Source: a virus. Taken from it: a DNA stretch of 64,000 nt. Location: IMG/VR virus record IMGVR_UViG_3300008259_003217, positions 1 to 64,000 of that record; one strand, 5' to 3'. Numbering within the stretch: the first letter of the stretch is position 1; each line of letters begins with the position of its first letter. Made by a program: the position numbers and the translations under genes. Below are positions 1 through 64,000 of the stretch, one piece after another. The notes beneath the pieces were generated by a model. It was not told the origin of the DNA. It made no database searches and saw only the letters and a list, made by a program, of their open reading frames with translations.

Positions 1-19
1 TTTTAACAAAATCAACATT
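1..19 (-). CDS. possible start of the next operon gene (partial)
   Basis: On the minus strand an ATG at 19-17 overlaps the stop of the preceding glycosyltransferase gene in a TAATG arrangement and stays open for six codons (MLILLK) to the window edge. The same kind of stop/start overlap links other genes of this operon, and a hydrophobic start fits a glycosyltransferase Rossmann strand. Nothing more can be said from six codons. Confidence 0.3.
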
Positions 20-842
20 ACTTATTATTTATTATTTTTTCCCAGTAACTAACAAAGTCATCGACAGTTTTGTGTGAGTTTTTATCCATCTCACTTAAAT
101 GATCTCTCATTAGAGGTCTGGTTTTAATTGACTCGTCTACTTCTTCAAAACCGTAAGCAACCCCATACTTAAATAATGGCATTTCATTTTTAAAATTTGG
201 TTTTTTGTTTTCATAAAGTATAACTGATTTACACCCACATAAAGTAGATATAACTGAAAAAAATGTTGCGTCATCATACGTTAAAAAATATTCTTTAGTA
301 TTAAACTTGTTTATTAACCAATCCCAACCGTTTCTAAGAAACCCATGAAATAAGTCTTCAGATCTATAATTAGTAATAATTTTAAAATCATTAGGTGTCT
401 TATCAGGTCTGTATATATGACAATAACCTTCCCTTTCTAGTCCAAAATCTTTAAGATCGTCTAATCTAAATTCATAACAATTTAACATTAGTTTTTCTCT
501 TTTACGTTTTGTCTTAAAAAAGTCATTATAATAAAAGTAAACGTCAGTTTCGGACCAAGTCATTTCCTCATTCTTCGTGTGATATAATATCCATCTAACA
601 ACATGTTTACCATTATAAGGATTACCCGTAACAATTTCTGGGTATATAACAATTACTTTATCCATATTTAAATTACTAGTATCGGATATTAAAATTGAGT
701 TCCCGACCATAAAATTATTATGAAGTACATATACGGTGTGACCCCTATCGGATAACATGGACACTAATTTTTTTAACGCGGTTAATCCACCACTTTTGTC
801 AGCTGGATGACTATGAACAAATCCTAATAAAAATTCTATAAT
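18..842 (-). CDS. GT-B-like glycosyltransferase with non-AUG start
   Basis: Predicted glycosyltransferase. The segment YPEIVTGNPYNGKHVVRWIL (just past the N-terminal Rossmann strand) is typical of a group of GT-B fold sugar transferases in surface-polysaccharide loci. The first ATG is at 764, but the frame stays open upstream to 842 and reads FLLGFVHSHPADKSGGLTAL, a convincing glycosyltransferase N-terminus (GG-L..L, then RGHTVYVL). No ATG, GTG or TTG lies between the upstream gene's stop and that segment, so initiation at ATT 842 or ATA 839, or a mutated start, is implied. A GTG at 770 or the ATG at 764 would give a protein lacking the first beta-alpha unit. Acceptor and donor are unknown. 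Last full gene of the minus-strand sugar operon in this window. Confidence 0.7.
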   Translation of the reverse strand: MIEFLLGFVHSHPADKSGGLTALKKLVSMLSDRGHTVYVLHNNFMVGNSILISDTSNLNMDKVIVIYPEIVTGNPYNGKHVVRWILYHTKNEEMTWSETDVYFYYNDFFKTKRKREKLMLNCYEFRLDDLKDFGLEREGYCHIYRPDKTPNDFKIITNYRSEDLFHGFLRNGWDWLINKFNTKEYFLTYDDATFFSVISTLCGCKSVILYENKKPNFKNEMPLFKYGVAYGFEEVDESIKTRPLMRDHLSEMDKNSHKTVDDFVSYWEKIINNK

Positions 843-1589
843 TTAAAATAATTTTGTGTTTAATATATATTCTGGTAATGGTTTTAATGTAGGTAAAAAT
901 TTAGAAACCATTGTATTAATCAAGTCTTTAGATTCTGTTGAGTATCTAAAAGTAACATTCTCATAAATTTTATTTGTCATCTTGTTATTTTCCAATATTA
1001 TTTGTTGACAACATCTACCAATATCAATTAAAAAAATGTCATCAGAAATTTTATTTGAGTTTTTATTGTGTCTACCCCCACTCCAGGTGTATTTTTTATT
1101 TAAAACACAAGTTTTTGAATGCCAGGTATTATCAAAAATACAGTACTTCCTCTGGTCCAAAATTTTATCATTAGGATCTATATACCCCTCACTTGAGTTT
1201 GGGATTATTACAATACCTGACGGGGTTATGTAGTCTATTATATTATTTAATATATAATTCCTCAAATCATGGTGATAAATAATCTCATCGATATCAACAT
1301 AAACAACAATATAGCCTTGATTAATGAATTGATTTAAAGTTTCATTCTGTATTTTCAAAATTTGATCTACAGTACCAAAATGATTATTTGGTACTGGTTT
1401 GAGATTTTCATTTGTGAATTTTTTACTTAGTAGGTAATCTCGTACCAGATCAAATTGTGAATCTAATATTAAAAAATAAAATTCTTCAGAGTTAAAAAAA
1501 TTTAAATAGTACTTAATGAATATATCAGATAAAATATTTGACCGATCAATGTAGGTTATTATTTTTATTTTTTGTTCAGTACCTATCAT
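843..1589 (-). CDS. GT-A-like glycosyltransferase (GT2/GT92-like)
   Basis: A 248-residue protein whose centre reads YIVVYVDIDEIIYHHDLRNY, a DxD-type nucleotide-sugar/metal site (VDIDE) following a predicted beta strand, as in GT-A glycosyltransferases of the Glyco_tranf_2_4/GT92 type. Downstream DNTWHSKTC and YTWSGGRHN fit the acceptor-side half of such folds. The start overlaps the stop of the acyltransferase gene by four bases (ATGA), suggesting translational coupling. Substrate unknown; family assignment moderate. Confidence 0.65.
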   Translation of the reverse strand: MIGTEQKIKIITYIDRSNILSDIFIKYYLNFFNSEEFYFLILDSQFDLVRDYLLSKKFTNENLKPVPNNHFGTVDQILKIQNETLNQFINQGYIVVYVDIDEIIYHHDLRNYILNNIIDYITPSGIVIIPNSSEGYIDPNDKILDQRKYCIFDNTWHSKTCVLNKKYTWSGGRHNKNSNKISDDIFLIDIGRCCQQIILENNKMTNKIYENVTFRYSTESKDLINTMVSKFLPTLKPLPEYILNTKLF

Positions 1590-2161
1590 ATTTTTTTCAC
1601 TGGTAACCCAACGTAAATTCCCGGTTCGGTTATGTTTTTAACCACACCGGAATTTAACCCAATAGTTACATTACTGTTTATTTTTAATTTTTCTCTTATC
1701 GATGAATTGTTACCCATATATACATAGTCACCTAGATCACAATTACCCGATACGATAGACCCTGGCATACCACTAAAATAATCACCGATTTTGGTATCGT
1801 GACCAATATGTACGGATCTGTTTAATATTGAGTGTTTACCTATTGACACGTTTGTGGTTATAATCGAGTAAGCTCCGATAAATGACCCCTCACCAATTTT
1901 TACATTGTCATCCATAATTAAAACTGTATCGTGTATAAATGTAAAAAATTTAGTATTTTTTGGTAATTTTTTTATTACGTTATACCTATCTAATGGATTC
2001 GATATTGTGACCATAACCATATACTGATTAATATCTAATGAGGATAATGGTAGTGTATTTTCATTTACATACTCATCACTAACAAAACATGGTAATTTTT
2101 CACCCATTTGACACATTACCTCTCTAGAGTGTCCCCCGTAACCAATCAAAGCTTTCTTCAT
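1586..2161 (-). CDS. PglD/NeuD-like sugar O/N-acyltransferase
   Basis: The N-terminus MKKALIGYGGHSREV is the Rossmann-like nucleotide-sugar-binding motif of PglD/NeuD-family acyltransferases. The C-terminal half is a left-handed beta-helix of imperfect hexapeptide repeats (VKIGEGSFIGAYSII, VSIGKHSIL, TKIGDYFSGMPGSIV, LGDYVYMGNNSSI). His residues in VHIGHDTKIG match the usual catalytic region. The family transfers acetyl or other acyl groups to amino or hydroxyl groups of activated sugars. I chose the ATG at 2161 because it forms an ATGA overlap with the upstream stop and starts exactly at the Rossmann strand; an ATG at 2185 would add eight unconserved residues. It probably tailors a sugar made or transferred by this operon, alongside the DegT-like gene at 3538. 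Confidence 0.85.
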   Translation of the reverse strand: MKKALIGYGGHSREVMCQMGEKLPCFVSDEYVNENTLPLSSLDINQYMVMVTISNPLDRYNVIKKLPKNTKFFTFIHDTVLIMDDNVKIGEGSFIGAYSIITTNVSIGKHSILNRSVHIGHDTKIGDYFSGMPGSIVSGNCDLGDYVYMGNNSSIREKLKINSNVTIGLNSGVVKNITEPGIYVGLPVKKI

Positions 2162-2916
2162 AACCAAAAATCTAAATCTAACCATTCATCACCAACATTG
2201 TGAGCGTCTATTGGTTCTTGTAAGGTGTTAATTTTTTTACTCTCTTCATTGATTATACTAATTATACCATCAAAAGTTTTGTATGTGATAAAATTGGGAA
2301 ACTCCATTCTTTGTACGTTGTTGGTATATGGGTTTTTAAATATGGTCTTCCTACCCATAAGTCCTAATTCTATCACTGTTGACAACCCAGACCCCTCAGT
2401 TAGATTAATATTTAAAAAACAATTATCATAATAGTTTGATTTTAGGTGGTCAATACTATAATAGTCATTGAGTGTGTTATGGTCAGTGGTTATAATTTCA
2501 TAATTAATTCTTTTTTGTATTTCATTAATAAATTCTTCATGTAACAAGTTGTTTCCTTTTTTAAATCCACTGTATACGTAGATTTTATCACCCAATTTGT
2601 TTGGTTTAAACATGTCGTAGTCTTTTATTCTGGGGGTGATACTTTTTCTAATTACATTCTGGGGTAATCTACAATTTTCTGAACACACAAATAATGTCTT
2701 ATTATAATTACGAATTACTGGGAAATCTAATGGCATACATGGTAAAATAATTTTATACCCCTTGTGTTTCTCAATAAATTGACTAGATTCATAAGCACCA
2801 AAAAAAACCGCGGGTTCATATATATCGTTATACTCTACCAAGTTGGTAACTTTTAGAAAATTATCTTTAAAGAATCCAATTGACGGTGAAACAAAAGCTT
2901 GTCTTATTTTTGACAT
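2158..2916 (-). CDS. GT-B-like glycosyltransferase (C-terminal donor-site motif)
   Basis: A 252-residue protein with the segment NINLTEGSGLSTVIELGLMG near residue 170-190, followed by RKTIFKNPY. This is the E-rich donor-binding loop seen in GT-B glycosyltransferases (GT1/GT4-like). IYVYSGFKKGNN at about residue 110 looks like the start of the second Rossmann domain. It is short for a complete GT-B enzyme (usually 350 or more residues), so the N-terminal acceptor domain is minimal. It sits four bases after the methyltransferase gene and overlaps the acyltransferase gene. Function is a fold-level inference. Confidence 0.55.
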   Translation of the reverse strand: MSKIRQAFVSPSIGFFKDNFLKVTNLVEYNDIYEPAVFFGAYESSQFIEKHKGYKIILPCMPLDFPVIRNYNKTLFVCSENCRLPQNVIRKSITPRIKDYDMFKPNKLGDKIYVYSGFKKGNNLLHEEFINEIQKRINYEIITTDHNTLNDYYSIDHLKSNYYDNCFLNINLTEGSGLSTVIELGLMGRKTIFKNPYTNNVQRMEFPNFITYKTFDGIISIINEESKKINTLQEPIDAHNVGDEWLDLDFWL

Positions 2917-2920
2917 ATCA

Positions 2921-3541
2921 CTAATCTTTTATGTAAACTGAAAAATCAACGTGATCGCTCATTAGGTGACAACTGTTAATTAAATGATTATTTATTGAAT
3001 TTTTAACTCCAACCCATGTTATATCATCCATTATTATATACCCACCTTTTTTTACCAGTGGTAGGTAGTTAAGAATGTCTTTACTGACATATTCTTCGTC
3101 ATGATTTCCATCAATATGTAACACATCAATCGACTCGGATTTTATGTTTTGGTAGTAATTCTCTGATTTATCCCTAATTAGTTTAACCACATTATTTAGT
3201 TTATTTTCTTCAATAATTTGTGTTAGGTTTGAGTACAAATTGTCTAATGTTGTCTGTTCCTTAAATAAAACATTATATATAATATGACTAACTTGTTTAT
3301 TTGGAATTTCATTTTTTAATGATTCTATTTCATATGGGTCGATTCCAATCACTTTACCCCCAGTTTCCTGTAAGGCTTCAGCGAAGTATAGTAATGATGA
3401 TCCCTTGAAGACACCAATCTCAACACATAATTTAGCATTAGAGTCCTTAACTAGGGACTTTATTACATTTCCTTTAGGTTCAGTGCACAACCCACCGATA
3501 TCATACTGGTCGTTAGTAATTAATTTGTGTAAATTTTTCAT
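2921..3541 (-). CDS. class I SAM-dependent methyltransferase (Methyltransf_24-like)
   Basis: Motif I is CVEIGVFKGSSLLYFAEAL. Motif II contains KVIGIDPYE, the acidic strand binding the SAM ribose. Then IDVLHIDGNHDEEYVSKDI and VKKGGYIIMDDITW form the HIDGxH and post-motif region typical of Methyltransf_24 enzymes found in polysaccharide and glycan loci. Length 206 residues is normal. The start overlaps the stop of the DegT-like gene by ATGA. In this context it most likely O-methylates a sugar or a glycan end, which can cap chains; the substrate cannot be read from sequence. Confidence 0.85.
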   Translation of the reverse strand: MKNLHKLITNDQYDIGGLCTEPKGNVIKSLVKDSNAKLCVEIGVFKGSSLLYFAEALQETGGKVIGIDPYEIESLKNEIPNKQVSHIIYNVLFKEQTTLDNLYSNLTQIIEENKLNNVVKLIRDKSENYYQNIKSESIDVLHIDGNHDEEYVSKDILNYLPLVKKGGYIIMDDITWVGVKNSINNHLINSCHLMSDHVDFSVYIKD

Positions 3542-4167
3542 CCTTGATATATTTTAAATTTAGATAGATCTGGGTATGGTAACTCTAAGTCATCATTTTC
3601 TTTTGGTGTCCCGTCTGGTTTATAAAATTGGTTCATTAATAATAATCCCCTAGCAGCTAATTCTGGCATCATATAAAAATTCCACCCCAACATGTCGAAG
3701 TGATCATCATGGTATGAACATTCTCTTCGTCCACTATACCTAGCTCTTTTAAACCAAAGATACGCGTCATAATCATCAGTCAATATTGCACCACCTTTTG
3801 ATAGTTTAAAATGTTTATAGGGTCCGGTAAATGAGATACACATATGGGTATCGGGTATGTACATGTTACTTGTAAATCGTAAAGCTGAATCCCATACTTT
3901 GGTTGGTAACAATTGGTACGCCCCTTTTAATGTTTTACCATTTACTGGTTTAAATTTGACTTTAGCTCCAGCATGTATAATCTCACATGGTACGGATGGG
4001 TAAGTCCTAGATGGTATTTCTATTTCTTGACCTGAAACTTTTTCGTACATTAAAGCTAAAAACAAAGCGTTACTTTGATTGTCAACAGTAACCACATATT
4101 TAGCTCCAGTATAATCCGATAGAGCTTTTTCAAAATCCTCAGTTATTTTATAAATCCCATTTGCCAT
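3538..4167 (-). CDS. shortened DegT/DnrJ/EryC1-like aminotransferase
   Basis: The N-terminus matches sugar aminotransferases of the DegT/DnrJ/EryC1 (AHBA synthase) family: FEKALSDYTGAKYVVTVDNQSNAL resembles the opening cofactor-binding segment, EIEIPSRTYPSVPCEIIHAG the next strand-helix, and SFTGPYKHFKLSKGGAI the segment carrying the PLP lysine. At 209 residues it covers only the large domain; family members are about 350-400. The C-terminal small domain is missing and no remnant follows before the next gene. It may act on nucleotide sugars as a reduced enzyme, or may have lost activity. Embedded between a methyltransferase (ATGA overlap) and a two-domain glycosyltransferase. Confidence 0.7.
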   Translation of the reverse strand: MANGIYKITEDFEKALSDYTGAKYVVTVDNQSNALFLALMYEKVSGQEIEIPSRTYPSVPCEIIHAGAKVKFKPVNGKTLKGAYQLLPTKVWDSALRFTSNMYIPDTHMCISFTGPYKHFKLSKGGAILTDDYDAYLWFKRARYSGRRECSYHDDHFDMLGWNFYMMPELAARGLLLMNQFYKPDGTPKENDDLELPYPDLSKFKIYQG

Positions 4168-4170
4168 ATC

Positions 4171-5685
4171 TTAAGATGTTAATATTATTTTTGTTTTTAT
4201 TTTTTCCCAATTATTTTTAATGTGGGGTAATAAATTATTTAAGTAATCAATTTTTAATTTTGATAAATTCTCTGGATCCCCATTTCTAGTTTTTGACTCA
4301 TAATGATAAGCGACACACTCACCACATAAATAATTTTTAAGACCGGAGGAGATTAGGTCAATGTTTAAGTGTACATCCTCAAAACATGATATATAGTTTT
4401 CATTAAAATACCCAACCTTCTCAAATAAATTTTTACGAATCATTAATAAACCACCAGTATTTCCAATAACTTCAGTTGTTCGGTTGTGATAGTTATAATA
4501 ATGTTTTAAATTTAAATGACTAACACTAACGTGACCGTTATTTCTGCCTAACCCAATAAATATCCCATCGTGTTGTACCGTATTGTCCTCAAAATGTAAC
4601 CTACACCCAACGGATCCAGTCCTAACTTGAGTGTTAAAAATGTTTAACATTCCACTTATAACGTCGTTTAATATTTTTATATCGTTATTTGAGAATAGTA
4701 AAAATTCGTATGTACTATCAATATAATTTCTAACAACCTCATTATTTATTTTAGCGAAATTATAATAATCAAATTCAATTAATGTTATGTTGTCATGGTT
4801 AGATATAAAATTTTTTATATTATTTTTTTCATCGTCGGTTGATCCTGTGTCAGCTATAAAAATATCAAAGATTTTGGTATCACAGTTATCAATGTACGAA
4901 GTTATACAATCAAATAATAAATTAAGGTTACTTTTTGTTGGTATAATTATAGCTACTTTACCAAACTTATTAAATTTTTTTCTTTTTATTTCCGGGGTGT
5001 GTACATTTTTTGGTTTTAAGTCCAGAGGTAATTTGTCACCCCATTTTTCCACAAACTTAACCCGAGAATCAAAAAATTCTTGGTTTGGCTTTCCTAAAGA
5101 TTTGTGAGTTATTTCAAACGAAGATGTTACACCTATTTTAATATCGTCAAGGTAATTTGGGATACAAAAACCGTGATCATAAAAATGAAACACACCCAGG
5201 CTTTCATCAAATTTATGTTTAATTTTTGTTTTGTCAAATGAAATAAACAATCCGTCAATGGTTACCACCGGTATTAAAAAGTCAAATTTTGGTGAGTATC
5301 TACTTAAAAATTTTTTACCGTCTTCTGGGTGGTGGTACACTTGACCTACCATTGTTTGTGATAATCTTTCCCAGTAAACACCAGACTCTGGAAAATAACA
5401 TGAACCAGCTTTACCAATTATACCATAATCTTGGTTAGTATTGAAGTCGTTTAATAAATTTTTACCCCACCCAGACTCAAGTTTTATGTCATTATGACAA
5501 CAAACTACTATATCATATATTGATTCGGTAATTCCAGAATTATATACATTAGCTAATGAATGTTCATTATTATTTTCATACTCCAATATTTGAGGATTAG
5601 GAACACCGACAGTTTGTGACAAATGTTGTCTAAATTTGTTATTGTATTCTGAGTCTTTATGTGTTGAGTAAATAATAGTAATCAT
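4171..5685 (-). CDS. two-domain glycosyltransferase (tandem GT2-like domains)
   Basis: A 504-residue protein with two GT-A domains. Residues 1 to about 225 begin MITIIYSTHKDSEYNNKF and carry DIVVCCHNDIKLESGWG as the D-rich donor site and GVFHFYDHGFC near the catalytic end. From about residue 243, VAIIIPTKSNLNLLFDCI opens a classical GT2 domain with ADTGSTDDE, LLFSNNDIKIL (NND donor site), IGNTGGLLMIRK and ISCFEDVHLNIDL (ED catalytic pair), a rhamnosyltransferase-like pattern. Two fused transferases can add alternating or successive sugars. Encoded in the middle of the sugar operon, two bases from the next gene. Confidence 0.85.
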   Translation of the reverse strand: MITIIYSTHKDSEYNNKFRQHLSQTVGVPNPQILEYENNNEHSLANVYNSGITESIYDIVVCCHNDIKLESGWGKNLLNDFNTNQDYGIIGKAGSCYFPESGVYWERLSQTMVGQVYHHPEDGKKFLSRYSPKFDFLIPVVTIDGLFISFDKTKIKHKFDESLGVFHFYDHGFCIPNYLDDIKIGVTSSFEITHKSLGKPNQEFFDSRVKFVEKWGDKLPLDLKPKNVHTPEIKRKKFNKFGKVAIIIPTKSNLNLLFDCITSYIDNCDTKIFDIFIADTGSTDDEKNNIKNFISNHDNITLIEFDYYNFAKINNEVVRNYIDSTYEFLLFSNNDIKILNDVISGMLNIFNTQVRTGSVGCRLHFEDNTVQHDGIFIGLGRNNGHVSVSHLNLKHYYNYHNRTTEVIGNTGGLLMIRKNLFEKVGYFNENYISCFEDVHLNIDLISSGLKNYLCGECVAYHYESKTRNGDPENLSKLKIDYLNNLLPHIKNNWEKIKTKIILTS

Positions 5686-5686
5686 T

Positions 5687-6388
5687 TTAATCTTGTATAA
5701 TACAATTATCGTTATACGTATAGAATTCCTCTATTTTTCTATCACGTACTACTTTATTTGAGTCCCCTCTTTTAATTTTCTCTTTAAATTCTGGTAAACT
5801 TCTTGCCCATATGTGTTTTAACCATATTGACTCACTAGTGTGTGGCCCAATGGGTGAATTTACCTCTCTACCTAATTCGTCTATAAATCTACCATTTATT
5901 GATGGACAATGTGGGTCTGAAAAATATTTAATAGTTTTTGGGTCTATAAAACTTTTAATATGATCACTATTGTGGTAATATGTATATTCACTTATTGGTT
6001 TTCTATCCATATAGTATGGTTCTGGTTTGCCATATAATCTCCAGTAAATCCCTAACCCACTAAATTTACCGAAATTATTTGTTAAGTTTCTAATATCCTC
6101 TTTTATGTTCATGGTGCTTGACACATAAAATTCATCAGTATCAAAAAACCCAATGTAGTCAAAATTTTTATTATTCAAACAACAGTCCTTATAAGCTTTA
6201 TTTTGAGCACCAAATTTTTCATTATCCCATAGAATAACATCAACATCCTCGTCGTTAGACTTGATCGGAATATAACTATTGTTGTCATATACGAAAAATC
6301 TATCAACACCTAGTTTTCGATAGTAAGATAACCATTCATCCAAATAGTCATTCTCATCTTTAATTATTAAACAAATACCTATTTTCAT
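5687..6388 (-). CDS. GT92/Glyco_tranf_2_4-like glycosyltransferase
   Basis: The N-terminus MKIGICLIIKDENDYLDEWL followed by GVDRFFVYDNNS and YIGFFDTDEFYV is the standard signature of the Glyco_tranf_2_4/GT92 group, with DTDEF as the metal/donor site. WRLYGKP and SIWLKHIWARS-type segments downstream also fit. Length 233 is typical. The start overlaps the stop of the upstream methyltransferase gene by ATGA. It probably transfers a hexose to a glycan intermediate; exact sugar unknown. Confidence 0.85.
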   Translation of the reverse strand: MKIGICLIIKDENDYLDEWLSYYRKLGVDRFFVYDNNSYIPIKSNDEDVDVILWDNEKFGAQNKAYKDCCLNNKNFDYIGFFDTDEFYVSSTMNIKEDIRNLTNNFGKFSGLGIYWRLYGKPEPYYMDRKPISEYTYYHNSDHIKSFIDPKTIKYFSDPHCPSINGRFIDELGREVNSPIGPHTSESIWLKHIWARSLPEFKEKIKRGDSNKVVRDRKIEEFYTYNDNCIIQD

Positions 6389-6948
6389 TTCTTATAAATT
6401 AACCAAGAGCTATCATCATATTGTTTATCTGGAAGACCTAACATTTCCTCCACCGCTAATTTAACACCCTTAATGTGGGGGTTTCGATTACAAAAATCAA
6501 TGTCTGGATAATAATCGTGACCAGACATTATTTTTTTAACAAATGGTAACCAATGGATAATATCATTTTTAACACATTCATATTTATGACAAGCGTCAAT
6601 ATATACCATATCACACTCAAAACCAAAACTAGTTGATAAACCTTTTATTTTTGTGATGTTATTAACCAAATTCATTCTAAGATCAAATTGATGTTCGATT
6701 TCATTATAATTCGAAAAACTACATGAATCTAATCTATCAAACCCACCTTCCCAGGAATCGATACATATTATTTTTCCATTAGGGAACGCTTCCGCGATAA
6801 TTAAACTACTTTCACCCATATATGACCCAAGTTCAACAATAGTCGGAGAGTCTCCAATTATTTCTCTAGCGTCATCACACATTTTTTTAAGTGCTAAGTC
6901 TGACCCAGACCCAACCATTCTCATTTCTTGTTTTAATTTATTATCCAT
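6385..6948 (-). CDS. class I SAM-dependent methyltransferase
   Basis: Contains motif I as TIVELGSYMGESSLIIAEAF, then KIICIDSWEGG (acidic ribose-binding residue) and CDMVYIDACHKYECVKNDI (the IDxxH-type strand), followed by MSGHDYYPD, which lines the active site in the Methyltransf_24 class. At 187 residues it is a minimal catalytic domain. It is the second methyltransferase of the operon and differs clearly from the one at 2921. Likely sugar O-methylation, inferred from neighbours. Confidence 0.8.
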   Translation of the reverse strand: MDNKLKQEMRMVGSGSDLALKKMCDDAREIIGDSPTIVELGSYMGESSLIIAEAFPNGKIICIDSWEGGFDRLDSCSFSNYNEIEHQFDLRMNLVNNITKIKGLSTSFGFECDMVYIDACHKYECVKNDIIHWLPFVKKIMSGHDYYPDIDFCNRNPHIKGVKLAVEEMLGLPDKQYDDSSWLIYKK

Positions 6949-6960
6949 AATATTAATTTT

Positions 6961-7557
6961 TTAAATTCCAGTACTACCAAAACCTTTATCAGATCTATCT
7001 TTGTCTTCTACATTTTTAACCTTTTTTAATGTAATCCATTTACCACAAACAACCGGTGATAAGACACCCTGAGCTATTTTTTGACCCTTACTAATATCAA
7101 TCAATTCTTGTGTCGTGTTAAAGATAATCACTTTAATTTCACCAGTATATCCTTGGTCAACAGTTCCAGGTGAGTTTAACACCATTAACCCTTGATTAAG
7201 AGCTAATCCACTTTTTGATCTGATTTGTATTTCATACCCATCTGGAATGTCAATATGTAATCCGGTCGGTACTAATGTCCTACTGAATGGTTCTATACGT
7301 ACATTTTCGGTTGAGTGTAAATCAAACCCGGAGTCTGTTGGGTACACGTATTTTGGGTCAACTGATTCGTCCGAGGATACACTATAATGTAATAATAGCT
7401 TGTTATTTGATTTTGACATCTCTTCTTCAAGTTCCCTTATATCAAACCCATGTCTATCAATAACATCATTAACCACTAGGTTTTCAATCTCGTCACTAAA
7501 TAATTTTTGTAACTCGTCAATTTCTTTTTTTAGATCGTCTAAATTATTATTGTCCAT
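6961..7557 (-). CDS. dut: dUTP pyrophosphatase with N-terminal coiled-coil extension
   Basis: All five trimeric dUTPase motifs are readable: motif 1 DSGFDLHST (residues 75-83), motif 2 IRSKSGLAL (112-120), motif 3 GTVDQGYTGEIKVIIFN (131-147), motif 4 KGQKIAQGVL (157-166) and motif 5 DKGFGSTG (190-197). The enzyme hydrolyses dUTP to dUMP and pyrophosphate, keeping uracil out of phage DNA and feeding dTMP synthesis. Unusual is a 50-residue, highly charged N-terminal extension (DDLKKEIDELQKLFSDEIEN) predicted to be helical or coiled coil, absent from minimal dUTPases. It is co-oriented and directly adjacent to the exonuclease gene. Confidence 0.95.
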   Translation of the reverse strand: MDNNNLDDLKKEIDELQKLFSDEIENLVVNDVIDRHGFDIRELEEEMSKSNNKLLLHYSVSSDESVDPKYVYPTDSGFDLHSTENVRIEPFSRTLVPTGLHIDIPDGYEIQIRSKSGLALNQGLMVLNSPGTVDQGYTGEIKVIIFNTTQELIDISKGQKIAQGVLSPVVCGKWITLKKVKNVEDKDRSDKGFGSTGI

Positions 7558-8277
7558 TTATACTAATTCTTTTAATTTTTTAATGGTGTCAACCAATACT
7601 ACAACATCCCTTTCACAATATTCTGAAATTTCTTTTAACATGTTTCTTTCCCAGTAACATTCATGTACTTTATCACCTGTAACCTCACCACCTTTTGGTG
7701 TCGGGATGTCCAATGACGTACACATAAGATCTAATGATCCTATAGCTGTATAAGCTCCGTATTGCCAAATTTCACGAGTGTCTAGTGCTTTAACTTCCCA
7801 CGGTTTTGTATCAAATGAAGGTAATATTGATGGTGGATTTAAACCATTAATTATCATTCTTTTAGCCATCATCGGTATGTCAAAATTTTTAAGGTTGTGA
7901 CCACAAAGGTAGAAGTCTAACTTACCACACCTGTCTAACAATTTTTGGACATCGAGTAATAACTGTTTTTCGTCATCGTTTGAAAACGTTTGTTGTTTTA
8001 TTTCACCCTTATCGGTAACAAAAGCCATGGAGACACAAACAATCTTAGCAAATTCAGGTACCAAAGCTGTCCTGGTTGAAAACACAATATTTTTACGTTG
8101 AATTTCGTTTTCACCCTTCACCGAATCTTCTGGAAACCTTTTTAAAAACCAATCAAAATATTTATCAAATTGACTGGCTAATCTTGGGTTTGATTCTAAA
8201 CAAGAATCATAATCCCTGGTTATTCCAACAGTCTCTATGTCTAGGAATAAAATTTTTGTAATTGGTATAGTTATCAT
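7558..8277 (-). CDS. DEDDy-type 3'-5' exonuclease (PolB-exo-like)
   Basis: A free-standing exonuclease domain related to the proofreading domain of family B polymerases (DNA_pol_B_exo2 type). Exo I is ILFLDIETVG (DxE), Exo II is CGHNLKNFDIPMMAKR (N-x-x-x-FD), Exo III is YCERDVVVL (YxxxD, the DEDDy class). The family degrades DNA or RNA 3' ends in a two-metal reaction. In T4-like phages such genes complement the polymerase or process DNA during recombination. It directly abuts the dut start codon, so the two DNA-metabolism genes form a pair inside an otherwise sugar-related operon. Confidence 0.88.
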   Translation of the reverse strand: MITIPITKILFLDIETVGITRDYDSCLESNPRLASQFDKYFDWFLKRFPEDSVKGENEIQRKNIVFSTRTALVPEFAKIVCVSMAFVTDKGEIKQQTFSNDDEKQLLLDVQKLLDRCGKLDFYLCGHNLKNFDIPMMAKRMIINGLNPPSILPSFDTKPWEVKALDTREIWQYGAYTAIGSLDLMCTSLDIPTPKGGEVTGDKVHECYWERNMLKEISEYCERDVVVLVDTIKKLKELV

Positions 8278-8279
8278 TA

Positions 8280-9494
8280 TTATTTAATTAAGGATTTGTA
8301 AAATTCAGCTCTCTCTTTTGTTACGTTATTTAAATCATAACGGTCTTTAACAGTTTCATATAACCTTTCACCCAAGTCAGTGATCATGTTAGGGTTATTA
8401 ACTAGTTTTTTAATATACTTAGACCAGTCACCGTGGTTTCTATGTTCGTCCACCAATAGAGCGTTACCATCGGTAAATTCACCATTTTTTAAAGCGTGTT
8501 TCAAGTCAATCGTATATGGACCAACATTTGAAGCTATAATAGCTTTTTTATAAAACCCAGCTTCAATCACCTTTAATTGTGATTTCATTCTATTGAATAC
8601 GTGGTTTTTAATTGGTGCTAGTGAAATGTCAAATTTGGAATAGTTTCTAGCGTAGTTATTTACCGGCCTGGTCCAAACCCTAACGTAGTTTTCTTTTTCT
8701 ACACCAGGGTAATCATTTTCTGTAAAGGTATTTAAATAGTCTTTGTATTTTGGTGTGATGATTTTATAATTGTCAGTAAATATTTCCTCATATTTAACCC
8801 ATACAGTCTCTTCTGGTTTTATTGGTCTTTGTGTTTTTTGACCTGTTTGTTTGTTAATTTCGGTTACTTGACCTCTAGTGTCAAAACCACAAACAAAAAA
8901 TTGTACTTTATCGTGTACTGATGATAGTTTTGGTACCATCCCATCAAGTAGTTTTAAATCGTGTAAATGTGATGAACCACCTAACCAACCAATTCGGATC
9001 TTGTCTGAAGGTTGTGTTACCTCAGTAAATTGTGGATCTTTAGGGTCAATAGCGTTAGGGAAAACCACTACGTTTTTATTAATTTTTTTTATTTCATCAG
9101 CAAAAATTTCAGTCGTGGTTATCACATAAGACGAAGCTTTTAAATTATTTTTAATTTTCTCGTGAACTTTGTTTTGTAATATTAACTGATGAATCGGGTG
9201 TTCTGGAGTTGGTAACCAATAATCGTCGATGTCAGCCACAACTATAATCCCAAGAGATTTTAAATTCTCAATTATACTAACACAGTTGTCATAATCTTGT
9301 CCGATATTCCTATGGAAGTGTACAATCTGATATTTCTTCCAGTAATTTTGATCATTGATTCTCGGATTATAATCAATATCTACATGAAAGTCATTAGGGT
9401 ACATATTTTGTAGTTTAACATGTGGGTCAACACTTCTAAATTTTCCAACACCAGATTGGTCTGATGGTAATACTAATACATTTATTTTTTCCAT
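8280..9494 (-). CDS. GT4-like glycosyltransferase, first gene of the sugar operon
   Basis: A 404-residue GT-B enzyme. The N-terminal half has VLVLPSDQSGVGKFRS, YQIVHFHRNIG and VVADIDDYW. The second Rossmann domain starts at KIRIGWLGGSSHLHDL, and the donor-binding motif is KVIEAGFYKKAIIASNVG, the E-containing loop of GT4. I chose the ATG at 9494 (MEKINVLVL); an alternative ATG at 9557 adds 21 hydrophobic residues that overlap the terminator of the upstream operon and looks non-coding. It is the promoter-proximal gene of the operon, and its leader lies just downstream of the hairpin at 9560-9583. Donor sugar unknown. Confidence 0.85.
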   Translation of the reverse strand: MEKINVLVLPSDQSGVGKFRSVDPHVKLQNMYPNDFHVDIDYNPRINDQNYWKKYQIVHFHRNIGQDYDNCVSIIENLKSLGIIVVADIDDYWLPTPEHPIHQLILQNKVHEKIKNNLKASSYVITTTEIFADEIKKINKNVVVFPNAIDPKDPQFTEVTQPSDKIRIGWLGGSSHLHDLKLLDGMVPKLSSVHDKVQFFVCGFDTRGQVTEINKQTGQKTQRPIKPEETVWVKYEEIFTDNYKIITPKYKDYLNTFTENDYPGVEKENYVRVWTRPVNNYARNYSKFDISLAPIKNHVFNRMKSQLKVIEAGFYKKAIIASNVGPYTIDLKHALKNGEFTDGNALLVDEHRNHGDWSKYIKKLVNNPNMITDLGERLYETVKDRYDLNNVTKERAEFYKSLIK

Positions 9495-9550
9495 AATATT
9501 TTTTGTTCTTGTAAAAGTATACCAAGAAAAAACGAAAATATCAATGGTTA

Positions 9551-9583
9551 AAAACAAAAAACCCCAACCATTCGGTTGAGGTT
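9551..9583 (-). terminator. rho-independent terminator of the 12363-9608 operon
   Basis: Read on the minus strand, a 10-bp stem (AACCTCAACC pairing with GGTTGGGGTT, one G-U pair) closes a 4-nt loop and is followed by a T-rich tract (TTTTGTTTT). It lies 25 nt beyond the stop of the last gene of the preceding operon and separates it from the glycosyltransferase operon. Confidence 0.85.
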
Positions 9584-9607
9584 ACAAATATACAATTTAT
9601 TTTTATA

Positions 9608-10180
9608 TTACTGCTGTATTTTTTTAATTCTTGTTAATTTACCTTCGAATATATGTTTCCCAACTCTAAATTTAAAGGTTTCATTACTTTTAGTTTCAGA
9701 TTCAGTTATTAAACCGTTTTCCCTAAGTACATCTTCAATTACCTCACGGATTACGGATTTTAAATCTGATGAAACACCAGGTGATGACTTTCTAACTTCT
9801 GACATTAATTCACCGTTAGCTTTGGTATTCATTAACCTGGAAGCTTTTTCAACCAACTCTTCCGTTAATACGGATTCAGTTGGTGTCCCCATACTTGGTT
9901 GTTGGATTGGGTGTTCAATCATTAATTGTTTAATCTCGTCAGGTAAATTGGATTTTAAAATTCTATCACTTGATGGGATTTCACTACTACGTGTTTGTGG
10001 TTTACTTTCCATCATCAATTCTTCCGGAATATTATATTTACCGTTGACCCCTTGAAAGTCCTCAACCTGTGGTGACGATAATCTACTTTCACTAACACTT
10101 CCTCGATTAATTGTGTTGTGTTTTTCCATTATTTTTTTGGAAATCATTAATTTTTGTAACAGTTCTTGTTCTGAATTCAT
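9608..10180 (-). CDS. hypothetical phage protein with conserved-looking C-terminal beta segment
   Basis: I do not recognise this 190-residue protein. The N-terminus (MNSEQELLQKLMISKKIME) is helical, the middle is polar and probably disordered (many Ser, Pro, Gln), residues 130-155 form an amphipathic helix (KSVIREVIEDVLRENG), and the end (FKFRVGKHIFEGKLTRIKK) looks like a short beta hairpin. Last gene of a five-gene minus-strand operon that opposes the virion genes; followed by the terminator at 9551-9583. A structural or assembly role is possible but not shown. Confidence 0.75.
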   Translation of the reverse strand: MNSEQELLQKLMISKKIMEKHNTINRGSVSESRLSSPQVEDFQGVNGKYNIPEELMMESKPQTRSSEIPSSDRILKSNLPDEIKQLMIEHPIQQPSMGTPTESVLTEELVEKASRLMNTKANGELMSEVRKSSPGVSSDLKSVIREVIEDVLRENGLITESETKSNETFKFRVGKHIFEGKLTRIKKIQQ

Positions 10181-10181
10181 A

Positions 10182-10643
10182 TTATACTACATTTTGTTCT
10201 GGTCCTCCAGGTTCTTCCGGTTGTTGTGGTTGTTCTGGCTCAGGTTCTTCCGGTTGAACGTTGTCAAACTTAGCGTTTATTATTACTCTAATCATACTTT
10301 TATCCCCAAGTGGATTATAGTCCGGTCTTGGTTCGTTAAATGTCTCGGTTGTCGGTTTCAAAGTGATTATTTTATCCAATCTAAACATCCTCCAACTAGG
10401 TAATGGTTTCTCACCTAAATAAGCTCTATGTGATGAACCTTCAATATCCCAAGCTCTGAGTACCGGATTATCTGATTTACTATAACCAAAACACACCGGT
10501 TCCACAATTCTAAGTCCACGACCACCAGGTTCATCACCCTCATAATAGATGATAACTCGTTTTCGTTCCCTAATAGCTTTAACTACGGAATCGATAGAAG
10601 CTACCTCAAGGATAAGATTATTTAGAGTATTGTAAAGTTTCAT
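10182..10643 (-). CDS. WYL-domain-like protein
   Basis: Residues 20-95 resemble a stand-alone WYL domain: VVKAIRERKRVIIYYEGDEP, then RIVEPVCFGYSK, VLRAWDIEG (position of the W-Y-L strand), and SWRMFRLDKIITLKP, which matches the characteristic R-x-F-R-L-D-K-I strand. WYL domains sense ligands or nucleic acids and regulate transcription or defence enzymes in bacteria. Here there is no helix-turn-helix, so it is not a conventional repressor. The C-terminal 25 residues are a Pro/Glu/Gln-rich tail. It starts in a TAATG overlap with the upstream gene. Confidence 0.75.
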   Translation of the reverse strand: MKLYNTLNNLILEVASIDSVVKAIRERKRVIIYYEGDEPGGRGLRIVEPVCFGYSKSDNPVLRAWDIEGSSHRAYLGEKPLPSWRMFRLDKIITLKPTTETFNEPRPDYNPLGDKSMIRVIINAKFDNVQPEEPEPEQPQQPEEPGGPEQNVV

Positions 10644-10930
10644 TACGCTGTTGGTGTTGTGTAAGGTTTTGTTTTTTGATATTCATTAATTTTAATTTCA
10701 TTGATTCTTTCTATGTTATCCACAGATGAACCACCATTAGTAGTGTCCAAAAAAGATCCAGTACCCTTACCATATTCATCACCATCACTAATCGCGTCTT
10801 TGTTTGTGGACGAATAGGGATTAACACTTTTATAGTCGTTTTTAGGTATTAATTTTTGTCTTTGTTGATCAGCGATTTGTGACAACTCATTATTTGGTTG
10901 ACTAAAATCTAAATGTTCTGTTGTAGCCAT
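10643..10930 (-). CDS. small hydrophilic hypothetical protein
   Basis: 95 residues, rich in Asn, Ser, Asp and Thr and without hydrophobic core or membrane segment (for example NPYSSTNKDAISDGDEYGKG), so probably intrinsically disordered. No recognisable family. Its stop overlaps the start of the WYL-like gene by one base and it begins one base after the preceding gene, so it is clearly part of the operon and likely translated. Confidence 0.65.
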   Translation of the reverse strand: MATTEHLDFSQPNNELSQIADQQRQKLIPKNDYKSVNPYSSTNKDAISDGDEYGKGTGSFLDTTNGGSSVDNIERINEIKINEYQKTKPYTTPTA

Positions 10931-10931
10931 G

Positions 10932-11402
10932 TTAAATTATTTTTTTCATTATTTCGTTTATCCTCCTAAGAGATTCGGTTATTTGTAATTCGTCAGTTAA
11001 GTTACTATGTTCTTTTGACGGTCTAACCATATCACCCAACCACCCAAGATCATCTATCAATCCTTGGTTAACATCATCTGGTACATAATCTTGTCTAATC
11101 TGTTTATATTGATTATCATCATTTCTCATATTTCCCAATGTGTTATCAACCCAGGATCTCATATAATCAGCACCATTTAAAATAAAGGGAGCGTCTTTCC
11201 CGTCCCCGGTATAATTGTCAAACCAATTTTTAATTCTACCAAGTTGTTGGTAAGTTACCATACCAGTATCACGAAGTTCCTTGTTTCTCATGTGTCCCTC
11301 AGTTGATGAGTTTGAGTCTGGGAACATGTCAAAACACTTTTGTAGATATTCAGTTATTTCTTTTGGTAACTCAATTTCCTTTCCGTATAAATCTTTATTC
11401 AC
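10932..11402 (-). CDS. hypothetical protein
   Basis: 156 residues, mostly helical by composition, with several aromatic-rich segments (LGRIKNWFDNYTGDGKDAPF, YMRSWVDNTLGNM). No family recognised. It overlaps the end of the upstream LETM1-like gene by eight bases, indicating translational coupling, and lies in the five-gene operon ended at 9551. No signal peptide or membrane helix. Confidence 0.7.
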   Translation of the reverse strand: MNKDLYGKEIELPKEITEYLQKCFDMFPDSNSSTEGHMRNKELRDTGMVTYQQLGRIKNWFDNYTGDGKDAPFILNGADYMRSWVDNTLGNMRNDDNQYKQIRQDYVPDDVNQGLIDDLGWLGDMVRPSKEHSNLTDELQITESLRRINEIMKKII

Positions 11403-12363
11403 TTTTTTTAAAGTATTGGATTAGTTTATTAACACTTATACCTTCTTTTTCGGCTATTTTTTTAATGGAGTCAATATTTCTTTTTAATATCCTTGATATT
11501 GTGTTCTCTTCGTTTTTCCCAACAACGTCATCAGATTTATTTTTTTTGTTTAGAATTACCTCGTCTATAAGTTTTACCATTTTATTTTTTTCCAATTCGG
11601 TTAACTTTCTTTTGGTGAAACATTTTTTACATCGACCACGTTTTTTTTCTTGTTTTAATTCTTTATCTAAGTTTCTGTCAAAACCTAAAACTTTTAATCT
11701 ATGATATCTTTCCTCGGGATCATCAATACCCATTTTTTTTAAAATTCGATTAGCTTGATTCCAAGTCGACGCGTTTTTAGTTTCCAAAAACCCAAAAGCT
11801 TCTGATTTATCGTCTTCATCTAATAATTTATTTGGTTCATCTATTTCAGATTCACCATAATATTTTCTCATATATGGCCATTGGTTTGTTCTAGCCATTC
11901 TAACAGTTTGGTCCATAGTTTTTCTTGGGTGTAACAATTGATTTAAAATTGGGTAACTGGAACTACTAAACGTTCCGTCGGGTCCAATTACCTCATCTAT
12001 TTCACCATCAGATTTTTCTGGTTTGTTTTTATATTTCTCAGGAACCTTACTATTCAATTTAATCCCAAGTTTTTTACTTAATTCAATAATAAATGGTGTA
12101 GCTAATGAAGATCCTGGTAAAATTTGAAAAATAATTAATGGTAATATTTTTAATATGTCCGTTGATTGATCCTTAATGAATTTTTTATCTTCATCAGTTA
12201 AATTAAATTTACCTTCCTTTTTATAGTCAACAATAGCTTTAGATAGTATCTTACCTAACACCCTAGTTTCAGACATCTCATTTTTAGCACCATCAAGGTA
12301 TTTTTTAAAATATCCAGTGATAGATTTTTGATTAACCTCACTATTTTTATTATTCTCGCTCAT
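11395..12363 (-). CDS. protein with LETM1-like segment
   Basis: 322 residues. Residues 40-105 (LSKAIVDYKKEGKFNLTDED, then DILKILPLIIFQILPGSSLA and TPFIIELSKKLGI) resemble the core of LETM1-like domains, in which a helical segment with IVP/ILPGS precedes PF-E-L. Such domains occur in ribosome-binding mitochondrial proteins and in uncharacterised bacterial and phage proteins; the phage role is unknown. The C-terminal half is basic, with a CKKC pair (RGRCKKCFTKRKL, possibly half of a metal site) and a final helical KEGISVNKLIQYFKKSE. First gene of the operon. The LETM1 relationship is a moderate inference. Confidence 0.6.
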   Translation of the reverse strand: MSENNKNSEVNQKSITGYFKKYLDGAKNEMSETRVLGKILSKAIVDYKKEGKFNLTDEDKKFIKDQSTDILKILPLIIFQILPGSSLATPFIIELSKKLGIKLNSKVPEKYKNKPEKSDGEIDEVIGPDGTFSSSSYPILNQLLHPRKTMDQTVRMARTNQWPYMRKYYGESEIDEPNKLLDEDDKSEAFGFLETKNASTWNQANRILKKMGIDDPEERYHRLKVLGFDRNLDKELKQEKKRGRCKKCFTKRKLTELEKNKMVKLIDEVILNKKNKSDDVVGKNEENTISRILKRNIDSIKKIAEKEGISVNKLIQYFKKSE

Positions 12364-12394
12364 TGATTAAACGTAATTCAATTTAGTTTTTAAA

Positions 12395-12402
12395 TATAAA
12401 TA
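12395..12402 (+). promoter_or_regulatory. TATAAATA, T4-late-promoter-like box
   Basis: Exact match to the T4 late promoter core 31 nt before the ATG at 12434. In such AT-rich spacers the octamer is expected a few times by chance, so the assignment rests on its position in a divergent intergenic region. Confidence 0.4.
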
Positions 12403-12415
12403 CTTTCATTTATTG

Positions 12416-12422
12416 TATTTAT
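12416..12422 (+). promoter_or_regulatory. TATTTAT motif, 11 nt before ATG
   Basis: GTATTTAT followed by the A-rich TATTAAAAAG directly before the start at 12434. One of eight sites of the same form at 11-16 nt from a start codon (see findings). Confidence 0.45.
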
Positions 12423-12433
12423 TATTAAAAAGT

Positions 12434-14665
12434 ATGGCTCAACAGAATATTAATCAATATGTTTATCAGAAATATAAGATAAATCTTATATCTGACAGTA
12501 TGGATATGTCATTAACATCTGATGAACGTGATTACGATGAAGAAGTTTTATTTTCACCTTACTTAATAGCTGAAACATATGGAAATAAATTACCTATATA
12601 TTTTGACACAAATAATTTTTTAACAACAACACAACCAAATCTTATTTGGAAAAATTACAATTATAATAATGTATTTGTATCTCAAAACTTTTATAATCCA
12701 GATAACATAAATTTTTGTAACTATTCATCATCAACCTCATGTGATATTGGGTTGACTGGTATTGACAATGGTTTAGTTGATGTGATGACGGGAATTAGTT
12801 TAAATTACACGAATGGTTTATATGTTGATCCATTTAAATTTAATAGATTATTTTACGATCGAAGAATGAAAATGTTTCAGGTTACCGGACATACAAAACA
12901 ATATGATATTTTTTCGGGTAGACCACAAAACACATTGTATGAGATAGTAAGTAAAAACCACCCAAATTATGGATATTACCATGAATTGTATGGTGGATTT
13001 TATCAAGGGTTTTATAAACTTTTTGGTTATGACTATGACATATTACCAGAACGTATGAGTAAGGGTTGGTCGGTTGAGATGTTGTTAAGACCTAGATTCT
13101 GTGATGAGTATCCGGTATCATCTGGTGAGACAACCTTAAATATTTTATACCCAAACAATAAAAATACATTTTTTTATTTTGGTACCAGAGCTGAAAATAA
13201 ATTTTATCATTACGCTGACGGGTCCCCAAAATGTTTAACCGGGTATACTCGTGTAACAACACCACTAGCTGATTGTCTACAAACTTGTGCTTGTTGTTCG
13301 GTCGAAGCGGTATTTACAACAGGAATCACACCTGATTATGTTTTAGAAAATATTACAAACAGTAGATGTATATTTGTTTACCCCCCAAGATCTAAAGATG
13401 GAAAACATGATCCACATTTAAATTATGGATGTGATCTTTGTGGTGGGGATAAAGAAAAAAGATTAACTTGTGGTTGTAGTTGTGGTGAAGACCCATGTGA
13501 AACTTGTGGGTGGGAATGTAGAACACACAAATGTTTTACCACGAAATACCCAACACCCACACCAACACCCACACCTAGTCCAACCCCTAATTGTGAATAC
13601 CAAGTACCGGTTTGTACACCAAGTTGTACGACGTGTAAAACATGTACTGATTGTACAGATTGTTCAACAAATGAGGGGATTAAATCAATTGAGGATACGT
13701 GTGAAAAGGATCCATTGTGGGATTCGTTATCAAACGCTATGTCTATTAAATTTTCTGGTGATCCCAAAAATCCAAAAATTTGTGTTAGGGTTTTAAAATT
13801 AACGGGAACTTGTGAAACAACTGGAACTACTGTCACAGGTTTAACATTTACAACAGGATATACGGTTGTTAATTATTGTTCACCAAATGGGGTTTATGAT
13901 TATTGTGAAAAACGTAATATTGGATTTTTAGATATCGAGAAGTGGTTACAAGTTGATGTCGTGTGGAGTCGGTATACATTTTTAGATTTCTGTGATCTAA
14001 AATACTTTGGTGGTCTTGGGGATATTAGTGAGGTTAAATATTTGGATTCATTAGCTAATGATACTGTTAAATTAATTTCACCCCCAGTTACTAATGGTAT
14101 TAAAACACCACAAACTGTAGAACTTGTTAATTTAAATAAAAAGTGGTTAGATGATGTAAAATATCGAATGGGTAGATTAAAGATCTATGTGAACGGTAAA
14201 CGGTTCTTCACTATTGAGGACTTTGAGGAAGTAATTCCTAGAGCTTTACATACCGATAAAGAAAAACAAGTTGGTGTTCCTTTTAATATCTCTTGGGGTG
14301 GGGGTACACAAGGATTACATGAGAACTTAACATTCTCTTCCTGTACCGGATTAACATCAAATTATATTCAGGATCCAGAATGTTTTCCAAATAATATATT
14401 AAGTGGTACAACATTTTCAAAATTAAAAACTAACATTTTACTAGAACAAAATTTTGGTGGTTACTTTGAGGGTGGGATAACTCAATTTAGAATGTATGTT
14501 GAACCATTAAACTCGTCGGAAGTTAAACATAATTTTAATTTATTAAAAAATAAATTTGAAATGTTTGATCCAGACTGTCCAAATTGTGATACAAAATATT
14601 GTGAAACTAATGATTTAACATATACCATAAACGATTACACAACAACAACCACAACAATTATATAA
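12434..14665 (+). CDS. virion surface protein with Cys-rich region and PT linker
   Basis: 743 residues from the ATG at 12434 (MAQQNINQ); an ATG at 12413 would overlap the TATTTAT motif. Residues 1-260 are aromatic- and Asn-rich beta structure. A Cys-rich stretch follows (CACCSVEA, CDLCGG, CGCSCGEDPCETCGWEC), then a TPTPTPTPSPTP linker, then a second Cys cluster (CTPSCTTCKTCTDCTDC). The C-terminal part (about 430-720) has LQVDVVWSRYT, MGRLKIYVNGKRFFTIEDF and FNISWGGGTQG, which look like a LamG/concanavalin-type jelly roll (a lysyl-isotype YVNGK strand). Probably a tail fibre or surface adhesin. First gene of the large plus-strand fibre region. Confidence 0.7.
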   Translation: MAQQNINQYVYQKYKINLISDSMDMSLTSDERDYDEEVLFSPYLIAETYGNKLPIYFDTNNFLTTTQPNLIWKNYNYNNVFVSQNFYNPDNINFCNYSSSTSCDIGLTGIDNGLVDVMTGISLNYTNGLYVDPFKFNRLFYDRRMKMFQVTGHTKQYDIFSGRPQNTLYEIVSKNHPNYGYYHELYGGFYQGFYKLFGYDYDILPERMSKGWSVEMLLRPRFCDEYPVSSGETTLNILYPNNKNTFFYFGTRAENKFYHYADGSPKCLTGYTRVTTPLADCLQTCACCSVEAVFTTGITPDYVLENITNSRCIFVYPPRSKDGKHDPHLNYGCDLCGGDKEKRLTCGCSCGEDPCETCGWECRTHKCFTTKYPTPTPTPTPSPTPNCEYQVPVCTPSCTTCKTCTDCTDCSTNEGIKSIEDTCEKDPLWDSLSNAMSIKFSGDPKNPKICVRVLKLTGTCETTGTTVTGLTFTTGYTVVNYCSPNGVYDYCEKRNIGFLDIEKWLQVDVVWSRYTFLDFCDLKYFGGLGDISEVKYLDSLANDTVKLISPPVTNGIKTPQTVELVNLNKKWLDDVKYRMGRLKIYVNGKRFFTIEDFEEVIPRALHTDKEKQVGVPFNISWGGGTQGLHENLTFSSCTGLTSNYIQDPECFPNNILSGTTFSKLKTNILLEQNFGGYFEGGITQFRMYVEPLNSSEVKHNFNLLKNKFEMFDPDCPNCDTKYCETNDLTYTINDYTTTTTTII

Positions 14666-14705
14666 AAAAAATTTAGTCGAATAAAAATTTTCCCAAGATA
14701 TTAAC

Positions 14706-14712
14706 TATTTAT
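14706..14712 (+). promoter_or_regulatory. TATTTAT motif, 37 nt before ATG
   Basis: CTATTTAT followed by AGAAAAGTAA in the 84-nt gap before the IGGG-repeat gene at 14750. Same form as the other sites but farther from the start, leaving room for a longer leader. Confidence 0.3.
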
Positions 14713-14749
14713 AGAAAAGTAAATAAACAACTTAAAAAAAAAATTAATA

Positions 14750-16390
14750 ATGGCAATTATAATTCAAGGTATAGGACCTGGGTCAACACTAAGAGATTCG
14801 AACACTAACCTATCGAACGGAAGCTGTAGTACCGTAGCTGGTGGTCAATTAAATACGTCACAATTAACTGAAACTATCGTCGGTGGTGGTTGTAAAAATA
14901 CCGCTGGACCAGTATGGTCAACTATCGGTGGTGGAGCGTGTAACCGAATATCAACAACAAAAGCTTCTGGGTCAGCACCTTGTAGTACAATTGTTGGTGG
15001 TTGGAGAAACGTAATTAATGTGAACAGTGAGAGATCAACTATTGGTGGTGGAGCGTGTAACAATATCAGTGGTATTGAAGGTTTCATTGGTGGTGGTATC
15101 TGTAACAATATTATTACTGGTGTTGACAACACTATTGCTGGTGGTTCAAGTAACTCTATACGAGAATCAAATGTGACAATAGGTGGTGGTCAACTTAATA
15201 GGGCTTTTGCCATTAACTCTGTAATCCTTGGGGGTAACTGTAACCTAACACAATCAATAAGTAGTGTTATTGGTGGTGGTGATAATAACACAATACTACC
15301 AAGTGTTGATGGAAAAGGAAATATAAACGTTATTGGTGGTGGTGCAAGAAACACCATTGACCCGTTTGGTATATTTAGTTACTCAACAATTCTAGGTGGT
15401 CAGTGTAATTTCACTAGTGGTGCTAACACAGTAATTGGTGGTGGAACAAATAACACGGCTTTACAAATAAACTCAATCGTTGGTGGTGGTTCTTTTAACT
15501 TAGCTAATGCTGCTTCACCAGCAATTGGTGGTGGGGTTCGTAATACAACACTTGGTCAAATATCTTCGATTGGTGGTGGTAGTGGGAACACAATAACAAC
15601 GACAGCTTGTTCATCAACAATCGGTGGTGGATTTGGTAATACAATAACTGGACAAAGATCAGCAATCTTAGGTAGTTCATCAAATAAAATTACAGGTAAT
15701 GATTCATTCATAATCGCTACAAGTTCAAGTGTTAGTGCTAACCGAAGTGTAGCTTTGGGTGGATCTAACGTTAACGTAACTGTTGATGATTCGGTTTACG
15801 TACCAAAACTTAACATTAGAAGTTTTCCAAACACTTCACCAATATACGGATTAGCGGTTGACGCTAACGGATTTGTTGTACCATCAACTAATCCAGGTGT
15901 TAACTTTGTGGTTGACGCTTTCTTATCGGAAGGTTCACCAGATCCAGTAAATAGTGTGTCTTCTGGTTTAGGTAATGATTTATCAAACTCATTGGTTGCG
16001 GTAACACAAACACCGACATTACAATATAATGATTACATCGGGTCATATGATAACGCTACTGGTATTTGGACATGTCCACAAAGTGGTAGATGGAACATGA
16101 GTTTTTATGTTCATTTAACTGGTCCAGACGCGGTTAATGGGTGGTATTCATTAGCTGAGGGTATGATTTACGCTGGTATTGTTGATGTTGTTACTGGTGA
16201 GGTTTACGCTTCAAGTACATTCTACACGTCAAACATTCAAAAATACGCTGATATTAACGGTGGACAATGGGGTGTGTTACTAAACGCTGGTGACCAATTA
16301 TGTGTTAGAGTACTTAATACAACAGGATTAAACTACACAACTGTAGCACCTGATGATTATGTTAGGTTCTCAACACAAAGAGTTGGATAA
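14750..16390 (+). CDS. IGGGxxN-repeat fibre protein with C1q-like head
   Basis: 546 residues. Residues 20-340 consist of about twenty repeats of the form S-x-I-x-GGG-x-x-N-x-I (for example STIGGGACNNIS, FIGGGICNNI, TVIGGGTNNTA), spaced about 13-18 residues, which would stack as a beta-roll or beta-helix shaft. Cys often precedes the Asn. After a connector (residues 340-385, VYVPKLNIRSFPN), the last 150 residues read like a C1q/TNF jelly roll (NDYIGSYDNATGIWTCPQSG, RWNMSFYVHLTG, LLNAGDQLCVRVLN). Shaft plus C1q-like head is a classic receptor-binding architecture. It is followed by the protease-like gene and a paralogous repeat protein. Confidence 0.85.
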   Translation: MAIIIQGIGPGSTLRDSNTNLSNGSCSTVAGGQLNTSQLTETIVGGGCKNTAGPVWSTIGGGACNRISTTKASGSAPCSTIVGGWRNVINVNSERSTIGGGACNNISGIEGFIGGGICNNIITGVDNTIAGGSSNSIRESNVTIGGGQLNRAFAINSVILGGNCNLTQSISSVIGGGDNNTILPSVDGKGNINVIGGGARNTIDPFGIFSYSTILGGQCNFTSGANTVIGGGTNNTALQINSIVGGGSFNLANAASPAIGGGVRNTTLGQISSIGGGSGNTITTTACSSTIGGGFGNTITGQRSAILGSSSNKITGNDSFIIATSSSVSANRSVALGGSNVNVTVDDSVYVPKLNIRSFPNTSPIYGLAVDANGFVVPSTNPGVNFVVDAFLSEGSPDPVNSVSSGLGNDLSNSLVAVTQTPTLQYNDYIGSYDNATGIWTCPQSGRWNMSFYVHLTGPDAVNGWYSLAEGMIYAGIVDVVTGEVYASSTFYTSNIQKYADINGGQWGVLLNAGDQLCVRVLNTTGLNYTTVAPDDYVRFSTQRVG

Positions 16391-16416
16391 TATAAACTAA
16401 AAAAATAACAATAACA

Positions 16417-17862
16417 ATGGTCACAGACTCAATTAAGGAAAAATTAAAGTCTATATATAAATCAAACATTGATAAAGTTGGTGTTGGGTTCGGATTGAAA
16501 ATTAAAGATGGTCAATTAACAAATGAAAAATCATTTACGTTAATTGTTAAAGAAAAGAAACCTTTGAGTTCTTTATCTAGTGGTGAAGTATTCCCAAAAG
16601 AAATGACAGTTGATGGAGTTACTTACCCCACAGATGTTGTAGCTTTTTCAGAGGCGGAACCATACGCATTTTATTGTGCCGGACCAAACCCGGACCTAAG
16701 TCCAACTTGTTGGAACTGGACGATTACCCCACCAGCAAATAGGAACTATTTAAGGCCGTTACAAGGTGGTATTTCTTTAGGTCCTTCAAATATAGCTGGT
16801 TCTGGAACATTAGGTTTGATAGCTGTGGATGGAGAAACAGGTTGTTATGTTGGTTTAACTAATAACCACGTTGTAATAAACGACCCATTCTATACTGGTG
16901 ATAGACAATTAAATGGTGGTATTTCAAACGTAACTTACCCAAGTGGCGTGGGTTCCGCGATAAACGCTTATCAACCTGGGTTATCGGATCCATTTGTTGG
17001 TACCAACTTTGACAGGTCATTTGGGATTGTACTTAGGTATGTTCCTGTATTTAGTAATGTTTTTCCTGTTGATGGTATAAATATTTCAGATGCTGCAATT
17101 GTCAGTATCGATCAATTTGACGCACAAGGAAATCAAACTATAAGTACTTCAGGTCCGAACGCTTCTTGGAGACAGTTGGGTTTATCCTCAATAACAGCTC
17201 CTCAACCATTCGCTACCAACTTGGAAATAAATTCATTAACTCCAGCTGATTCGATTATAAGTGCTGGTAGAACTTCCGGAGGTAAAGAAGGTGTTTGTTC
17301 GCTACGAATACATCTACTGAGTGTGATTTACGAATACACCCAATCAATGCAGGGGTTACAAACCCCGATTATATATCAAGATTTGATGAGTTTTGCTAGA
17401 TATTCACCAACTGGTGAGTTATGTGCTTTTCCAGGTTTTAAAGGTGATTCTGGTTCAGCTATGTTCGCTCAATTTGGTGGTACTTGGAAAGTAATTGGTT
17501 TAATACAGGCTGGTAGTCCAAATAAACAACCACTATTAAATCCAAATACAACTTGGTATGTTAATAACACGATAAACCCAATCAATTATCCACCATTTGT
17601 TGGACCTATAGTTGGTTTTGGTCCAGCTTTAATTGGTAACGCTTCTTGGCCATATATGTTTGGTTGTAAAATAACTAACATAGCTTCACAATTAAATATT
17701 CAAGCTTGGGACGGGACACCTAAGTGTCATATAGATCCGAACCCACATACTGTAACAGCTTGTGGTAAAAGTTTTAACCCAACTGTAGTTTGTAGTGGTG
17801 ATACGTACTGGCAAGTAGGATTAACTAATGATCCTTCATTATTAAATCCATGTACCCCATAA
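16417..17862 (+). CDS. trypsin-like (S1-fold) serine protease
   Basis: 481 residues with a chymotrypsin-fold catalytic triad: His151 in VGLTNNHVVIND, a candidate Asp225 in NISDAAIVSID, and Ser345 in FPGFKGDSGSAMF (the GDSG oxyanion motif). The N-terminal 80 residues (DKVGVGFGLKIKDGQ, SFTLIVKEKKP, TYPTDVVAFSEA) match the prodomain-like leader of a group of bacterial trypsin-like proteins. There is no signal peptide, so if it acts outside the cell it is presumably carried on the virion. It lies between two IGGG-repeat fibre genes with gaps of 26 and 23 bases, suggesting co-expression; it may process the fibres, release them from receptors, or cut host surface proteins. Catalysis itself is inferred from motifs. 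Confidence 0.8.
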   Translation: MVTDSIKEKLKSIYKSNIDKVGVGFGLKIKDGQLTNEKSFTLIVKEKKPLSSLSSGEVFPKEMTVDGVTYPTDVVAFSEAEPYAFYCAGPNPDLSPTCWNWTITPPANRNYLRPLQGGISLGPSNIAGSGTLGLIAVDGETGCYVGLTNNHVVINDPFYTGDRQLNGGISNVTYPSGVGSAINAYQPGLSDPFVGTNFDRSFGIVLRYVPVFSNVFPVDGINISDAAIVSIDQFDAQGNQTISTSGPNASWRQLGLSSITAPQPFATNLEINSLTPADSIISAGRTSGGKEGVCSLRIHLLSVIYEYTQSMQGLQTPIIYQDLMSFARYSPTGELCAFPGFKGDSGSAMFAQFGGTWKVIGLIQAGSPNKQPLLNPNTTWYVNNTINPINYPPFVGPIVGFGPALIGNASWPYMFGCKITNIASQLNIQAWDGTPKCHIDPNPHTVTACGKSFNPTVVCSGDTYWQVGLTNDPSLLNPCTP

Positions 17863-17885
17863 TAAAAAAAAGAAAAAAATAAATT

Positions 17886-19994
17886 ATGACAGAAATAATT
17901 ATAACAGATGTGAATGGTGGGAGCACCACAACAGTGAGAGACAGATTAGGTAATATTAGTCTTGGTTCTTACTCAACAATATCTGGAGGTGGTAAAAATA
18001 CATCAAACGGTGTTAGATCAACCGTATTGGGTGGTTATGGCAATACATTGGTTGGTAATGACTCGGTAGCTGGTGGTTATGATAATTTTTCACAGTCCGA
18101 CTTTACAGTAATTTCTGGTGGTAAATCAAATAGAATATCTGAAAATAGTTCTAGTTACTCGGTTATAATTGGTGGATCTAATAATATTATAACTGGTTCG
18201 ACTAGTGTGATAAACAATGGGTTGAATAATAACCTATTTGGTAACTACTCGACAATCTCTAACGGTTTAACAAATACAGTAAATTCGAACTATTCAACGG
18301 TAACAAATGGTATCGGTAATATAGTTACTGGTGATCATAGTTTAGTAGGTGGTGGGTCGTCAAATGTTATCTCAAAATCATCGTCAGTAATACTGAATGG
18401 ACAGGGTAACACCGTAAACTCACAAAACGGATCAATTTTAAATGGTGTGTCGAATACTGTTAACGGATCACTTTCGTCAATCGGGAATGGATTTAGAAAT
18501 CAAATTTCCGGAGAACAATCAGTTATTAATAATGGTATTTGTAATATAATCACATCAAGTAATTCATCAATAAACACCGGTATAAATAACTCAATATCTT
18601 CTGATCTATCAGTTATTGGTGGTGGGTATTTAAATGAAATTAAATCCGAATCATCATTCATTGGTGGTGGATCATTAAATATGATTGAGGGTGGGTCTTC
18701 GGTAATCGCTGGTGGTATGGACAATAAAACTGTTTTAGAATATTCATCCGTACTTGGTGGTAGATTTAATACAGTCGAAGGTGTTGGATCAACAGTTGGT
18801 GGTGGAATATACAACACTGTTTTAGGTTCCACGTCATCGTCTGTTGGATACGGTAACTTTGTATCTGGAGATACTTCACATGTTTTGTCAAATAATTCCT
18901 ACCTAGTTGGTAATAATTCTGTGATTCTTGGTGGTAGTAACATTAGTGGTTTTTCGGATAATACAGTATATGTTGATCAATTAAATTTATTTAACAATAG
19001 TGACCCAACATCTGTAACATATACAACTATACCAGTACCATTATCGGGTATTGACCCTATTGGGGTTGATGGTGATGGGTTTGTTAGGGTTTTTGAATTC
19101 CCAAAAACAACTTACATTACTAGTGGGTCATATGATAACACCACTGGTACTTTAAATTTAAGATATGATAACAATCAAGATATAATTGTCACTGGTTTCA
19201 CTGACGCTGATTGTTGTATAACAGGTGGGACATATTCTGGTAGAACCGGGGATATAATTTTAAATCCCGACGGACCAACACCAATCCCAATAACTGGAAT
19301 TACCAAAGTTGGTGGTGAAAGTGTGGTATTTGGTGACTACTCATCCGTTGGTGCAGGTAAAGATAATACAATATATTCCAATAACTCATTTATCGGTGGG
19401 GGTAGATTTAATTCAACTTCTGGGGACACATCAACAATTTTGGGTGGATCGAGGAATAGTGTAGTTGGAGCTGGGTCATCTGTTTTTGGTGGTGCAAGTA
19501 ACGACATAACTGGTGAAACATCTCATGTACTTGGTGGGCTAGGGAATACAATCGTTGGGGATGGATCAAATACTGTCGGGGGTAGTGGTAATCTAGTGTT
19601 AACTAATGATGTAGTATTAATTAACACAAGTAGTTTGACCGCAACAACCCCAAACACTGTGTACCTTGGTGAAACACAATTTACTGGACCAGTAAATTAT
19701 AAAACAACAATGGTTGACGCGTTAGCGGATCCGAATTTAACGGATAACGATAGTATTGTATTTTATAACACTTCAGGACCTGGTGGTACCATTTATCTAC
19801 CAACAGCTAGAGATGGTAAAGAGGTTATTCTAATTAGAACTAATAACACTAACAGTGCTTTTGTTGTTGGTAGTGGAGGAGCTAAAATAAATGGGGTTGG
19901 TATAGCTCAAAACTTACCAACAGCTGTATATACTAAAACAACATTTATTAGTAATGGTACTGACTGGTACGCTAACGACTCAGCACCATTCTAA
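17886..19994 (+). CDS. IGGGxxN-repeat fibre protein (second paralogue)
   Basis: 702 residues. Residues 25-340 and about 475-590 are repeats such as STISGGGKNTS, SVIGGGYLNEI, SFIGGGSLNMI and STILGGSRNSV, here mostly with Ser/Asn in place of the Cys of its paralogue. The two repeat blocks are separated by a non-repeat insert with TYITSGSYDNTTGTLNLRYD and ITGGTYSGRTGDIIL, elements also found in the fibre proteins at 23653 and 33957. The C-terminus (GGTIYLPTARDGKEVILIR) is a short beta domain seen at the ends of tail-fibre proteins. The very high Ser/Thr/Asn content makes it a plausible acceptor for the glycosyltransferases immediately downstream. Confidence 0.82.
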   Translation: MTEIIITDVNGGSTTTVRDRLGNISLGSYSTISGGGKNTSNGVRSTVLGGYGNTLVGNDSVAGGYDNFSQSDFTVISGGKSNRISENSSSYSVIIGGSNNIITGSTSVINNGLNNNLFGNYSTISNGLTNTVNSNYSTVTNGIGNIVTGDHSLVGGGSSNVISKSSSVILNGQGNTVNSQNGSILNGVSNTVNGSLSSIGNGFRNQISGEQSVINNGICNIITSSNSSINTGINNSISSDLSVIGGGYLNEIKSESSFIGGGSLNMIEGGSSVIAGGMDNKTVLEYSSVLGGRFNTVEGVGSTVGGGIYNTVLGSTSSSVGYGNFVSGDTSHVLSNNSYLVGNNSVILGGSNISGFSDNTVYVDQLNLFNNSDPTSVTYTTIPVPLSGIDPIGVDGDGFVRVFEFPKTTYITSGSYDNTTGTLNLRYDNNQDIIVTGFTDADCCITGGTYSGRTGDIILNPDGPTPIPITGITKVGGESVVFGDYSSVGAGKDNTIYSNNSFIGGGRFNSTSGDTSTILGGSRNSVVGAGSSVFGGASNDITGETSHVLGGLGNTIVGDGSNTVGGSGNLVLTNDVVLINTSSLTATTPNTVYLGETQFTGPVNYKTTMVDALADPNLTDNDSIVFYNTSGPGGTIYLPTARDGKEVILIRTNNTNSAFVVGSGGAKINGVGIAQNLPTAVYTKTTFISNGTDWYANDSAPF

Positions 19995-20017
19995 AATAAA
20001 AAAAAATAATTATGAAG

Positions 20018-20043
20018 ACCCCCACTTTAAATGGGGGTTTTTT
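20018..20043 (+). terminator. rho-independent terminator after IGGG-repeat gene
   Basis: ACCCCCA (20018-20024) pairs perfectly with TGGGGGT (20032-20038) around a 7-nt loop, followed directly by TTTTTT. It closes the 14750-19994 fibre/protease unit and separates it from the glycosyltransferase block. Confidence 0.93.
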
Positions 20044-20086
20044 ATTTTAATAATGACATTTTCCCAATAATGTTTATTATTAATTT

Positions 20087-20830
20087 ATGTTTGTATCAGT
20101 ATGTAATAAGGACTATCTAATTGGTTTTGAGGTAATGTTAAAATCATTAGTGGAAAACAATCCCAGGGTTGTTGATGAAAATATACCATTTATGGTGATC
20201 AGTAATGATTTAACTTCGGATGATCTGATAACCTCTAGGAAAATACATAATAATATTTCATTAAAAAATTATGACCAGTCAAAGTACGGTAATATTGACG
20301 AATTAAAATCAGACCAGACTGGGTTTGGTGATTACACAAAGTATGAGATATTTTCAATTAGTGATGTTGATAAAATAATATTTTTAGATTCAGATATTGT
20401 TGTTCTTGGTAATATCGATTACCTGATTGATTATTCACATTCGTTCGGGTGTGTCCGGGAATTATATATTGACCAATATAATACGGGTGTTATGGTTATC
20501 GACAAAAAATATTTGTCAGAAAAAATAACAAATGATTTAATTAATCTAACATTAATATATGGTATTACTGAACACTTTGATCAGGATATTATTAATTTGT
20601 ACTTTAGTGACGTAATTAGTACTATTCCAATCGAGTATAATTACTTAAAGACGTACTCTAAACAAATTTTCATAAATACAGGTCTACCAAAATATATTAA
20701 AATATTACATTTTATAGCTAAAAAACCTTGGCAAAATAAACCGTTAGTCTCACTTGAGGAAGGTACATTGTGGCAAGAAAGATATTGGTTTGATTATTAT
20801 TCTAAAATTTTAAAACTTAAAAATGGTTAA
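20087..20830 (+). CDS. GT8-like glycosyltransferase
   Basis: 247 residues with the GT8 pattern: MFVSVCNKDYLIGFEVMLKS at the start, KIIFLDSDIVVLGNIDYLID as the DxD donor/metal site (DSDIVVLG), QYNTGVMVIDKK (the N-G-V acceptor loop), HFDQDIINLYF, and ILHFIAKKPWQNKP (the H-x-x-x-x-K-P-W product-site motif). GT8 enzymes are retaining and use UDP-Glc, UDP-Gal or similar donors. It overlaps the following heptosyltransferase-like gene by eight bases, so the two are coupled. Confidence 0.88.
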   Translation: MFVSVCNKDYLIGFEVMLKSLVENNPRVVDENIPFMVISNDLTSDDLITSRKIHNNISLKNYDQSKYGNIDELKSDQTGFGDYTKYEIFSISDVDKIIFLDSDIVVLGNIDYLIDYSHSFGCVRELYIDQYNTGVMVIDKKYLSEKITNDLINLTLIYGITEHFDQDIINLYFSDVISTIPIEYNYLKTYSKQIFINTGLPKYIKILHFIAKKPWQNKPLVSLEEGTLWQERYWFDYYSKILKLKNG

Positions 20831-21734
20831 ACGACATTACGAAGAAGAGGAATTATTAAAGTACATACAGTTAGATCCAAATATTACAAATTTTAATGGT
20901 CGTACGTTACTACTTCATTTTGACTCATTTTGTTTGGGTGATACAATATGTTTTTCATCTTTCATTGATCCGTTTATTGAATACCACAAACCCAAAAAGA
21001 TTTACATATCAACCTTTTTTCCACATTTATTCCAATCTAAAGATGTTGATAGGTGTGAATTTATAAAAGCTAATAATCCGGTTTATATTGAGGTTGATAG
21101 ATTGTTGGACATTGGTTATGATAAAGGTAATTTAAAACATACCCTAAATGGTATGATGTACGCTACCAAAGATACCATGATGTTACCACAAGATACTAAA
21201 CCCGGAAAATGTCCGGTTATCCCATATAAAATTAACAAAAAAAATAATAAAATTTCAATCGCACCGGAATCATTAAAGAAAATAGCTAGGTGGGATTATG
21301 ATAATGGGTGGCAGGAAATTGTTAACAGATTGACCTCATCTGGGTATGAAGTGACAAATGTATCATATGAGAATACACTAAATCTTGAAGGTGTGACAAA
21401 TTGTAACGGTTTCGATGATATTACGGTGTCCTTAAACCACATACTCGAATCTAGGATTTTTATTGGGTTGTCCTCTGGTTTATCTTGGTTAGCTTGGGCG
21501 TATGACATACCGGTGGTTATGATATCTAACTTTACAAAAAAACAAAATGAATTTGATTGTTTTCGTGTGTTAAACCCAAATGTGTGTAATGGATGTTTTA
21601 ATATGTTTATGAACATTAAAACACATTGTCCGGTATTTTTGGGGACCGGTAGGGAAAATGAATGTCATTTAAAAATAACCCCAGATATGGTCTGGGAAAA
21701 AATAGAATTAGCTTTGTCGTTTACAAATAAATAA
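20823..21734 (+). CDS. TibC/BAHT-like protein O-heptosyltransferase homologue
   Basis: 303 residues. The C-terminal third reads FIGLSSGLSWLAWAYDIPVV, then ISNFTKKQNEFDCFRVLNPN, a four-cysteine set CNGC...HC...EC (C255, C258, C269, C281) and a terminal LKITPDMVW. This order (GL-SGLSWLAWA, pVV-IS-F, E-F, R-lNP, CxxC, CP, EC, IT) is the signature I associate with bacterial autotransporter heptosyltransferases (TibC/AAH, the BAHT family), in which four cysteines hold an iron atom and the enzyme O-heptosylates serines in beta-helix adhesin repeats. The N-terminal half is a divergent GT-B domain (LLLHFDSFCLGDTICFSSFI). It is shorter than TibC (about 400 residues). Immediate neighbours are a GT8 and a GT9-like gene, and repetitive beta-roll fibres lie upstream. 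Confidence 0.8.
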   Translation: MVKRHYEEEELLKYIQLDPNITNFNGRTLLLHFDSFCLGDTICFSSFIDPFIEYHKPKKIYISTFFPHLFQSKDVDRCEFIKANNPVYIEVDRLLDIGYDKGNLKHTLNGMMYATKDTMMLPQDTKPGKCPVIPYKINKKNNKISIAPESLKKIARWDYDNGWQEIVNRLTSSGYEVTNVSYENTLNLEGVTNCNGFDDITVSLNHILESRIFIGLSSGLSWLAWAYDIPVVMISNFTKKQNEFDCFRVLNPNVCNGCFNMFMNIKTHCPVFLGTGRENECHLKITPDMVWEKIELALSFTNK

Positions 21735-21753
21735 AACAGTTATATAATTTAGT

Positions 21754-22638
21754 ATGGAAAAAAAATATAGTTTATTTCACATTGAGGGTGGTTTGGGTAA
21801 GCACGTTCTAGCTACAGCGGTAGCCCAATGTATAAAAAATAATCACCCGGACAGAGAATTAATAATTGTTTGTGCTTACCCAGAAATATTTCTAAACTTA
21901 GATTTTGTTGATCGAGTATATAGACTTGGTATGACACCATATTTCTACGACGATTTTATTAATAATAAAGATACTATGGTATTTAAACATGAACCATATT
22001 TTACCGATGATCACATACACAAAAGATTACATTTATTGTTAAATTGGTGTAAACTACATAATTTAAAATATAATAACGAACAACCTGTTTTAAAATTCAA
22101 TATTAGACAATTACAAATAGCACATGGTAAATGGTTAAGAGAAAAACCGGTAATGGTTATTCAAACAAATGGTGGTCCGTTACAAGAACAACCACACACA
22201 TATTCATGGACTAGGGATATTCCATATGAAGTAGCTCAAAAAATTGTTGAGGTATTTTCCGAGAAATATCATATAATCCAAGTTTGTCGACATGAACACA
22301 ACTCTTTACCCAATGTTGAGGTTGTACATGAACCATTATCAAATATGGAATTATTTTCAATGTTATTAGCTTCAGAAAAAAGATTATTAATTGATTCATC
22401 ACTACAACACGCTTCGGCAGCTTTAGGTCTCCAGTCAACAGTTCTTTGGGTTGGGACATCTCCGGTTGTGTTTGGGTATGGGTTACACAAAAATATAGTG
22501 GCTACATTACCAAATACTGTTAAATTACCAGATAGTTATTTATTTGACTACGACTTCAATGGTACAACACATGAATGTCCTATGTTCGATAATAATATTT
22601 TTAATTTGGATGAGATTGTCGAGTCCTTACAAAATTAG
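21754..22638 (+). CDS. GT9-like (ADP-heptosyltransferase-fold) glycosyltransferase
   Basis: 294 residues. FHIEGGLGKHVLATAVAQCI is the opening glycine loop of GT9-like GT-B enzymes. PVMVIQTNGGP opens the C-terminal Rossmann domain, and LLIDSSLQHASAALGLQSTV corresponds to the D-S-x-x-x-H-x-A-A-A-L-x donor site of heptosyltransferase-fold enzymes. VLWVGTSPVVFGY follows it. Third gene of the block 20087-22638, 19 bases after the BAHT-like gene. A heptose or hexose donor is plausible. Confidence 0.75.
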   Translation: MEKKYSLFHIEGGLGKHVLATAVAQCIKNNHPDRELIIVCAYPEIFLNLDFVDRVYRLGMTPYFYDDFINNKDTMVFKHEPYFTDDHIHKRLHLLLNWCKLHNLKYNNEQPVLKFNIRQLQIAHGKWLREKPVMVIQTNGGPLQEQPHTYSWTRDIPYEVAQKIVEVFSEKYHIIQVCRHEHNSLPNVEVVHEPLSNMELFSMLLASEKRLLIDSSLQHASAALGLQSTVLWVGTSPVVFGYGLHKNIVATLPNTVKLPDSYLFDYDFNGTTHECPMFDNNIFNLDEIVESLQN

Positions 22639-22669
22639 AATTAGAAAAGAAAATTACTAAACCTGGGGG

Positions 22670-22676
22670 TATTTAT
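22670..22676 (+). promoter_or_regulatory. TATTTAT motif, 11 nt before ATG
   Basis: GTATTTAT ending 11 nt before the ATG at 22688. Here the surrounding bases could also fold (GGTAT at 22668-22672 with ATACC at 22683-22687), which would place the start codon at the foot of a weak hairpin. Confidence 0.45.
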
Positions 22677-22687
22677 GGTTATATACC

Positions 22688-23644
22688 ATGAGTCAAAGTA
22701 TAACCATAGATAGTATAAATTTTGACGGTGAATTAGCTACCGTTATTTTTAAACCGGATAATGATAATGTTGTCATTAATCTAGGTCAAGTTACGTTACC
22801 GTTTATTTTTTTCCCGGACTTATTAGTACCACCAAGGGAAGTGTACGGTGTCTATACGATACTAGTTGAGAATGGGGATTGTCCGAATATATTAAATGTT
22901 CCAAGACCTACCCCCACACCAACACCAACTGTGACTCCGACAAGGACACAAACACCTACACCAACACCAACTGTAACACCAACACCAACATTTGATCCTT
23001 GTAAGGTACCAACCCCAACACCAACGAACACACCAACGAATACCGTTACCCCAACTGTAACACCAACACCAACTGAAACTTGTACAAGTCCTTGTGGATG
23101 TCCACATCCAAGTAATACACCAACCCCAACAAAAACACCAACACCCACACCAACATATCAAATATGTAAATCAACACCTACACCTACACCAACAGTTACT
23201 CCAACAAACACAGTTACTCCAACAAATACTATGACACCTACCCCTACCAATACTACCACACCAACGAATACACCAACACCAACACCTAGTAGTTCACCGG
23301 AACCAGACTTACCAGGAATTTATTTTGGTAAATTTAGTGGTTCGTCAATAACTAGTGGGGACTCTTCACTTCTTACTTTCGAGTATACAAATGACCCAAC
23401 AGATGATTATGTTACATTTACGAGTAGTGTTACACCATACTGGGGATACATTTTAATACCGATATCGTTACCACAACCAACAGGATTTAGAAATAGTACG
23501 ATTGGTTGTAATGGATTTAACATACCAACAAACAATATAGGTACAATAATTATAGTAGATGGAAATGGATTCCAGATAAATTACAATGTCTACAGAACCT
23601 TTAATGACTTCTTGGGTACTGTTGATTGTTGGTTATGTAGTTAA
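22688..23644 (+). CDS. mucin-like Thr/Pro-repeat virion protein
   Basis: 318 residues. Residues 1-70 are a compact beta domain ([20 protein letters not shown]). Residues 72-205 are almost pure [12 protein letters not shown]-type sequence interrupted by short Cys-containing islands ([27 protein letters not shown]). Residues 210-318 form a second domain ([33 protein letters not shown]). Thr-Pro alternation gives an extended stiff linker and is the classical acceptor context for mucin-type O-glycosylation. It lies directly after the glycosyltransferase block, 49 bases from the GT9-like gene. Confidence 0.8.
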
Positions 23645-23652
23645 AAAATATT

Positions 23653-25560
23653 ATGCCAAGTTTTAGTTTTTCAGGTGGGGTTGAGGTTCTGGGATTTATT
23701 TCCCCCACGGATACAAATGATACATACCCAGTAATTGACCCATTGTATGGTATTGACGGTTTACGAAATGTTAATACTATAACCGAATTAAACTCAATAA
23801 CAAATCAAAGGAGACGACCTGGGATGGTTGTTGGTGTGAATGACGGTTCAATATATTACAAATTAAATTCGCCACCATGGAATGGATCATTAAGTGATTG
23901 GTCAATATTCCAAAGTGGGGGTGGTGGTGGTACCTTTACTGGGGGTACAATAAGTGGGGATACAATATTCACACAGGGAGTTACAGCTACAACATTAAAT
24001 GTTAACGGTGTGAGTATTACTGGTGATACATATACTACGGGTGGAACTTATTCATCTGGTATTTTAAATTTTTATTATAATACTGGTGGTGGGTATCAAA
24101 TTAGTGGATTAGACACAACTAATACATATATTACAGGATTTACATATGATAATATAAATACATTTAGTATTGATGATAACTCTGGAAATACATTTTCATC
24201 ATCTATAAACGTATTATCAGCGACAACAATAAGTGGTGGAACATTTTACGGGGACGGATCTAATTTAACCAATACACCAGATAAATATATAACGGATTTA
24301 TCATTTAACAATTCAAATTATAATTTAACGGTAACAAGAAACGATTTGTGGAGTGATACAGTTAGTTTATCAATATTATCTAGTGATATGACTATAACTG
24401 GTGGTACATATAATTCTGGTAGTGGTGTCGCGACATTTACAAATAATTCAGGTGGGACATTTAATGTTTCTGGTTTTTTAGTTGGGTATACTGATCACTA
24501 TGTAACCGGGTATACATATGATGACTCAAATACTTTTAACATCTATGATAATTCTGGGAATACTTTTTCAGCGTCAATAAACACGATGACCGGTTTAACG
24601 GTAAATGGGACTTTATCCGCGACAACATATTTGAATTTACCGGTAACTACAGATACAAACTTTGCAAATACCGATTTAACATTTACTGGTTATAGGGTTC
24701 ACGATTTGGATGGTTACGGGGTGTATTTGTCAACTGATGGTACATCCTATAGTGAAGGTTATTTAGGTATTGATACCTCATCTGTTTCTTTGGGAATGTT
24801 AACACCTAGCGGATCCTCAATCATATATCAAACCGTAAATCCAACAACACCTGGTATTATCGAATACTCAGCGGGTGAGGAGATTAGAAAACACACAATA
24901 ACAGAATCAATATTTTATGTTTATCAAGACCGTAATTTTGTTATTAGAGATGATAACGATAATCATGATTTTCTAACGGTTGATGGTTTACAAGATGAGG
25001 TTAATATTAAGGGAAATTTTAATGTTAGTGGGAACACAATAATGTCTGGAAGTTCTCAGAATGTATTAACAATTATTGGTTCCGGGAATACATCGTCACC
25101 ACCAATTTTTAGTGTTCAAGGATCTAACGGAGAATTATTTAGTGTAAATGATAGTCTAATCGGATCGTTGTTTAGTGTAAATGATATTTCCGGAATACCA
25201 ATATTTGAGGTGTTTTCAGATAACACAATACTAATGGGTTCATACCTTGCCCCATCATTAAATACAACGGTTAGGGTTTTACCACCTGTGGGTACTACAA
25301 ACGTATACTCTTTACCATTGAGTGCGTATACCGGAGCTTGGTTTGAGTATACTGTTAAAAGTACTACCGGAGCTAGGTCAGGACAAATAATGTCAATCTT
25401 TAGTGGTACAACCGTTAACATTACTGAAACTACAACCACTAGTATAGGTGTTACGACACCAATAACATTTAACATGATTTCTAACGGTACTAACGCTACT
25501 CTTAGAGTATCTGTTATTTCCGGTACCTGGGAGGTTAGAGTTATAATAAGAAGTATTTAA
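23653..25560 (+). CDS. tail-fibre protein with repeated GGTY beta modules
   Basis: 635 residues. An N-terminal attachment-like region (residues 1-90) contains INDGSIYYKL-like text typical of fibre bases (MVVGVNDGSIYYKLNSP). The middle carries repeated segments GGTYSSGILNFYYNTG, ITGGTYNSGSGVATFTNNSG and YVTGYTYDDSNTFNIYDNSG, each a beta hairpin pair; the same modules occur at 17886 and 33957. The C-terminus (about 535-635, TTVRVLPPVGTTNVYSLPL and WFEYTVKSTTGARSG) is a compact beta domain. Codon use and position match the other fibres. Likely a distal adhesin. Confidence 0.78.
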   Translation: MPSFSFSGGVEVLGFISPTDTNDTYPVIDPLYGIDGLRNVNTITELNSITNQRRRPGMVVGVNDGSIYYKLNSPPWNGSLSDWSIFQSGGGGGTFTGGTISGDTIFTQGVTATTLNVNGVSITGDTYTTGGTYSSGILNFYYNTGGGYQISGLDTTNTYITGFTYDNINTFSIDDNSGNTFSSSINVLSATTISGGTFYGDGSNLTNTPDKYITDLSFNNSNYNLTVTRNDLWSDTVSLSILSSDMTITGGTYNSGSGVATFTNNSGGTFNVSGFLVGYTDHYVTGYTYDDSNTFNIYDNSGNTFSASINTMTGLTVNGTLSATTYLNLPVTTDTNFANTDLTFTGYRVHDLDGYGVYLSTDGTSYSEGYLGIDTSSVSLGMLTPSGSSIIYQTVNPTTPGIIEYSAGEEIRKHTITESIFYVYQDRNFVIRDDNDNHDFLTVDGLQDEVNIKGNFNVSGNTIMSGSSQNVLTIIGSGNTSSPPIFSVQGSNGELFSVNDSLIGSLFSVNDISGIPIFEVFSDNTILMGSYLAPSLNTTVRVLPPVGTTNVYSLPLSAYTGAWFEYTVKSTTGARSGQIMSIFSGTTVNITETTTTSIGVTTPITFNMISNGTNATLRVSVISGTWEVRVIIRSI

Positions 25561-25561
25561 G

Positions 25562-26020
25562 ATGAGTTATCATTTTTTCCCAAATATAGTTACGGATGGT
25601 TTGGTGTTTCATATAGACGCACAAAATTCTAAATCGTACAATAATATAGGTACCGAAGCTTATTCACTTGTAAAACGTGAAAATGGGTCAAACTTTAGAA
25701 GATTAACAATTCAAAGTGGGGTGACAATTCAGTCAATGAATGATATTAGTTATTTTTTTTTAAATGGAGTAAACTATCTATCGTCGACTGGTTTCGGAAC
25801 CCCAATGGTTAACATACCCCCAAACATAACTTACGCTAGTTGGTTTAGTCATGATAGAAGTTTATCTCAAGGTAGTGTGTTATTTTTACCTGGTACCGGA
25901 GCGTCAATTAATAGAACTTGGTTATACCCATTTGGTAATAGTATTAATTTTGCACTAACAGATATTTTCCAAATGAATTTAATTATGTGGTGGCTACATG
26001 TCAATTGGAGCCTAGTTTAA
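25562..26020 (+). CDS. LamG-like virion protein, N-terminal part (frame broken)
   Basis: 152 residues, opening with IVTDGLVFHIDAQNSKSYN, a very typical start of concanavalin/LamG-like phage surface proteins (GLV-x-x-DA-x-N). The natural fold should continue with a YINGNL strand, but this frame runs into MWWLHVNWSLV and stops at 26020. The missing half is encoded in the overlapping ORF 25987-26259. Joining them requires a one-base shift near 25966-25971 (GATATTTTCCAAATG), after which the text becomes NEFNYVVATCQ. An indel in a short T run, a true mutation or recoding are all possible. Confidence 0.7.
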   Translation: MSYHFFPNIVTDGLVFHIDAQNSKSYNNIGTEAYSLVKRENGSNFRRLTIQSGVTIQSMNDISYFFLNGVNYLSSTGFGTPMVNIPPNITYASWFSHDRSLSQGSVLFLPGTGASINRTWLYPFGNSINFALTDIFQMNLIMWWLHVNWSLV

Positions 26021-26259
26021 CAGCCAGTACTTTATCGATATATATCAATGGTAATTTAGTAAGACAACTAACAAATCAAGGTAGAGTTTCAGGTAGACCA
26101 TCTGGACCAAATGAACCAGATATTGGTAGGGGTTCTAGTGCTGGTAGTACTAGATTTAACGGAAAAATAGCTACAGCTTCAATATATAATAAATGTTTAA
26201 GTTTAGACGAAATAAGACAAAACTATAATACTTTAAAAGGTAGATTTAATCATAATTAA
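25987..26259 (+). CDS. LamG-like virion protein, C-terminal part
   Basis: 90 residues in a different frame from the preceding ORF; its only start in that stretch is a GTG at 25987. STLSIYINGNLVRQL, then FNGKIATASIYNKCLSLDEI and RQNYNTLKGRF are the hallmark C-terminal strands and helix of LamG/concanavalin-like domains. The reading frame remains coding-like upstream of the GTG (PNEFNYVVATC), which supports that it is the tail of the gene at 25562 and not an independent gene. Confidence 0.7.
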   Translation: MVATCQLEPSLTASTLSIYINGNLVRQLTNQGRVSGRPSGPNEPDIGRGSSAGSTRFNGKIATASIYNKCLSLDEIRQNYNTLKGRFNHN

Positions 26260-26260
26260 A

Positions 26261-26557
26261 ATGGCACATCAAGTAATAATTTCTGGAACAACGGGTACGT
26301 CACCTTACGAAATACAAGTTTGTGATATAACAAACACATATTGTTATTTGGTATCTAGTGGTGAGACAATACCCCCAGCATATATTTTTTATGTACCACC
26401 GCCATTAGATGTTGTTGAATCATTTTTATTAAAAATAATAGATTCGAATGGGTGTGAGAGATTTGAATTGTTAACTTGTCCGGTGGAAAATAAAATGTTT
26501 GAGGACGGTATTTTCTTTTTATTCGAGGATGGGGTTGAGTATATTTTTGAGGGATAG
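26261..26557 (+). CDS. small beta-rich virion-associated protein
   Basis: 98 residues: MAHQVIISGTTGTSPYEIQV, then CDITNTYCYLVSSGETIPPA and LLKIIDSNGCERFELLTCP. It reads as an Ig-like or small beta sandwich with paired cysteines, and the DSNGCE-F pattern recurs in small proteins beside phage fibre genes as far as I recall. No enzymatic motif. It begins one base after the LamG C-terminal ORF and precedes the beta-helix fibre gene. Confidence 0.65.
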   Translation: MAHQVIISGTTGTSPYEIQVCDITNTYCYLVSSGETIPPAYIFYVPPPLDVVESFLLKIIDSNGCERFELLTCPVENKMFEDGIFFLFEDGVEYIFEG

Positions 26558-26569
26558 ATATTTATTGGT

Positions 26570-28036
26570 ATGCCACAACAAAGACTTACAGATAGAACCT
26601 TAGCTCCTTACGTTGATAAGGATACTTTAATTCATATTGTTAACACTGGGGACACCATACAATATAGTGGTGGATCCTCATATAAAACAACTTTAGAGAA
26701 TTTAATTCCAATATTTTCTGGTAATTCAGGTTCTTTTGTTACCGGTGGTACGTATAACAACACCACAGGAACGTTAACATTAATTAATAGTACCGGTGGT
26801 ACAAATTCAATCACAGGGTTTACAACTGGTGGTACTTCGACAAGTTATGGAATATTTGGTATATCCGATAGTTTAGGTGAATACACATACTATTCAACGT
26901 TACAATCAGCTATAAACGCTGCTTCATCCGGTGATGTGATACAAATGTTTGCTAACGTTACTGAATCTTCACCTGTTACCGTAATTTTAAAGGATGGTGT
27001 TGATTTAAATATGAATGGGTACACATACACTCTAGACAGAAACTCCACAGACCATTGTTTAACTGATAATAATCTTACGGTTAATTGTAAAATATATAAT
27101 GGTAATATTGTTAGAAGTAATGTGTCATACGTTAATGATACAACATCACTTTGTCTATATGTTCAAAATACTAATACCGTAATTGAAACTGTGGGTGTTT
27201 ATTTCATATCACCAGCGACAACCGGAATAAATAATAACGGTACGGTTAGAGGGTCTTTAGTTGAATCCTACACTAGGGGGGTTGTTAATAGTGGCAAACT
27301 ATATTCATTAAATGTTATAGCTACACTTGAAACTGCGATATATTGTAACTCGATTACTTCCGAGGTTTACGATTGTATTGGTAGATCAAACGGTTTAGGT
27401 TTTGGTATTGGTATGTTGATGCCGTCATTTGCTGGGTCAATAACAAATTCAGTCGGGTACTCCCTCGGAAACGCTGGAATATATGCCGCTAACGTAAATA
27501 GAATACAGTCTTGTGTTGGTTATAGTACAGCAAGTGATGGAATGGCCATCCTCAACTCAATAGCTCAAGACTGTAAGGGTTATTCAAGTGGTGGTATCGG
27601 TATGGATTTGGAGAACGTGTATTTGGGTACGAATATGTTGGGGTATTCATACACATTTCTTGGTGTTAATGTTTCAGTACCAACTAATGGTGTGAATTCC
27701 AAATTAGAAAATTTAACATCTAGTTCAGCCACCAACTATAGTTGTGGGTTAAGTGCTTTAGGTACCGCGTCATTGGTGGTTAAAAATTTACAATCAACCT
27801 CATTATTGTCTGGTGGATCCGGATACGCTTGTACTGTAAGTGGGAATAATAATATAAAAATAATGGGTGGTTCATTAGACGTTTGGAACTCGGCTGAGTG
27901 TTTAACGTCAAGTCTACCAATAACGGTAGCTTTTGTTAATTTGTCATTTAAAACATCAGCGACCCCACCAGTGAATACCAACATATCACAGGGAAGTTTG
28001 GGCCTTATAGATAGTTATGGAAATATAAAAGTTTAA
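26570..28036 (+). CDS. pectate-lyase-fold right-handed beta-helix tail protein
   Basis: 488 residues. N-terminal 60 residues (LTDRTLAPYVDKDTLIHIVN, SYKTTLENLIPIF) are a short attachment module similar to those at 33303 and 33957, followed by GGTYNNTTGTLTLINSTGG. From residue 110, YYSTLQSAINAASSGDVIQM and LKDGVDLNMNGYTYTLD are the standard start of pectate-lyase-like beta-helices (periplasmic copper/PL type). The helix body has about 22-residue coils (SEVYDCIGRSNGLG, GSITNSVGYSLGNAGI, AQDCKGYSSGGIGM). Such folds are typical of tailspikes with glycan depolymerase activity; no catalytic residues can be assigned by eye. Confidence 0.8.
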   Translation: MPQQRLTDRTLAPYVDKDTLIHIVNTGDTIQYSGGSSYKTTLENLIPIFSGNSGSFVTGGTYNNTTGTLTLINSTGGTNSITGFTTGGTSTSYGIFGISDSLGEYTYYSTLQSAINAASSGDVIQMFANVTESSPVTVILKDGVDLNMNGYTYTLDRNSTDHCLTDNNLTVNCKIYNGNIVRSNVSYVNDTTSLCLYVQNTNTVIETVGVYFISPATTGINNNGTVRGSLVESYTRGVVNSGKLYSLNVIATLETAIYCNSITSEVYDCIGRSNGLGFGIGMLMPSFAGSITNSVGYSLGNAGIYAANVNRIQSCVGYSTASDGMAILNSIAQDCKGYSSGGIGMDLENVYLGTNMLGYSYTFLGVNVSVPTNGVNSKLENLTSSSATNYSCGLSALGTASLVVKNLQSTSLLSGGSGYACTVSGNNNIKIMGGSLDVWNSAECLTSSLPITVAFVNLSFKTSATPPVNTNISQGSLGLIDSYGNIKV

Positions 28037-28048
28037 TAATATTACACA

Positions 28049-28228
28049 ATGAAAGATTTACAACAAATAGTGGTTCAATTAACAAATAGTCCTGATGTTA
28101 GATCAATACTACAGTATGGTAATGATTTTTTACCTGAATCACAAACCTTAGTTAAATACGACGATTTAAATCAAGACGAAAAGGATATTTGGGATAATTT
28201 TATACTAATGTTAAAAACTAAAGTATAG
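28049..28228 (+). CDS. small hypothetical protein
   Basis: 59 residues beginning MKDLQQIVVQLTNSPDVRSI and ending DIWDNFILMLKTKV. It has two predicted helices joined by a loop (NDFLPESQTL), acidic and soluble. It starts 12 nt after the beta-helix gene and its stop lies in the hairpin at 28215-28231. Codon use matches its neighbours. Similar tiny helical proteins often sit beside phage tail-fibre genes; function unknown. Confidence 0.65.
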   Translation: MKDLQQIVVQLTNSPDVRSILQYGNDFLPESQTLVKYDDLNQDEKDIWDNFILMLKTKV

Positions 28229-28241
28229 TTTATTTTTTTTT
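28215..28241 (+). terminator. possible AT-rich terminator
   Basis: AAACTA (28215-28220) pairs with TAGTTT (28226-28231) around AAGTA, followed by A and nine T residues. The stem is short and AT-only, so termination may be partial. It sits before the second glycosyltransferase block. Confidence 0.45.
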
Positions 28242-28270
28242 GTTTCATGATATATTTTAAATAAAAAATC

Positions 28271-29518
28271 ATGAAGATATTCATTCAAATCGCTTCATAT
28301 AGGGATCCACAATTAGTCCCGACAATAGAAGACGCTATTAGTAAATCAAAACATCCTAAAAATTTAGTATTTGGTATCGCTCGTCAATACCACCCAGAAG
28401 ATAAATTTGATGATCTTTCATCTTATGAAGAAGATAAAAGATTTAGAGTTCTAAATATTCCACACGAGGAATCTAAAGGTGTTTGTTGGGCTCGTAATCA
28501 AGTACAACAACTGTACGGTGGTGAGGAATATACACTACAGATTGATTCACACATGAGATTTGATCAAGACTGGGATCAAACATTAATAGATATGTTATCT
28601 GATCTACAGGATAAGGGATATAAAAAACCCCTATTAACCGGATATGTATCATCTTTCGATCCAGAAAACGATCCAGATGGTCGGGTTGTTGACCCTTGGA
28701 GGATGGTTTTTGATCGGTTCACCCCAGAGGGTTGTGTTTTCTTTTTACCGGAGACAATTCCTGGGTGGAAAGATTTAACCGAACCGATAACATCTAGATT
28801 TTACTCAGCTCATTTTTGTTTTACTCTTGGTCAATTTAGTGTTGAGGTACAACACGACCCGGAATATTACTTTCATGGTGAGGAAATTTCTATAGCTGTT
28901 AGAGCTTATACACACGGTTATGATTTGTTTCATCCCCATAAAACTGTTATTTGGCACGAATACACCAGAAAAGGTAGAACAAAACAATGGGACGATGATA
29001 AAGTTTGGTACTTAAAAAATGAATCTTCACACAAAAAAAACAGGGAGGTATTAGGTGTGGATGGTGAAGTATATAACGGTGACCTTGGTAAATATGGTTT
29101 TGGTACCGAAAGAACAATTAAGGATTATGAAAAATATTCCGGTGTTTTATTCTCTAAAAGAGCTGTACAAAAATACACCATAGATAAGAAATACCCACCA
29201 AATCCATACGACTTTGAAACCGAAGAGGATTGGGTTGAGAGTTTTTCATCAATTTTTAAACACTGTATTGATGTATCCTTTTTACAGGTACCGGAAAACG
29301 ATTACGAATATTGGGTGGTTGCTTTTCACGATAAAACAGATGAAACAATCTATAGACAAGACGCTAGTACAGATGAGATAAAAATGATGATGACTGATCC
29401 AGACGGATATTGTAAAATATGGAGACAATTTAACACTAAAGAAAAACCGGCTTATTGGGTTGTTTGGCCATACTCAAAATCAAAAGGTTGGTGTGATCGT
29501 ATAACAGGAAATTTATAA
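28271..29518 (+). CDS. GT60-like polypeptide N-acetylglucosaminyltransferase homologue
   Basis: 415 residues. MKIFIQIASYRDPQLVPTIE, then HPKNLVFGIARQYHP, GVCWARNQVQQLYGGEEYTL and QIDSHMRFDQDWDQTLIDML reproduce in order the motifs of the GlcNAc domain family (Skp1 hydroxyproline GlcNAc-transferase, GT60), including the DSH metal site. Downstream SAHFCFTLGQF, YYFHGEEISIAVRAYTHGYD (GEE-x-x-x-A-R) and VIWHEY complete the GT-A core. The characterised eukaryotic member modifies hydroxyproline in Skp1, and the family is related to mucin-type GalNAc-transferases. The C-terminal 120 residues are an extra domain (YWVVAFHDKTDETI). Given the Thr/Pro-repeat virion proteins on both sides, peptide glycosylation is a reasonable hypothesis, not shown here. 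Confidence 0.88.
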   Translation: MKIFIQIASYRDPQLVPTIEDAISKSKHPKNLVFGIARQYHPEDKFDDLSSYEEDKRFRVLNIPHEESKGVCWARNQVQQLYGGEEYTLQIDSHMRFDQDWDQTLIDMLSDLQDKGYKKPLLTGYVSSFDPENDPDGRVVDPWRMVFDRFTPEGCVFFLPETIPGWKDLTEPITSRFYSAHFCFTLGQFSVEVQHDPEYYFHGEEISIAVRAYTHGYDLFHPHKTVIWHEYTRKGRTKQWDDDKVWYLKNESSHKKNREVLGVDGEVYNGDLGKYGFGTERTIKDYEKYSGVLFSKRAVQKYTIDKKYPPNPYDFETEEDWVESFSSIFKHCIDVSFLQVPENDYEYWVVAFHDKTDETIYRQDASTDEIKMMMTDPDGYCKIWRQFNTKEKPAYWVVWPYSKSKGWCDRITGNL

Positions 29519-29523
29519 TAAAT

Positions 29524-30369
29524 ATGAAAACATTAATTTACACGTCAATATACTCAAATTTATGGGGAACTGAATTTGGTGGTAGACCGTCGAGACATTA
29601 TCACTACAGATCTTCATTAAAAAATATTTTAAACTTAGAAGCTAATAAATTTATTTGTTTTGTACCGCAAGAAGAGTTGAATGATTTAAAAAATCATTTT
29701 TATAATAACTGGGGTGTTTCACCAGAAAAACTTGAGTTTATTGTTTTTGATTTACATGACACTAAATATTTTAATCAGATTAGATCTTTAAAAGATTTAG
29801 AACTTATGAAGACTATTGACCGATGTTTTGAAGTTCAGTATAATAAATTTTTTTGGTACGATATGTTAGAGAATAAAAACCAATATGATAGAATATATTG
29901 GTTTGACGCTGGACTATCACATAGTGGGTTATTCCCCGAAAATTTAGCTTACGGTACTGGTTATGATAGGTATTACTCATTCACATCATTTAATAGTGGA
30001 TTTTTAAATAAACTTAATGATATGTCAGATGAAAAATTTATTTTGGTTGGGAAGAATAATACCGGTAGATTTTTCTGGTCACAAACCTTACCAACCAAGT
30101 ATTATATAGATTACCAAAGGGATCACCATGTTATAGGTGGATTTTTTGGTGGGAAACCTGAATTATTTTCAAACTTTAGGGATCAATTTGAGAACTTACT
30201 GGTTGAGTTACTCAATAGTGAGAAGGAGTTATATATGGAAGAACAAATACTATCTTGTTTATTTTATAACAATAATAACGGTATTAATTTAATTTCTTTT
30301 GATGACTGGTATAGAAGACCTGAACACACTGACGATAGTATAAAATATTTTTACAATATATTTGATTAA
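29524..30369 (+). CDS. HtrL/WlaTC-like glycosyltransferase
   Basis: 281 residues related to the N-terminal half of the next gene. LIYTSIYSNLWGTEFGGRPS opens it, DRIYWFDAGLSHSGLFP contains the W-F/I-DAG acidic site, and HHVIGGFFGGKPELFSNF corresponds to the GGFFGG loop. These match HtrL/YibB (WlaTC) glycosyltransferases, a GT-A-like family in LPS and capsule loci. The stop overlaps the start of the next gene by one base, so the pair is co-translated. Substrate unknown. Confidence 0.75.
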   Translation: MKTLIYTSIYSNLWGTEFGGRPSRHYHYRSSLKNILNLEANKFICFVPQEELNDLKNHFYNNWGVSPEKLEFIVFDLHDTKYFNQIRSLKDLELMKTIDRCFEVQYNKFFWYDMLENKNQYDRIYWFDAGLSHSGLFPENLAYGTGYDRYYSFTSFNSGFLNKLNDMSDEKFILVGKNNTGRFFWSQTLPTKYYIDYQRDHHVIGGFFGGKPELFSNFRDQFENLLVELLNSEKELYMEEQILSCLFYNNNNGINLISFDDWYRRPEHTDDSIKYFYNIFD

Positions 30370-32045
30370 TGAAAACAACTTTAGTTACTGGATTGTGGGA
30401 TATTGGTCGTGGTGATATGTCTGAAGGATGGTCCAGGTCATTTGATTATTATTTAGAAAAATTCACGGAATTATTAACCATTGATTGTAATCTTATAATT
30501 TTTGGTGATGAAAATTTAATGGAGTTTGTTTTCAAACATAGATCCAGGGAAAACACCCAATTTGTTTTAAGAGACCTTACTTGGTTTAAAAACAATGAAT
30601 ACTATGATAAAATCCAAACGATTAGAAACAACCCCGATTGGTATAATCAAGTCGGATGGTTATCTGATTCGACACAAGCTAAGTTGGAGATGTATAATCC
30701 ATTAGTAATGTCTAAAATGTTTTTATTACATGACGCAAAAATTTTAGACAGATTTGATTCAGATAAATTATTTTGGATTGACGCTGGTATAACAAATACC
30801 ATTCATTTAGGTTATTTTACAAAGGATTTAGTTTTATCTAAAATAGATAGTGAATTAAGTAAATTTAATTTTATATGTTTCCCATATGAAACTAACTCGG
30901 AAATACACGGATTTACATTTAGTAAAATGTGTGAGATGACAAATGATAACCCTAATATTGTGGCTAGAGGTGGATTTTTTGGTGGGGATAAGGAGTTGAT
31001 AACAGAACTAAATACATTATATTATAATATTTTAACTCAAACATTGAGTGAGGGGTTCATGGGTACTGAGGAAAGTTTATTTACTATATTGTTATACCAT
31101 AACCCGGATGTGATAAACTATTACGAGATTGAGGGTAATGGTTTATTATATAAATTTTTTGAAGATGTTAAAAACAATAATTTAGTTTTAAAAACAAAGA
31201 ACAAAAAAGAACCAAATGACTATTCTAATGATAATGGTTCTGTGGGTTTATATGTCATCACTTTTAATTCACCAAAACAATTCGAAACCTTGATTGAGTC
31301 CATACTGGAGTATGACTCTGATTTTATTTTTAGTACTAAAAAATTTCTACTTAATAACTCGACCGATCTAACGACTACGGATGAATATGTTAGGTTATGT
31401 GAAATGTATGGTTTTGAACATATAAAAAAAGATAACATCGGAATTACTGGTGGTAGACAGTTTATATCTGAACATTTTAATGACCAAGAAGATCTATCCT
31501 TTTACTATTTCTTTGAGGATGATATGTTTTTTTATAATGGTGTTGATCAAACATGTAAAAACGGGTTTAACAGAAAAGTTAAAAACTTATTTAAAAAATC
31601 ATTATTAATTCTAAAAAAAGAGGGGTTTGATTTTTTAAAATTAAACTTTACCGAATTTTTTGGGAGTCACGATAAACAATGGTCTTGGTATAATGTACCA
31701 CAACATTTTAGAGAAAGTCATTGGCCTAACAACAGATCACTGCCTTTAATTGGACTGGACCCAAACTCACCTGATTTAGAATTTAAACACATAAAATCGT
31801 ATGGTGGTATTCCATATGTATCTGGGGAGATATACCTATCAAATTGGCCTATTCTAATGTCAAAAGTGGGTAATTATAAGTGTTACTTAAAAACAAAATT
31901 TAAACATCCTTACGAACAGACATTAATGTCTAATTGCTATCAAGAAACAATTAAGGGAAATATTAAACCTGGATTGTTGTTGTTAACACCAACAGAACAC
32001 AATCGATTTGATTTTTATGATGGAAATTTAAGAAAAGAATGTTAA
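30369..32045 (+). CDS. HtrL/YibB-like domain fused to a GT2-like domain
   Basis: 558 residues. Residues 1-265 are a clear HtrL/YibB-like domain: TTLVTGLWDIGRGDMSEGWS, LLTIDCNLIIFGDENLMEF, KLFWIDAGITNTIHLG and ARGGFFGGDKELITEL. Residues 285-558 form a second GT-A domain: VGLYVITFNSPKQFETLIES, NSTDLTTTDEYVRLCEMYGF and SFYYFFEDDMFFYNGVD (EDD donor site), ending with EQTLMSNCYQETI. Such bifunctional transferases occur in large aquatic phages as far as I recall. It is the last gene of the second glycosyltransferase block, 27 bases before a Thr/Pro-repeat virion gene. Confidence 0.85.
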   Translation: MKTTLVTGLWDIGRGDMSEGWSRSFDYYLEKFTELLTIDCNLIIFGDENLMEFVFKHRSRENTQFVLRDLTWFKNNEYYDKIQTIRNNPDWYNQVGWLSDSTQAKLEMYNPLVMSKMFLLHDAKILDRFDSDKLFWIDAGITNTIHLGYFTKDLVLSKIDSELSKFNFICFPYETNSEIHGFTFSKMCEMTNDNPNIVARGGFFGGDKELITELNTLYYNILTQTLSEGFMGTEESLFTILLYHNPDVINYYEIEGNGLLYKFFEDVKNNNLVLKTKNKKEPNDYSNDNGSVGLYVITFNSPKQFETLIESILEYDSDFIFSTKKFLLNNSTDLTTTDEYVRLCEMYGFEHIKKDNIGITGGRQFISEHFNDQEDLSFYYFFEDDMFFYNGVDQTCKNGFNRKVKNLFKKSLLILKKEGFDFLKLNFTEFFGSHDKQWSWYNVPQHFRESHWPNNRSLPLIGLDPNSPDLEFKHIKSYGGIPYVSGEIYLSNWPILMSKVGNYKCYLKTKFKHPYEQTLMSNCYQETIKGNIKPGLLLLTPTEHNRFDFYDGNLRKEC

Positions 32046-32051
32046 TTAATA

Positions 32052-32058
32052 TATTTAT
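32052..32058 (+). promoter_or_regulatory. TATTTAT motif, 14 nt before ATG
   Basis: ATATTTAT then ATTAAAAACATTAA and the ATG at 32073. It lies 6 nt after the stop of the upstream glycosyltransferase gene. Confidence 0.45.
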
Positions 32059-32072
32059 ATTAAAAACATTAA

Positions 32073-33290
32073 ATGGAGTTTTTCATTAAAAAAAATGCCA
32101 CACTACCGGTTTTAAAATTACAAGTAGTGAAGGATGGTCGTAGTGATTACAATAAGATGATGGATCTTATTGAGGAATCGTCCATTTTCTTCTCTATGAT
32201 TGATACTGAAAATGGGATACCAAAGTTAGTAACTAGACCAGCTGGGTTTGTAAATAAAATAATGTTAGACCCAAACGCTAGTCCAGAATATTATGTGTAT
32301 TACCAGTTCACAAATAAAGACACAAATCGTGTTGGTAGGTATGAAGGACAATTTTTATTAAAAACAAATGAGGGTAATTTAATATTACCAATCAGGGAAA
32401 AATTATATATAACAGTTCAGGATAGTTTTATCTCTGACGATTTGATGTACGACTCATGTTATGTTTCGGAATTTCCTTGTTGTGTACCGTCTAACCCGGT
32501 GATAACAACGACAACAACTCAATTTTGTTTTATAAACCCCGAAACACCAACGGAATTGACATTGGTGGTTACGGTATTACCCGGGTCGGTAAACATAACG
32601 TATAATCTATTTTCTAATAAACCCGTAATTATCGATACCACATTAAATTTTACACACAATTTAGGTGTATTTAGTGGTTTACCAATAACAATAACTACCG
32701 GTGTTACCATATCACAGGGTAGTAATTTTGGTTCTACAGTAATTAACCTGGGTGAGGATTACTCTAATTTAACTCGTGTGGATCAATTTACAGATGTGAC
32801 TACGGACCCGTCAAATTTAAATTGGCAAATTGAGGAAATATTTCCAATATCACCTACACCAACAAATACACCTACCGTAACACCAACTGTAACGCCAACA
32901 AATACACCAACTGTAACGCCAACAAATACACCAACTGTAACACCAACTGTAACACCAACTGTAACACCAACTGTAACACCAACAAATACCATAACACCAA
33001 CTGTAACACCAACTGTAACACCAACAAATACTATAACACCAACTGTAACACCAACAAATACACCTACCGTAACACCAACAAATACACCTACCGTAACACC
33101 AACAAATACTATAACACCAACTGTAACACCAACTGTAACACCTACCGTAACACCAACAAATACTATAACACCAACCCCAACTGTAACCCCAACATCCACA
33201 TATTATATTATCGATCCAATTATAGTTGGCAGTGATACGTATCTAAATGTGGGTTTAAACAATTACTTAAAATATAATAACCCAATATAA
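32073..33290 (+). CDS. mucin-like VTPTNTPT-repeat virion protein
   Basis: 405 residues. Residues 1-140 form a folded N-terminal domain ([40 protein letters not shown]), which resembles a virion attachment module. Residues 150-258 ([20 protein letters not shown]) are a beta domain. Residues 260-373 are over 100 residues of [12 protein letters not shown] repeats, and the end ([20 protein letters not shown]) is a short capping strand pair. The repeat is encoded by near-identical DNA (32852-33196), so its length should vary by recombination. It follows the HtrL-like glycosyltransferases, and its Thr density makes it a candidate acceptor. Confidence 0.8.
32852..33196 (+). repeat. tandem DNA repeat encoding VTPTNTPT units
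   Basis: Alternating units ACACCAACTGTA and ACACCAACAAATAC (roughly 12 and 18 nt higher-order mixture) repeat for about 345 nt with only scattered synonymous changes (CCTACCGTAA, ACTATAACACC). The near-identity at DNA level, beyond what protein repetition needs, suggests recent expansion. Confidence 0.9.
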
Positions 33291-33293
33291 ATA
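33286..33293 (+). promoter_or_regulatory. TATAAATA, T4-late-promoter-like box
   Basis: Exact octamer overlapping the stop codon of the preceding gene, 9 nt before the ATG at 33303. A start this close would give an almost leaderless transcript. Chance occurrence cannot be excluded. Confidence 0.3.
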
Positions 33294-33302
33294 AATAAGA
33301 TT

Positions 33303-33920
33303 ATGTCACTAACAGGAAAAACAATCGGTGAATTACCAGTACTCACTAATATAACTGAGGATACCCTATTCCCCATCGAATTAACCGGAACAACTTATCA
33401 CACTCCATTTTCATCAATAACCGAATATTTACAGTTCCCATATTGTAAAATAAACATTAATGGTTCTTCTGGTTTGTCTAATACGACCAATGGTGTTGAG
33501 TTTTTAGTCCCGTATAATAATACCGTAATTAACACTTCTCCGTCGGTTTTTAATCCAACCAGCAGTAAAATAGAACTAATATTACCCGGTAGATATTTAA
33601 TTAAAGCTAGGTACTCTAGTTACGATATGACTGACGGAACTGACTTTTTGAGGTTGGCCTTGATAACCTCAACAACATCAAGTAGTGGGGATCTAGGTAC
33701 AAAGATTGAATACTTAGATCAAGGTTTCATTGGTACAACCGGGAATGGTGAGTCAACAAAATCCGGTTCAAAAATATATACATCATTAGGTAACGAATGG
33801 ATCGGGATCGTTTGTTTACATGGTGGTGCTAGTGGTGGTGTAGGTAATCAAGGGTACCCAGTATTTGATAATACATTTTTTAACCAGCCGTATTTTGAGG
33901 TGGTTAGGATTGGGGAGTAA
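33303..33920 (+). CDS. small fibre protein with attachment module and jelly-roll-like domain
   Basis: 205 residues. The first 40 (SLTGKTIGELPVLTNITEDT, TYHTPFSSITEYL) belong to the same N-terminal attachment module found at 26570 and 33957 (K-x-I-x-x-L-P, then T-x-x-T-x-x-P-x-x-x-I). The rest (VEFLVPYNNTVINTSPSVFN, IELILPGRYLIKARYSSYD and FEVVRIGE) reads as a TNF/C1q-like jelly roll, with LPGRYLIKARYS matching the G-x-Y-x-I-x-A strand. Probably a trimeric head protein attached beside the other fibres. Confidence 0.72.
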   Translation: MSLTGKTIGELPVLTNITEDTLFPIELTGTTYHTPFSSITEYLQFPYCKININGSSGLSNTTNGVEFLVPYNNTVINTSPSVFNPTSSKIELILPGRYLIKARYSSYDMTDGTDFLRLALITSTTSSSGDLGTKIEYLDQGFIGTTGNGESTKSGSKIYTSLGNEWIGIVCLHGGASGGVGNQGYPVFDNTFFNQPYFEVVRIGE

Positions 33921-33937
33921 TTTTTAATTATAATTAA

Positions 33938-33944
33938 TATTTAT
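33938..33944 (+). promoter_or_regulatory. TATTTAT motif, 12 nt before ATG
   Basis: ATATTTAT then ATAATAAAGAAC and the ATG at 33957. The gap between genes is 36 nt, so the motif occupies most of the available space. Confidence 0.45.
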
Positions 33945-33956
33945 ATAATAAAGAAC

Positions 33957-36683
33957 ATGGCAGATAAAAGAATATCACAGTTACCTTACGTTGGGAACAC
34001 AGGCTACACAACTAATGACATAATAGCTATAGTAAACTATGATGTATTTAGTGGTACGACAAAACATACACCATTAAGTCAGTTTTTACCTTATGTTTTA
34101 AGTGGGGTTACTTCTGGCGGGGATATTGTAAGTGGGACATATTTCCCATCTTCAGGATTACTACAATTAAATAACTCAACCGGTGGTACGATAACTATAC
34201 CTGGATACCAATACGTTGTCGGTGGGTCATATAATGACATTACCGAAGAATTAACATTAACAAATAATGATGGTAGTAATTTTCTCATAACTGGATTTAC
34301 TGACACATATTTCACTGGACTAACATTCCAAACTCCAGCGATGGATTTGACAATAACTAGAAATGATGGGTTTAGTGATACTGTAAGTCTGTTGCCTTTA
34401 CTTGGTGATACTTTTGTGACAGGAGGTACTTACGATTTAAATACTGGCGATGTTGAATTTACAAACAGTACTGGTGGTACATTTACTGTAACCGGATTTG
34501 TGACTGGGTATACAGATCACTATGTAACTGGTGGAACTTATGACATAACAACTGGTACATTAGATTTAAATACACAAACAACTACGGCATCAATAGCTGG
34601 GATAGACATTTTACATGAGGTTGGTACTGGTATTAATTCCACACAAAGAATAAATGTAAATTCTAATTCTTTTGGTGATTGTTCTTCAGTACTTGGTGGT
34701 GAGGGTAATACCTCTTATACTATATATAGTAACGTGACTGGTGGGTATTATAACACATCTGTAGGTTGTTCCACAACAATCGGTGGTGGGTATTGTAATA
34801 CCGCTTCAGTTTGTTTTTCGGTAATTGGTGGTGGAATATCAAACACATCAAACGGTAGATGTTCAGTCATAGCTGGCGGTGGTTCTAATACTGCGATTGG
34901 TACTTTGTCAACAATCGGTGGTGGTGATAATAACACAATCGAGACCGGTGGTAATATTGGTGGTGGTAGTGGAAACATTATTACATCAAATGGTATTGGT
35001 TCGGTTATTACCGGTGGAATTTTTAATGTATCTGAGGGAACGGTTAGTTCCATAAACGGAGGTAATTCAAATGTGGTTTGGGTATCGTCTGGAGGGGCTG
35101 TTATTGGTGGTGGAAATGACAACACCATCTTATCCACTAATGGTACAATTGCTGGTGGGTGTTTAAACACAATTTGGGGGACTAGTGATTGTTCAGTAAT
35201 TGGTGGTGGATGTCAAAATAAAATAATGTGTCCTACTTCAAAGAGTGTAATATCTGGTGGTATTTTAAATTACAGTGAAGGTGTATTAAATACGATAGGT
35301 GGTGGAGAATGTAATACATCGTACTCTTTTTGTTCAGTAATTAATGGTGGTTGTAAAAACACAATATGGTCAACAGGTACAAAATCTTTGATTGGTGGTG
35401 GTATTTGTAATACATCATGTGGTGGTAGTTCTGTCATTTCCGGAGGGGAAAAGAACTTAACCAAATTAAACTCTTGTTGTTCATTTATTGGTGGTGGTTG
35501 TAATAACATAACAGATAATTGTTATTCATCAATTGTTGGTGGGTATTGTAATCAATCTTGCGGTCAATATTCATTTGTTGGTAATGGTTTAGGTAATCAA
35601 TCATTAGGTGGTTGTAGTGTTATTGTTGGTGGTCAAAGTAATCAAAACATTGGTAACCATTCTTCAGTTTTAGGTGGATTACTTAATAACCTTAGAGGAT
35701 CCAGATCTGTTATTGGTGGTGGATCAACAAATACAGTAATGTCCACGGATAGTGTTATTGGTGGTGGGGTATCAAACTGTTTGAATGGTGATCATGGATT
35801 TATAGGTGGGGGTAGTGGGAACACGGTAGCATCATCCTCGTGTTTTTCAAACATTAATAGTGGGGCTAAAAATACGGTATTTACAGGAACAACGGGGTCA
35901 TCAATTAATGGTGGTATACATAATACAATTAGTTGTTCATCGATATATGGTATAATTAATGGTGGTGTTTGTAATACAATTTTGTCAAATTCTAGTATAA
36001 TTGTCGGTGGTGCATTAAATTACATTTTTAGTGGTGGATGTGTTAATATGATCGGTAATGGTCAACTTAATTTTATATCTGGGGGGACTTGTTATAGTAC
36101 AATAATTAACGGAATACAAAATAGAATATCCTCAAATTCCACTTATAGTTCAATAATTGGTGGTAGATGTAATACAGTACAATCAGAATATAGTACAGCT
36201 TATGGTTGTGGTGCTTTAACATCCAGATATGGTCAACAAAGTTTATCGATAGGTACGTTTTCAAATCCGGGAGATAATCAAAAGGTAGAGTTTTTACTTT
36301 CAAATAAAACTAATACAGCAACACCAACTAAATTATTTTTAGATTACCCAACAAGTACAGTAGGGTTAACAGTACCTAGTGGTAAAGCTTTATTTTTAAC
36401 GGTATCAATTTCAGCTGTTCAAGAAAACGCAACATTCCCATGTGGTGTTGGTTGTTCAGCTCATTATATTAGAAAAGTTGCTGTTAAAAATGTTGGTGGG
36501 AACACCACACTTATTGGGGCGGTTTCAACAGTGGGTACCGACGTTGAAAATAATACTGCTTGGAATGTTTCTATTTCCGCAAATAACACTTTAGATCAAT
36601 TAGAAATTTTAGTGACTGGGGTTGCTAGTGATAATATTAGATGGACAGCTCATGTGACTGGGGTTGAAATGTCTTGGATTTAA
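33957..36683 (+). CDS. large IGGGxxN-repeat fibre protein (third paralogue, Cys-rich repeats)
   Basis: 908 residues. Residues 1-45 (ADKRISQLPYVGNTGYTTND, KHTPLSQFLPYVL) are the shared attachment module. Residues 50-215 carry GGTYDLNTGDVEFTNSTGG and VTGYTDHYVTGGTYDITTG modules. Residues 230-760 hold about thirty repeats such as TIGGGYCNTASVC, SVIGGGCQNK, SFIGGGCNNITDNC and SVIVGGQSNQNIG, in which Cys occurs at fixed places before Asn and before Ser, suggesting a ladder of stacked cysteines. The last 140 residues (FLTVSISAVQENATFPCGVG, IRWTAHVTGVEMSWI) are a beta-sandwich head. Longest of the three repeat proteins and last gene of the fibre region. Confidence 0.85.
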   Translation: MADKRISQLPYVGNTGYTTNDIIAIVNYDVFSGTTKHTPLSQFLPYVLSGVTSGGDIVSGTYFPSSGLLQLNNSTGGTITIPGYQYVVGGSYNDITEELTLTNNDGSNFLITGFTDTYFTGLTFQTPAMDLTITRNDGFSDTVSLLPLLGDTFVTGGTYDLNTGDVEFTNSTGGTFTVTGFVTGYTDHYVTGGTYDITTGTLDLNTQTTTASIAGIDILHEVGTGINSTQRINVNSNSFGDCSSVLGGEGNTSYTIYSNVTGGYYNTSVGCSTTIGGGYCNTASVCFSVIGGGISNTSNGRCSVIAGGGSNTAIGTLSTIGGGDNNTIETGGNIGGGSGNIITSNGIGSVITGGIFNVSEGTVSSINGGNSNVVWVSSGGAVIGGGNDNTILSTNGTIAGGCLNTIWGTSDCSVIGGGCQNKIMCPTSKSVISGGILNYSEGVLNTIGGGECNTSYSFCSVINGGCKNTIWSTGTKSLIGGGICNTSCGGSSVISGGEKNLTKLNSCCSFIGGGCNNITDNCYSSIVGGYCNQSCGQYSFVGNGLGNQSLGGCSVIVGGQSNQNIGNHSSVLGGLLNNLRGSRSVIGGGSTNTVMSTDSVIGGGVSNCLNGDHGFIGGGSGNTVASSSCFSNINSGAKNTVFTGTTGSSINGGIHNTISCSSIYGIINGGVCNTILSNSSIIVGGALNYIFSGGCVNMIGNGQLNFISGGTCYSTIINGIQNRISSNSTYSSIIGGRCNTVQSEYSTAYGCGALTSRYGQQSLSIGTFSNPGDNQKVEFLLSNKTNTATPTKLFLDYPTSTVGLTVPSGKALFLTVSISAVQENATFPCGVGCSAHYIRKVAVKNVGGNTTLIGAVSTVGTDVENNTAWNVSISANNTLDQLEILVTGVASDNIRWTAHVTGVEMSWI

Positions 36684-36715
36684 TTTGATTTAATTATTTT
36701 TTTATTATATCTTTG
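36684..36715 (+). promoter_or_regulatory. Bacteroidetes-type promoter upstream of DNA polymerase
   Basis: TTTG at 36684-36687 and TATCTTTG at 36708-36715, spaced by 20 nt, match the -33/-7 promoter consensus (TTTG and TAnnTTTG) of the Bacteroidetes housekeeping sigma factor. Transcription would begin about 5-10 nt downstream, leaving a leader of roughly 45-50 nt. This implies early transcription of the polymerase by host RNA polymerase, unlike the flanking virion genes. Confidence 0.75.
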
Positions 36716-36728
36716 TGGTCAAGGTAAA

Positions 36729-36747
36729 TATCGTAAAGGTTACGATA
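36729..36747 (+). promoter_or_regulatory. inverted repeat in DNA polymerase leader (candidate operator)
   Basis: TATCGTAA-AGG-TTACGATA is a perfect 8-bp inverted repeat located between the promoter and the ATG at 36771. As RNA it forms a hairpin ending 23 nt before the start codon; as DNA it is a dyad just downstream of the transcription start. T4 DNA polymerase (gp43) is known to repress its own translation through a hairpin operator in its leader, which makes this site a candidate for analogous autoregulation, though the sequences differ. Confidence 0.55.
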
Positions 36748-36770
36748 GCTAATACACCAAAATTTAACAA

Positions 36771-39728
36771 ATGATATCACAAGAAGAAATTAAAAATTTC
36801 CTAGAAGGAAACGACCCGGAAGAATATATTGTTTCCGTAGAGTTTGATCACAAATCAGATCACATTTACAAAATTAAAGAAGTACCCGGTAAGGGTAAAA
36901 CAGTCCAACGAGACACATTAATAGCGTTCGCTTGGGTGGGTGACTTAAGAGGTTTAAACTTCTACAACTCGTCAAAGGATTTACAAAAACAAGCTATGAC
37001 CAAGTACGGTATAATGATTGAAAAATTACGTACCGATGGGAATGAAAGACTGGAATCTGGATTAACATTCATGGTTAAATCATTAAAAGGTTACAGGTCC
37101 TTGATTCAGTTCTTTAGAGATGGTGGATTGGATCCTTGGGGTGAAAATACTAAGGATAGAATATTAGTTCTAAATCCGGTAGAACAATACTTAATATCAA
37201 AAGAAAAAAGATTATTTAAAGGTTTTGAAGAATACAATGATATCACTAGACTTGTATTCGACTTGGAGACGACCGCTCTAGAACCTAAAGACGGTCGTAT
37301 ATTCATGATAGGAATTAAAACAAATAAAGGATACAAAAAAGTAATTGAGTGTTCTGATGAGGATGAAGAAAGAAGAGGAATTACCGAATTCTTTAGAATT
37401 ATTGACGAGATTAAACCATCAATAGTAGCTGGGTACAACTCATTTAACTTTGACTGGAATTGGATATTTGAAAGGTGTAAAATGTTAAACTTAGATATTA
37501 AAAGAATATGTAAGTCATTGTCCAAAGATAAATCAATATCACAAAAAGATTCATTACTAAAATTAGCTAATGAGGTTGAGAAATTCCCCCAGACTCAGAT
37601 ATGGGGTTATAATGTTATTGACATACTACATTCAGTTCGTAGAGCTCAAGCGATTAACTCAAACATTAAGGAAGCCGGTCTTAAGTATATCACAAAATTT
37701 ATTGACGCTGAAGCTGAAGATCGAATCTATATTGACCATACTAGAATTGGTCCAATGTATAGGGATAAGGAAGAATATTGGTTAAACATTAAAAATGGTA
37801 ATTATAAAAAGGTTGGTGTTGATCCGAATGTCGATGAGGTGTGTGAAAGAAGGTCTGACACATACATAAAAACAACTGGTGATGATATTGTTGAGAGGTA
37901 TCTTGATGATGACTTAGAAGAAACATTATTGGTTGATGATGAATATAATCAGGGATCTTTTCTTCTCGCGTCATTACTACCAACCACATATGAGAGGGTG
38001 TCCACCATGGGTACCGCTACTCTATGGAAAATATTAATGTTGGCTTGGTCATATAAAAATGGATTAGCTGTTCCAGGTAAACAAGAAAGACGTGAATTTG
38101 TCGGTGGATTATCTAGGTTAATAAAAACCGGGTACTCCAGAAATGTATTAAAACTTGACTACTCTTCACTATACCCGTCAATCCAATTAGTTCACGATGT
38201 ATTCCCGGAGTGTGATGTGACTGGAGTTATGAAAGGTTTATTATCTTACTTTAGGAACTCTCGTATTATGTATAAAAACTTAGCTGAAGAGTATTCAACA
38301 ATAGATAAGAAAAAATCATTATCATTTGACCGTAAACAATTACCAGTTAAGATTTTCATTAACTCCATGTTTGGTGCGTTATCAGCTCCACAAGTATTTC
38401 ACTGGGCTGATATCGATAAAGGTGAAATGATCACATGTACCGGTAGACAATATCTTCGTATGATGATCCATTTCTTCATGGATCGTGGGTATGTCCCGTT
38501 GGTGATGGATACCGATGGTATTAACTTTTCGGTACCTGATGGTACTGAATCCAGAAGATACGTCGGTAAGGGGTTAAACTGGAAAGTCGTTGAGGGTAAG
38601 GAATATGTTGGTGAGGAAGCTGATGTGATGGAGTTTAACGACCTAGCGATGAGAGGTGAAATGGCTCTAGACACTGATGGTCAATGGCCAGCGTGTATTA
38701 ATTTATCTAGAAAGAACTACGCTCTTATCACAGCTAAAGGAAAAATAAAGTTAACTGGTAATAGTATTAAGTCTAAGAAGATGCCAAAATACATTGAGGT
38801 ATTCTTAGAAAAAGGTATTAAGTTATTATTAGATGGTAAGGGTCAGGAATTTATTGAGTGGTACTATGAGTACTTACAAAAGATTTGTGATCAGAAAATA
38901 CCATTATCTGAGATCGCTAATAAGGGTAGGATAAAACAAACCGTAAAGGATTACAAAATACGTAGTACACAAAGAACAAAAGCTGGTAGTTTAATGTCTA
39001 GACAAGCTCACATGGAACTTGTTATTAAAGATAATTTAAATGTAAGTCTAGGTGATGTTATTTATTATGTTAATAATGGAACAAAAGTTTCCCAGGGGGA
39101 TGTTCAGAAAGTTAATAGACCAAAGAGGGGGTGGAGTGAGGAACAGGTAAGATTGTTCTTTTCAGAAGGTGAAAGATCTGATTATAAGAATAAAGAACAA
39201 TACTTATTAAACAATGGTTGGGAAAAATCCTGGTCAGACGATAACTGGGTACGTAGTGACTCTAAAAATAAAGAATCTAACACCGGAGTACCAACAGATG
39301 TAGCGTATAGATCGTCTAGTTCAGATTCGGTTATACAACTTAATTGTTATAGAATTGATCCGTCAGACTTGGAAAATAATCCGGGAATGTTAGGGGAATA
39401 CAACATACCAAGAGCTGTATCTACATTTAACAAACGAGTGGAACCACTACTAGTTGTGTTTAAAACAGAAATCCGTGATTCCATATTGGTAACAAAACCT
39501 GAAGATAGATCTTTCTTTACTAAAGAACAATCCCAACTAATAAACGGTCAACCATTTGAACAGAAAGATCAGGATGATCTAGATAGGGATGTTATGTATA
39601 TAACAAAAGATGAAAGATTTTTTTGGGAAAAAGTGGGTGTTAGTCCTTACCACATGTACAAAGACGCTGACCCAGTTATGTTAAAATATGTGGATGAGGG
39701 TGACTTAATCTATCTTCAGTCCATCTGA
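36771..39728 (+). CDS. DNA polymerase family B (T4 gp43-like replicative polymerase)
   Basis: 985 residues. Proofreading domain: Exo I VFDLETTALEPKDG (D164, E166) and Exo II AGYNSFNFDWNWIFERC (D228). An Exo III-like acidic Tyr motif lies in VERYLDDDLEET (about 375-385). Polymerase domain: motif A LKLDYSSLYPSIQL (D463), motif B KQLPVKIFINSMFGALSA (K-x-x-x-NSxxG), motif C VPLVMDTDGINFS (D580, D582). Motif C is DTDG, not the common DTDS. It replicates phage DNA 5' to 3' with 3'-5' proofreading. The last 170 residues are an extra C-terminal thumb/tail region. It sits alone between fibre and neck genes with its own host-type promoter, and its 3' end overlaps the convergent gene by 24 bases. Confidence 0.97.
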   Translation: MISQEEIKNFLEGNDPEEYIVSVEFDHKSDHIYKIKEVPGKGKTVQRDTLIAFAWVGDLRGLNFYNSSKDLQKQAMTKYGIMIEKLRTDGNERLESGLTFMVKSLKGYRSLIQFFRDGGLDPWGENTKDRILVLNPVEQYLISKEKRLFKGFEEYNDITRLVFDLETTALEPKDGRIFMIGIKTNKGYKKVIECSDEDEERRGITEFFRIIDEIKPSIVAGYNSFNFDWNWIFERCKMLNLDIKRICKSLSKDKSISQKDSLLKLANEVEKFPQTQIWGYNVIDILHSVRRAQAINSNIKEAGLKYITKFIDAEAEDRIYIDHTRIGPMYRDKEEYWLNIKNGNYKKVGVDPNVDEVCERRSDTYIKTTGDDIVERYLDDDLEETLLVDDEYNQGSFLLASLLPTTYERVSTMGTATLWKILMLAWSYKNGLAVPGKQERREFVGGLSRLIKTGYSRNVLKLDYSSLYPSIQLVHDVFPECDVTGVMKGLLSYFRNSRIMYKNLAEEYSTIDKKKSLSFDRKQLPVKIFINSMFGALSAPQVFHWADIDKGEMITCTGRQYLRMMIHFFMDRGYVPLVMDTDGINFSVPDGTESRRYVGKGLNWKVVEGKEYVGEEADVMEFNDLAMRGEMALDTDGQWPACINLSRKNYALITAKGKIKLTGNSIKSKKMPKYIEVFLEKGIKLLLDGKGQEFIEWYYEYLQKICDQKIPLSEIANKGRIKQTVKDYKIRSTQRTKAGSLMSRQAHMELVIKDNLNVSLGDVIYYVNNGTKVSQGDVQKVNRPKRGWSEEQVRLFFSEGERSDYKNKEQYLLNNGWEKSWSDDNWVRSDSKNKESNTGVPTDVAYRSSSSDSVIQLNCYRIDPSDLENNPGMLGEYNIPRAVSTFNKRVEPLLVVFKTEIRDSILVTKPEDRSFFTKEQSQLINGQPFEQKDQDDLDRDVMYITKDERFFWEKVGVSPYHMYKDADPVMLKYVDEGDLIYLQSI

Positions 39729-40064
39729 TGATAGTATGTACCAATTACCATCGACAAAAAATAATTGTACACACGAACCTTTTTCCATCATTAGTTCGTC
39801 CCACTCCTCATCAATTTTACCAATGTCAGGTTTAACCAATACCGTTGTTAATGACTTAACGATAATCATGTGATTATCTACCGAGTTTAAAGTTATTGTT
39901 GATTCTTGGGTACCTCGAACAATTAATAAAGTTTCATTTGATACTTTATATTCTGGTGTGTCAACTACTTTACTAACCGGTTTTTTATTTACTGGTACAC
40001 TTATACTTTGTGGTCCTCTCATTACGGTTTTTCTTGGTGATATGTTTGTTATTTTAAATGACAT
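39705..40064 (-). CDS. small beta-rich hypothetical protein
   Basis: 119 residues: VSNETLLIVRGTQESTITLN and HMIIVKSLTTVLVKPDIGKI, then a helix EEWDELMMEKGSC and a hairpin VQLFFVDGNWYILSSDG. This is a strand-rich fold like those of virion decoration or C-terminal fibre domains (the closing VQL-F-DG-WYI resembles fibre ends that contact solvent). No enzyme motif. Co-oriented with the neck-like gene (overlap of 11 bases) and convergent with the polymerase. Confidence 0.65.
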   Translation of the reverse strand: MSFKITNISPRKTVMRGPQSISVPVNKKPVSKVVDTPEYKVSNETLLIVRGTQESTITLNSVDNHMIIVKSLTTVLVKPDIGKIDEEWDELMMEKGSCVQLFFVDGNWYILSSDGLKID

Positions 40065-41181
40065 AAATTTGACTTGGCATTGCTCTAAACTTCATTGATT
40101 TGTTTAGATTTTCAGCGATTAAAGCCTCACGTTCCATAACCTTTTCTGGTTTAAGTCTGGTTAATCTACCTTCAGCTCCAATAAGTTCCTCGATTAATTT
40201 TGTTTTCTCATCTTTAGCTTCGGTAGCTAATGAAGTGTAATCCATCGTTAAATCACCATCCGGAGTTTTTAAATTCCCACTAAACTTACCACGTACCCTA
40301 GCTAAAGTTTCTTTACAATAAGCAATAAACCATCTTCTAACCCAGATCTGTGATGGGTTATTTAAGTCAACCCAACTCATCCTATCAAACGGTACGTCAG
40401 ATGGCATTGTAATGATGTCTGGATTTAATTTTAAACATTTGTCCCTATCTTCAGGACCAACGTCATAATACCAATACCAAACTTTACCTCTAGTGAGTGT
40501 TGAGTTACCGAAGTCAAACTTACCACCTGGTGTATTCATTAAGTGAATAGCTTTTTTACCATCAGGTAAAGCTGTAACTCTATACGTTAAATCACCAACA
40601 ATTATTCTTCTTTGAATGTTAATTTCCTGCATTCGTAATAACATATCAAATACCGGCATCATAAAGTAACTACCACCCATATTACCCATCTGTGCTAGTC
40701 CACCACCACCACCTAGTCCACCACCGACACCTAAAGCACCAAATGACCAAGGGTCAAACATAGTGTTATTTAACTCAGCTGGTGTAAACCAAAGTAACTC
40801 ATTTAATTCCCTATTAGCTGGGATTTCATATATTTGTTGATTAGGTACTAATTGGATGTAATCTTTTTTCAAAACGTAATCACCACCGGCCTGAAGACCA
40901 ACTATTTTTGAATAAGCGTAAGTATATCTTGTTTCATAATCTAAACTTCTAGTTGTGAACGCTCTTGACAATGACTGAGTATCCATGTTTAGATTATATA
41001 AATTTGTCCATTGGGATTCAATTAACCAGTCTTGGATGTATTGTGAATATTCATCGATTGAGAATTCCAACAGTGTGTCCATTTGTTCGTCCTCCAACTC
41101 AACACTTCTTTGTGGAGCACCAAGTAAATGTCTTATTTGGGTGTACAATTTACTTCTTTCAGGTTCTTGAATTATTGCCAT
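40054..41181 (-). CDS. neck protein, T4 gp13-like
   Basis: 375 residues. The N-terminus SKLYTQIRHLLGAPQRSVEL followed by EDEQMDTLLEFSIDEYSQYI is the helical start pattern of head-completion/neck proteins of the gp13 type (short linear motif LGAP then a helix with D-x-Q-x-x-x-x-x-x-x-x-A/S-I-x-x-Y). A mid-protein Gly-rich loop (residues 150-167, GVGGGLGGGGGLAQMG) may be flexible or contact the portal. QIWVRRWFIAYCKETLARVR is a long amphipathic helix. In T4-like virions gp13 with gp14 forms the neck ring below the portal. The assignment relies on the N-terminal pattern and the nearby gp14/gp15-like genes. Confidence 0.6.
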   Translation of the reverse strand: MAIIQEPERSKLYTQIRHLLGAPQRSVELEDEQMDTLLEFSIDEYSQYIQDWLIESQWTNLYNLNMDTQSLSRAFTTRSLDYETRYTYAYSKIVGLQAGGDYVLKKDYIQLVPNQQIYEIPANRELNELLWFTPAELNNTMFDPWSFGALGVGGGLGGGGGLAQMGNMGGSYFMMPVFDMLLRMQEINIQRRIIVGDLTYRVTALPDGKKAIHLMNTPGGKFDFGNSTLTRGKVWYWYYDVGPEDRDKCLKLNPDIITMPSDVPFDRMSWVDLNNPSQIWVRRWFIAYCKETLARVRGKFSGNLKTPDGDLTMDYTSLATEAKDEKTKLIEELIGAEGRLTRLKPEKVMEREALIAENLNKSMKFRAMPSQIYVI

Positions 41182-41196
41182 GATACTTGTTTTTAT

Positions 41197-41203
41197 ATAA
41201 ATA
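41197..41203 (-). promoter_or_regulatory. TATTTAT motif, 15 nt before ATG
   Basis: On the minus strand ATATTTAT is followed by ATAAAAACAAGTATC and the ATG at 41181. It occupies the 24-nt gap after the superoxide dismutase fusion gene. Confidence 0.45.
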
Positions 41204-41205
41204 TC

Positions 41206-42303
41206 TTATTGTTTTGTTCTAAGAAGGTATAACTCATTAACAAATCCCCAATTAACGTGATTCCAAAACTTTTTAATATATTCATCACGTTTGTTTTGGT
41301 ATTTTAAATAATAAGCGTGTTCCCATAAATCTAAACCTAAAATTGGGTACCCCCCATCTTTAACTGTATTCATTAATGGGTTATCTTGGTTGGGTGTAGA
41401 TACAATTTTCAATCTATTTGTTTTGGTTAATACCAACCAAACCCATCCAGATCCGAATCGATCTTTAGCTACCGATTCAAATTCATCTTTCATTTTTTTA
41501 ATATTCCCGTATTGTTTTGTGATTTTCTCGTAAACTTCACCTTTTGGTACTTGTTTCTTTGGTGATAACATTTTCCAGAACAACGCGTGATTAAACGCAC
41601 CCCCAGCGTTGTTCCTAATTGTATCGTTATACTTACTTATGGTTCTAATAATACTTTCCAATTCTAAATCACCTTTGTAGTTTTTTTTGGACAACGCGTC
41701 ATTAAGTTTTTTAACATACCCTTTATAATGTTTGTTATAATGGATGTCCATTGTTTTTGGATCCACAAATTGACTCATTGATGAATATGAATATGGTAAT
41801 CTTTCTATACCAATTTTTTTCATTTCCATAAGTAATTCAGATCTTAAATTTGTTTTTTCCTGAATCACTAATTGTTCACTGATTAGGTTAAGTTTTTTTT
41901 CAACCCCATATAAACTTTCATAAACTAAATTTTCGTATTGTGGGTAGTCCCTTTCAAACATTTTAACCAGTCGACCAGCGTACGCGTTAGCTTCGTCTTC
42001 GTTTTGTCCACCAATATCCTCACCACGTTCACGTTTCAAAACATCTCGTTGGTATTCGTGAACCCATTCATGAGCTAATGTTCTTAATATGTCCCGGTTT
42101 AATCTATTTTTTGTTAGAACTTTTATACCTCGTTCTGGGTGGTGACCACCAGTTGACATACTACCAATTCTTTCACCAACAAAATTTATGGTAATTTCAC
42201 GTTTAATCGGAATTTTTTTCTGTAGGTATCTGATAAAGTCGTCGGTTAATTTTCTATCTTCCGAAGACATATCACATTTAATATGTTTGACATTAACTTT
42301 CAT
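41206..42303 (-). CDS. zinc-metallopeptidase-like domain fused to Mn-type superoxide dismutase
   Basis: 365 residues in two domains. Residues 1-130 contain LRTLAHEWVHEYQRD (HExxH at 78-82) and GGQNEDEANAYAGRLVKMF (third-ligand Glu at about 102-104), a zincin pattern. Residues 165-365 form a complete Fe/Mn superoxide dismutase: metal ligands H188 (MDIHYNKHYKGY), H239 (NNAGGAFNHALFW), D325 and H329 (GLDLWEHAYYL), gateway H192, and the Mn-type glutamine Q306 in STPNQDNPL; FGSGWVWLV is the core strand. The SOD converts superoxide to H2O2 and O2. No frameshift separates the domains and the linker (131-164) is helical. It sits between neck and helicase genes, so a virion or assembly role is possible. 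The fusion is unusual to my knowledge. Confidence 0.93.
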   Translation of the reverse strand: MKVNVKHIKCDMSSEDRKLTDDFIRYLQKKIPIKREITINFVGERIGSMSTGGHHPERGIKVLTKNRLNRDILRTLAHEWVHEYQRDVLKRERGEDIGGQNEDEANAYAGRLVKMFERDYPQYENLVYESLYGVEKKLNLISEQLVIQEKTNLRSELLMEMKKIGIERLPYSYSSMSQFVDPKTMDIHYNKHYKGYVKKLNDALSKKNYKGDLELESIIRTISKYNDTIRNNAGGAFNHALFWKMLSPKKQVPKGEVYEKITKQYGNIKKMKDEFESVAKDRFGSGWVWLVLTKTNRLKIVSTPNQDNPLMNTVKDGGYPILGLDLWEHAYYLKYQNKRDEYIKKFWNHVNWGFVNELYLLRTKQ

Positions 42304-42335
42304 TAATGATAAATATTACCAATAATAAAAGATGA

Positions 42336-44147
42336 CTATCTACGTTTGTTTATTAGATTTAAAATTTCCTCAACCATGTCACCACTAGTTTGTTCTATTT
42401 CCCCATCACCCATTACGGTTCTAATAACTTGTTTTTTATTATTTAATATATCATATATGATACCTTCTATTGTGTTGTCAAATAGGGGGTAGTAAACAAT
42501 GACATTATTCTTTTGACCGTATCGGTAAGCTCTGTCCTCAGCTTGGGAGTGTTCCGCCGGTACAAATGACAAATCGTTCATTATGACAACCTCAGCGGAT
42601 GTTAAAGTTAAACCAACACCAGCAGCTTTTAAATTCCCAACAAAAACTTTTATTTTTTCATTTTCCTGGAACTGATCAACGGAGTGTTGTCTTTGTTGTT
42701 TTGAACAACTACCGTCAAGATATACCGATTCTTTTTTGAAGTGGTTGTGTATTAACTGGAGTGTGTCTGTAAAGTTTGTGAAAATAATAACTTTCTTACC
42801 TTGTTCAATAATGTTTTCAGCAATCTCAATTGTTTGGTTAACTTTTTCATTCGCGATGATTTTTCTAACCTTCATTAATTTAGAAAACTGTACAGTTAAC
42901 GATGAAGATTCGTCTGGATTTTTATCATACCAATCATAGTATTCACCCATAACTTCCTCATACTCTTTTGATTTTAATCTTAAATAAATTGGGGATATTA
43001 TTTTTTCAGGTAAATCCAACACATCCTCCTTTAATCGTCGTAAAACTTGTTTTGATGTTCGGTCACGTAATTCTTCCAGGTTTGAGGCTCCCGAAACATT
43101 CCATACTTTCCTGTTACCAGCTCTGAATTGGTATCCCTGACAATACCTTATGGCGTACGCCATCCAGTTTTGAGCTACCGGACTTTCAATTATCGATAAC
43201 AAATTATAATAATTCATAGGTCTGGATGTCATTGGTGTACCAGTCAATAACCAAACATACTTAATTCCTTTCACAAAATTATTAATAACTTTGGTTCTTT
43301 GTGCTTGGGTATTTGAAATCATGTGTGCTTCATCCATAATAACCAAATCAAAATTTGACTGAGTAATTAACGACTCGTTTGGATTCTTGGGATCGTGGAA
43401 ATTTTTTATAATGTCATAGTTAACAATAACAAAATCGTGTTCGGTTGAAAATTTCTTACCTTCACAGATATAAACACTTCTGTCTGAATAATTCTCGATC
43501 TCTCTCTGCCAATTTATTTTTAACGACGCTGGACACACTATCAGTATCTTTTTGGATCCTGTTTCAAGTGCTGCGATGATGGTTGATGTTGTTTTACCAA
43601 GACCCATATCGTCAGCTAAAATATATCTTCTGGACCCAACAAGTTTTTCAATCGCTTCTTTTTGATGTTGTAGGGGTGGTCTATGTGAATACTTTGAGTA
43701 ATCTATAGTTACGTCCTTTGTGGTTTGTGATTTAATTAGTGATGATTTTGGAACCCAAAACTCACTTAGTTGATCCTCCTCAAAGAATTTAGCCCATATA
43801 TGGTACGATTTATCTTTCTCAACAAGAAGTTTCTCTACGTATACCTTTTCTGGTACCTTTAATAGATATTTTTCCTCTGAAAATTTTTGTGCGAAGTATG
43901 TATCCAACTCAACCCATTTTCTAGCCACTTTTGGTATGGTGTCAAAATAATTTACAATGTAGTCAGCTTGAGTTCTAGTCGGGTAAAATTTTTTATTTGT
44001 TTCTTTTTTGTTTTTTAAAAACAATATATAATTATTCGACCCGGAATACACGTCGAGTAAGTCTAAAGCTTTGTGTTCTATTAGTTGTTGTCCGATATCC
44101 AAAATACCTTTTATTTTAAAAATAACAAAAATTTTAATATTTATCAA
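42336..44147 (-). CDS. SNF2-family DNA helicase/translocase
   Basis: About 600 residues. N-terminal region (1-150) is a divergent DNA-binding or accessory part. Helicase motifs follow: I YILADDMGLGKTTSTI (K185), Ia ILIVCPASLKINWQ, II LVIMDEAHMI (272-275), III WLLTGTPMTSRPMNYYNL, IV KKVIIFTNFTDTLQLIHNHF, V VGNLKAAGVGLTLTSA and VI QAEDRAYRYGQKN. It is SMARCAL1/HepA-like in layout and would remodel or anneal DNA, playing a role like T4 UvsW in replication restart. No ATG precedes motif I: the start is TTG 44147 or TTG 44102, so the N-terminus is uncertain. The start lies 13 bases from the divergent gene at 44161. Confidence 0.92.
   Translation of the reverse strand: MINIKIFVIFKIKGILDIGQQLIEHKALDLLDVYSGSNNYILFLKNKKETNKKFYPTRTQADYIVNYFDTIPKVARKWVELDTYFAQKFSEEKYLLKVPEKVYVEKLLVEKDKSYHIWAKFFEEDQLSEFWVPKSSLIKSQTTKDVTIDYSKYSHRPPLQHQKEAIEKLVGSRRYILADDMGLGKTTSTIIAALETGSKKILIVCPASLKINWQREIENYSDRSVYICEGKKFSTEHDFVIVNYDIIKNFHDPKNPNESLITQSNFDLVIMDEAHMISNTQAQRTKVINNFVKGIKYVWLLTGTPMTSRPMNYYNLLSIIESPVAQNWMAYAIRYCQGYQFRAGNRKVWNVSGASNLEELRDRTSKQVLRRLKEDVLDLPEKIISPIYLRLKSKEYEEVMGEYYDWYDKNPDESSSLTVQFSKLMKVRKIIANEKVNQTIEIAENIIEQGKKVIIFTNFTDTLQLIHNHFKKESVYLDGSCSKQQRQHSVDQFQENEKIKVFVGNLKAAGVGLTLTSAEVVIMNDLSFVPAEHSQAEDRAYRYGQKNNVIVYYPLFDNTIEGIIYDILNNKKQVIRTVMGDGEIEQTSGDMVEEILNLINKRR
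44138..44144 (+). promoter_or_regulatory. TATTTAT motif, 16 nt before ATG
   Basis: ATATTTAT then CAATAAAAAGTTGACA and the ATG at 44161. It overlaps the 5' end of the divergent helicase gene if that gene starts at 44147. Confidence 0.45.
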
Positions 44148-44160
44148 TAAAAAGTTGACA

Positions 44161-44673
44161 ATGTCGAATAAAATTCCAATAACAAGGTTAGGAAAATTTT
44201 TTGGTGATAGTGATTATGACCTTGAAATTTCCATGGGTGAGGAGTGGTTAGTTGGTGATATGAACTTCACCTGTATACTATATCGAATTGATAGAACAAA
44301 AACAAAAACTGATGATGTGTACGGTGAGACGGTATCTGATGGGATAAAATTTCTACCTCCGGTTGAGTTTAACGCTTACGTCGGTATAGCAGCTCCTGAG
44401 AATAAATCATTGGGTACAACCAAAATGGATCAGATGGAACCTGGGAATATTACGGTATCGGTGTATCAAAAAACATTGGAGAATTTGGAAATTGACATTA
44501 GTTTTGGGGATTACATTGGGTACTATGAAAGTGAGACTTTTGTTAGATATTACACAGTGGTAAATGATGGTCGTGTTGTTTCCGACACAAAACATAACTA
44601 TAGGGGGTATAAACCATTCTATAGAACAATAATTGGTTCACCTGTTGGACCTAACGAATTTAGAGGATTGTAA
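44161..44673 (+). CDS. neck protein, T4 gp14-like
   Basis: 170 residues from the ATG at 44161 (MSNKIPITRL); an in-frame ATG at 44071 would read through the helicase gene and the promoter-like motif. EEWLVGDMNFTCILYRIDRT, then KTDDVYGETVSDGIKFLPPV and NAYVGIAAPENKSLG follow the order of gp14-type neck proteins (D-x-x-Y-GE, hydrophobic strand, beta barrel). VYQKTLENLEIDISFGDYIG and YYTVVNDGRVVSD complete a small barrel. It starts the plus-strand tail operon, two bases before the gp15-like gene. Moderate confidence in the T4 equivalence. Confidence 0.6.
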   Translation: MSNKIPITRLGKFFGDSDYDLEISMGEEWLVGDMNFTCILYRIDRTKTKTDDVYGETVSDGIKFLPPVEFNAYVGIAAPENKSLGTTKMDQMEPGNITVSVYQKTLENLEIDISFGDYIGYYESETFVRYYTVVNDGRVVSDTKHNYRGYKPFYRTIIGSPVGPNEFRGL

Positions 44674-44675
44674 AA

Positions 44676-45713
44676 ATGGGATTACCTAAAAAAATAAAGA
44701 AGAATATAGATCTTATTGATAAGAAAACTTTATTACCTAGAAGACATGAAATGGCTGACATGATTTCTATGGATGGTACTTACCTACCAAAAAGTTTATT
44801 ACACGCTGATTTAGATCGGGGGTTTTTAGATTTTGTACGTGATGAGTTAAGATGTGTAGTTGAGGGTAGTGTTGTACCGATGGTTGATATACTTTTAACG
44901 ACACAGAATTGGTCTCAGTTTACCGAGTCTTGGGACTTTCAAAATATAGATAAAAACGCTGAACCCCCATTTATAACGGTAATAAGAACACCGGAAGTTA
45001 AATTTGGTACCAATCCAGCTACACTATATAACATACCAAATAGAAGAATGTACTATTACGCTCAGGTTCCAACATGGGATGGACAAAGACATGGGATGGA
45101 CATTTATAAAATACCACAACCAGTCCCGGTAGATATTAAATATACGGTAGCTATTGTATGTAATAGAATGAGGGAGTTAAATAAATTTAATCAAATTATT
45201 ATCGAGAAGTTCGCGTCAAGACAAGCGTACCAAGTAATTAAAGGACATTATATTCCAATTATTAATGACGACATACAAGACGAATCGGTTATGGATATGG
45301 AAAAAAGAAAATTCTATATTCAAAAATACAACTTCACATTACTTGGATTTTTAATTGATGAAGATGAGTTTGAGGTGAAACCAGCTTTAACACGAGTATT
45401 TCAAATGTATGAAACGGATACAAAAGTTAAAAGGAAAAAAATAAGAAAAGAAATCCCCCCAACCCCAGGTACGTCCTTGTTTACTTATCCGGTCGGTAAT
45501 TTGGTTAATGAGAAGACTTACGATTACGTCGTTAATTTACATTATGTTAGTGACAAAAATGTTGACAGTTACCAGGTATTCATAAATGATGATTTTTATG
45601 GTAACGATATTACGGAAATTCAAATCAATAATGGGGATCTTGTTAGGGTTGTTATTACAAAATTAGATAACACACAACCGTCTGAGATTATATTTAATGA
45701 AGAATTAATTTAA
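44676..45713 (+). CDS. tail terminator/completion protein, T4 gp15-like
   Basis: 345 residues. The core MYYYAQVPTWDGQRHGMDIY, PVPVDIKYTVAIVCNRMREL and NKFNQIIIEKFASRQAYQVI, then GFLIDEDEFEVKPALTRVFQ reads as a tail-terminator fold (pVdi-Y-v-i-t-r-r-eLn-f-q-I). In T4, gp15 caps the tube and sheath and joins tail to neck. The last 95 residues (TYDYVVNLHYVSDKNVDSYQ) are an Ig-like beta extension. Order gp14-like, this gene, then sheath agrees with T4. It converges with the ribbon-helix-helix gene, overlapping by four bases. Confidence 0.6.
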   Translation: MGLPKKIKKNIDLIDKKTLLPRRHEMADMISMDGTYLPKSLLHADLDRGFLDFVRDELRCVVEGSVVPMVDILLTTQNWSQFTESWDFQNIDKNAEPPFITVIRTPEVKFGTNPATLYNIPNRRMYYYAQVPTWDGQRHGMDIYKIPQPVPVDIKYTVAIVCNRMRELNKFNQIIIEKFASRQAYQVIKGHYIPIINDDIQDESVMDMEKRKFYIQKYNFTLLGFLIDEDEFEVKPALTRVFQMYETDTKVKRKKIRKEIPPTPGTSLFTYPVGNLVNEKTYDYVVNLHYVSDKNVDSYQVFINDDFYGNDITEIQINNGDLVRVVITKLDNTQPSEIIFNEELI

Positions 45714-45871
45714 TTTTCACCGTAAATATCCTTTTTATCTTTACACTTCTCCATTATTAAATTTTCCAAAAACTTATACATTTTAATACCTCGTTTATCA
45801 CAGTATTTTTTTAATACAGAATGTACCTCTGGTGATATCTTTAAGTTCTTTATTTTCTTGTTGTTATCCAT
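45710..45871 (-). CDS. ribbon-helix-helix (Arc/MetJ-type) DNA-binding protein
   Basis: 53 residues from the ATG at 45871 (MDNNKKIKNLKISPEVHSVL); an ATG at 45949 would add a hydrophobic 26-residue leader that overlaps regulatory repeats and looks non-coding. KIKNLKISPEVHSVLKKYC is the ribbon followed by helix A, and KRGIKMYKFLENLIMEKC is helix B, the classical RHH arrangement. Such proteins bind DNA as dimers at inverted or tandem operators. It sits opposite the tail genes, facing the sheath promoter, with tandem and inverted repeats directly upstream (45872-45927), so autoregulation and control of the sheath gene are plausible. Confidence 0.82.
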   Translation of the reverse strand: MDNNKKIKNLKISPEVHSVLKKYCDKRGIKMYKFLENLIMEKCKDKKDIYGEN

Positions 45872-45893
45872 GGTAGAAAAAAGGTAGAAAAAA
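45872..45893 (-). repeat. tandem 11-bp repeat before RHH gene start
   Basis: On the minus strand TTTTTTCTACC occurs twice in direct tandem, ending one base before the ATG at 45871. Tandem operator half-sites are typical binding targets of RHH repressors; the site could also set translation efficiency. Confidence 0.5.
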
Positions 45894-45905
45894 ATCATAC
45901 CAATA

Positions 45906-45927
45906 TATAAATACTTATTGATAAGTA
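45906..45927 (+). promoter_or_regulatory. TATAAATA box overlapped by a 16-bp palindrome
   Basis: TATAAATA at 45906-45913 (T4-late-promoter-like) overlaps TACTTAT-TG-ATAAGTA at 45912-45927, a perfect 7-bp dyad. It lies 76 nt before the tail-sheath ATG, divergent from the RHH gene, so it could be a promoter with a built-in operator. Confidence 0.5.
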
Positions 45928-45989
45928 AAGTTTTTACAAAAAACGTCAATATTTAGTATTAAAATAAAAGAATAAACAATTAATAGAAA

Positions 45990-48900
45990 ATGGCTACTAA
46001 CAGTAAAGTATTTGTACCAATATTCGTTAGAAATTACGATGAGTTCCAGACTTACTTTGGGGGTACAACACCTGAAAAATTTATAAACACACAAATCCCT
46101 AAATATGAAGCGGCTTATATAGCTAAAGCTTATTTACAACAATCAAATCAATTGTTTGTAACTAGAGTATTGGGTTTATCTGGTTATGACGCTGGACCAT
46201 CTTGGTCAATCATGACTAAAGCTAATGTTGATCCTAACACAATTGGTAGATATTGTACCGATCCAGTTATCGTGGATTGTTTACCAGCTTGTAATGAGTA
46301 TGAAAAAATTGGATATACATTCAATTTTACAGCTTGTACAAATTCAACTGGTCAATCAACATTTGATGTGTCTGGAATTGATCCTTTAATTTTAGAAAAA
46401 TTAAATCTACAGTTTGAACAATTCAACGGGTCCACCTCATCAATAAACGATTATTTAAATGATTTAATATATGACGTTATAGGATCTGTCGATCAGTCAT
46501 TAGCTGAAGCTACAACAATTAGTTACTTCGGATCAATTGATACTGAGGATTATAATATACTATCACCTGTGTTTACAGCTGAAACAAATGTATATGGTGT
46601 TCCTGATGTATCACTAAATGATACTGATTTGGAATCAGCGTTTAACGACCCTTGGTATTATTCACAATTTGATAATACAGGTAATGGTGAGTATTCAGGA
46701 TTCTCATTCTTTTCATATATTACTGGATTAACAAATGTTACACCTGTGACAACAACAACTACACAACCTGTACCACCACCCCCACCACCACCAGACCCTT
46801 GTGTTACACCTATTCCGACCCCAGTTCCAACAGCTACACCAGTTCCACTAATTGTTGAGTGTTACACTGGTTCGTTGATTGGTGTAATTTACACATATAC
46901 CGGTACTTCATATACTGAGTATGATGATTTAGTTATCGCTACTTTAAGATCTAGAGGTTTATCAAATTATACATCTAGTGAAAACCCAGGTTATGAAGTT
47001 TCAAACATTAATAACGTAACTTTAAATGTATCTGGGATTTATTCTGGAGCTACCAAAAATCCATATTTACCATTTGCTGTCAATGTAACAAATGATAATG
47101 GAACTAACTTTACATTTGAAACATCTTTCAGTATATCTGACTCAAACTACGTAACTAAAGTATTTGGTACCGACAACTTTGGTAAACCTAAAGGTGTTGT
47201 TCCTGTATTTTTAGAGGAGAGGTTCCAATCTTTATTGAACTTTGGTTTTAGAAAAGGATACATTAGGGGTATTAATTCTGAATTAGTAGCTTTAGATTCA
47301 GCTCAAAGTGAAACTTCGGATTCAATAGGGTGGTATTTAGATAGATATCAATCAGCTAACTCACCTTGGGTTGTTTCCGAATTGAGGGGTACTAAAGTGT
47401 ATAATCTATTTAAATTCTACACAGTATCTGATGGTGACGCAGCGAATACACAAGTAAAAATATCAATTATTAATATATCATTTAATAATTTAACATTTGA
47501 TGTTTTAGTTAGGGATTACTATGATACGGATTCAAACCCCGTGGTTTTAGAAAAGTTCACAAACTGTTCAATGAATCCAAATGAAAATAGTTTTGTAGCT
47601 AAAAAAATTGGTACACTTGACGGTGAGTACGAATTAAATTCAAAATACATAATGATTGAGATTAATGAGGACGCACCTAATGATTCACTACCTTGTGGTT
47701 TTGATGGGTATAATTTCCGTCAGTACGATGGTGTTAGATCTCCATTCCCTATCATCAAAACAAAATATTTCTTCCCTGGTGAAGTTTTCTTTAACCCACC
47801 ATTTGGATTTGCTAATGGTAATGATGACGCTACCACAGAACCTGGTGATAATATTCGAAGAACATATCTAGGTATCTCAAATAGTTTTGGGTATGACAGT
47901 AGTTACTACGAATATAAAGGTAAACGAAATCCTAGTTCTTCTTGTGACATTGATGGTGTTGAGTGGTCCTATTTAAGTAAAGGATTCCACATGGATAAAA
48001 ACGCTAGTGGAATTACAATCTCAAACGGATTCTCAACAAGTGGAACACCTAGATTCTATGTTGGTGACGCTTCGTTTAGTAGTGAACCAACAGATACCGC
48101 AAACCCATATTATAGACTGTACGCTCGTAAATTTACTTTATTAGTACAAGGTGGTTTTGATGGTTGGGATATCTATAGAGAATATAGAACAAATAAGGAT
48201 GAGTTTGTTTTAGGTAAATCCGGATTCTTGAATGGAGCTTGTCCTAGTGATAGGTACCCTAACGCATCTGGATGGGGAGCGTTTAAACAAATCTCTGTTG
48301 GTGATGGTACAACTGAATTCGCTAACACAGATTATTACGCTTACCTATTAGGTATTAAAACATTCTCCAATCCAGAATCTGTTAACATTAATGTATTTGT
48401 TACCCCTGGTATTGATTATGTAAATAATAGTAATTTGGTTGAGTCAGCGATAGATATGATCGAGAACGACAGAGCGGACTCTTTGTATATCACAACAACA
48501 CCAGATTATAATTTATATTTACCAACAACCACCGGAACGGATGGATTAATATACCCACAGGAAGCGGTTGATAATCTTGAGTTAATCGGACTTGATTCGA
48601 ATTACACAGCTACTTATTACCCTTGGGTATTAACAAGAGATACGGTAAACAATACACAAATTTACATACCACCTACAGCTGAGGTTACAAGAAACTTAGC
48701 TTTAACTGACAACATAGCGTTCCCATGGTTCGCAGCGGCAGGTTACACGAGAGGTATTGTTAACTCAATTAAAGCTCGTAAAAAATTAACACAAGAAGAT
48801 AGAGACGTGTTATATACGGGTAGAATTAACCCAATCGCTACCTTCGCTGATGTTGGTACAGTTATATGGGGTAATAAAACTTTACAGGTACGTGAATCAG

Positions 48901-49217
48901 CACTTGATAGAATTAACGTTAGACGATTACTACTACAAGCACGTAAATTGATTTCTGCGGTATCTGTAAGGTTATTGTTTGACCAAAACGATGAACAAGT
49001 TAGACAAGATTTCTTAAACTCAGTAAATCCAATCTTAGACGCAATTAGAAGAGATAGAGGTTTATATGACTTCCGAGTTACAGTATCATCAGATACTTCT
49101 GACTTAGATAGAAATCAGATGACTGGTAAAATATACATTAAACCAACAAGATCTCTTGAGTTTATTGATATAACATTCTATATCACACCAACCGGAGCTT
49201 CGTTTGATGATGTATAA
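45990..49217 (+). CDS. tail sheath protein, T4 gp18-like, with large inserts
   Basis: 1075 residues, far longer than T4 gp18 (659). The N-terminus starts almost directly in the domain (VFVPIFVRNYDEFQTYFGGT), without the usual N-terminal arm (PGVy-x-E) that links neighbouring subunits. The C-terminal sheath core is clear: PWFAAAGYTRGIVNSIKARK, LYTGRINPIATFADVGTVIW, GNKTLQVRESALDRINVRRL and LEFIDITFYITPTGASF. Inserts include TTTTTQPVPPPPPPPDPC followed by IPTPVPTATPVP at about residue 255-290, a rigid Pro/Thr linker projecting from the sheath. It forms the contractile sheath around the tube. Upstream sits a candidate operator/promoter; downstream a terminator at 49241. Confidence 0.93.
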   Translation: MATNSKVFVPIFVRNYDEFQTYFGGTTPEKFINTQIPKYEAAYIAKAYLQQSNQLFVTRVLGLSGYDAGPSWSIMTKANVDPNTIGRYCTDPVIVDCLPACNEYEKIGYTFNFTACTNSTGQSTFDVSGIDPLILEKLNLQFEQFNGSTSSINDYLNDLIYDVIGSVDQSLAEATTISYFGSIDTEDYNILSPVFTAETNVYGVPDVSLNDTDLESAFNDPWYYSQFDNTGNGEYSGFSFFSYITGLTNVTPVTTTTTQPVPPPPPPPDPCVTPIPTPVPTATPVPLIVECYTGSLIGVIYTYTGTSYTEYDDLVIATLRSRGLSNYTSSENPGYEVSNINNVTLNVSGIYSGATKNPYLPFAVNVTNDNGTNFTFETSFSISDSNYVTKVFGTDNFGKPKGVVPVFLEERFQSLLNFGFRKGYIRGINSELVALDSAQSETSDSIGWYLDRYQSANSPWVVSELRGTKVYNLFKFYTVSDGDAANTQVKISIINISFNNLTFDVLVRDYYDTDSNPVVLEKFTNCSMNPNENSFVAKKIGTLDGEYELNSKYIMIEINEDAPNDSLPCGFDGYNFRQYDGVRSPFPIIKTKYFFPGEVFFNPPFGFANGNDDATTEPGDNIRRTYLGISNSFGYDSSYYEYKGKRNPSSSCDIDGVEWSYLSKGFHMDKNASGITISNGFSTSGTPRFYVGDASFSSEPTDTANPYYRLYARKFTLLVQGGFDGWDIYREYRTNKDEFVLGKSGFLNGACPSDRYPNASGWGAFKQISVGDGTTEFANTDYYAYLLGIKTFSNPESVNINVFVTPGIDYVNNSNLVESAIDMIENDRADSLYITTTPDYNLYLPTTTGTDGLIYPQEAVDNLELIGLDSNYTATYYPWVLTRDTVNNTQIYIPPTAEVTRNLALTDNIAFPWFAAAGYTRGIVNSIKARKKLTQEDRDVLYTGRINPIATFADVGTVIWGNKTLQVRESALDRINVRRLLLQARKLISAVSVRLLFDQNDEQVRQDFLNSVNPILDAIRRDRGLYDFRVTVSSDTSDLDRNQMTGKIYIKPTRSLEFIDITFYITPTGASFDDV

Positions 49218-49240
49218 AAAACAAATAGTTTAAAAAAATT

Positions 49241-49271
49241 AAGGGGGATATTTGATTATCTCCCTTTTTTT
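49241..49271 (+). terminator. rho-independent terminator of tail-sheath transcript
   Basis: GGGGGATA (49243-49250) pairs with TATCTCCC (49257-49264), with one G-U pair and a TTTGAT loop, followed by a T7 run. It overlaps the -33 element of the next promoter. Confidence 0.9.
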
Positions 49272-49282
49272 ATTTATATTTG
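49251..49282 (+). promoter_or_regulatory. Bacteroidetes-type promoter of HAD-phosphatase gene
   Basis: TTTG (49251-49254), 20-nt spacer, TATATTTG (49275-49282). Identical spacing to the DNA polymerase promoter, giving a short leader of about 13-15 nt before the ATG at 49303. The TTTG lies in the loop of the preceding terminator. Confidence 0.75.
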
Positions 49283-49302
49283 TTAACCTTTAAAATTAAT
49301 TT

Positions 49303-50118
49303 ATGAAAAATATCACCGATTTTGGATTGAAGTATTACGCTTTTGATTGGGATGACAATATATTAAAAATGCCAACAATGGTTTATTTGAAAACAAAGGA
49401 TGATCGTGTCGTTGGTATGCCAACATATGAATACTCGTTTAAGAAATCTATAATCGGTAAAAGACAATTTAAATTTAATGGTAATTTAATTGTTGGGTAT
49501 GATAATGAACCGTTTAGGGATTTCCTACAGGGCGGTGACGATAGATTTATGATGGACATTAAGAAAGCTAAGATAGCTTCATCAGATATTTGGAAAGACT
49601 TTGTTGAGGCCATAAACAACGGATCAATATTTTCAATTATTACTGCTAGGGGTCACAACCCAGAAACAATTAAAAATGGTATAAAAAATCTTATAGATAT
49701 ATCATACGAGGGAATTGACAGGGATAAATTGATAAATAATCTAATTGGGTATCATATAATAACCAACTCAAAATTTAATAATGATTATGACTGGTTAATT
49801 AAGGATTATTTGGATAAGTGTAGGTTCTACCCAATAACTTATCTACATGGTACAATGTCGGATCCATCGGAGGGTAAAGTTAAAGCGATGAATGATTTTT
49901 TAAATTACATTGAGGAACAATCAAAAAAAGTAAGGATTAGTCTTGTTTCTTACGTTAATTTGGATTTTAACATTAAACCATCAATAGGATTTTCAGATGA
50001 TGATATAGATAATGTTAATTTAATTCGAGATAAAATTTTCCGGGAGGACTTCAATATTAGTATTTACCACACAAAAAACGGTAAAAAAGTTAAGATTGAC
50101 CTAGCAAAAGCTAATTAA
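49303..50118 (+). CDS. HAD-superfamily phosphatase-like protein
   Basis: 271 residues. HAD motif I is YYAFDWDDNILKMPT (the DxD nucleophile pair), motif II is FSIITARGHNPETI (Thr in ITAR), and motif IV is SIGFSDDDIDNVNL (acidic metal site). KVKAMNDFLNYI supplies the usual Lys. HAD enzymes remove phosphate from nucleotides, sugars or polynucleotide ends; the insert between motifs I and II (residues 30-85) is a cap. In phages such genes often occur in DNA repair or nucleotide metabolism. It has its own host-type promoter between late tail genes, suggesting early expression. Confidence 0.82.
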   Translation: MKNITDFGLKYYAFDWDDNILKMPTMVYLKTKDDRVVGMPTYEYSFKKSIIGKRQFKFNGNLIVGYDNEPFRDFLQGGDDRFMMDIKKAKIASSDIWKDFVEAINNGSIFSIITARGHNPETIKNGIKNLIDISYEGIDRDKLINNLIGYHIITNSKFNNDYDWLIKDYLDKCRFYPITYLHGTMSDPSEGKVKAMNDFLNYIEEQSKKVRISLVSYVNLDFNIKPSIGFSDDDIDNVNLIRDKIFREDFNISIYHTKNGKKVKIDLAKAN

Positions 50119-50220
50119 TTATTATAATTTATTAGCAGCTAGCTAATTAATTATTATATTTATATATCTTTTATTAGCAGCTAGCTAATTATTATTAATA
50201 TAAAAAGCTAGCTTGCTGGC
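50109..50220. repeat. AT-rich direct repeats with AGCTAGCT cores
   Basis: TTATTAGCAGCTAGCTAATTA occurs twice with 42-bp spacing (50129-50149 and 50171-50191), preceded by GCTAATTAATTATTATA (50110-50126 and 50142-50158). A third, diverged AGCTAGCTTGCTGGC lies at 50206-50220. Each core is nearly palindromic (TTAGC-AGCTA-GCTAA). The repeats start inside the last codons of the HAD gene. They could be protein binding sites, RNA hairpins, or a replication/recombination site; none can be shown by reading. Confidence 0.7.
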
Positions 50221-50225
50221 AATTA

Positions 50226-50233
50226 TATAAATA
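50226..50233 (+). promoter_or_regulatory. TATAAATA, T4-late-promoter-like box
   Basis: Exact octamer 81 nt before the tail-tube ATG, comparable to the 76 nt between the same octamer and the sheath start. A TATTTAT also occurs at 50274-50280, 34 nt from the ATG. Confidence 0.4.
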
Positions 50234-50314
50234 AAAAAAATAAAAGTCAATAGAATAAAAAATTTTTTTGGTATATTTATTATATGAAAATAAACAAGAC
50301 TAAAAAAATTTACT

Positions 50315-50803
50315 ATGGCTGATTTATTAATGAAAATGCCTATACCCTATGAACCTAAACGTGAGAACCGTTGGATTCTTAGATTCCCATCATCTTTAGG
50401 TATCAATGAATGGTACGTAGAGAGTACTTCAAGACCGAAACTTAAAATAGCTTCGACTGAAATCCCGTTCTTAAATACCTCAACATATGTAGCTGGACGA
50501 TTCAACTGGGAAGAAATCCCCGTTAAGTTTAGAGATCCAATTGGACCTTCAGCTTCACAAGCGGTTATGGAATGGATTCGTTTATGTGCTGAATCAGTTA
50601 CAGGTCGTATGGGTTACGCAGCTGGTTACAAAAAGAATGTTGATCTTGAAATGTTAGACCCAACTGGAGTTGTGGTTGAAAAGTGGATTTTGGAGGGAGC
50701 GTTCTTACTTGGTTACGATGGTGGAACACTAGATTATTCAAGTGACAAAATAGCTGGAATCTCAGCTAGTATCCGTATGGACCGTTGTATATTAGTTTAC
50801 TAA
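50315..50803 (+). CDS. tail tube protein, T4 gp19-like
   Basis: 162 residues, the normal length. PIPYEPKRENRWILRFPSSL, then WYVESTSRPKLKIASTEIPF, FLNTSTYVAGRFNWEEIPV, KFRDPIGPSASQAVMEWIRL and LEMLDPTGVVVEKWILEGAF match the gp19/Hcp-fold tail-tube pattern, where YVAGRF- and W-E-I-x-V-x-F strands build the inner barrel. It polymerises in hexameric rings inside the sheath. Located after the sheath as in T4, although a HAD gene and a repeat region intervene. Followed by a strong terminator. Confidence 0.95.
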   Translation: MADLLMKMPIPYEPKRENRWILRFPSSLGINEWYVESTSRPKLKIASTEIPFLNTSTYVAGRFNWEEIPVKFRDPIGPSASQAVMEWIRLCAESVTGRMGYAAGYKKNVDLEMLDPTGVVVEKWILEGAFLLGYDGGTLDYSSDKIAGISASIRMDRCILVY

Positions 50804-50822
50804 ATAATATTTACTTATATTG

Positions 50823-50858
50823 AAATCCGTGTACTATATTAGTGTATGCGGATTTTTT
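50823..50858 (+). terminator. rho-independent terminator after tail-tube gene
   Basis: AAATCCGTGTAC (50823-50834) pairs with GTATGCGGATTT (50844-50855), with two wobble pairs and a 9-nt loop, ending in TTTTTT. A strong terminator here would set tube mRNA apart from the downstream genes. Confidence 0.88.
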
Positions 50859-50887
50859 ATTATAATAAAACCTAATTTCAAATAACA

Positions 50888-51655
50888 ATGGAAACAAATG
50901 ATATAGTTAATTACGGTCAGACTGACTTTAATCTTCCACACGACGTGTTGGAATTACCTTCTGGTGGAATATTTTATAAATCTAAAAAGAAAAGTGTTAA
51001 GATTGGATATCTAACAGCTTCAGATGAAAACATTTTACTAAATAACGATAGTCGTAAATCAATAAAGGAAGCTATTGTTTTACCATTACTTAGAAATAAG
51101 TTATATGAGAGAGAACTTAGACCCGAAGAACTTTTAGAAGGTGACGTTGAATCAATATTAATATTTTTAAGAAATACATCATTTGGTCCTGAATATAAAT
51201 TAAGTGTTGAGGATCCAAAAACCGGTAAACAATTTGAAACATCAATAATGTTAGATAGGATGAATATTGTTCAATCTAAAGAGAAACCAAATGATGACGG
51301 TACATTTACCCTAACATTACCATTTTCAAAGAATACGGTTAAAGTTAAATTTTTGTCACTTTATGACACAATTGAAATTGATAAAATTCTAGATAGTTAC
51401 CCAGCTGGTCGTGTAACACCAACAGTAACCACAAGATTAAATAGAATGGTTGTGGAGTTAAATGGTAATCCAGATCGAAACGATATATCCACATTCTGTG
51501 AAAATATGCCAATCGGAGATTCAAAACACATTAGAAATTTTCTAAGAGACAACGAACCAAGATTAGACCTAAAAAAAGAAATTGTAGCCCCGTCTGGAGA
51601 AAAGGTGACCGTGAGTCTTGCCTTTGGGGTGGAATTTTTTCGGCCTTTCTTCTGA
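50888..51655 (+). CDS. gp26-like baseplate hub/tail-chaperone protein, zero-frame product
   Basis: 255 residues in the T4 gp26-type baseplate-hub family: DVLELPSGGIFYKSKKKSVK, VKIGYLTASDENILLNNDS, AIVLPLLRNKLYERELRPEE and LLEGDVESILIFLRNTSFGP follow the family pattern (LPS-G-x-Y, TA-x-DE-x-iL, LL-GD-x-x-iL-x-x-R-x-x-s-G), with a later domain through residue 250. It stops shortly after an unusual run GAA-TTT-TTT-CGG at 51632-51643. The coding pattern continues in the +1 frame to 51794, giving the missing C-terminal 45-50 residues. Gene position between tube and tape measure is where tail-assembly chaperones with programmed frameshifts normally lie. Confidence 0.85.
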   Translation: METNDIVNYGQTDFNLPHDVLELPSGGIFYKSKKKSVKIGYLTASDENILLNNDSRKSIKEAIVLPLLRNKLYERELRPEELLEGDVESILIFLRNTSFGPEYKLSVEDPKTGKQFETSIMLDRMNIVQSKEKPNDDGTFTLTLPFSKNTVKVKFLSLYDTIEIDKILDSYPAGRVTPTVTTRLNRMVVELNGNPDRNDISTFCENMPIGDSKHIRNFLRDNEPRLDLKKEIVAPSGEKVTVSLAFGVEFFRPFF

Positions 51656-51794
51656 TTACTCAAAAGTTATATTAGACGAATATTATTATCTTGCCAAACA
51701 CCTGGGAGTACAGTACGGTGAATTCTTTAAAATCCCAACGTATGTTCGTAAATATCTTCTTGAAAAAATATTTAATGAAGGAAAACGAAACTAA
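51636..51794 (+). CDS. gp26-like C-terminal extension in +1 frame
   Basis: 52 codons without their own start codon: FFGLSSDYSKVILDEYYYLA, then KHLGVQYGEFFKIPTYVRKY and LLEKIFNEGKRN. This resembles the normal C-terminus of gp26-like proteins (a helix with LxLD-E-x-x-x-L, then mP-x-x-x-R-x-x-L). Joining to the upstream frame needs skipping one T in TTTTTT, exactly where the P-site TTT can re-pair with TTC and the next zero-frame codon is CGG. Either programmed +1 frameshifting or an assembly/indel error explains it. No stop separates this frame from the shift point. Confidence 0.7.
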   Translation, partial: FFGLSSDYSKVILDEYYYLAKHLGVQYGEFFKIPTYVRKYLLEKIFNEGKRN

Positions 51795-51797
51795 AAA

Positions 51798-51804
51798 TAT
51801 TTAT
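51798..51804 (+). promoter_or_regulatory. TATTTAT motif, 16 nt before ATG
   Basis: ATATTTAT then CATTAAATATTATTAA and the ATG at 51821; begins 4 nt after the stop at 51794. Confidence 0.45.
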
Positions 51805-51820
51805 CATTAAATATTATTAA

Positions 51821-53677
51821 ATGGCTATATCAAGTACTTCCACCCTAGATCCAGAATTTGAGAAATTTAAAGGGTATCAAAAATACCAATCAACAATGTC
51901 ACGAGCTTTTGATTTGAATCAATCGTTCGTTAGTAGTATGGGTGATTTGGTAAATGTAACCAAAAGTATGGAAAAAATACTTGAGATATCAGCTGACTCA
52001 ATTACCGAACTTAATTCCTTAAAATTTTTAGATGAAGAAGCCACAAAAATACAAAACGCTTTTGGTGTAAGTAAACAAAGATTGAGTGAATTTAAAACAT
52101 TAATCGCTGACACCACACCTGAATTGATTAAAATGGGTTTTAGTCAAGAAGAATCTACCCAAGCCGTAATAGACATTACCAAAAGTTTAGGGACAAACGC
52201 TATGGTTGGGAAAGAGGCCGTTGTTGAGTTATCAGCGGTAAGTAGGTTAACCGGTGAAGATATCACAACACTTGCGTCTAGTTTTAGAGACGTTGGTGTG
52301 TCAATATATGACGCTGGTGATAGAATGAAGGAAGTTATTGATTACGCTAAAAACGTGGGTGTTAGTGTACAAGCGGTATCAAAAGGTGTTTTGACTAATC
52401 TAGACAAAATGAATCTTTACAATTTTGAAAACGGTGTTAAAGGTTTAGCTAAGATGGCAGCTCAAGCTTCTAGACTAGGTGTTGATATGTCACACGTATT
52501 TGCTATTGCTGAGAAGGTATTTAACCCGGAAGGTGCGATTGAGTTGGCAGCTGGGTTACAAAGATTGGGGGTTACAGCTAATGGTCTTTTAGACCCATTA
52601 AGAGCTATGGATTTAGCACGTAATGACCCAGAACAATTGGAAAAGGAATTAGTTAATATTACTAAAGAATGGACAACGTTTAATGAAAAAACCCAACAAT
52701 TTGAAATATTACCAGGTGCTAAAAGTAGGATTAGGGAAATAGCTAGTGAATTGAATATACCAGCTTCAGAATTGACAAAAATGTCAATAAGAGCTGCCGA
52801 CTTCGATAAAAAACTACAACAGATTAAATTTCCATCATTAGTTGGTACAGAAGACGAACAAACTCGAGAAATGATCGCTTCATTAGCAACACTATCAGGT
52901 GGAACCGCGGTTATTAAGGTTAGGGATGAACAAGGTAAAGAAGTCACTAAAAAAGTGGAAGATTTACTACCACAAGAAATTGAACAACTAAGAGAACAAG
53001 CTGCCGACCAAAATAAAAGTTTGGAGGAATTAGCTTATGATCAATTAAACACATTAGACGCTATAAACGCTAATCTTGGTTCTTTGTTGGGTAAATTAAC
53101 ACTTGGTAAAGCTACCGCAGCACCCGTCCAACGTGTTTTTGATGCTTTAACTAAAGTCCAAACAAAATACACCGAAATAGCTACCAGAGATGTAACAACA
53201 GAAACTATTAGAACTGGTGTTGATCAGTTTAGTGGGTTATTAGAAGATGCGGCTTTAAAATTAGCTAAAGGAGATGAGACAGGATCTTTTGAAGCTTTTA
53301 AAAACGCTTTCACATCTATGGGTAATTTAGAAAAAAATTTCCAAACGGGTGTTAAAAATAAGTTTGACGAATTTATCAAAGAATATCGACAAGAGTTAAC
53401 AAAAACGTACGAAAACCAATTAAACCCAAAACCAAAAAAAACCCAAGCTGAGTTAATTGTTGAGGAATTGAATGCAAAAAAAGAAGTTATTGAAAAGAAA
53501 GAGATAATAACAAAATCAACAGTTAACGCTAACATAACAATAACAGGTTCCGGTACATTAACAAACATGTCAACAACCGAGATCCAAAACACAATTAACA
53601 ACTGGTTAAGTACAGCTGAAGGAAAATCTTGGTTAAATAAATTGTTTGAGGTGAAAGATAGTGGATTAAGAAACTAA
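51821..53677 (+). CDS. tape measure-like tail protein
   Basis: 618 residues, nearly all helical with coiled-coil and Ala-rich stretches: DEEATKIQNAFGVSKQRLSE, LARNDPEQLEKELVNITKEW, LAKMAAQASRLGVDMSHVFA and GTNAMVGKEAVVELSAVSRL. Alternating Ser/Thr/Ala helices of this kind match tail tape measure proteins that run inside the tube and set tail length. The C-terminal 120 residues become charged and Lys/Glu-rich (PKPKKTQAELIVEELNAKKE). It follows the chaperone gene, matching the usual order tube, chaperone, tape measure. If it sets length at about 0.15 nm per residue, the tail would be near 90-95 nm, similar to T4. Confidence 0.8.
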   Translation: MAISSTSTLDPEFEKFKGYQKYQSTMSRAFDLNQSFVSSMGDLVNVTKSMEKILEISADSITELNSLKFLDEEATKIQNAFGVSKQRLSEFKTLIADTTPELIKMGFSQEESTQAVIDITKSLGTNAMVGKEAVVELSAVSRLTGEDITTLASSFRDVGVSIYDAGDRMKEVIDYAKNVGVSVQAVSKGVLTNLDKMNLYNFENGVKGLAKMAAQASRLGVDMSHVFAIAEKVFNPEGAIELAAGLQRLGVTANGLLDPLRAMDLARNDPEQLEKELVNITKEWTTFNEKTQQFEILPGAKSRIREIASELNIPASELTKMSIRAADFDKKLQQIKFPSLVGTEDEQTREMIASLATLSGGTAVIKVRDEQGKEVTKKVEDLLPQEIEQLREQAADQNKSLEELAYDQLNTLDAINANLGSLLGKLTLGKATAAPVQRVFDALTKVQTKYTEIATRDVTTETIRTGVDQFSGLLEDAALKLAKGDETGSFEAFKNAFTSMGNLEKNFQTGVKNKFDEFIKEYRQELTKTYENQLNPKPKKTQAELIVEELNAKKEVIEKKEIITKSTVNANITITGSGTLTNMSTTEIQNTINNWLSTAEGKSWLNKLFEVKDSGLRN

Positions 53678-53705
53678 TCAAACATTAAAAAATGAACCCA
53701 AATCG

Positions 53706-53712
53706 TATTTAT
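53706..53712 (+). promoter_or_regulatory. TATTTAT motif, 14 nt before ATG
   Basis: GTATTTAT then AAAATAAAAGGAGA and the ATG at 53727. The AGGAG is too close to the start (2 nt) to be a normal Shine-Dalgarno site. Confidence 0.45.
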
Positions 53713-53726
53713 AAAATAAAAGGAGA

Positions 53727-56700
53727 ATGTCAAGTTCACTATCATTTGTATCAACAGAATCTTTTAGGAATAACCTATTAGTTAAAAACTTACCACCATA
53801 CTCTGTTACTGGGGTTTTTGGTCCGGTAACAAACGTTGTACAACAAACAAATTTAAATGTTTTTAGTGTTGTTGATTCACCAAACAATCTAGTATCCACA
53901 AATCAATTCGCTAATTCGGTTTACCCACTAAATGAGTATGGACCCGATGGTGGGTTTGATAACCCAATAAATGTCAATAATTTATTACCCGTTGACCCAA
54001 ATCAAGGTCCTTACGATATAAACGACTCAAATCTAGAGTTGGTTAATGAATTTTTTATTGATTCAGCTTATGTAAAAAACATATTTGGTCCAGAAGATGG
54101 GTATAAAGATTTATATATTGTAACAGATAACTATAACGTTAATCAATATTTCCTACCGTACGCCGACATGTTTATCAATTCATCGTACAGTACGTTCTCA
54201 ATGATATTCCAGGACAACCCAACAGGATCTAATGGTTTGTTATCACAAGATAGTTTTATTGTTAAAATAGGATCAACACAACTAAAGGGTGCTTTCCAAG
54301 AAAGGATTGCCGCTGAAATATCACAAGCTACTGTAGGTAGATTTAATTTAGACACATTACAAGATCCGTTCACAGCTGCTATGGTGGCGACAGGTAAACA
54401 ACCTTTTTTTGATAAGGATTGGAAAATTACCGTACCCGAATCACCAGTATTAGCTGCTGTATCATTAGCTAATAGATTGACTGGAACTTATTTTCCGGTA
54501 TCATTTATTCCTGGTGATTATTTTAATGACCCAGACCCAATACAAAGTCCCCAGGTTGAATCAGCACTTGGTGTGGTGAATAAACTCACAGGTGGATTCT
54601 TAGGTCCGGTATTAAACAAATTTAGAAACCCGTCAGAGACTTTCGTACAAAATACAGGTAACGGTCAACGATCTGTATTATTTAAAAGTTTAGATTATAA
54701 TAGATATAAACCAGCTTATAACCGAGGACTAACCCAAGGACTAACAACCGCTATTGGTCGTTTATTTGATGAAGATAGACCAAATACCGGTGGGTATTAT
54801 GTCGGTAGTCAAGACGCTGAACCTTCACAAATAACATCACCAGCTAATCAGGTACCCGTAGATAGATTTGGTAAACAAACCCAATCATTAGTATACGGTC
54901 CATCTGAACTTGGTATTTTATATGAAGGTAATGAAAGTAAATTAAACTTCGGATTAAAAGGTAAATCGTACTCTAACGATGGGGGTATTACCGGTCAAAT
55001 GGTTTGGACATCACCAAAGTACAAGGGTGACGCTGGACTTAGAGTTGGTAAAAATGGTAAGAAAGGTAGTTTAGATCCTGGGTTTGAAAGTTTAACCACT
55101 CAGTATAATCAGTACCAATCTACCGAAGTGGGTGAATTTAAACCAGGATCCATTTTGGATAACACACAAAGGTTAATCGACTCAGCTGATAACGTTTCTG
55201 GTATAGCTAGATTAAAACATGTGGGTAACGCAATTAACCAGGTCTCAAAGGTGTTTAACGATGGGTATAAGGAACTAACCAAAGGATCACAAGTACTTTC
55301 ATATACAAACGACACAACAGGTGTTGAGGAGGGTATTGAGTATTGTAGAGTTTTCACTAAAGATACCCCGTATTTTACATATGATGACTTACAAAAGACT
55401 GAAGGTATAACAATAGCCAATAGACGATTTAGTTACTCTGTGTTGGATAATACATACAATTTAAATATAGCTCCATTAAAAAATCCAGGATCAACTAACA
55501 TTATTGATAATAAAGTTAAAAAGTATATGTTCTCGATTGAGAATTTAGCTTGGAGAACCTCAGATAAACCGGGATACACCGTTAGTGAATTACCTGTTTG
55601 TGAACAAGGACCAAATGGGGGTAGAATCATGTGGTTCCCACCGTATGATTTACAATTCTCCGATGATAGTAAACCTGATTTTAATCAAACAAATTTCCTT
55701 GGACGACCTGAACCAATATACACATATAAAAACACAAGTCGTAGTGGAACGATTAGTTGGAAAATAGTTGTTGACCACCCCCAAATAATGAATAAAATTG
55801 TTACGGAACAATTAAAAAATATACCAAAAGAACGAATTGATTCAATAATGGATTCATTTTTCGCTGGTTGTGTTAAATATGATTTGTATGAATTAGCGGC
55901 TAAATTCAATCAAATACCAGTAAGTGACTTATATACTTATCAAGACATACTTAAGAGTCCAAGATTAACCGATGAGGAACTACAATCAGTAGCGGTCGAA
56001 ATAAGACCCGATCCGGTTATAAACATTTTAATAAAAGAAAACGCTGAAGGTGCCGCTGGTACGAATCAGGATGGAGTTGGGGGTAATGGAACAATTACCG
56101 AAGAACAAACAGTTGATAAAGATGTGAGTAGTGAATTTAATGACATTATAGATTTAGGTTTCTATTTTGACAATAACTGTCCTACTTGTAAAAATGATAC
56201 CGGTACCGACGGTAAAGAACCATATAACAAGTGGTATGATTTATATGTTGGTAAAAAGGATACATATATAAACAACGCACCCTATGAAGTTAGAACTGAT
56301 AAAACATATTCTGGATCATCTGTACCTGACTTCTTCAATAAAGTTGTTGAAGCCAACTATAAAAAAATCCAAGATGTTTTAATACCTAAAATAACAAAGG
56401 TGGTATCAGAACAAAAAGGTACATTTGAATTAAAGTTAATAGCTTCAGCTTCATCACCAAATACTGACGATTATAATATAAACATATCAATAAGAAGAGA
56501 TGACGCGGTAAAACGTTGGTTTAGAGCTCAAAAAATCGGTGAAAAAACATTCGCTGAATGGGAGAAAGACGGAAAAATCACATTCTTAAAGAGTGATACT
56601 CTTGGTGAGGGAACTGTAATAGCTAAAGCTATTGACGCTACTTTAACACCAGACCCTAATAACCCAGAATTAAATGACGTAATACCACCACAACAAGATG

Positions 56701-58742
56701 TTAATTGTAGAACCCCAATAGTTAGTTATGACTCCAACGGTGTTAAAATGACATCCCAGTCAGCTGGTAAAAAATATTCTATACCAGCTATGGCTTGTCG
56801 TAGGGTTGTTATCTCACAAATAAAAGCGGTTGTGAAAGAAGTTGTAAAACCAGTTGAAACGGTACAAACAACCACAGCACCCGAAATTACAGTTGATGTC
56901 CCACAAGTGAACACCCAACCAATTAAACCACTACCAACAAAAACCATCCAACAAAAAATTAAAGATGGGATATCTAAAAAAGTAGTTAGAACATTATTTT
57001 CTGAGTGTGATTATTTTGAGGTGATCAAAAAAGAAAGTCCGATGGTGTTTGATAGTATTAAGGAAAAAATAAAATACTTTAATCCAACCTTTCATTCAAC
57101 AACACCGGAAGGGTTAAACTCCAGATTAACATTCTTAAATCAATGTGTTAGGCCTGGACAATCAATACCGGTTATTGGTACTGACGGTAGACCAAAAACA
57201 AATGACGCACTTAACACATCGTTTGGTACACCACCAGTACTAGTACTTAGAATTGGTGACTTCTACCACACTAAAATAATCCCAACTAACCTCAGTATAA
57301 CGTATGATCCGTTGATTTACGATATGAACCCTGAAGGTATTGGTGTACAACCAATGATAGCTAAGATAAGTTTAGGATTTAACTTTATTGGTGGTCACGG
57401 ACTAAAAGAACCGGTAGACCAACTACAAAACGCACTTTCATTTAATTATTACGCTAATACCGAAGTTTATGATGAAAGAGCTACAGCTACCGACATCGAA
57501 AGTCAAACAACATTAGATAATTTGGTTGTTAATAGGATATTAGAATTAAAGAAAAAAGTAACCACAAAGGATATTGTAAACCAAGAACCTAAAAAAGGTG
57601 GGGAAACAATTGGTAAAATAATTGATGGTGTGACAGCCGGTACAATATCATATGATGTAATTCTTACAAAATTAAATGAACAACTTATAGATTACTTTAA
57701 GATAGTACCCAATTCATTAAGTACATTATTAAAAACAACAAACTACGGTATTGTACAATTAACTAATAGTAAAAGAAATTATATTGATGGTGTAATATCC
57801 GAATTTACTACCGGGATACTATCACCAAGACCAACTAAGTTATATGGTAAACCTAATTCTTTTGAAAAATTTGTGGATGATTTAGTTGAAGACGTAGTTA
57901 AAGATGTAACCGATAATAAAGACCCAATTACGATGGCTATTAAATCTAATCCATCTATGGATAAAAAAGTTTTACGAGAGGTAACGGAAAAATTAATCAC
58001 CAAAGTAAACACAAGAAAGGAATTTTTAAAAGAAGTAATAACAACAACCTCAAATCAAATTGTCAAAGTTGAAGAGAATTTAATATATTCACTAAGAAAG
58101 ATGGACGTTGTGATGAATAAACTTGACGGAGTGTTAACACAAAATAATGAACCACAATCATATGATTTAAGTGGTGATACATATTTTAAACAGGGTGGTA
58201 AATTGGATTTATCCTATAGGTTAGGTGTGTCAAATATATTAAAAAACTTCTATGAGTTTTTAGAAGCTTTTATTTTAAAACCAAGTAAGTACGATCCAAA
58301 AACATCAACCTCATCATATTATAAAAATCCTTTTCCTGGTGAAGAAGCTAATAGATTTTATTTGTCAATGTCTGATTACTTTTTAGATGATAGTAAGTAT
58401 AATTTATTTGTGACAGATTTAACAAATGGGAATGAAGTTAAAACAAAAAATGCGGCCAATAAAATTAAAGAATTATGTGATTTTTTAAAAAACATATATA
58501 CAACAATACACAACAATGAGGTTAGTGAAATTGACACATTATTATTTAAAACTGAATCATACCAAAAATATTTAAATTACAATATTGAAAATACAACAAA
58601 TATACCAGGAAATACCGTGAATTATAAAACACCACCAACTACCGATTTAAACTCAAAAAATAAACTAATAAAAGAGTTATATTCAAATCTTAATTTGAAT
58701 CAAGATAAAAAAACATTTAATGGTAAAGTTAAATTAAATTAA
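53727..58742 (+). CDS. giant tail/baseplate protein (gp48/gp54-like core) with OmpA-like insert
   Basis: 1671 residues. The first 330 residues are an extended beta domain (YSTFSMIFQDNPTGSNGLLS, KDWKITVPESPVLAAVSLAN). Residues 625-700 contain KKYMFSIENLAWRTSDKPGY, RIMWFPPYDLQFSDDSK and YTYKNTSRSGTISWKIVVDH, the baseplate tail-tube type core (gp48/gp54-like, P-Y-x-L-x-F). Residues 870-960 look OmpA-like (FELKLIASASSPNTDDYNIN, ISIRRDDAVKRWFRAQ), a peptidoglycan-binding fold. A later region has FYHTKIIPTNLSITYDPLIY and FNFIGGHGLKEPVDQLQNAL, another baseplate tube repeat. The C-terminal 400 residues are helical. Probably joins tube, baseplate hub and cell wall. Three bases before the gp53-like gene. 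Confidence 0.75.
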   Translation: MSSSLSFVSTESFRNNLLVKNLPPYSVTGVFGPVTNVVQQTNLNVFSVVDSPNNLVSTNQFANSVYPLNEYGPDGGFDNPINVNNLLPVDPNQGPYDINDSNLELVNEFFIDSAYVKNIFGPEDGYKDLYIVTDNYNVNQYFLPYADMFINSSYSTFSMIFQDNPTGSNGLLSQDSFIVKIGSTQLKGAFQERIAAEISQATVGRFNLDTLQDPFTAAMVATGKQPFFDKDWKITVPESPVLAAVSLANRLTGTYFPVSFIPGDYFNDPDPIQSPQVESALGVVNKLTGGFLGPVLNKFRNPSETFVQNTGNGQRSVLFKSLDYNRYKPAYNRGLTQGLTTAIGRLFDEDRPNTGGYYVGSQDAEPSQITSPANQVPVDRFGKQTQSLVYGPSELGILYEGNESKLNFGLKGKSYSNDGGITGQMVWTSPKYKGDAGLRVGKNGKKGSLDPGFESLTTQYNQYQSTEVGEFKPGSILDNTQRLIDSADNVSGIARLKHVGNAINQVSKVFNDGYKELTKGSQVLSYTNDTTGVEEGIEYCRVFTKDTPYFTYDDLQKTEGITIANRRFSYSVLDNTYNLNIAPLKNPGSTNIIDNKVKKYMFSIENLAWRTSDKPGYTVSELPVCEQGPNGGRIMWFPPYDLQFSDDSKPDFNQTNFLGRPEPIYTYKNTSRSGTISWKIVVDHPQIMNKIVTEQLKNIPKERIDSIMDSFFAGCVKYDLYELAAKFNQIPVSDLYTYQDILKSPRLTDEELQSVAVEIRPDPVINILIKENAEGAAGTNQDGVGGNGTITEEQTVDKDVSSEFNDIIDLGFYFDNNCPTCKNDTGTDGKEPYNKWYDLYVGKKDTYINNAPYEVRTDKTYSGSSVPDFFNKVVEANYKKIQDVLIPKITKVVSEQKGTFELKLIASASSPNTDDYNINISIRRDDAVKRWFRAQKIGEKTFAEWEKDGKITFLKSDTLGEGTVIAKAIDATLTPDPNNPELNDVIPPQQDVNCRTPIVSYDSNGVKMTSQSAGKKYSIPAMACRRVVISQIKAVVKEVVKPVETVQTTTAPEITVDVPQVNTQPIKPLPTKTIQQKIKDGISKKVVRTLFSECDYFEVIKKESPMVFDSIKEKIKYFNPTFHSTTPEGLNSRLTFLNQCVRPGQSIPVIGTDGRPKTNDALNTSFGTPPVLVLRIGDFYHTKIIPTNLSITYDPLIYDMNPEGIGVQPMIAKISLGFNFIGGHGLKEPVDQLQNALSFNYYANTEVYDERATATDIESQTTLDNLVVNRILELKKKVTTKDIVNQEPKKGGETIGKIIDGVTAGTISYDVILTKLNEQLIDYFKIVPNSLSTLLKTTNYGIVQLTNSKRNYIDGVISEFTTGILSPRPTKLYGKPNSFEKFVDDLVEDVVKDVTDNKDPITMAIKSNPSMDKKVLREVTEKLITKVNTRKEFLKEVITTTSNQIVKVEENLIYSLRKMDVVMNKLDGVLTQNNEPQSYDLSGDTYFKQGGKLDLSYRLGVSNILKNFYEFLEAFILKPSKYDPKTSTSSYYKNPFPGEEANRFYLSMSDYFLDDSKYNLFVTDLTNGNEVKTKNAANKIKELCDFLKNIYTTIHNNEVSEIDTLLFKTESYQKYLNYNIENTTNIPGNTVNYKTPPTTDLNSKNKLIKELYSNLNLNQDKKTFNGKVKLN

Positions 58743-58744
58743 TT

Positions 58745-59068
58745 ATGGGATCACAATATTATAACAGATATAATGAATTTTTAATTAACGGTGAACAAAC
58801 CGTGGTTCCGTATATTACTTTACCATCAAAGTCATCCGATAAAAAACATATTTACGTAGCTAATCAATCTAGGTTAGATAAAATATCCCAACAATACTAT
58901 GGAACACCATTCTTTGGATGGCTAATTCAAACAGCTAACCCCCAACTTGGAGGACTAGAAAGTAATATTCCTGACGGTACAGTATTGACAATTCCATTTC
59001 CATTAGTAAGTTCTTTACAAGACTATAAAACTCAATTAGACAATCATTTCTTCTATTATGGTAGGTAA
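58745..59068 (+). CDS. baseplate wedge protein, T4 gp53-like (LysM-like)
   Basis: 107 residues. YYNRYNEFLINGEQTVVPYI is the wedge N-terminus. The core KKHIYVANQSRLDKISQQYY, then GTPFFGWLIQTANPQLGG and NIPDGTVLTIPFPLV is a LysM-like fold (Y-V-x-x-x-x-R-L-D-x-I-S-x-x-Y-Y-G-x-P), matching gp53, which carries a LysM-type domain in the T4 baseplate. It overlaps the next gene by 11 bases, showing tight coupling. Confidence 0.9.
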   Translation: MGSQYYNRYNEFLINGEQTVVPYITLPSKSSDKKHIYVANQSRLDKISQQYYGTPFFGWLIQTANPQLGGLESNIPDGTVLTIPFPLVSSLQDYKTQLDNHFFYYGR

Positions 59069-62000
59069 CGGTGAAAATATATTAGTAGAATACGACTACG
59101 ACAACATAACCGTAATAGACCCAAATAAAGTAATTGATGATTTAGGGAATGTTTCGGAAAGATTTGTTAAACAAGAAGATTTAGTTTTTTACGCTAACCT
59201 AGAGTGTAATGTATTACCAAGAACTAAACTAGCGTTAGGTACCGCGGTTAATGATCAAGTTAGGACAATTTCAGTTGGTAAAATTAATTTTCTAAACCCA
59301 GGATTTAAAACATTTTTAGATAATTCATACACCGATGAGGTAACAGGTAAGGGATCCTTAACCGGACAAGGAGTGAACCAACCTAAATTAAATTCAATAC
59401 AAAACCCAAATAAAGAGGGTGATTATTATATTACACAAGAAACGTATAGTAACGGTAAACCAGGATCAATTGATAATGGATTACTTGGTATTGTTGACAT
59501 AAATGTTTCAGTTGGACTAGACTATTTACCGGTTATTGATATTACATTAGAGGACGTTAAGGGTAGAGCTTTATTTGAAGGGGGGGACAACTCACCATAC
59601 GCCGCTTTCTTTCAATTACCATACCCCCAATTTACACTAACACTTAAAGGGTATTATGGTAAAGCGGTTAAGTACCCTATAATGTTACAGTCCTTCACAT
59701 CGACATTCCAACCGTCCAGTGGAAACTTTGTAATTAAATTAAAATTTTATGGTTATAAATACACATTACTTTCGTATATAAATTGGGCTTCATTAATGTC
59801 GGTACCACATATGTACAACAGTAATGTTAGTACAGTTAAATTCACAACGACAGATAATCAAACAAACGTATCAAGTATCAGTAAAAAAACGGTTAGTCGT
59901 GGGTACCAAAAAATAAAAGAAGTTTATTCGGAATATAAATCAAAAGGTTTAATTGGTGACGATTTCCCAGAGATAACACTAAAACAATTAAAATCCAGAT
60001 TAGATTTATTCATAACCGATGTTTTAAACAGTTTCTCAAAACAAAATTTCGCTGTACTAACCGAAATAGATAACTATTCAAGAATTATCTACGAGTACAA
60101 TCAAAAAGTGTTTCAGTCACAAACAGAATCGTGGTTTAATAAATTTATGGATACCACAAATTATCTAGTTATTAAAAACACAGATGTTAAGGTATATCAA
60201 TTTAAAAAAGAATTAAACACTGAAACATTAAGAACTGAAGCTATAACCATATTAGAAGGATACATAACTGAGTATAATAAAAAATTGTCCGACAATCCGG
60301 TACTTGGTAAAAACGGTAGGGTAACAATAAATGTCAATGAAGTACAAAAAACAGTTCCCGTTGACATATCACTACAAACATTTAAGTACCCAATAACTGT
60401 TGATGATATTAATTTTGAACAGAGTTACCTACAAAGAAACCCAACAGTAAAAAATTCTTCAGGTCCCGTTTATGATAAATTTGTTACAGATAGTAAGAAT
60501 GAATTTTTTTCAGCTGGGACAACACAATCAACGTTTTATTATTTTGAAGGTAAAAATTCGTTTAGGGATAAAATAATAACCATAGAAAAAACAGTTTTGG
60601 AAATTAGGAATCTAATTGAGGAGGATATGACCAAAGCTATTACCAGTAAATTAAATGATAAAAATAACAAACTAGGATTTAAACCATCCATTAGAAATAT
60701 TTTAGCTGTGTTCTACGCTCAGGGTGAAGCTTTCATTAGATTACTTGACGATGTACATATAAAAGCTTGGGGGTTAAACAATAACAAGTATAGAAAAGAA
60801 TTAATATTTAGTAACACAACTGTTAAAAGTGTTGACTTTAAAGATACATCCCAAAACGATACACCAATATACCCTTGGCCACAAGTAATTAAAGAAACCA
60901 TCGGTGAAGACAGAGAAGAAAAATTTGAACTAATATATCCAGGTGACCCATCAGTGTCAACAACAGCTAGAGCTTTCTCACCTGAAATTTGGCCGGAGGT
61001 TGAGTTTGTTGAAGAATGGATTAAAGGATTTACAACTAGGGAGGAAGAAATTCCGGATCCAGGTCCACTATCTAACTCAGATGGTAGACCAAATAGATCT
61101 AGTTTAAATGGTATTGAATTTCCGGTGTCAAACCAAGTTTTCCAGAATAAAGAAGAAGTTAAATTTTTCTTTGAAATATATGAAAGAATATTTCTAAATA
61201 GTTTTTACAGTAAACTAAGTAGAATTTCTGGATATGACTCTGGTGTTTACACTGTTGAATCTGAATGTGAGAAAGTTAATATTGTTAATAGTTTGGGTGA
61301 TGATAATCCATTCCTAATAAAAACATTAAGAGAATACCAATTAAACCAAACAAATTTTTTACCATTTTTAAGACACATATCAAATAGTGGGGAAGGTGAG
61401 AGTTGGCAAAAATATATCAGAGGTGAATTTGTCACACCATACATTCAAAATTTTGTGGACTCACCTTACGGGTTGTTTAATTCAGATATAATTGGGAATC
61501 AAAAATCACAACCGGATGTCAGTCTAATCGATAAAACGGAAACTAATATTACTGAGTATGTACAAAATCAAACCACATCAAACAGTTTTGATTTTTCGGA
61601 TATGTACCCAATAACAAATTTATTTTGGGACAACAACTATCTCGCTAATGGCAAGACAGTACTATTAAGTGAAAACGCTTATAATACGAAGAATACTCTA
61701 AAATATAACCCAACGTTAAAAACTATTACGAATTTTTTAAATGATTATAATTTTAATACTTGTAGACCAATAACCAATTTTAATTATAAAAATAATGTAT
61801 TTAGTCAGGAAATTAATTTATCTAATTTAAAATCATTTTATGAAACTAGGAAATATGAGAACCAGTTTATCACGGAAGGTAATTTAAATTATGTCAATTA
61901 CAGTGGTACTGTAAGTAGTAATCAAACCACGTCAATTTTTAACACCCCATATTTTATAAACTCTATACAGAAAGGTGTATACAATTTCAGGTATGAAACA

Positions 62001-64000
62001 CTTAATTTATACCCATTTAAATCGGCAGCGTTTTTATTTTTAAATAGTTTACCATTATCAACTCTTAGGGAGAAATATAAAAACTTTGATGATACAAACA
62101 ATAGTACAACTGATTTAGATTATTTAATATCCACATTTAAAAAGTTTGGAGCGGTACATAAATTACCATACGCTTGGGTATTAAAGTACGGATCAATTTG
62201 GCACAGATATAAAACATGGAATGAAACTGGGGTTGATATACTAGATGAGGTGTGGAAAGATTTTGATTATAAGTTTAGTTATAACCCATACACACCATCA
62301 GCTACATCAAAAACCTTTACCGTTAATATTGAAAACACACCAACAAAAATTGTTCTACAAGATGAAATATTGAATTTAACAAAAACTAACACGATAATAA
62401 ATACGGGATTTTACCCACAATTAATTGACGACTTTAACACATTTTTTCAAGGAACCAGATTATTTTCTGGAACAACCCAAGTAATTGGTAAGGGTAAAGT
62501 GAGTGGTACAACATTTACAGTTAGTGAGATAAATGTAAACGAATTACTTACAGGATCAACAATTGTTCTTTCTGGGGTTACTACTGGGTTTACAATCGTA
62601 AATCAAATTTCTGGACCAGCAAATGGGATTGGTGAATATACAATTAACACAACTTTACCAGACATCGAACAAAAATCCTTTTATGTTACAAATTTAAGTG
62701 TTGACCCATATCAAGACACAAACTTACAGGGTTTAATTGATACTGGTGGTATAATATTAACAAATACACAAGATACAAAAATTCTAGAGGAAATTGGATT
62801 TGACCCGAATGATCCATTACGAACATTAAAATTAACACCTTGGAGTGTTTTAGCTAAAAAAAGTGAAACAGAATACTATGTGTTACCATCGTTTGGAACT
62901 ACTGTTAGTCAAATTAAAGGTGAACTATTTAAAGTTGGTAAAATGAAATTTGAGGTTGTCGACAATACTTCACTTTACAACGGATCGGTTAGGTTATTCT
63001 GGGGAGCACCTAATTTTGGGTTTTTTGATAATAGTAGGGTTGTTAAATCATCACCAGATAGTTACTTTAAACATATATTATCCGGTCAGTCAATACAACA
63101 AAATTTTTTAATTGACGGTGACGTTAACAACTATACAAAAATTAGTGAAATTTTTACAACCTTTGAAAAAGGTATATTAGATTTATTTGAATCAGAATTT
63201 TTAAATTTCAGTAGAAGTGTATATGATTATAAACAAACAATAAGTCCAACCCAAACAACCGAAACTGAAACTGAAATCACAAATAAAAATTTCCAACAGT
63301 TAATGAGAAAAATGTTTGTGGTAAAAAAACCAACCGGTACTACTGGGGATTTAATAATTTCTGAAACAGTATCAAACCAAAAGCTAACCTTTGAATCCTA
63401 CTTTAAACAATTTATTGAGTATGACACGGTTTTAAAAATCGGAAACCCAACAATGTTCAATAGACGGGTATTCTATACATTCTCAAATAAGTTTTTTGTG
63501 GACCCGATTAGTTATTTGGGGTACAACCAAACAACACCTGGATTTTTACCAACAAGTGGTGGAACAATAACTTTAGCTCAATCCAAATCAATATATCCAG
63601 AAACATGGAAAGATTTGGAATTATATGTTGGTTTCTCAGAAATACCTGAATTACAATATAAAGATTCCGGATCATACATCACAGATTTTTTTGTTGATTT
63701 AAATGTACAATTTAATTCAAAAAATATTATTGATTTCGCACCGATTATTAAAATATACGCAACACAAAAATTAAAAGACCCGACATTAGATTATATTAAA
63801 TTTTATGATTTAATGAATAAATATTTAGATTCATCTGAGAAATATTTAAATGATTCACTTGAAGTACTTATGACCTCAGTTAGAAAAGATTTACCAGGTG
63901 TGGTGACGATATCAATTGAAGACCAAAGTAAATTTAAGGAATATCAAGGTGAACAAACTAGATTTGAATTATGGGAATTATTTAAAACATTAAATGATAC
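59058..64000 (+). CDS. giant baseplate-region protein, 3' end outside window
   Basis: Open from the ATG at 59058 (MVGNGENILVEYDYDNITVI) to the window end, at least 1647 residues. The N-terminal 250 residues contain LLGIVDINVSVGLDYLPVID, ITLEDVKGRALFEGGDNSPY, FQLPYPQFTLTLKGYYGKAV and SFTSTFQPSSGNFVIKLKFY, a repeated G-Y-Y-G strand pattern typical of baseplate tube/wedge parts. The rest is a mixture of helical (IITIEKTVLEIRNLIEEDMT) and beta segments with no recognisable enzyme motif; VYDKFVTDSKNEFFSAGTTQ and LSTLREKYKNFDDTNN are examples. Large multidomain proteins occupy this place in some big T4-like phages. Overlaps the gp53-like gene by 11 bases. Confidence 0.85.
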   Translation, partial: MVGNGENILVEYDYDNITVIDPNKVIDDLGNVSERFVKQEDLVFYANLECNVLPRTKLALGTAVNDQVRTISVGKINFLNPGFKTFLDNSYTDEVTGKGSLTGQGVNQPKLNSIQNPNKEGDYYITQETYSNGKPGSIDNGLLGIVDINVSVGLDYLPVIDITLEDVKGRALFEGGDNSPYAAFFQLPYPQFTLTLKGYYGKAVKYPIMLQSFTSTFQPSSGNFVIKLKFYGYKYTLLSYINWASLMSVPHMYNSNVSTVKFTTTDNQTNVSSISKKTVSRGYQKIKEVYSEYKSKGLIGDDFPEITLKQLKSRLDLFITDVLNSFSKQNFAVLTEIDNYSRIIYEYNQKVFQSQTESWFNKFMDTTNYLVIKNTDVKVYQFKKELNTETLRTEAITILEGYITEYNKKLSDNPVLGKNGRVTINVNEVQKTVPVDISLQTFKYPITVDDINFEQSYLQRNPTVKNSSGPVYDKFVTDSKNEFFSAGTTQSTFYYFEGKNSFRDKIITIEKTVLEIRNLIEEDMTKAITSKLNDKNNKLGFKPSIRNILAVFYAQGEAFIRLLDDVHIKAWGLNNNKYRKELIFSNTTVKSVDFKDTSQNDTPIYPWPQVIKETIGEDREEKFELIYPGDPSVSTTARAFSPEIWPEVEFVEEWIKGFTTREEEIPDPGPLSNSDGRPNRSSLNGIEFPVSNQVFQNKEEVKFFFEIYERIFLNSFYSKLSRISGYDSGVYTVESECEKVNIVNSLGDDNPFLIKTLREYQLNQTNFLPFLRHISNSGEGESWQKYIRGEFVTPYIQNFVDSPYGLFNSDIIGNQKSQPDVSLIDKTETNITEYVQNQTTSNSFDFSDMYPITNLFWDNNYLANGKTVLLSENAYNTKNTLKYNPTLKTITNFLNDYNFNTCRPITNFNYKNNVFSQEINLSNLKSFYETRKYENQFITEGNLNYVNYSGTVSSNQTTSIFNTPYFINSIQKGVYNFRYETLNLYPFKSAAFLFLNSLPLSTLREKYKNFDDTNNSTTDLDYLISTFKKFGAVHKLPYAWVLKYGSIWHRYKTWNETGVDILDEVWKDFDYKFSYNPYTPSATSKTFTVNIENTPTKIVLQDEILNLTKTNTIINTGFYPQLIDDFNTFFQGTRLFSGTTQVIGKGKVSGTTFTVSEINVNELLTGSTIVLSGVTTGFTIVNQISGPANGIGEYTINTTLPDIEQKSFYVTNLSVDPYQDTNLQGLIDTGGIILTNTQDTKILEEIGFDPNDPLRTLKLTPWSVLAKKSETEYYVLPSFGTTVSQIKGELFKVGKMKFEVVDNTSLYNGSVRLFWGAPNFGFFDNSRVVKSSPDSYFKHILSGQSIQQNFLIDGDVNNYTKISEIFTTFEKGILDLFESEFLNFSRSVYDYKQTISPTQTTETETEITNKNFQQLMRKMFVVKKPTGTTGDLIISETVSNQKLTFESYFKQFIEYDTVLKIGNPTMFNRRVFYTFSNKFFVDPISYLGYNQTTPGFLPTSGGTITLAQSKSIYPETWKDLELYVGFSEIPELQYKDSGSYITDFFVDLNVQFNSKNIIDFAPIIKIYATQKLKDPTLDYIKFYDLMNKYLDSSEKYLNDSLEVLMTSVRKDLPGVVTISIEDQSKFKEYQGEQTRFELWELFKTLND

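Follow-up and report, generated by a model that had tools for sequence, protein, structure and literature searches.

In T4, the tail assembly chaperones gp26 and gp51 stand to each other as a short and a long form: gp26 matches the family PF12322 over its full length, and gp51 matches it via residues 1-201, with about 48 more residues beyond. Where they treat these genes, PRFect (PMC10885494) and the Adele paper (PMC12846349) credit Vladimirov et al. 2022 with the short and long chaperone genes and the poly-T sites of T4-like phages, and the latter paper describes poly-T sites of the -1 kind both for the gp26 gene of T4-like phages and for the TAC genes of Vandenendeviridae and Andersonviridae (PMC12846349). 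By way of these citing papers, the gp26/gp51 chaperone identity and the -1 poly-T sites are already in print. For the opposite direction, the phage cases given in the relevant part of a 2016 review are few, namely Listeria phages and a probable haloarchaeal virus case (PMC5009743). The motif UUU_CGN is, in the pertinent passages of the papers concerned, the +1 site of influenza A PA-X (PMC3498833) and a proposed +1 site of plant amalgaviruses (PMC5052127). In the open-access literature we found no report of +1 shifting in a T4-type chaperone gene, although Vladimirov et al. 2022 may mention it.

We analyzed a 64,000-nucleotide stretch of viral DNA (hereafter the window; positions 1 to 64,000 of IMG/VR record IMGVR_UViG_3300008259_003217), in which one gene very probably gives rise to two nested tail assembly chaperones via a +1 frameshift. 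By its profile matches, the gene is a member of the T4 gp26/gp51 tail assembly chaperone family (PF12322), as its 0-frame protein scores 44.1 bits against a cut-off of 24.5 (Table 1). It is the one PF12322 match in the 159,868-base record, and a T4-like second gene is absent there. Its 3' end reads GAA TTT TTT CGG CCT TTC TTC TGA, so that both the TGA stop at 51653-51655 and the shift point GAA-TTT-TTT-CGG, which an earlier note on this DNA had picked out, are indeed present. The open +1 frame spans 51615-51794 (translation FGLSSDYSKVILDEYYYLAKHLGVQYGEFFKIPTYVRKYLLEKIFNEGKRN); its tail encodes FGLSSDYSK...KRN before the TAA, in agreement with the continuation of about 50 codons described at first reading. 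With this tail as its C-terminal part, the predicted long product (gp51-like, TAC-NC) would comprise 301 residues in total.

Table 1. Positions of the chaperone gene, its candidate shift site and neighboring features in the window.
Feature	Position	Strand	Evidence
Tail tube protein	50315..50803	+	phrog_4542, E 1.1e-21
0-frame gene, short product, gp26-like tail assembly chaperone (TAC-N), 255 aa	50888..51655	+	PF12322, E 2.6e-11; phrog_150, E 4.4e-15
Conserved GGGG upstream of the T run	51626..51629	+	GGG at Gly247 in 27/28
Candidate shift site TTT TTT CGG (0-frame codons)	51635..51643	+	In phase in 73/73 loci; codon bias
Proposed P-site TTT	51638-51640	+	+1 model
Proposed A-site CGG	51641-51643	+	+1 model; skipped base would be C51641
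+1-frame tail, 50 residues after the shift, then TAA	51642..51794	+	0 stops in 28/28; pN/pS 0.54; tail profile kinship; fused translation
Putative tape measure protein	51821..53677	+	Gene order; weak BLAST match to immuto tape measure, E 0.003

The claim that the +1 frame has no start codon was nearly right, since two TTG codons (51618 and 51624) are the only common starts in this ORF, which has no ATG and no GTG. These TTG codons would offer the tail a start of its own, making it a separate small protein translated after the first gene, and several records do annotate a small separate ORF at this place. We nevertheless regard this explanation as extremely unlikely. Besides the want of ATG or GTG in the window, the earliest of the three start codons ATG, GTG and TTG to appear in the +1 ORF of one locus (L057) is already within the tail, 73 bases beyond the beginning of the T run; the homologous C-terminus in T4 belongs to one long protein, gp51; and a slip site would be needless if the tail had its own start.

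As to the gene's surroundings, its proposed place between the tail tube and tape measure genes is supported on the upstream side by the tube match, whereas the downstream gene is putatively assigned by its order and a weak match (Table 1), and its protein has no family match in profile searches. Upstream of the tube gene lie an unusually long tail sheath protein of 1075 residues (45990-49217, +), in which the sheath-family match is limited to the C-terminal part, and, between the sheath and tube genes, a 271-residue ORF (49303-50118, +) without a Pfam match. Additionally, the window encodes a SNF2-type helicase (42336-44147, -) and an Fe/Mn superoxide dismutase (41206-42303, -; PF00081 and PF02777 on residues 167-357), in which the part of about 160 residues ahead of the dismutase contains, by eye, a HEWVH zinc-peptidase-like motif with no family match. 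A family B DNA polymerase (36771-39728, +) is closest, at 22-29% identity, to the polymerases of Salinibacter and Nostoc/Anabaena phages. A pattern search of genome contigs for a host returned 52 stretches that fit the pattern and zero relatives, and the 159,868-base record has no tRNA matches. Because the polymerase is so distant from its nearest phage counterparts, assigning a Bacteroidota host would be no more than a guess.

Searching IMG/VR at the protein level yielded 72 loci, which together with the record's own locus (L001) make 73, 42 of them distinct. The octamer TTTTTTCG occurs in identical phase in all 73 (own plus 72 IMG/VR; 42 distinct), and so does TTT-TTT-CGN. In every one of these loci UUU_CGN is in phase with the 0 frame and the ORF downstream of it lies in +1, and a match to the +1-frame tail is present in 72/73, the exception (L045) ending at the contig end. 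From the 40 distinct complete loci we took 28 representatives that are less than 90% identical over 130 bases. In none of the 28 does the +1 tail contain a stop, against a mean of 6.6 in the 0 frame and 4.3 in the -1 frame of the same stretch. Likewise, pN/pS of the tail is 0.54 in the +1 frame, compared with 1.27 in the 0 frame and 1.10 in the -1 frame, while the 36 codons upstream of the site give a 0-frame pN/pS of 0.45. The tail is under purifying selection in the +1 frame only. Nearly every position of the overlap 3' of the site is conserved, which is the expectation if both frames matter.

These data bear directly on the simplest objection, raised in the earlier note itself, that a one-base sequencing or assembly error in the T6 run would look the same; one base would indeed fuse both frames. 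Because 42 distinct sequences from independent contigs, as well as several isolates, show the same arrangement, and because selection acts on the tail frame, such an error has a practically negligible probability. The alignment to relatives that had been suggested as a check shows the T run to be kept in all 28 representatives and followed by CGN in each. No uninterrupted ORF turned up within this lineage; an uninterrupted long copy was seen only in the T4-type phages, where it is a second gene. Deep conservation of the site and of the tail supports, at the level of sequence, a programmed +1 frameshift in a tail-chaperone gene, as first proposed.

Codon choice points to the same site. Among the 28 representatives, the two Phe codons of the site are TTT in 56/56 cases, as opposed to 140/166 at six other conserved Phe columns, and the slip Arg codon is CGN in 28/28, versus 9/84 at three other conserved Arg columns, where 75/84 are AGR. 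Thus, TTT_TTT_CGN is kept at the site despite the codon choice usual for this gene. Specifically, the slip Arg codon is CGG in 11, CGC in 9 and CGT in 8 representatives, and never CGA, AGA or AGG; the absence of CGA may perhaps be due to the +1 codon that CGA would create. In 14 window ORFs (7,135 codons), CGG accounts for 4 and CGC for 0 of 295 Arg codons. CGG is therefore rarely used, as had been supposed, and a P-site TTT moving onto TTC ahead of a rare CGG is compatible with these counts. Rarity of the A-site codon does not extend to every relative, given that UGG, found at this position in some of them, occurs at 10.8 per 1000 in the window. T6C is itself frequent (23 per strand in the window); what is special about the site is its phase and conserved context rather than the heptamer. 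We also considered avoidance of in-frame TTT CGN and dropped it, as the 14 ORFs contain one instance, the slip site itself, against about 2.4 expected from codon frequencies.

More distant relatives extend this arrangement. Megablast of 48500-56000 against phages returned zero matches, and tblastn against the phage collection returned two, Mel-JY01 and GXN1. Mel-JY01 has AAC TTT TTT TGG with the tail in +1, where its record annotates two overlapping hypothetical genes. An IMG/VR search from Mel-JY01 matched at least 600 stretches. Among the best 80, 78 reach the gene end (L124 and L153 end before it), and these 78 carry TTT TTT TGG (73), CTT TTT TGG (3) or TTT TTT TAC (2) with the tail in +1; some of the tails end at contig ends, such as L104 and L165. 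Site and +1 tail are also found in six phages of the annotated collection. The tail is in +1 after GAA TTC TTT CGT in GXN1, TTT CTT TGG in immuto, TTT TTT TGG in RM378, TTT TTT CAC in SP-15 and AAC TTT CTA in LR756508, and in the immuto and SP-15 records the place of the tail is taken by nothing but a hypothetical ORF, 36 or 39 residues long. Immuto is an isolate of the +1 branch that infects Flavobacterium sp. LMO8, and its gene lies at 149798-150538 of its record. All of these sites, like those of the window and Mel types, offer a UUU codon with C or U as the next base. One additional partial locus was left out of the comparison. The 595-kb phage record LR756511 (L175, 2600-2900) has a tail-like stretch in another frame, with a junction that obeys no slip rule.

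We also read the gp26 ends of ten further records. In eight of them (P-SSM7, ACG-2014g, S-SSM4, V09, phiWae14, Asswx_1, Moby and RL2RES), TTT TTC or TTT TTG lies two codons 5' of the stop and the tail is in -1, which fits U_UUU_UUN. The annotated gp51 of P-SSM7 and ACG-2014g, 31 residues long, covers just the tail end, and the tail of S-SSM4 is unannotated. Tulanevirus ZHF and Klebsiella phage Roth22 have two genes and are T4-like. U_UUU_UUC sites with the gp51 tail in the gp26 -1 frame were seen in cyanophages and a KVP40-like phage (L077 3669-3869, L078 3672-3872, L081 3762-3941, L086 3558-3758). In the Ackermannviridae GG32 and cp19 (L082 3415-3560, L084 3703-3850), a gp51-like tail lies in -1 and the site, GAG ATT TTC ATT TAA, is no standard heptamer. 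The octamer TTTTTTCG is common to the window and the cyanophages and is read in mirror phase, in that the 0 frame of each corresponds to the tail frame of the other. The window gene does not have an X_XXY_YYZ site with the tail in -1; its tail is in +1.

The trees were built from hand-chosen rows (window type, 10 of 28, and Mel type, 12 of 62 distinct, in the first; 6 and 6 in the second). In the unrooted 48-row tree, the 28 +1 rows fall on one side of a branch (100/100) and the 10 rows of two-gene phages form another group (96/90), which requires two changes in total, the minimum possible. The same groups were recovered (100/100 and 96/92) in a 30-row tree without RM378 and other long branches, in which forcing the -1 rows into one clade was not rejected (p-AU 0.41).

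The distant +1 relatives also inform the direction of the slip. A +1 slip requires only that the P-site tRNA re-pair one base on (UUU to UUC or UUU), and a -2 slip requires a matching codon two bases back. A -2 shift in the style of phage Mu, named in the earlier note as the alternative, would take the P-site tRNA-Phe back two bases within T6 and leave the tail unchanged while lengthening the product by a single residue, to FFFG where a +1 slip gives FFG. The T6 run permits such re-pairing, as it does in all members with T6, and both TTT codons are fixed in 28/28 representatives. By contrast, re-pairing two bases back is impossible in GXN1 and LR756508, which keep the tail in the same frame and belong to the same tree group as the window. 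In immuto it is impossible at the TTT codon, though possible at CTT, and for a +1 slip in that phage UUU_CUU and CUU_UGG are both possible and equally likely. Since GXN1 and LR756508 cannot re-pair at -2, +1 is the economical reading, and a -2 shift in the window gene is improbable. The same phages speak against transcriptional slippage on the T run, by which mixed mRNAs would arise and each be read normally. Such slippage would suit an AT-rich phage with a run of six or seven T, yet the longest T run at the site is three bases in GXN1, immuto and LR756508, with the frame relation unchanged, and slippage leaves the fixed CGN codon of the window clade unexplained. We therefore consider it very improbable, more so than the -2 shift.

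The tails of the different groups are linked by a chain of profile matches: window type to Mel type (E 1.8e-13), Mel type to -1 type (E 2.4e-6) and -1 type to seven T4-type gp51 C-termini (E 6e-13). The direct comparison of window-type tails with T4-type gp51 C-termini is weak (E 0.03), so that the shifted product is gp51-like through intermediates. The match of the fused product to phrog_150 reaches position 238 of 282, and the tail itself is thus outside it. An hhalign comparison of the fused alignment with single T4 gp51 was uninformative and was set aside. In line with the TAC-N/TAC-NC pattern, the two predicted products share an N-terminus, and a conserved C-terminal extension lies in another frame.

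AlphaFold2 modeling of the fused product from 37 rows gave a best model with a mean pLDDT of 84.9 and a pTM of 0.74, the other four models reaching 66.5-68.1, and the predicted tail has two longer helices and one short helix. Foldseek against viral predictions retrieved the SP-15 hub protein (E 4.9e-17) and Aeromonas phage 25 gp26 (E 4.6e-6); against the PDB it retrieved nothing at E <=0.001. In a second PDB comparison, the HK97 tail assembly chaperone 2ob9 ranked first of 17 chains with Z >=2 (Z 4.9, rmsd 6.0, 97 aligned). The likeness of the predicted fold to the HK97 chaperone is suggestive, no more.

We also looked for stimulators of the slip. The glycine codon within the conserved GGGG (Table 1) stands out against 13/112 GGG at four other Gly columns, although Gly237 is equally fixed as GGA. 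As an SD-like stimulator, the GGGG was rejected: it lies 8 bases from the P-site codon, unlike the prfB element, which has a spacing of 3, and it is missing from Mel-JY01-type sites. Folding and consensus prediction found no conserved stimulatory RNA structure. The mean z was -0.70 upstream, -0.23 and -0.78 downstream, and -1.47 for -40..+60, and the consensus structure encloses the slip run, where a translating ribosome would have opened it.

Taken together, we infer the following course for the window gene. Most ribosomes would terminate at the TGA and release the short, gp26-like TAC-N. Some would pause while UUU occupies the P site and the rare CGG the A site; there tRNA-Phe would shift from UUU onto the overlapping UUC, and translation would resume in +1 at GGC to complete the gp51-like TAC-NC. 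By analogy with lambda gpG/gpGT, the short form would bind the tape measure and the extra tail would recruit tube subunits. The predicted transframe tryptic peptide is VTVSLAFGVEFFGLSSDYSK for the +1 slip and would contain one more F for a -2 slip.

At the level of the family, we think it rather probable that a single chaperone family has come to its short and long forms in three ways, namely a -1 shift, a +1 shift and gene duplication. The +1 branch would stem from a single switch of direction, perhaps through a small indel that changed the phase of the T run, and would then have diversified into the P-site re-pairing sites UUU_CGN, UUU_UGG, UUU_UAC, UUU_CAC and UUU_CUN; phages of Flavobacterium, Rhodothermus and Bacillus are among the members of the large environmental lineage over which these sites are spread. 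If so, the family would be a natural experiment on the requirements that a bacterial ribosome has for a +1 shift at a sense codon. The sites form a deeply conserved set at sense codons, in which many natural variants follow one re-pairing rule. A +1 shift at them would also account for ORFs annotated only as truncated or hypothetical genes, as in immuto and SP-15, and would imply that the direction of a shift can change within a single gene family.

Compared with known systems, the window gene is closest in product to T4 gp26/gp51: both belong to PF12322, and both pair a short form with a long one built on the same N-terminal domain, to which the long one adds a C-terminal helical tail (predicted, in the window). 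However, T4 uses two separate genes, whereas here one gene and a frameshift would suffice. With the -1 poly-T TAC sites it shares the gene position, the presumed purpose and a T run near the end of TAC-N, but the window gene reads the run in another phase, so that the tail is in +1 rather than -1. Lambda gpG/gpGT and other tail chaperone frameshifts likewise produce two nested products from a gene that adjoins the tail tube gene, with another direction and slip sequence. The slip motif UUU_CGN and the proposed P-site move from UUU to UUC are those of PA-X and the amalgaviruses, which concern unrelated genes in eukaryotic hosts; as the window gene is a bacteriophage gene, a bacterial ribosome would act at its site. 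Finally, prfB (RF2) and Listeria phage tsh also shift +1 by P-site re-pairing on the bacterial ribosome, but with a stop codon in the A site, where the window gene has a sense codon.
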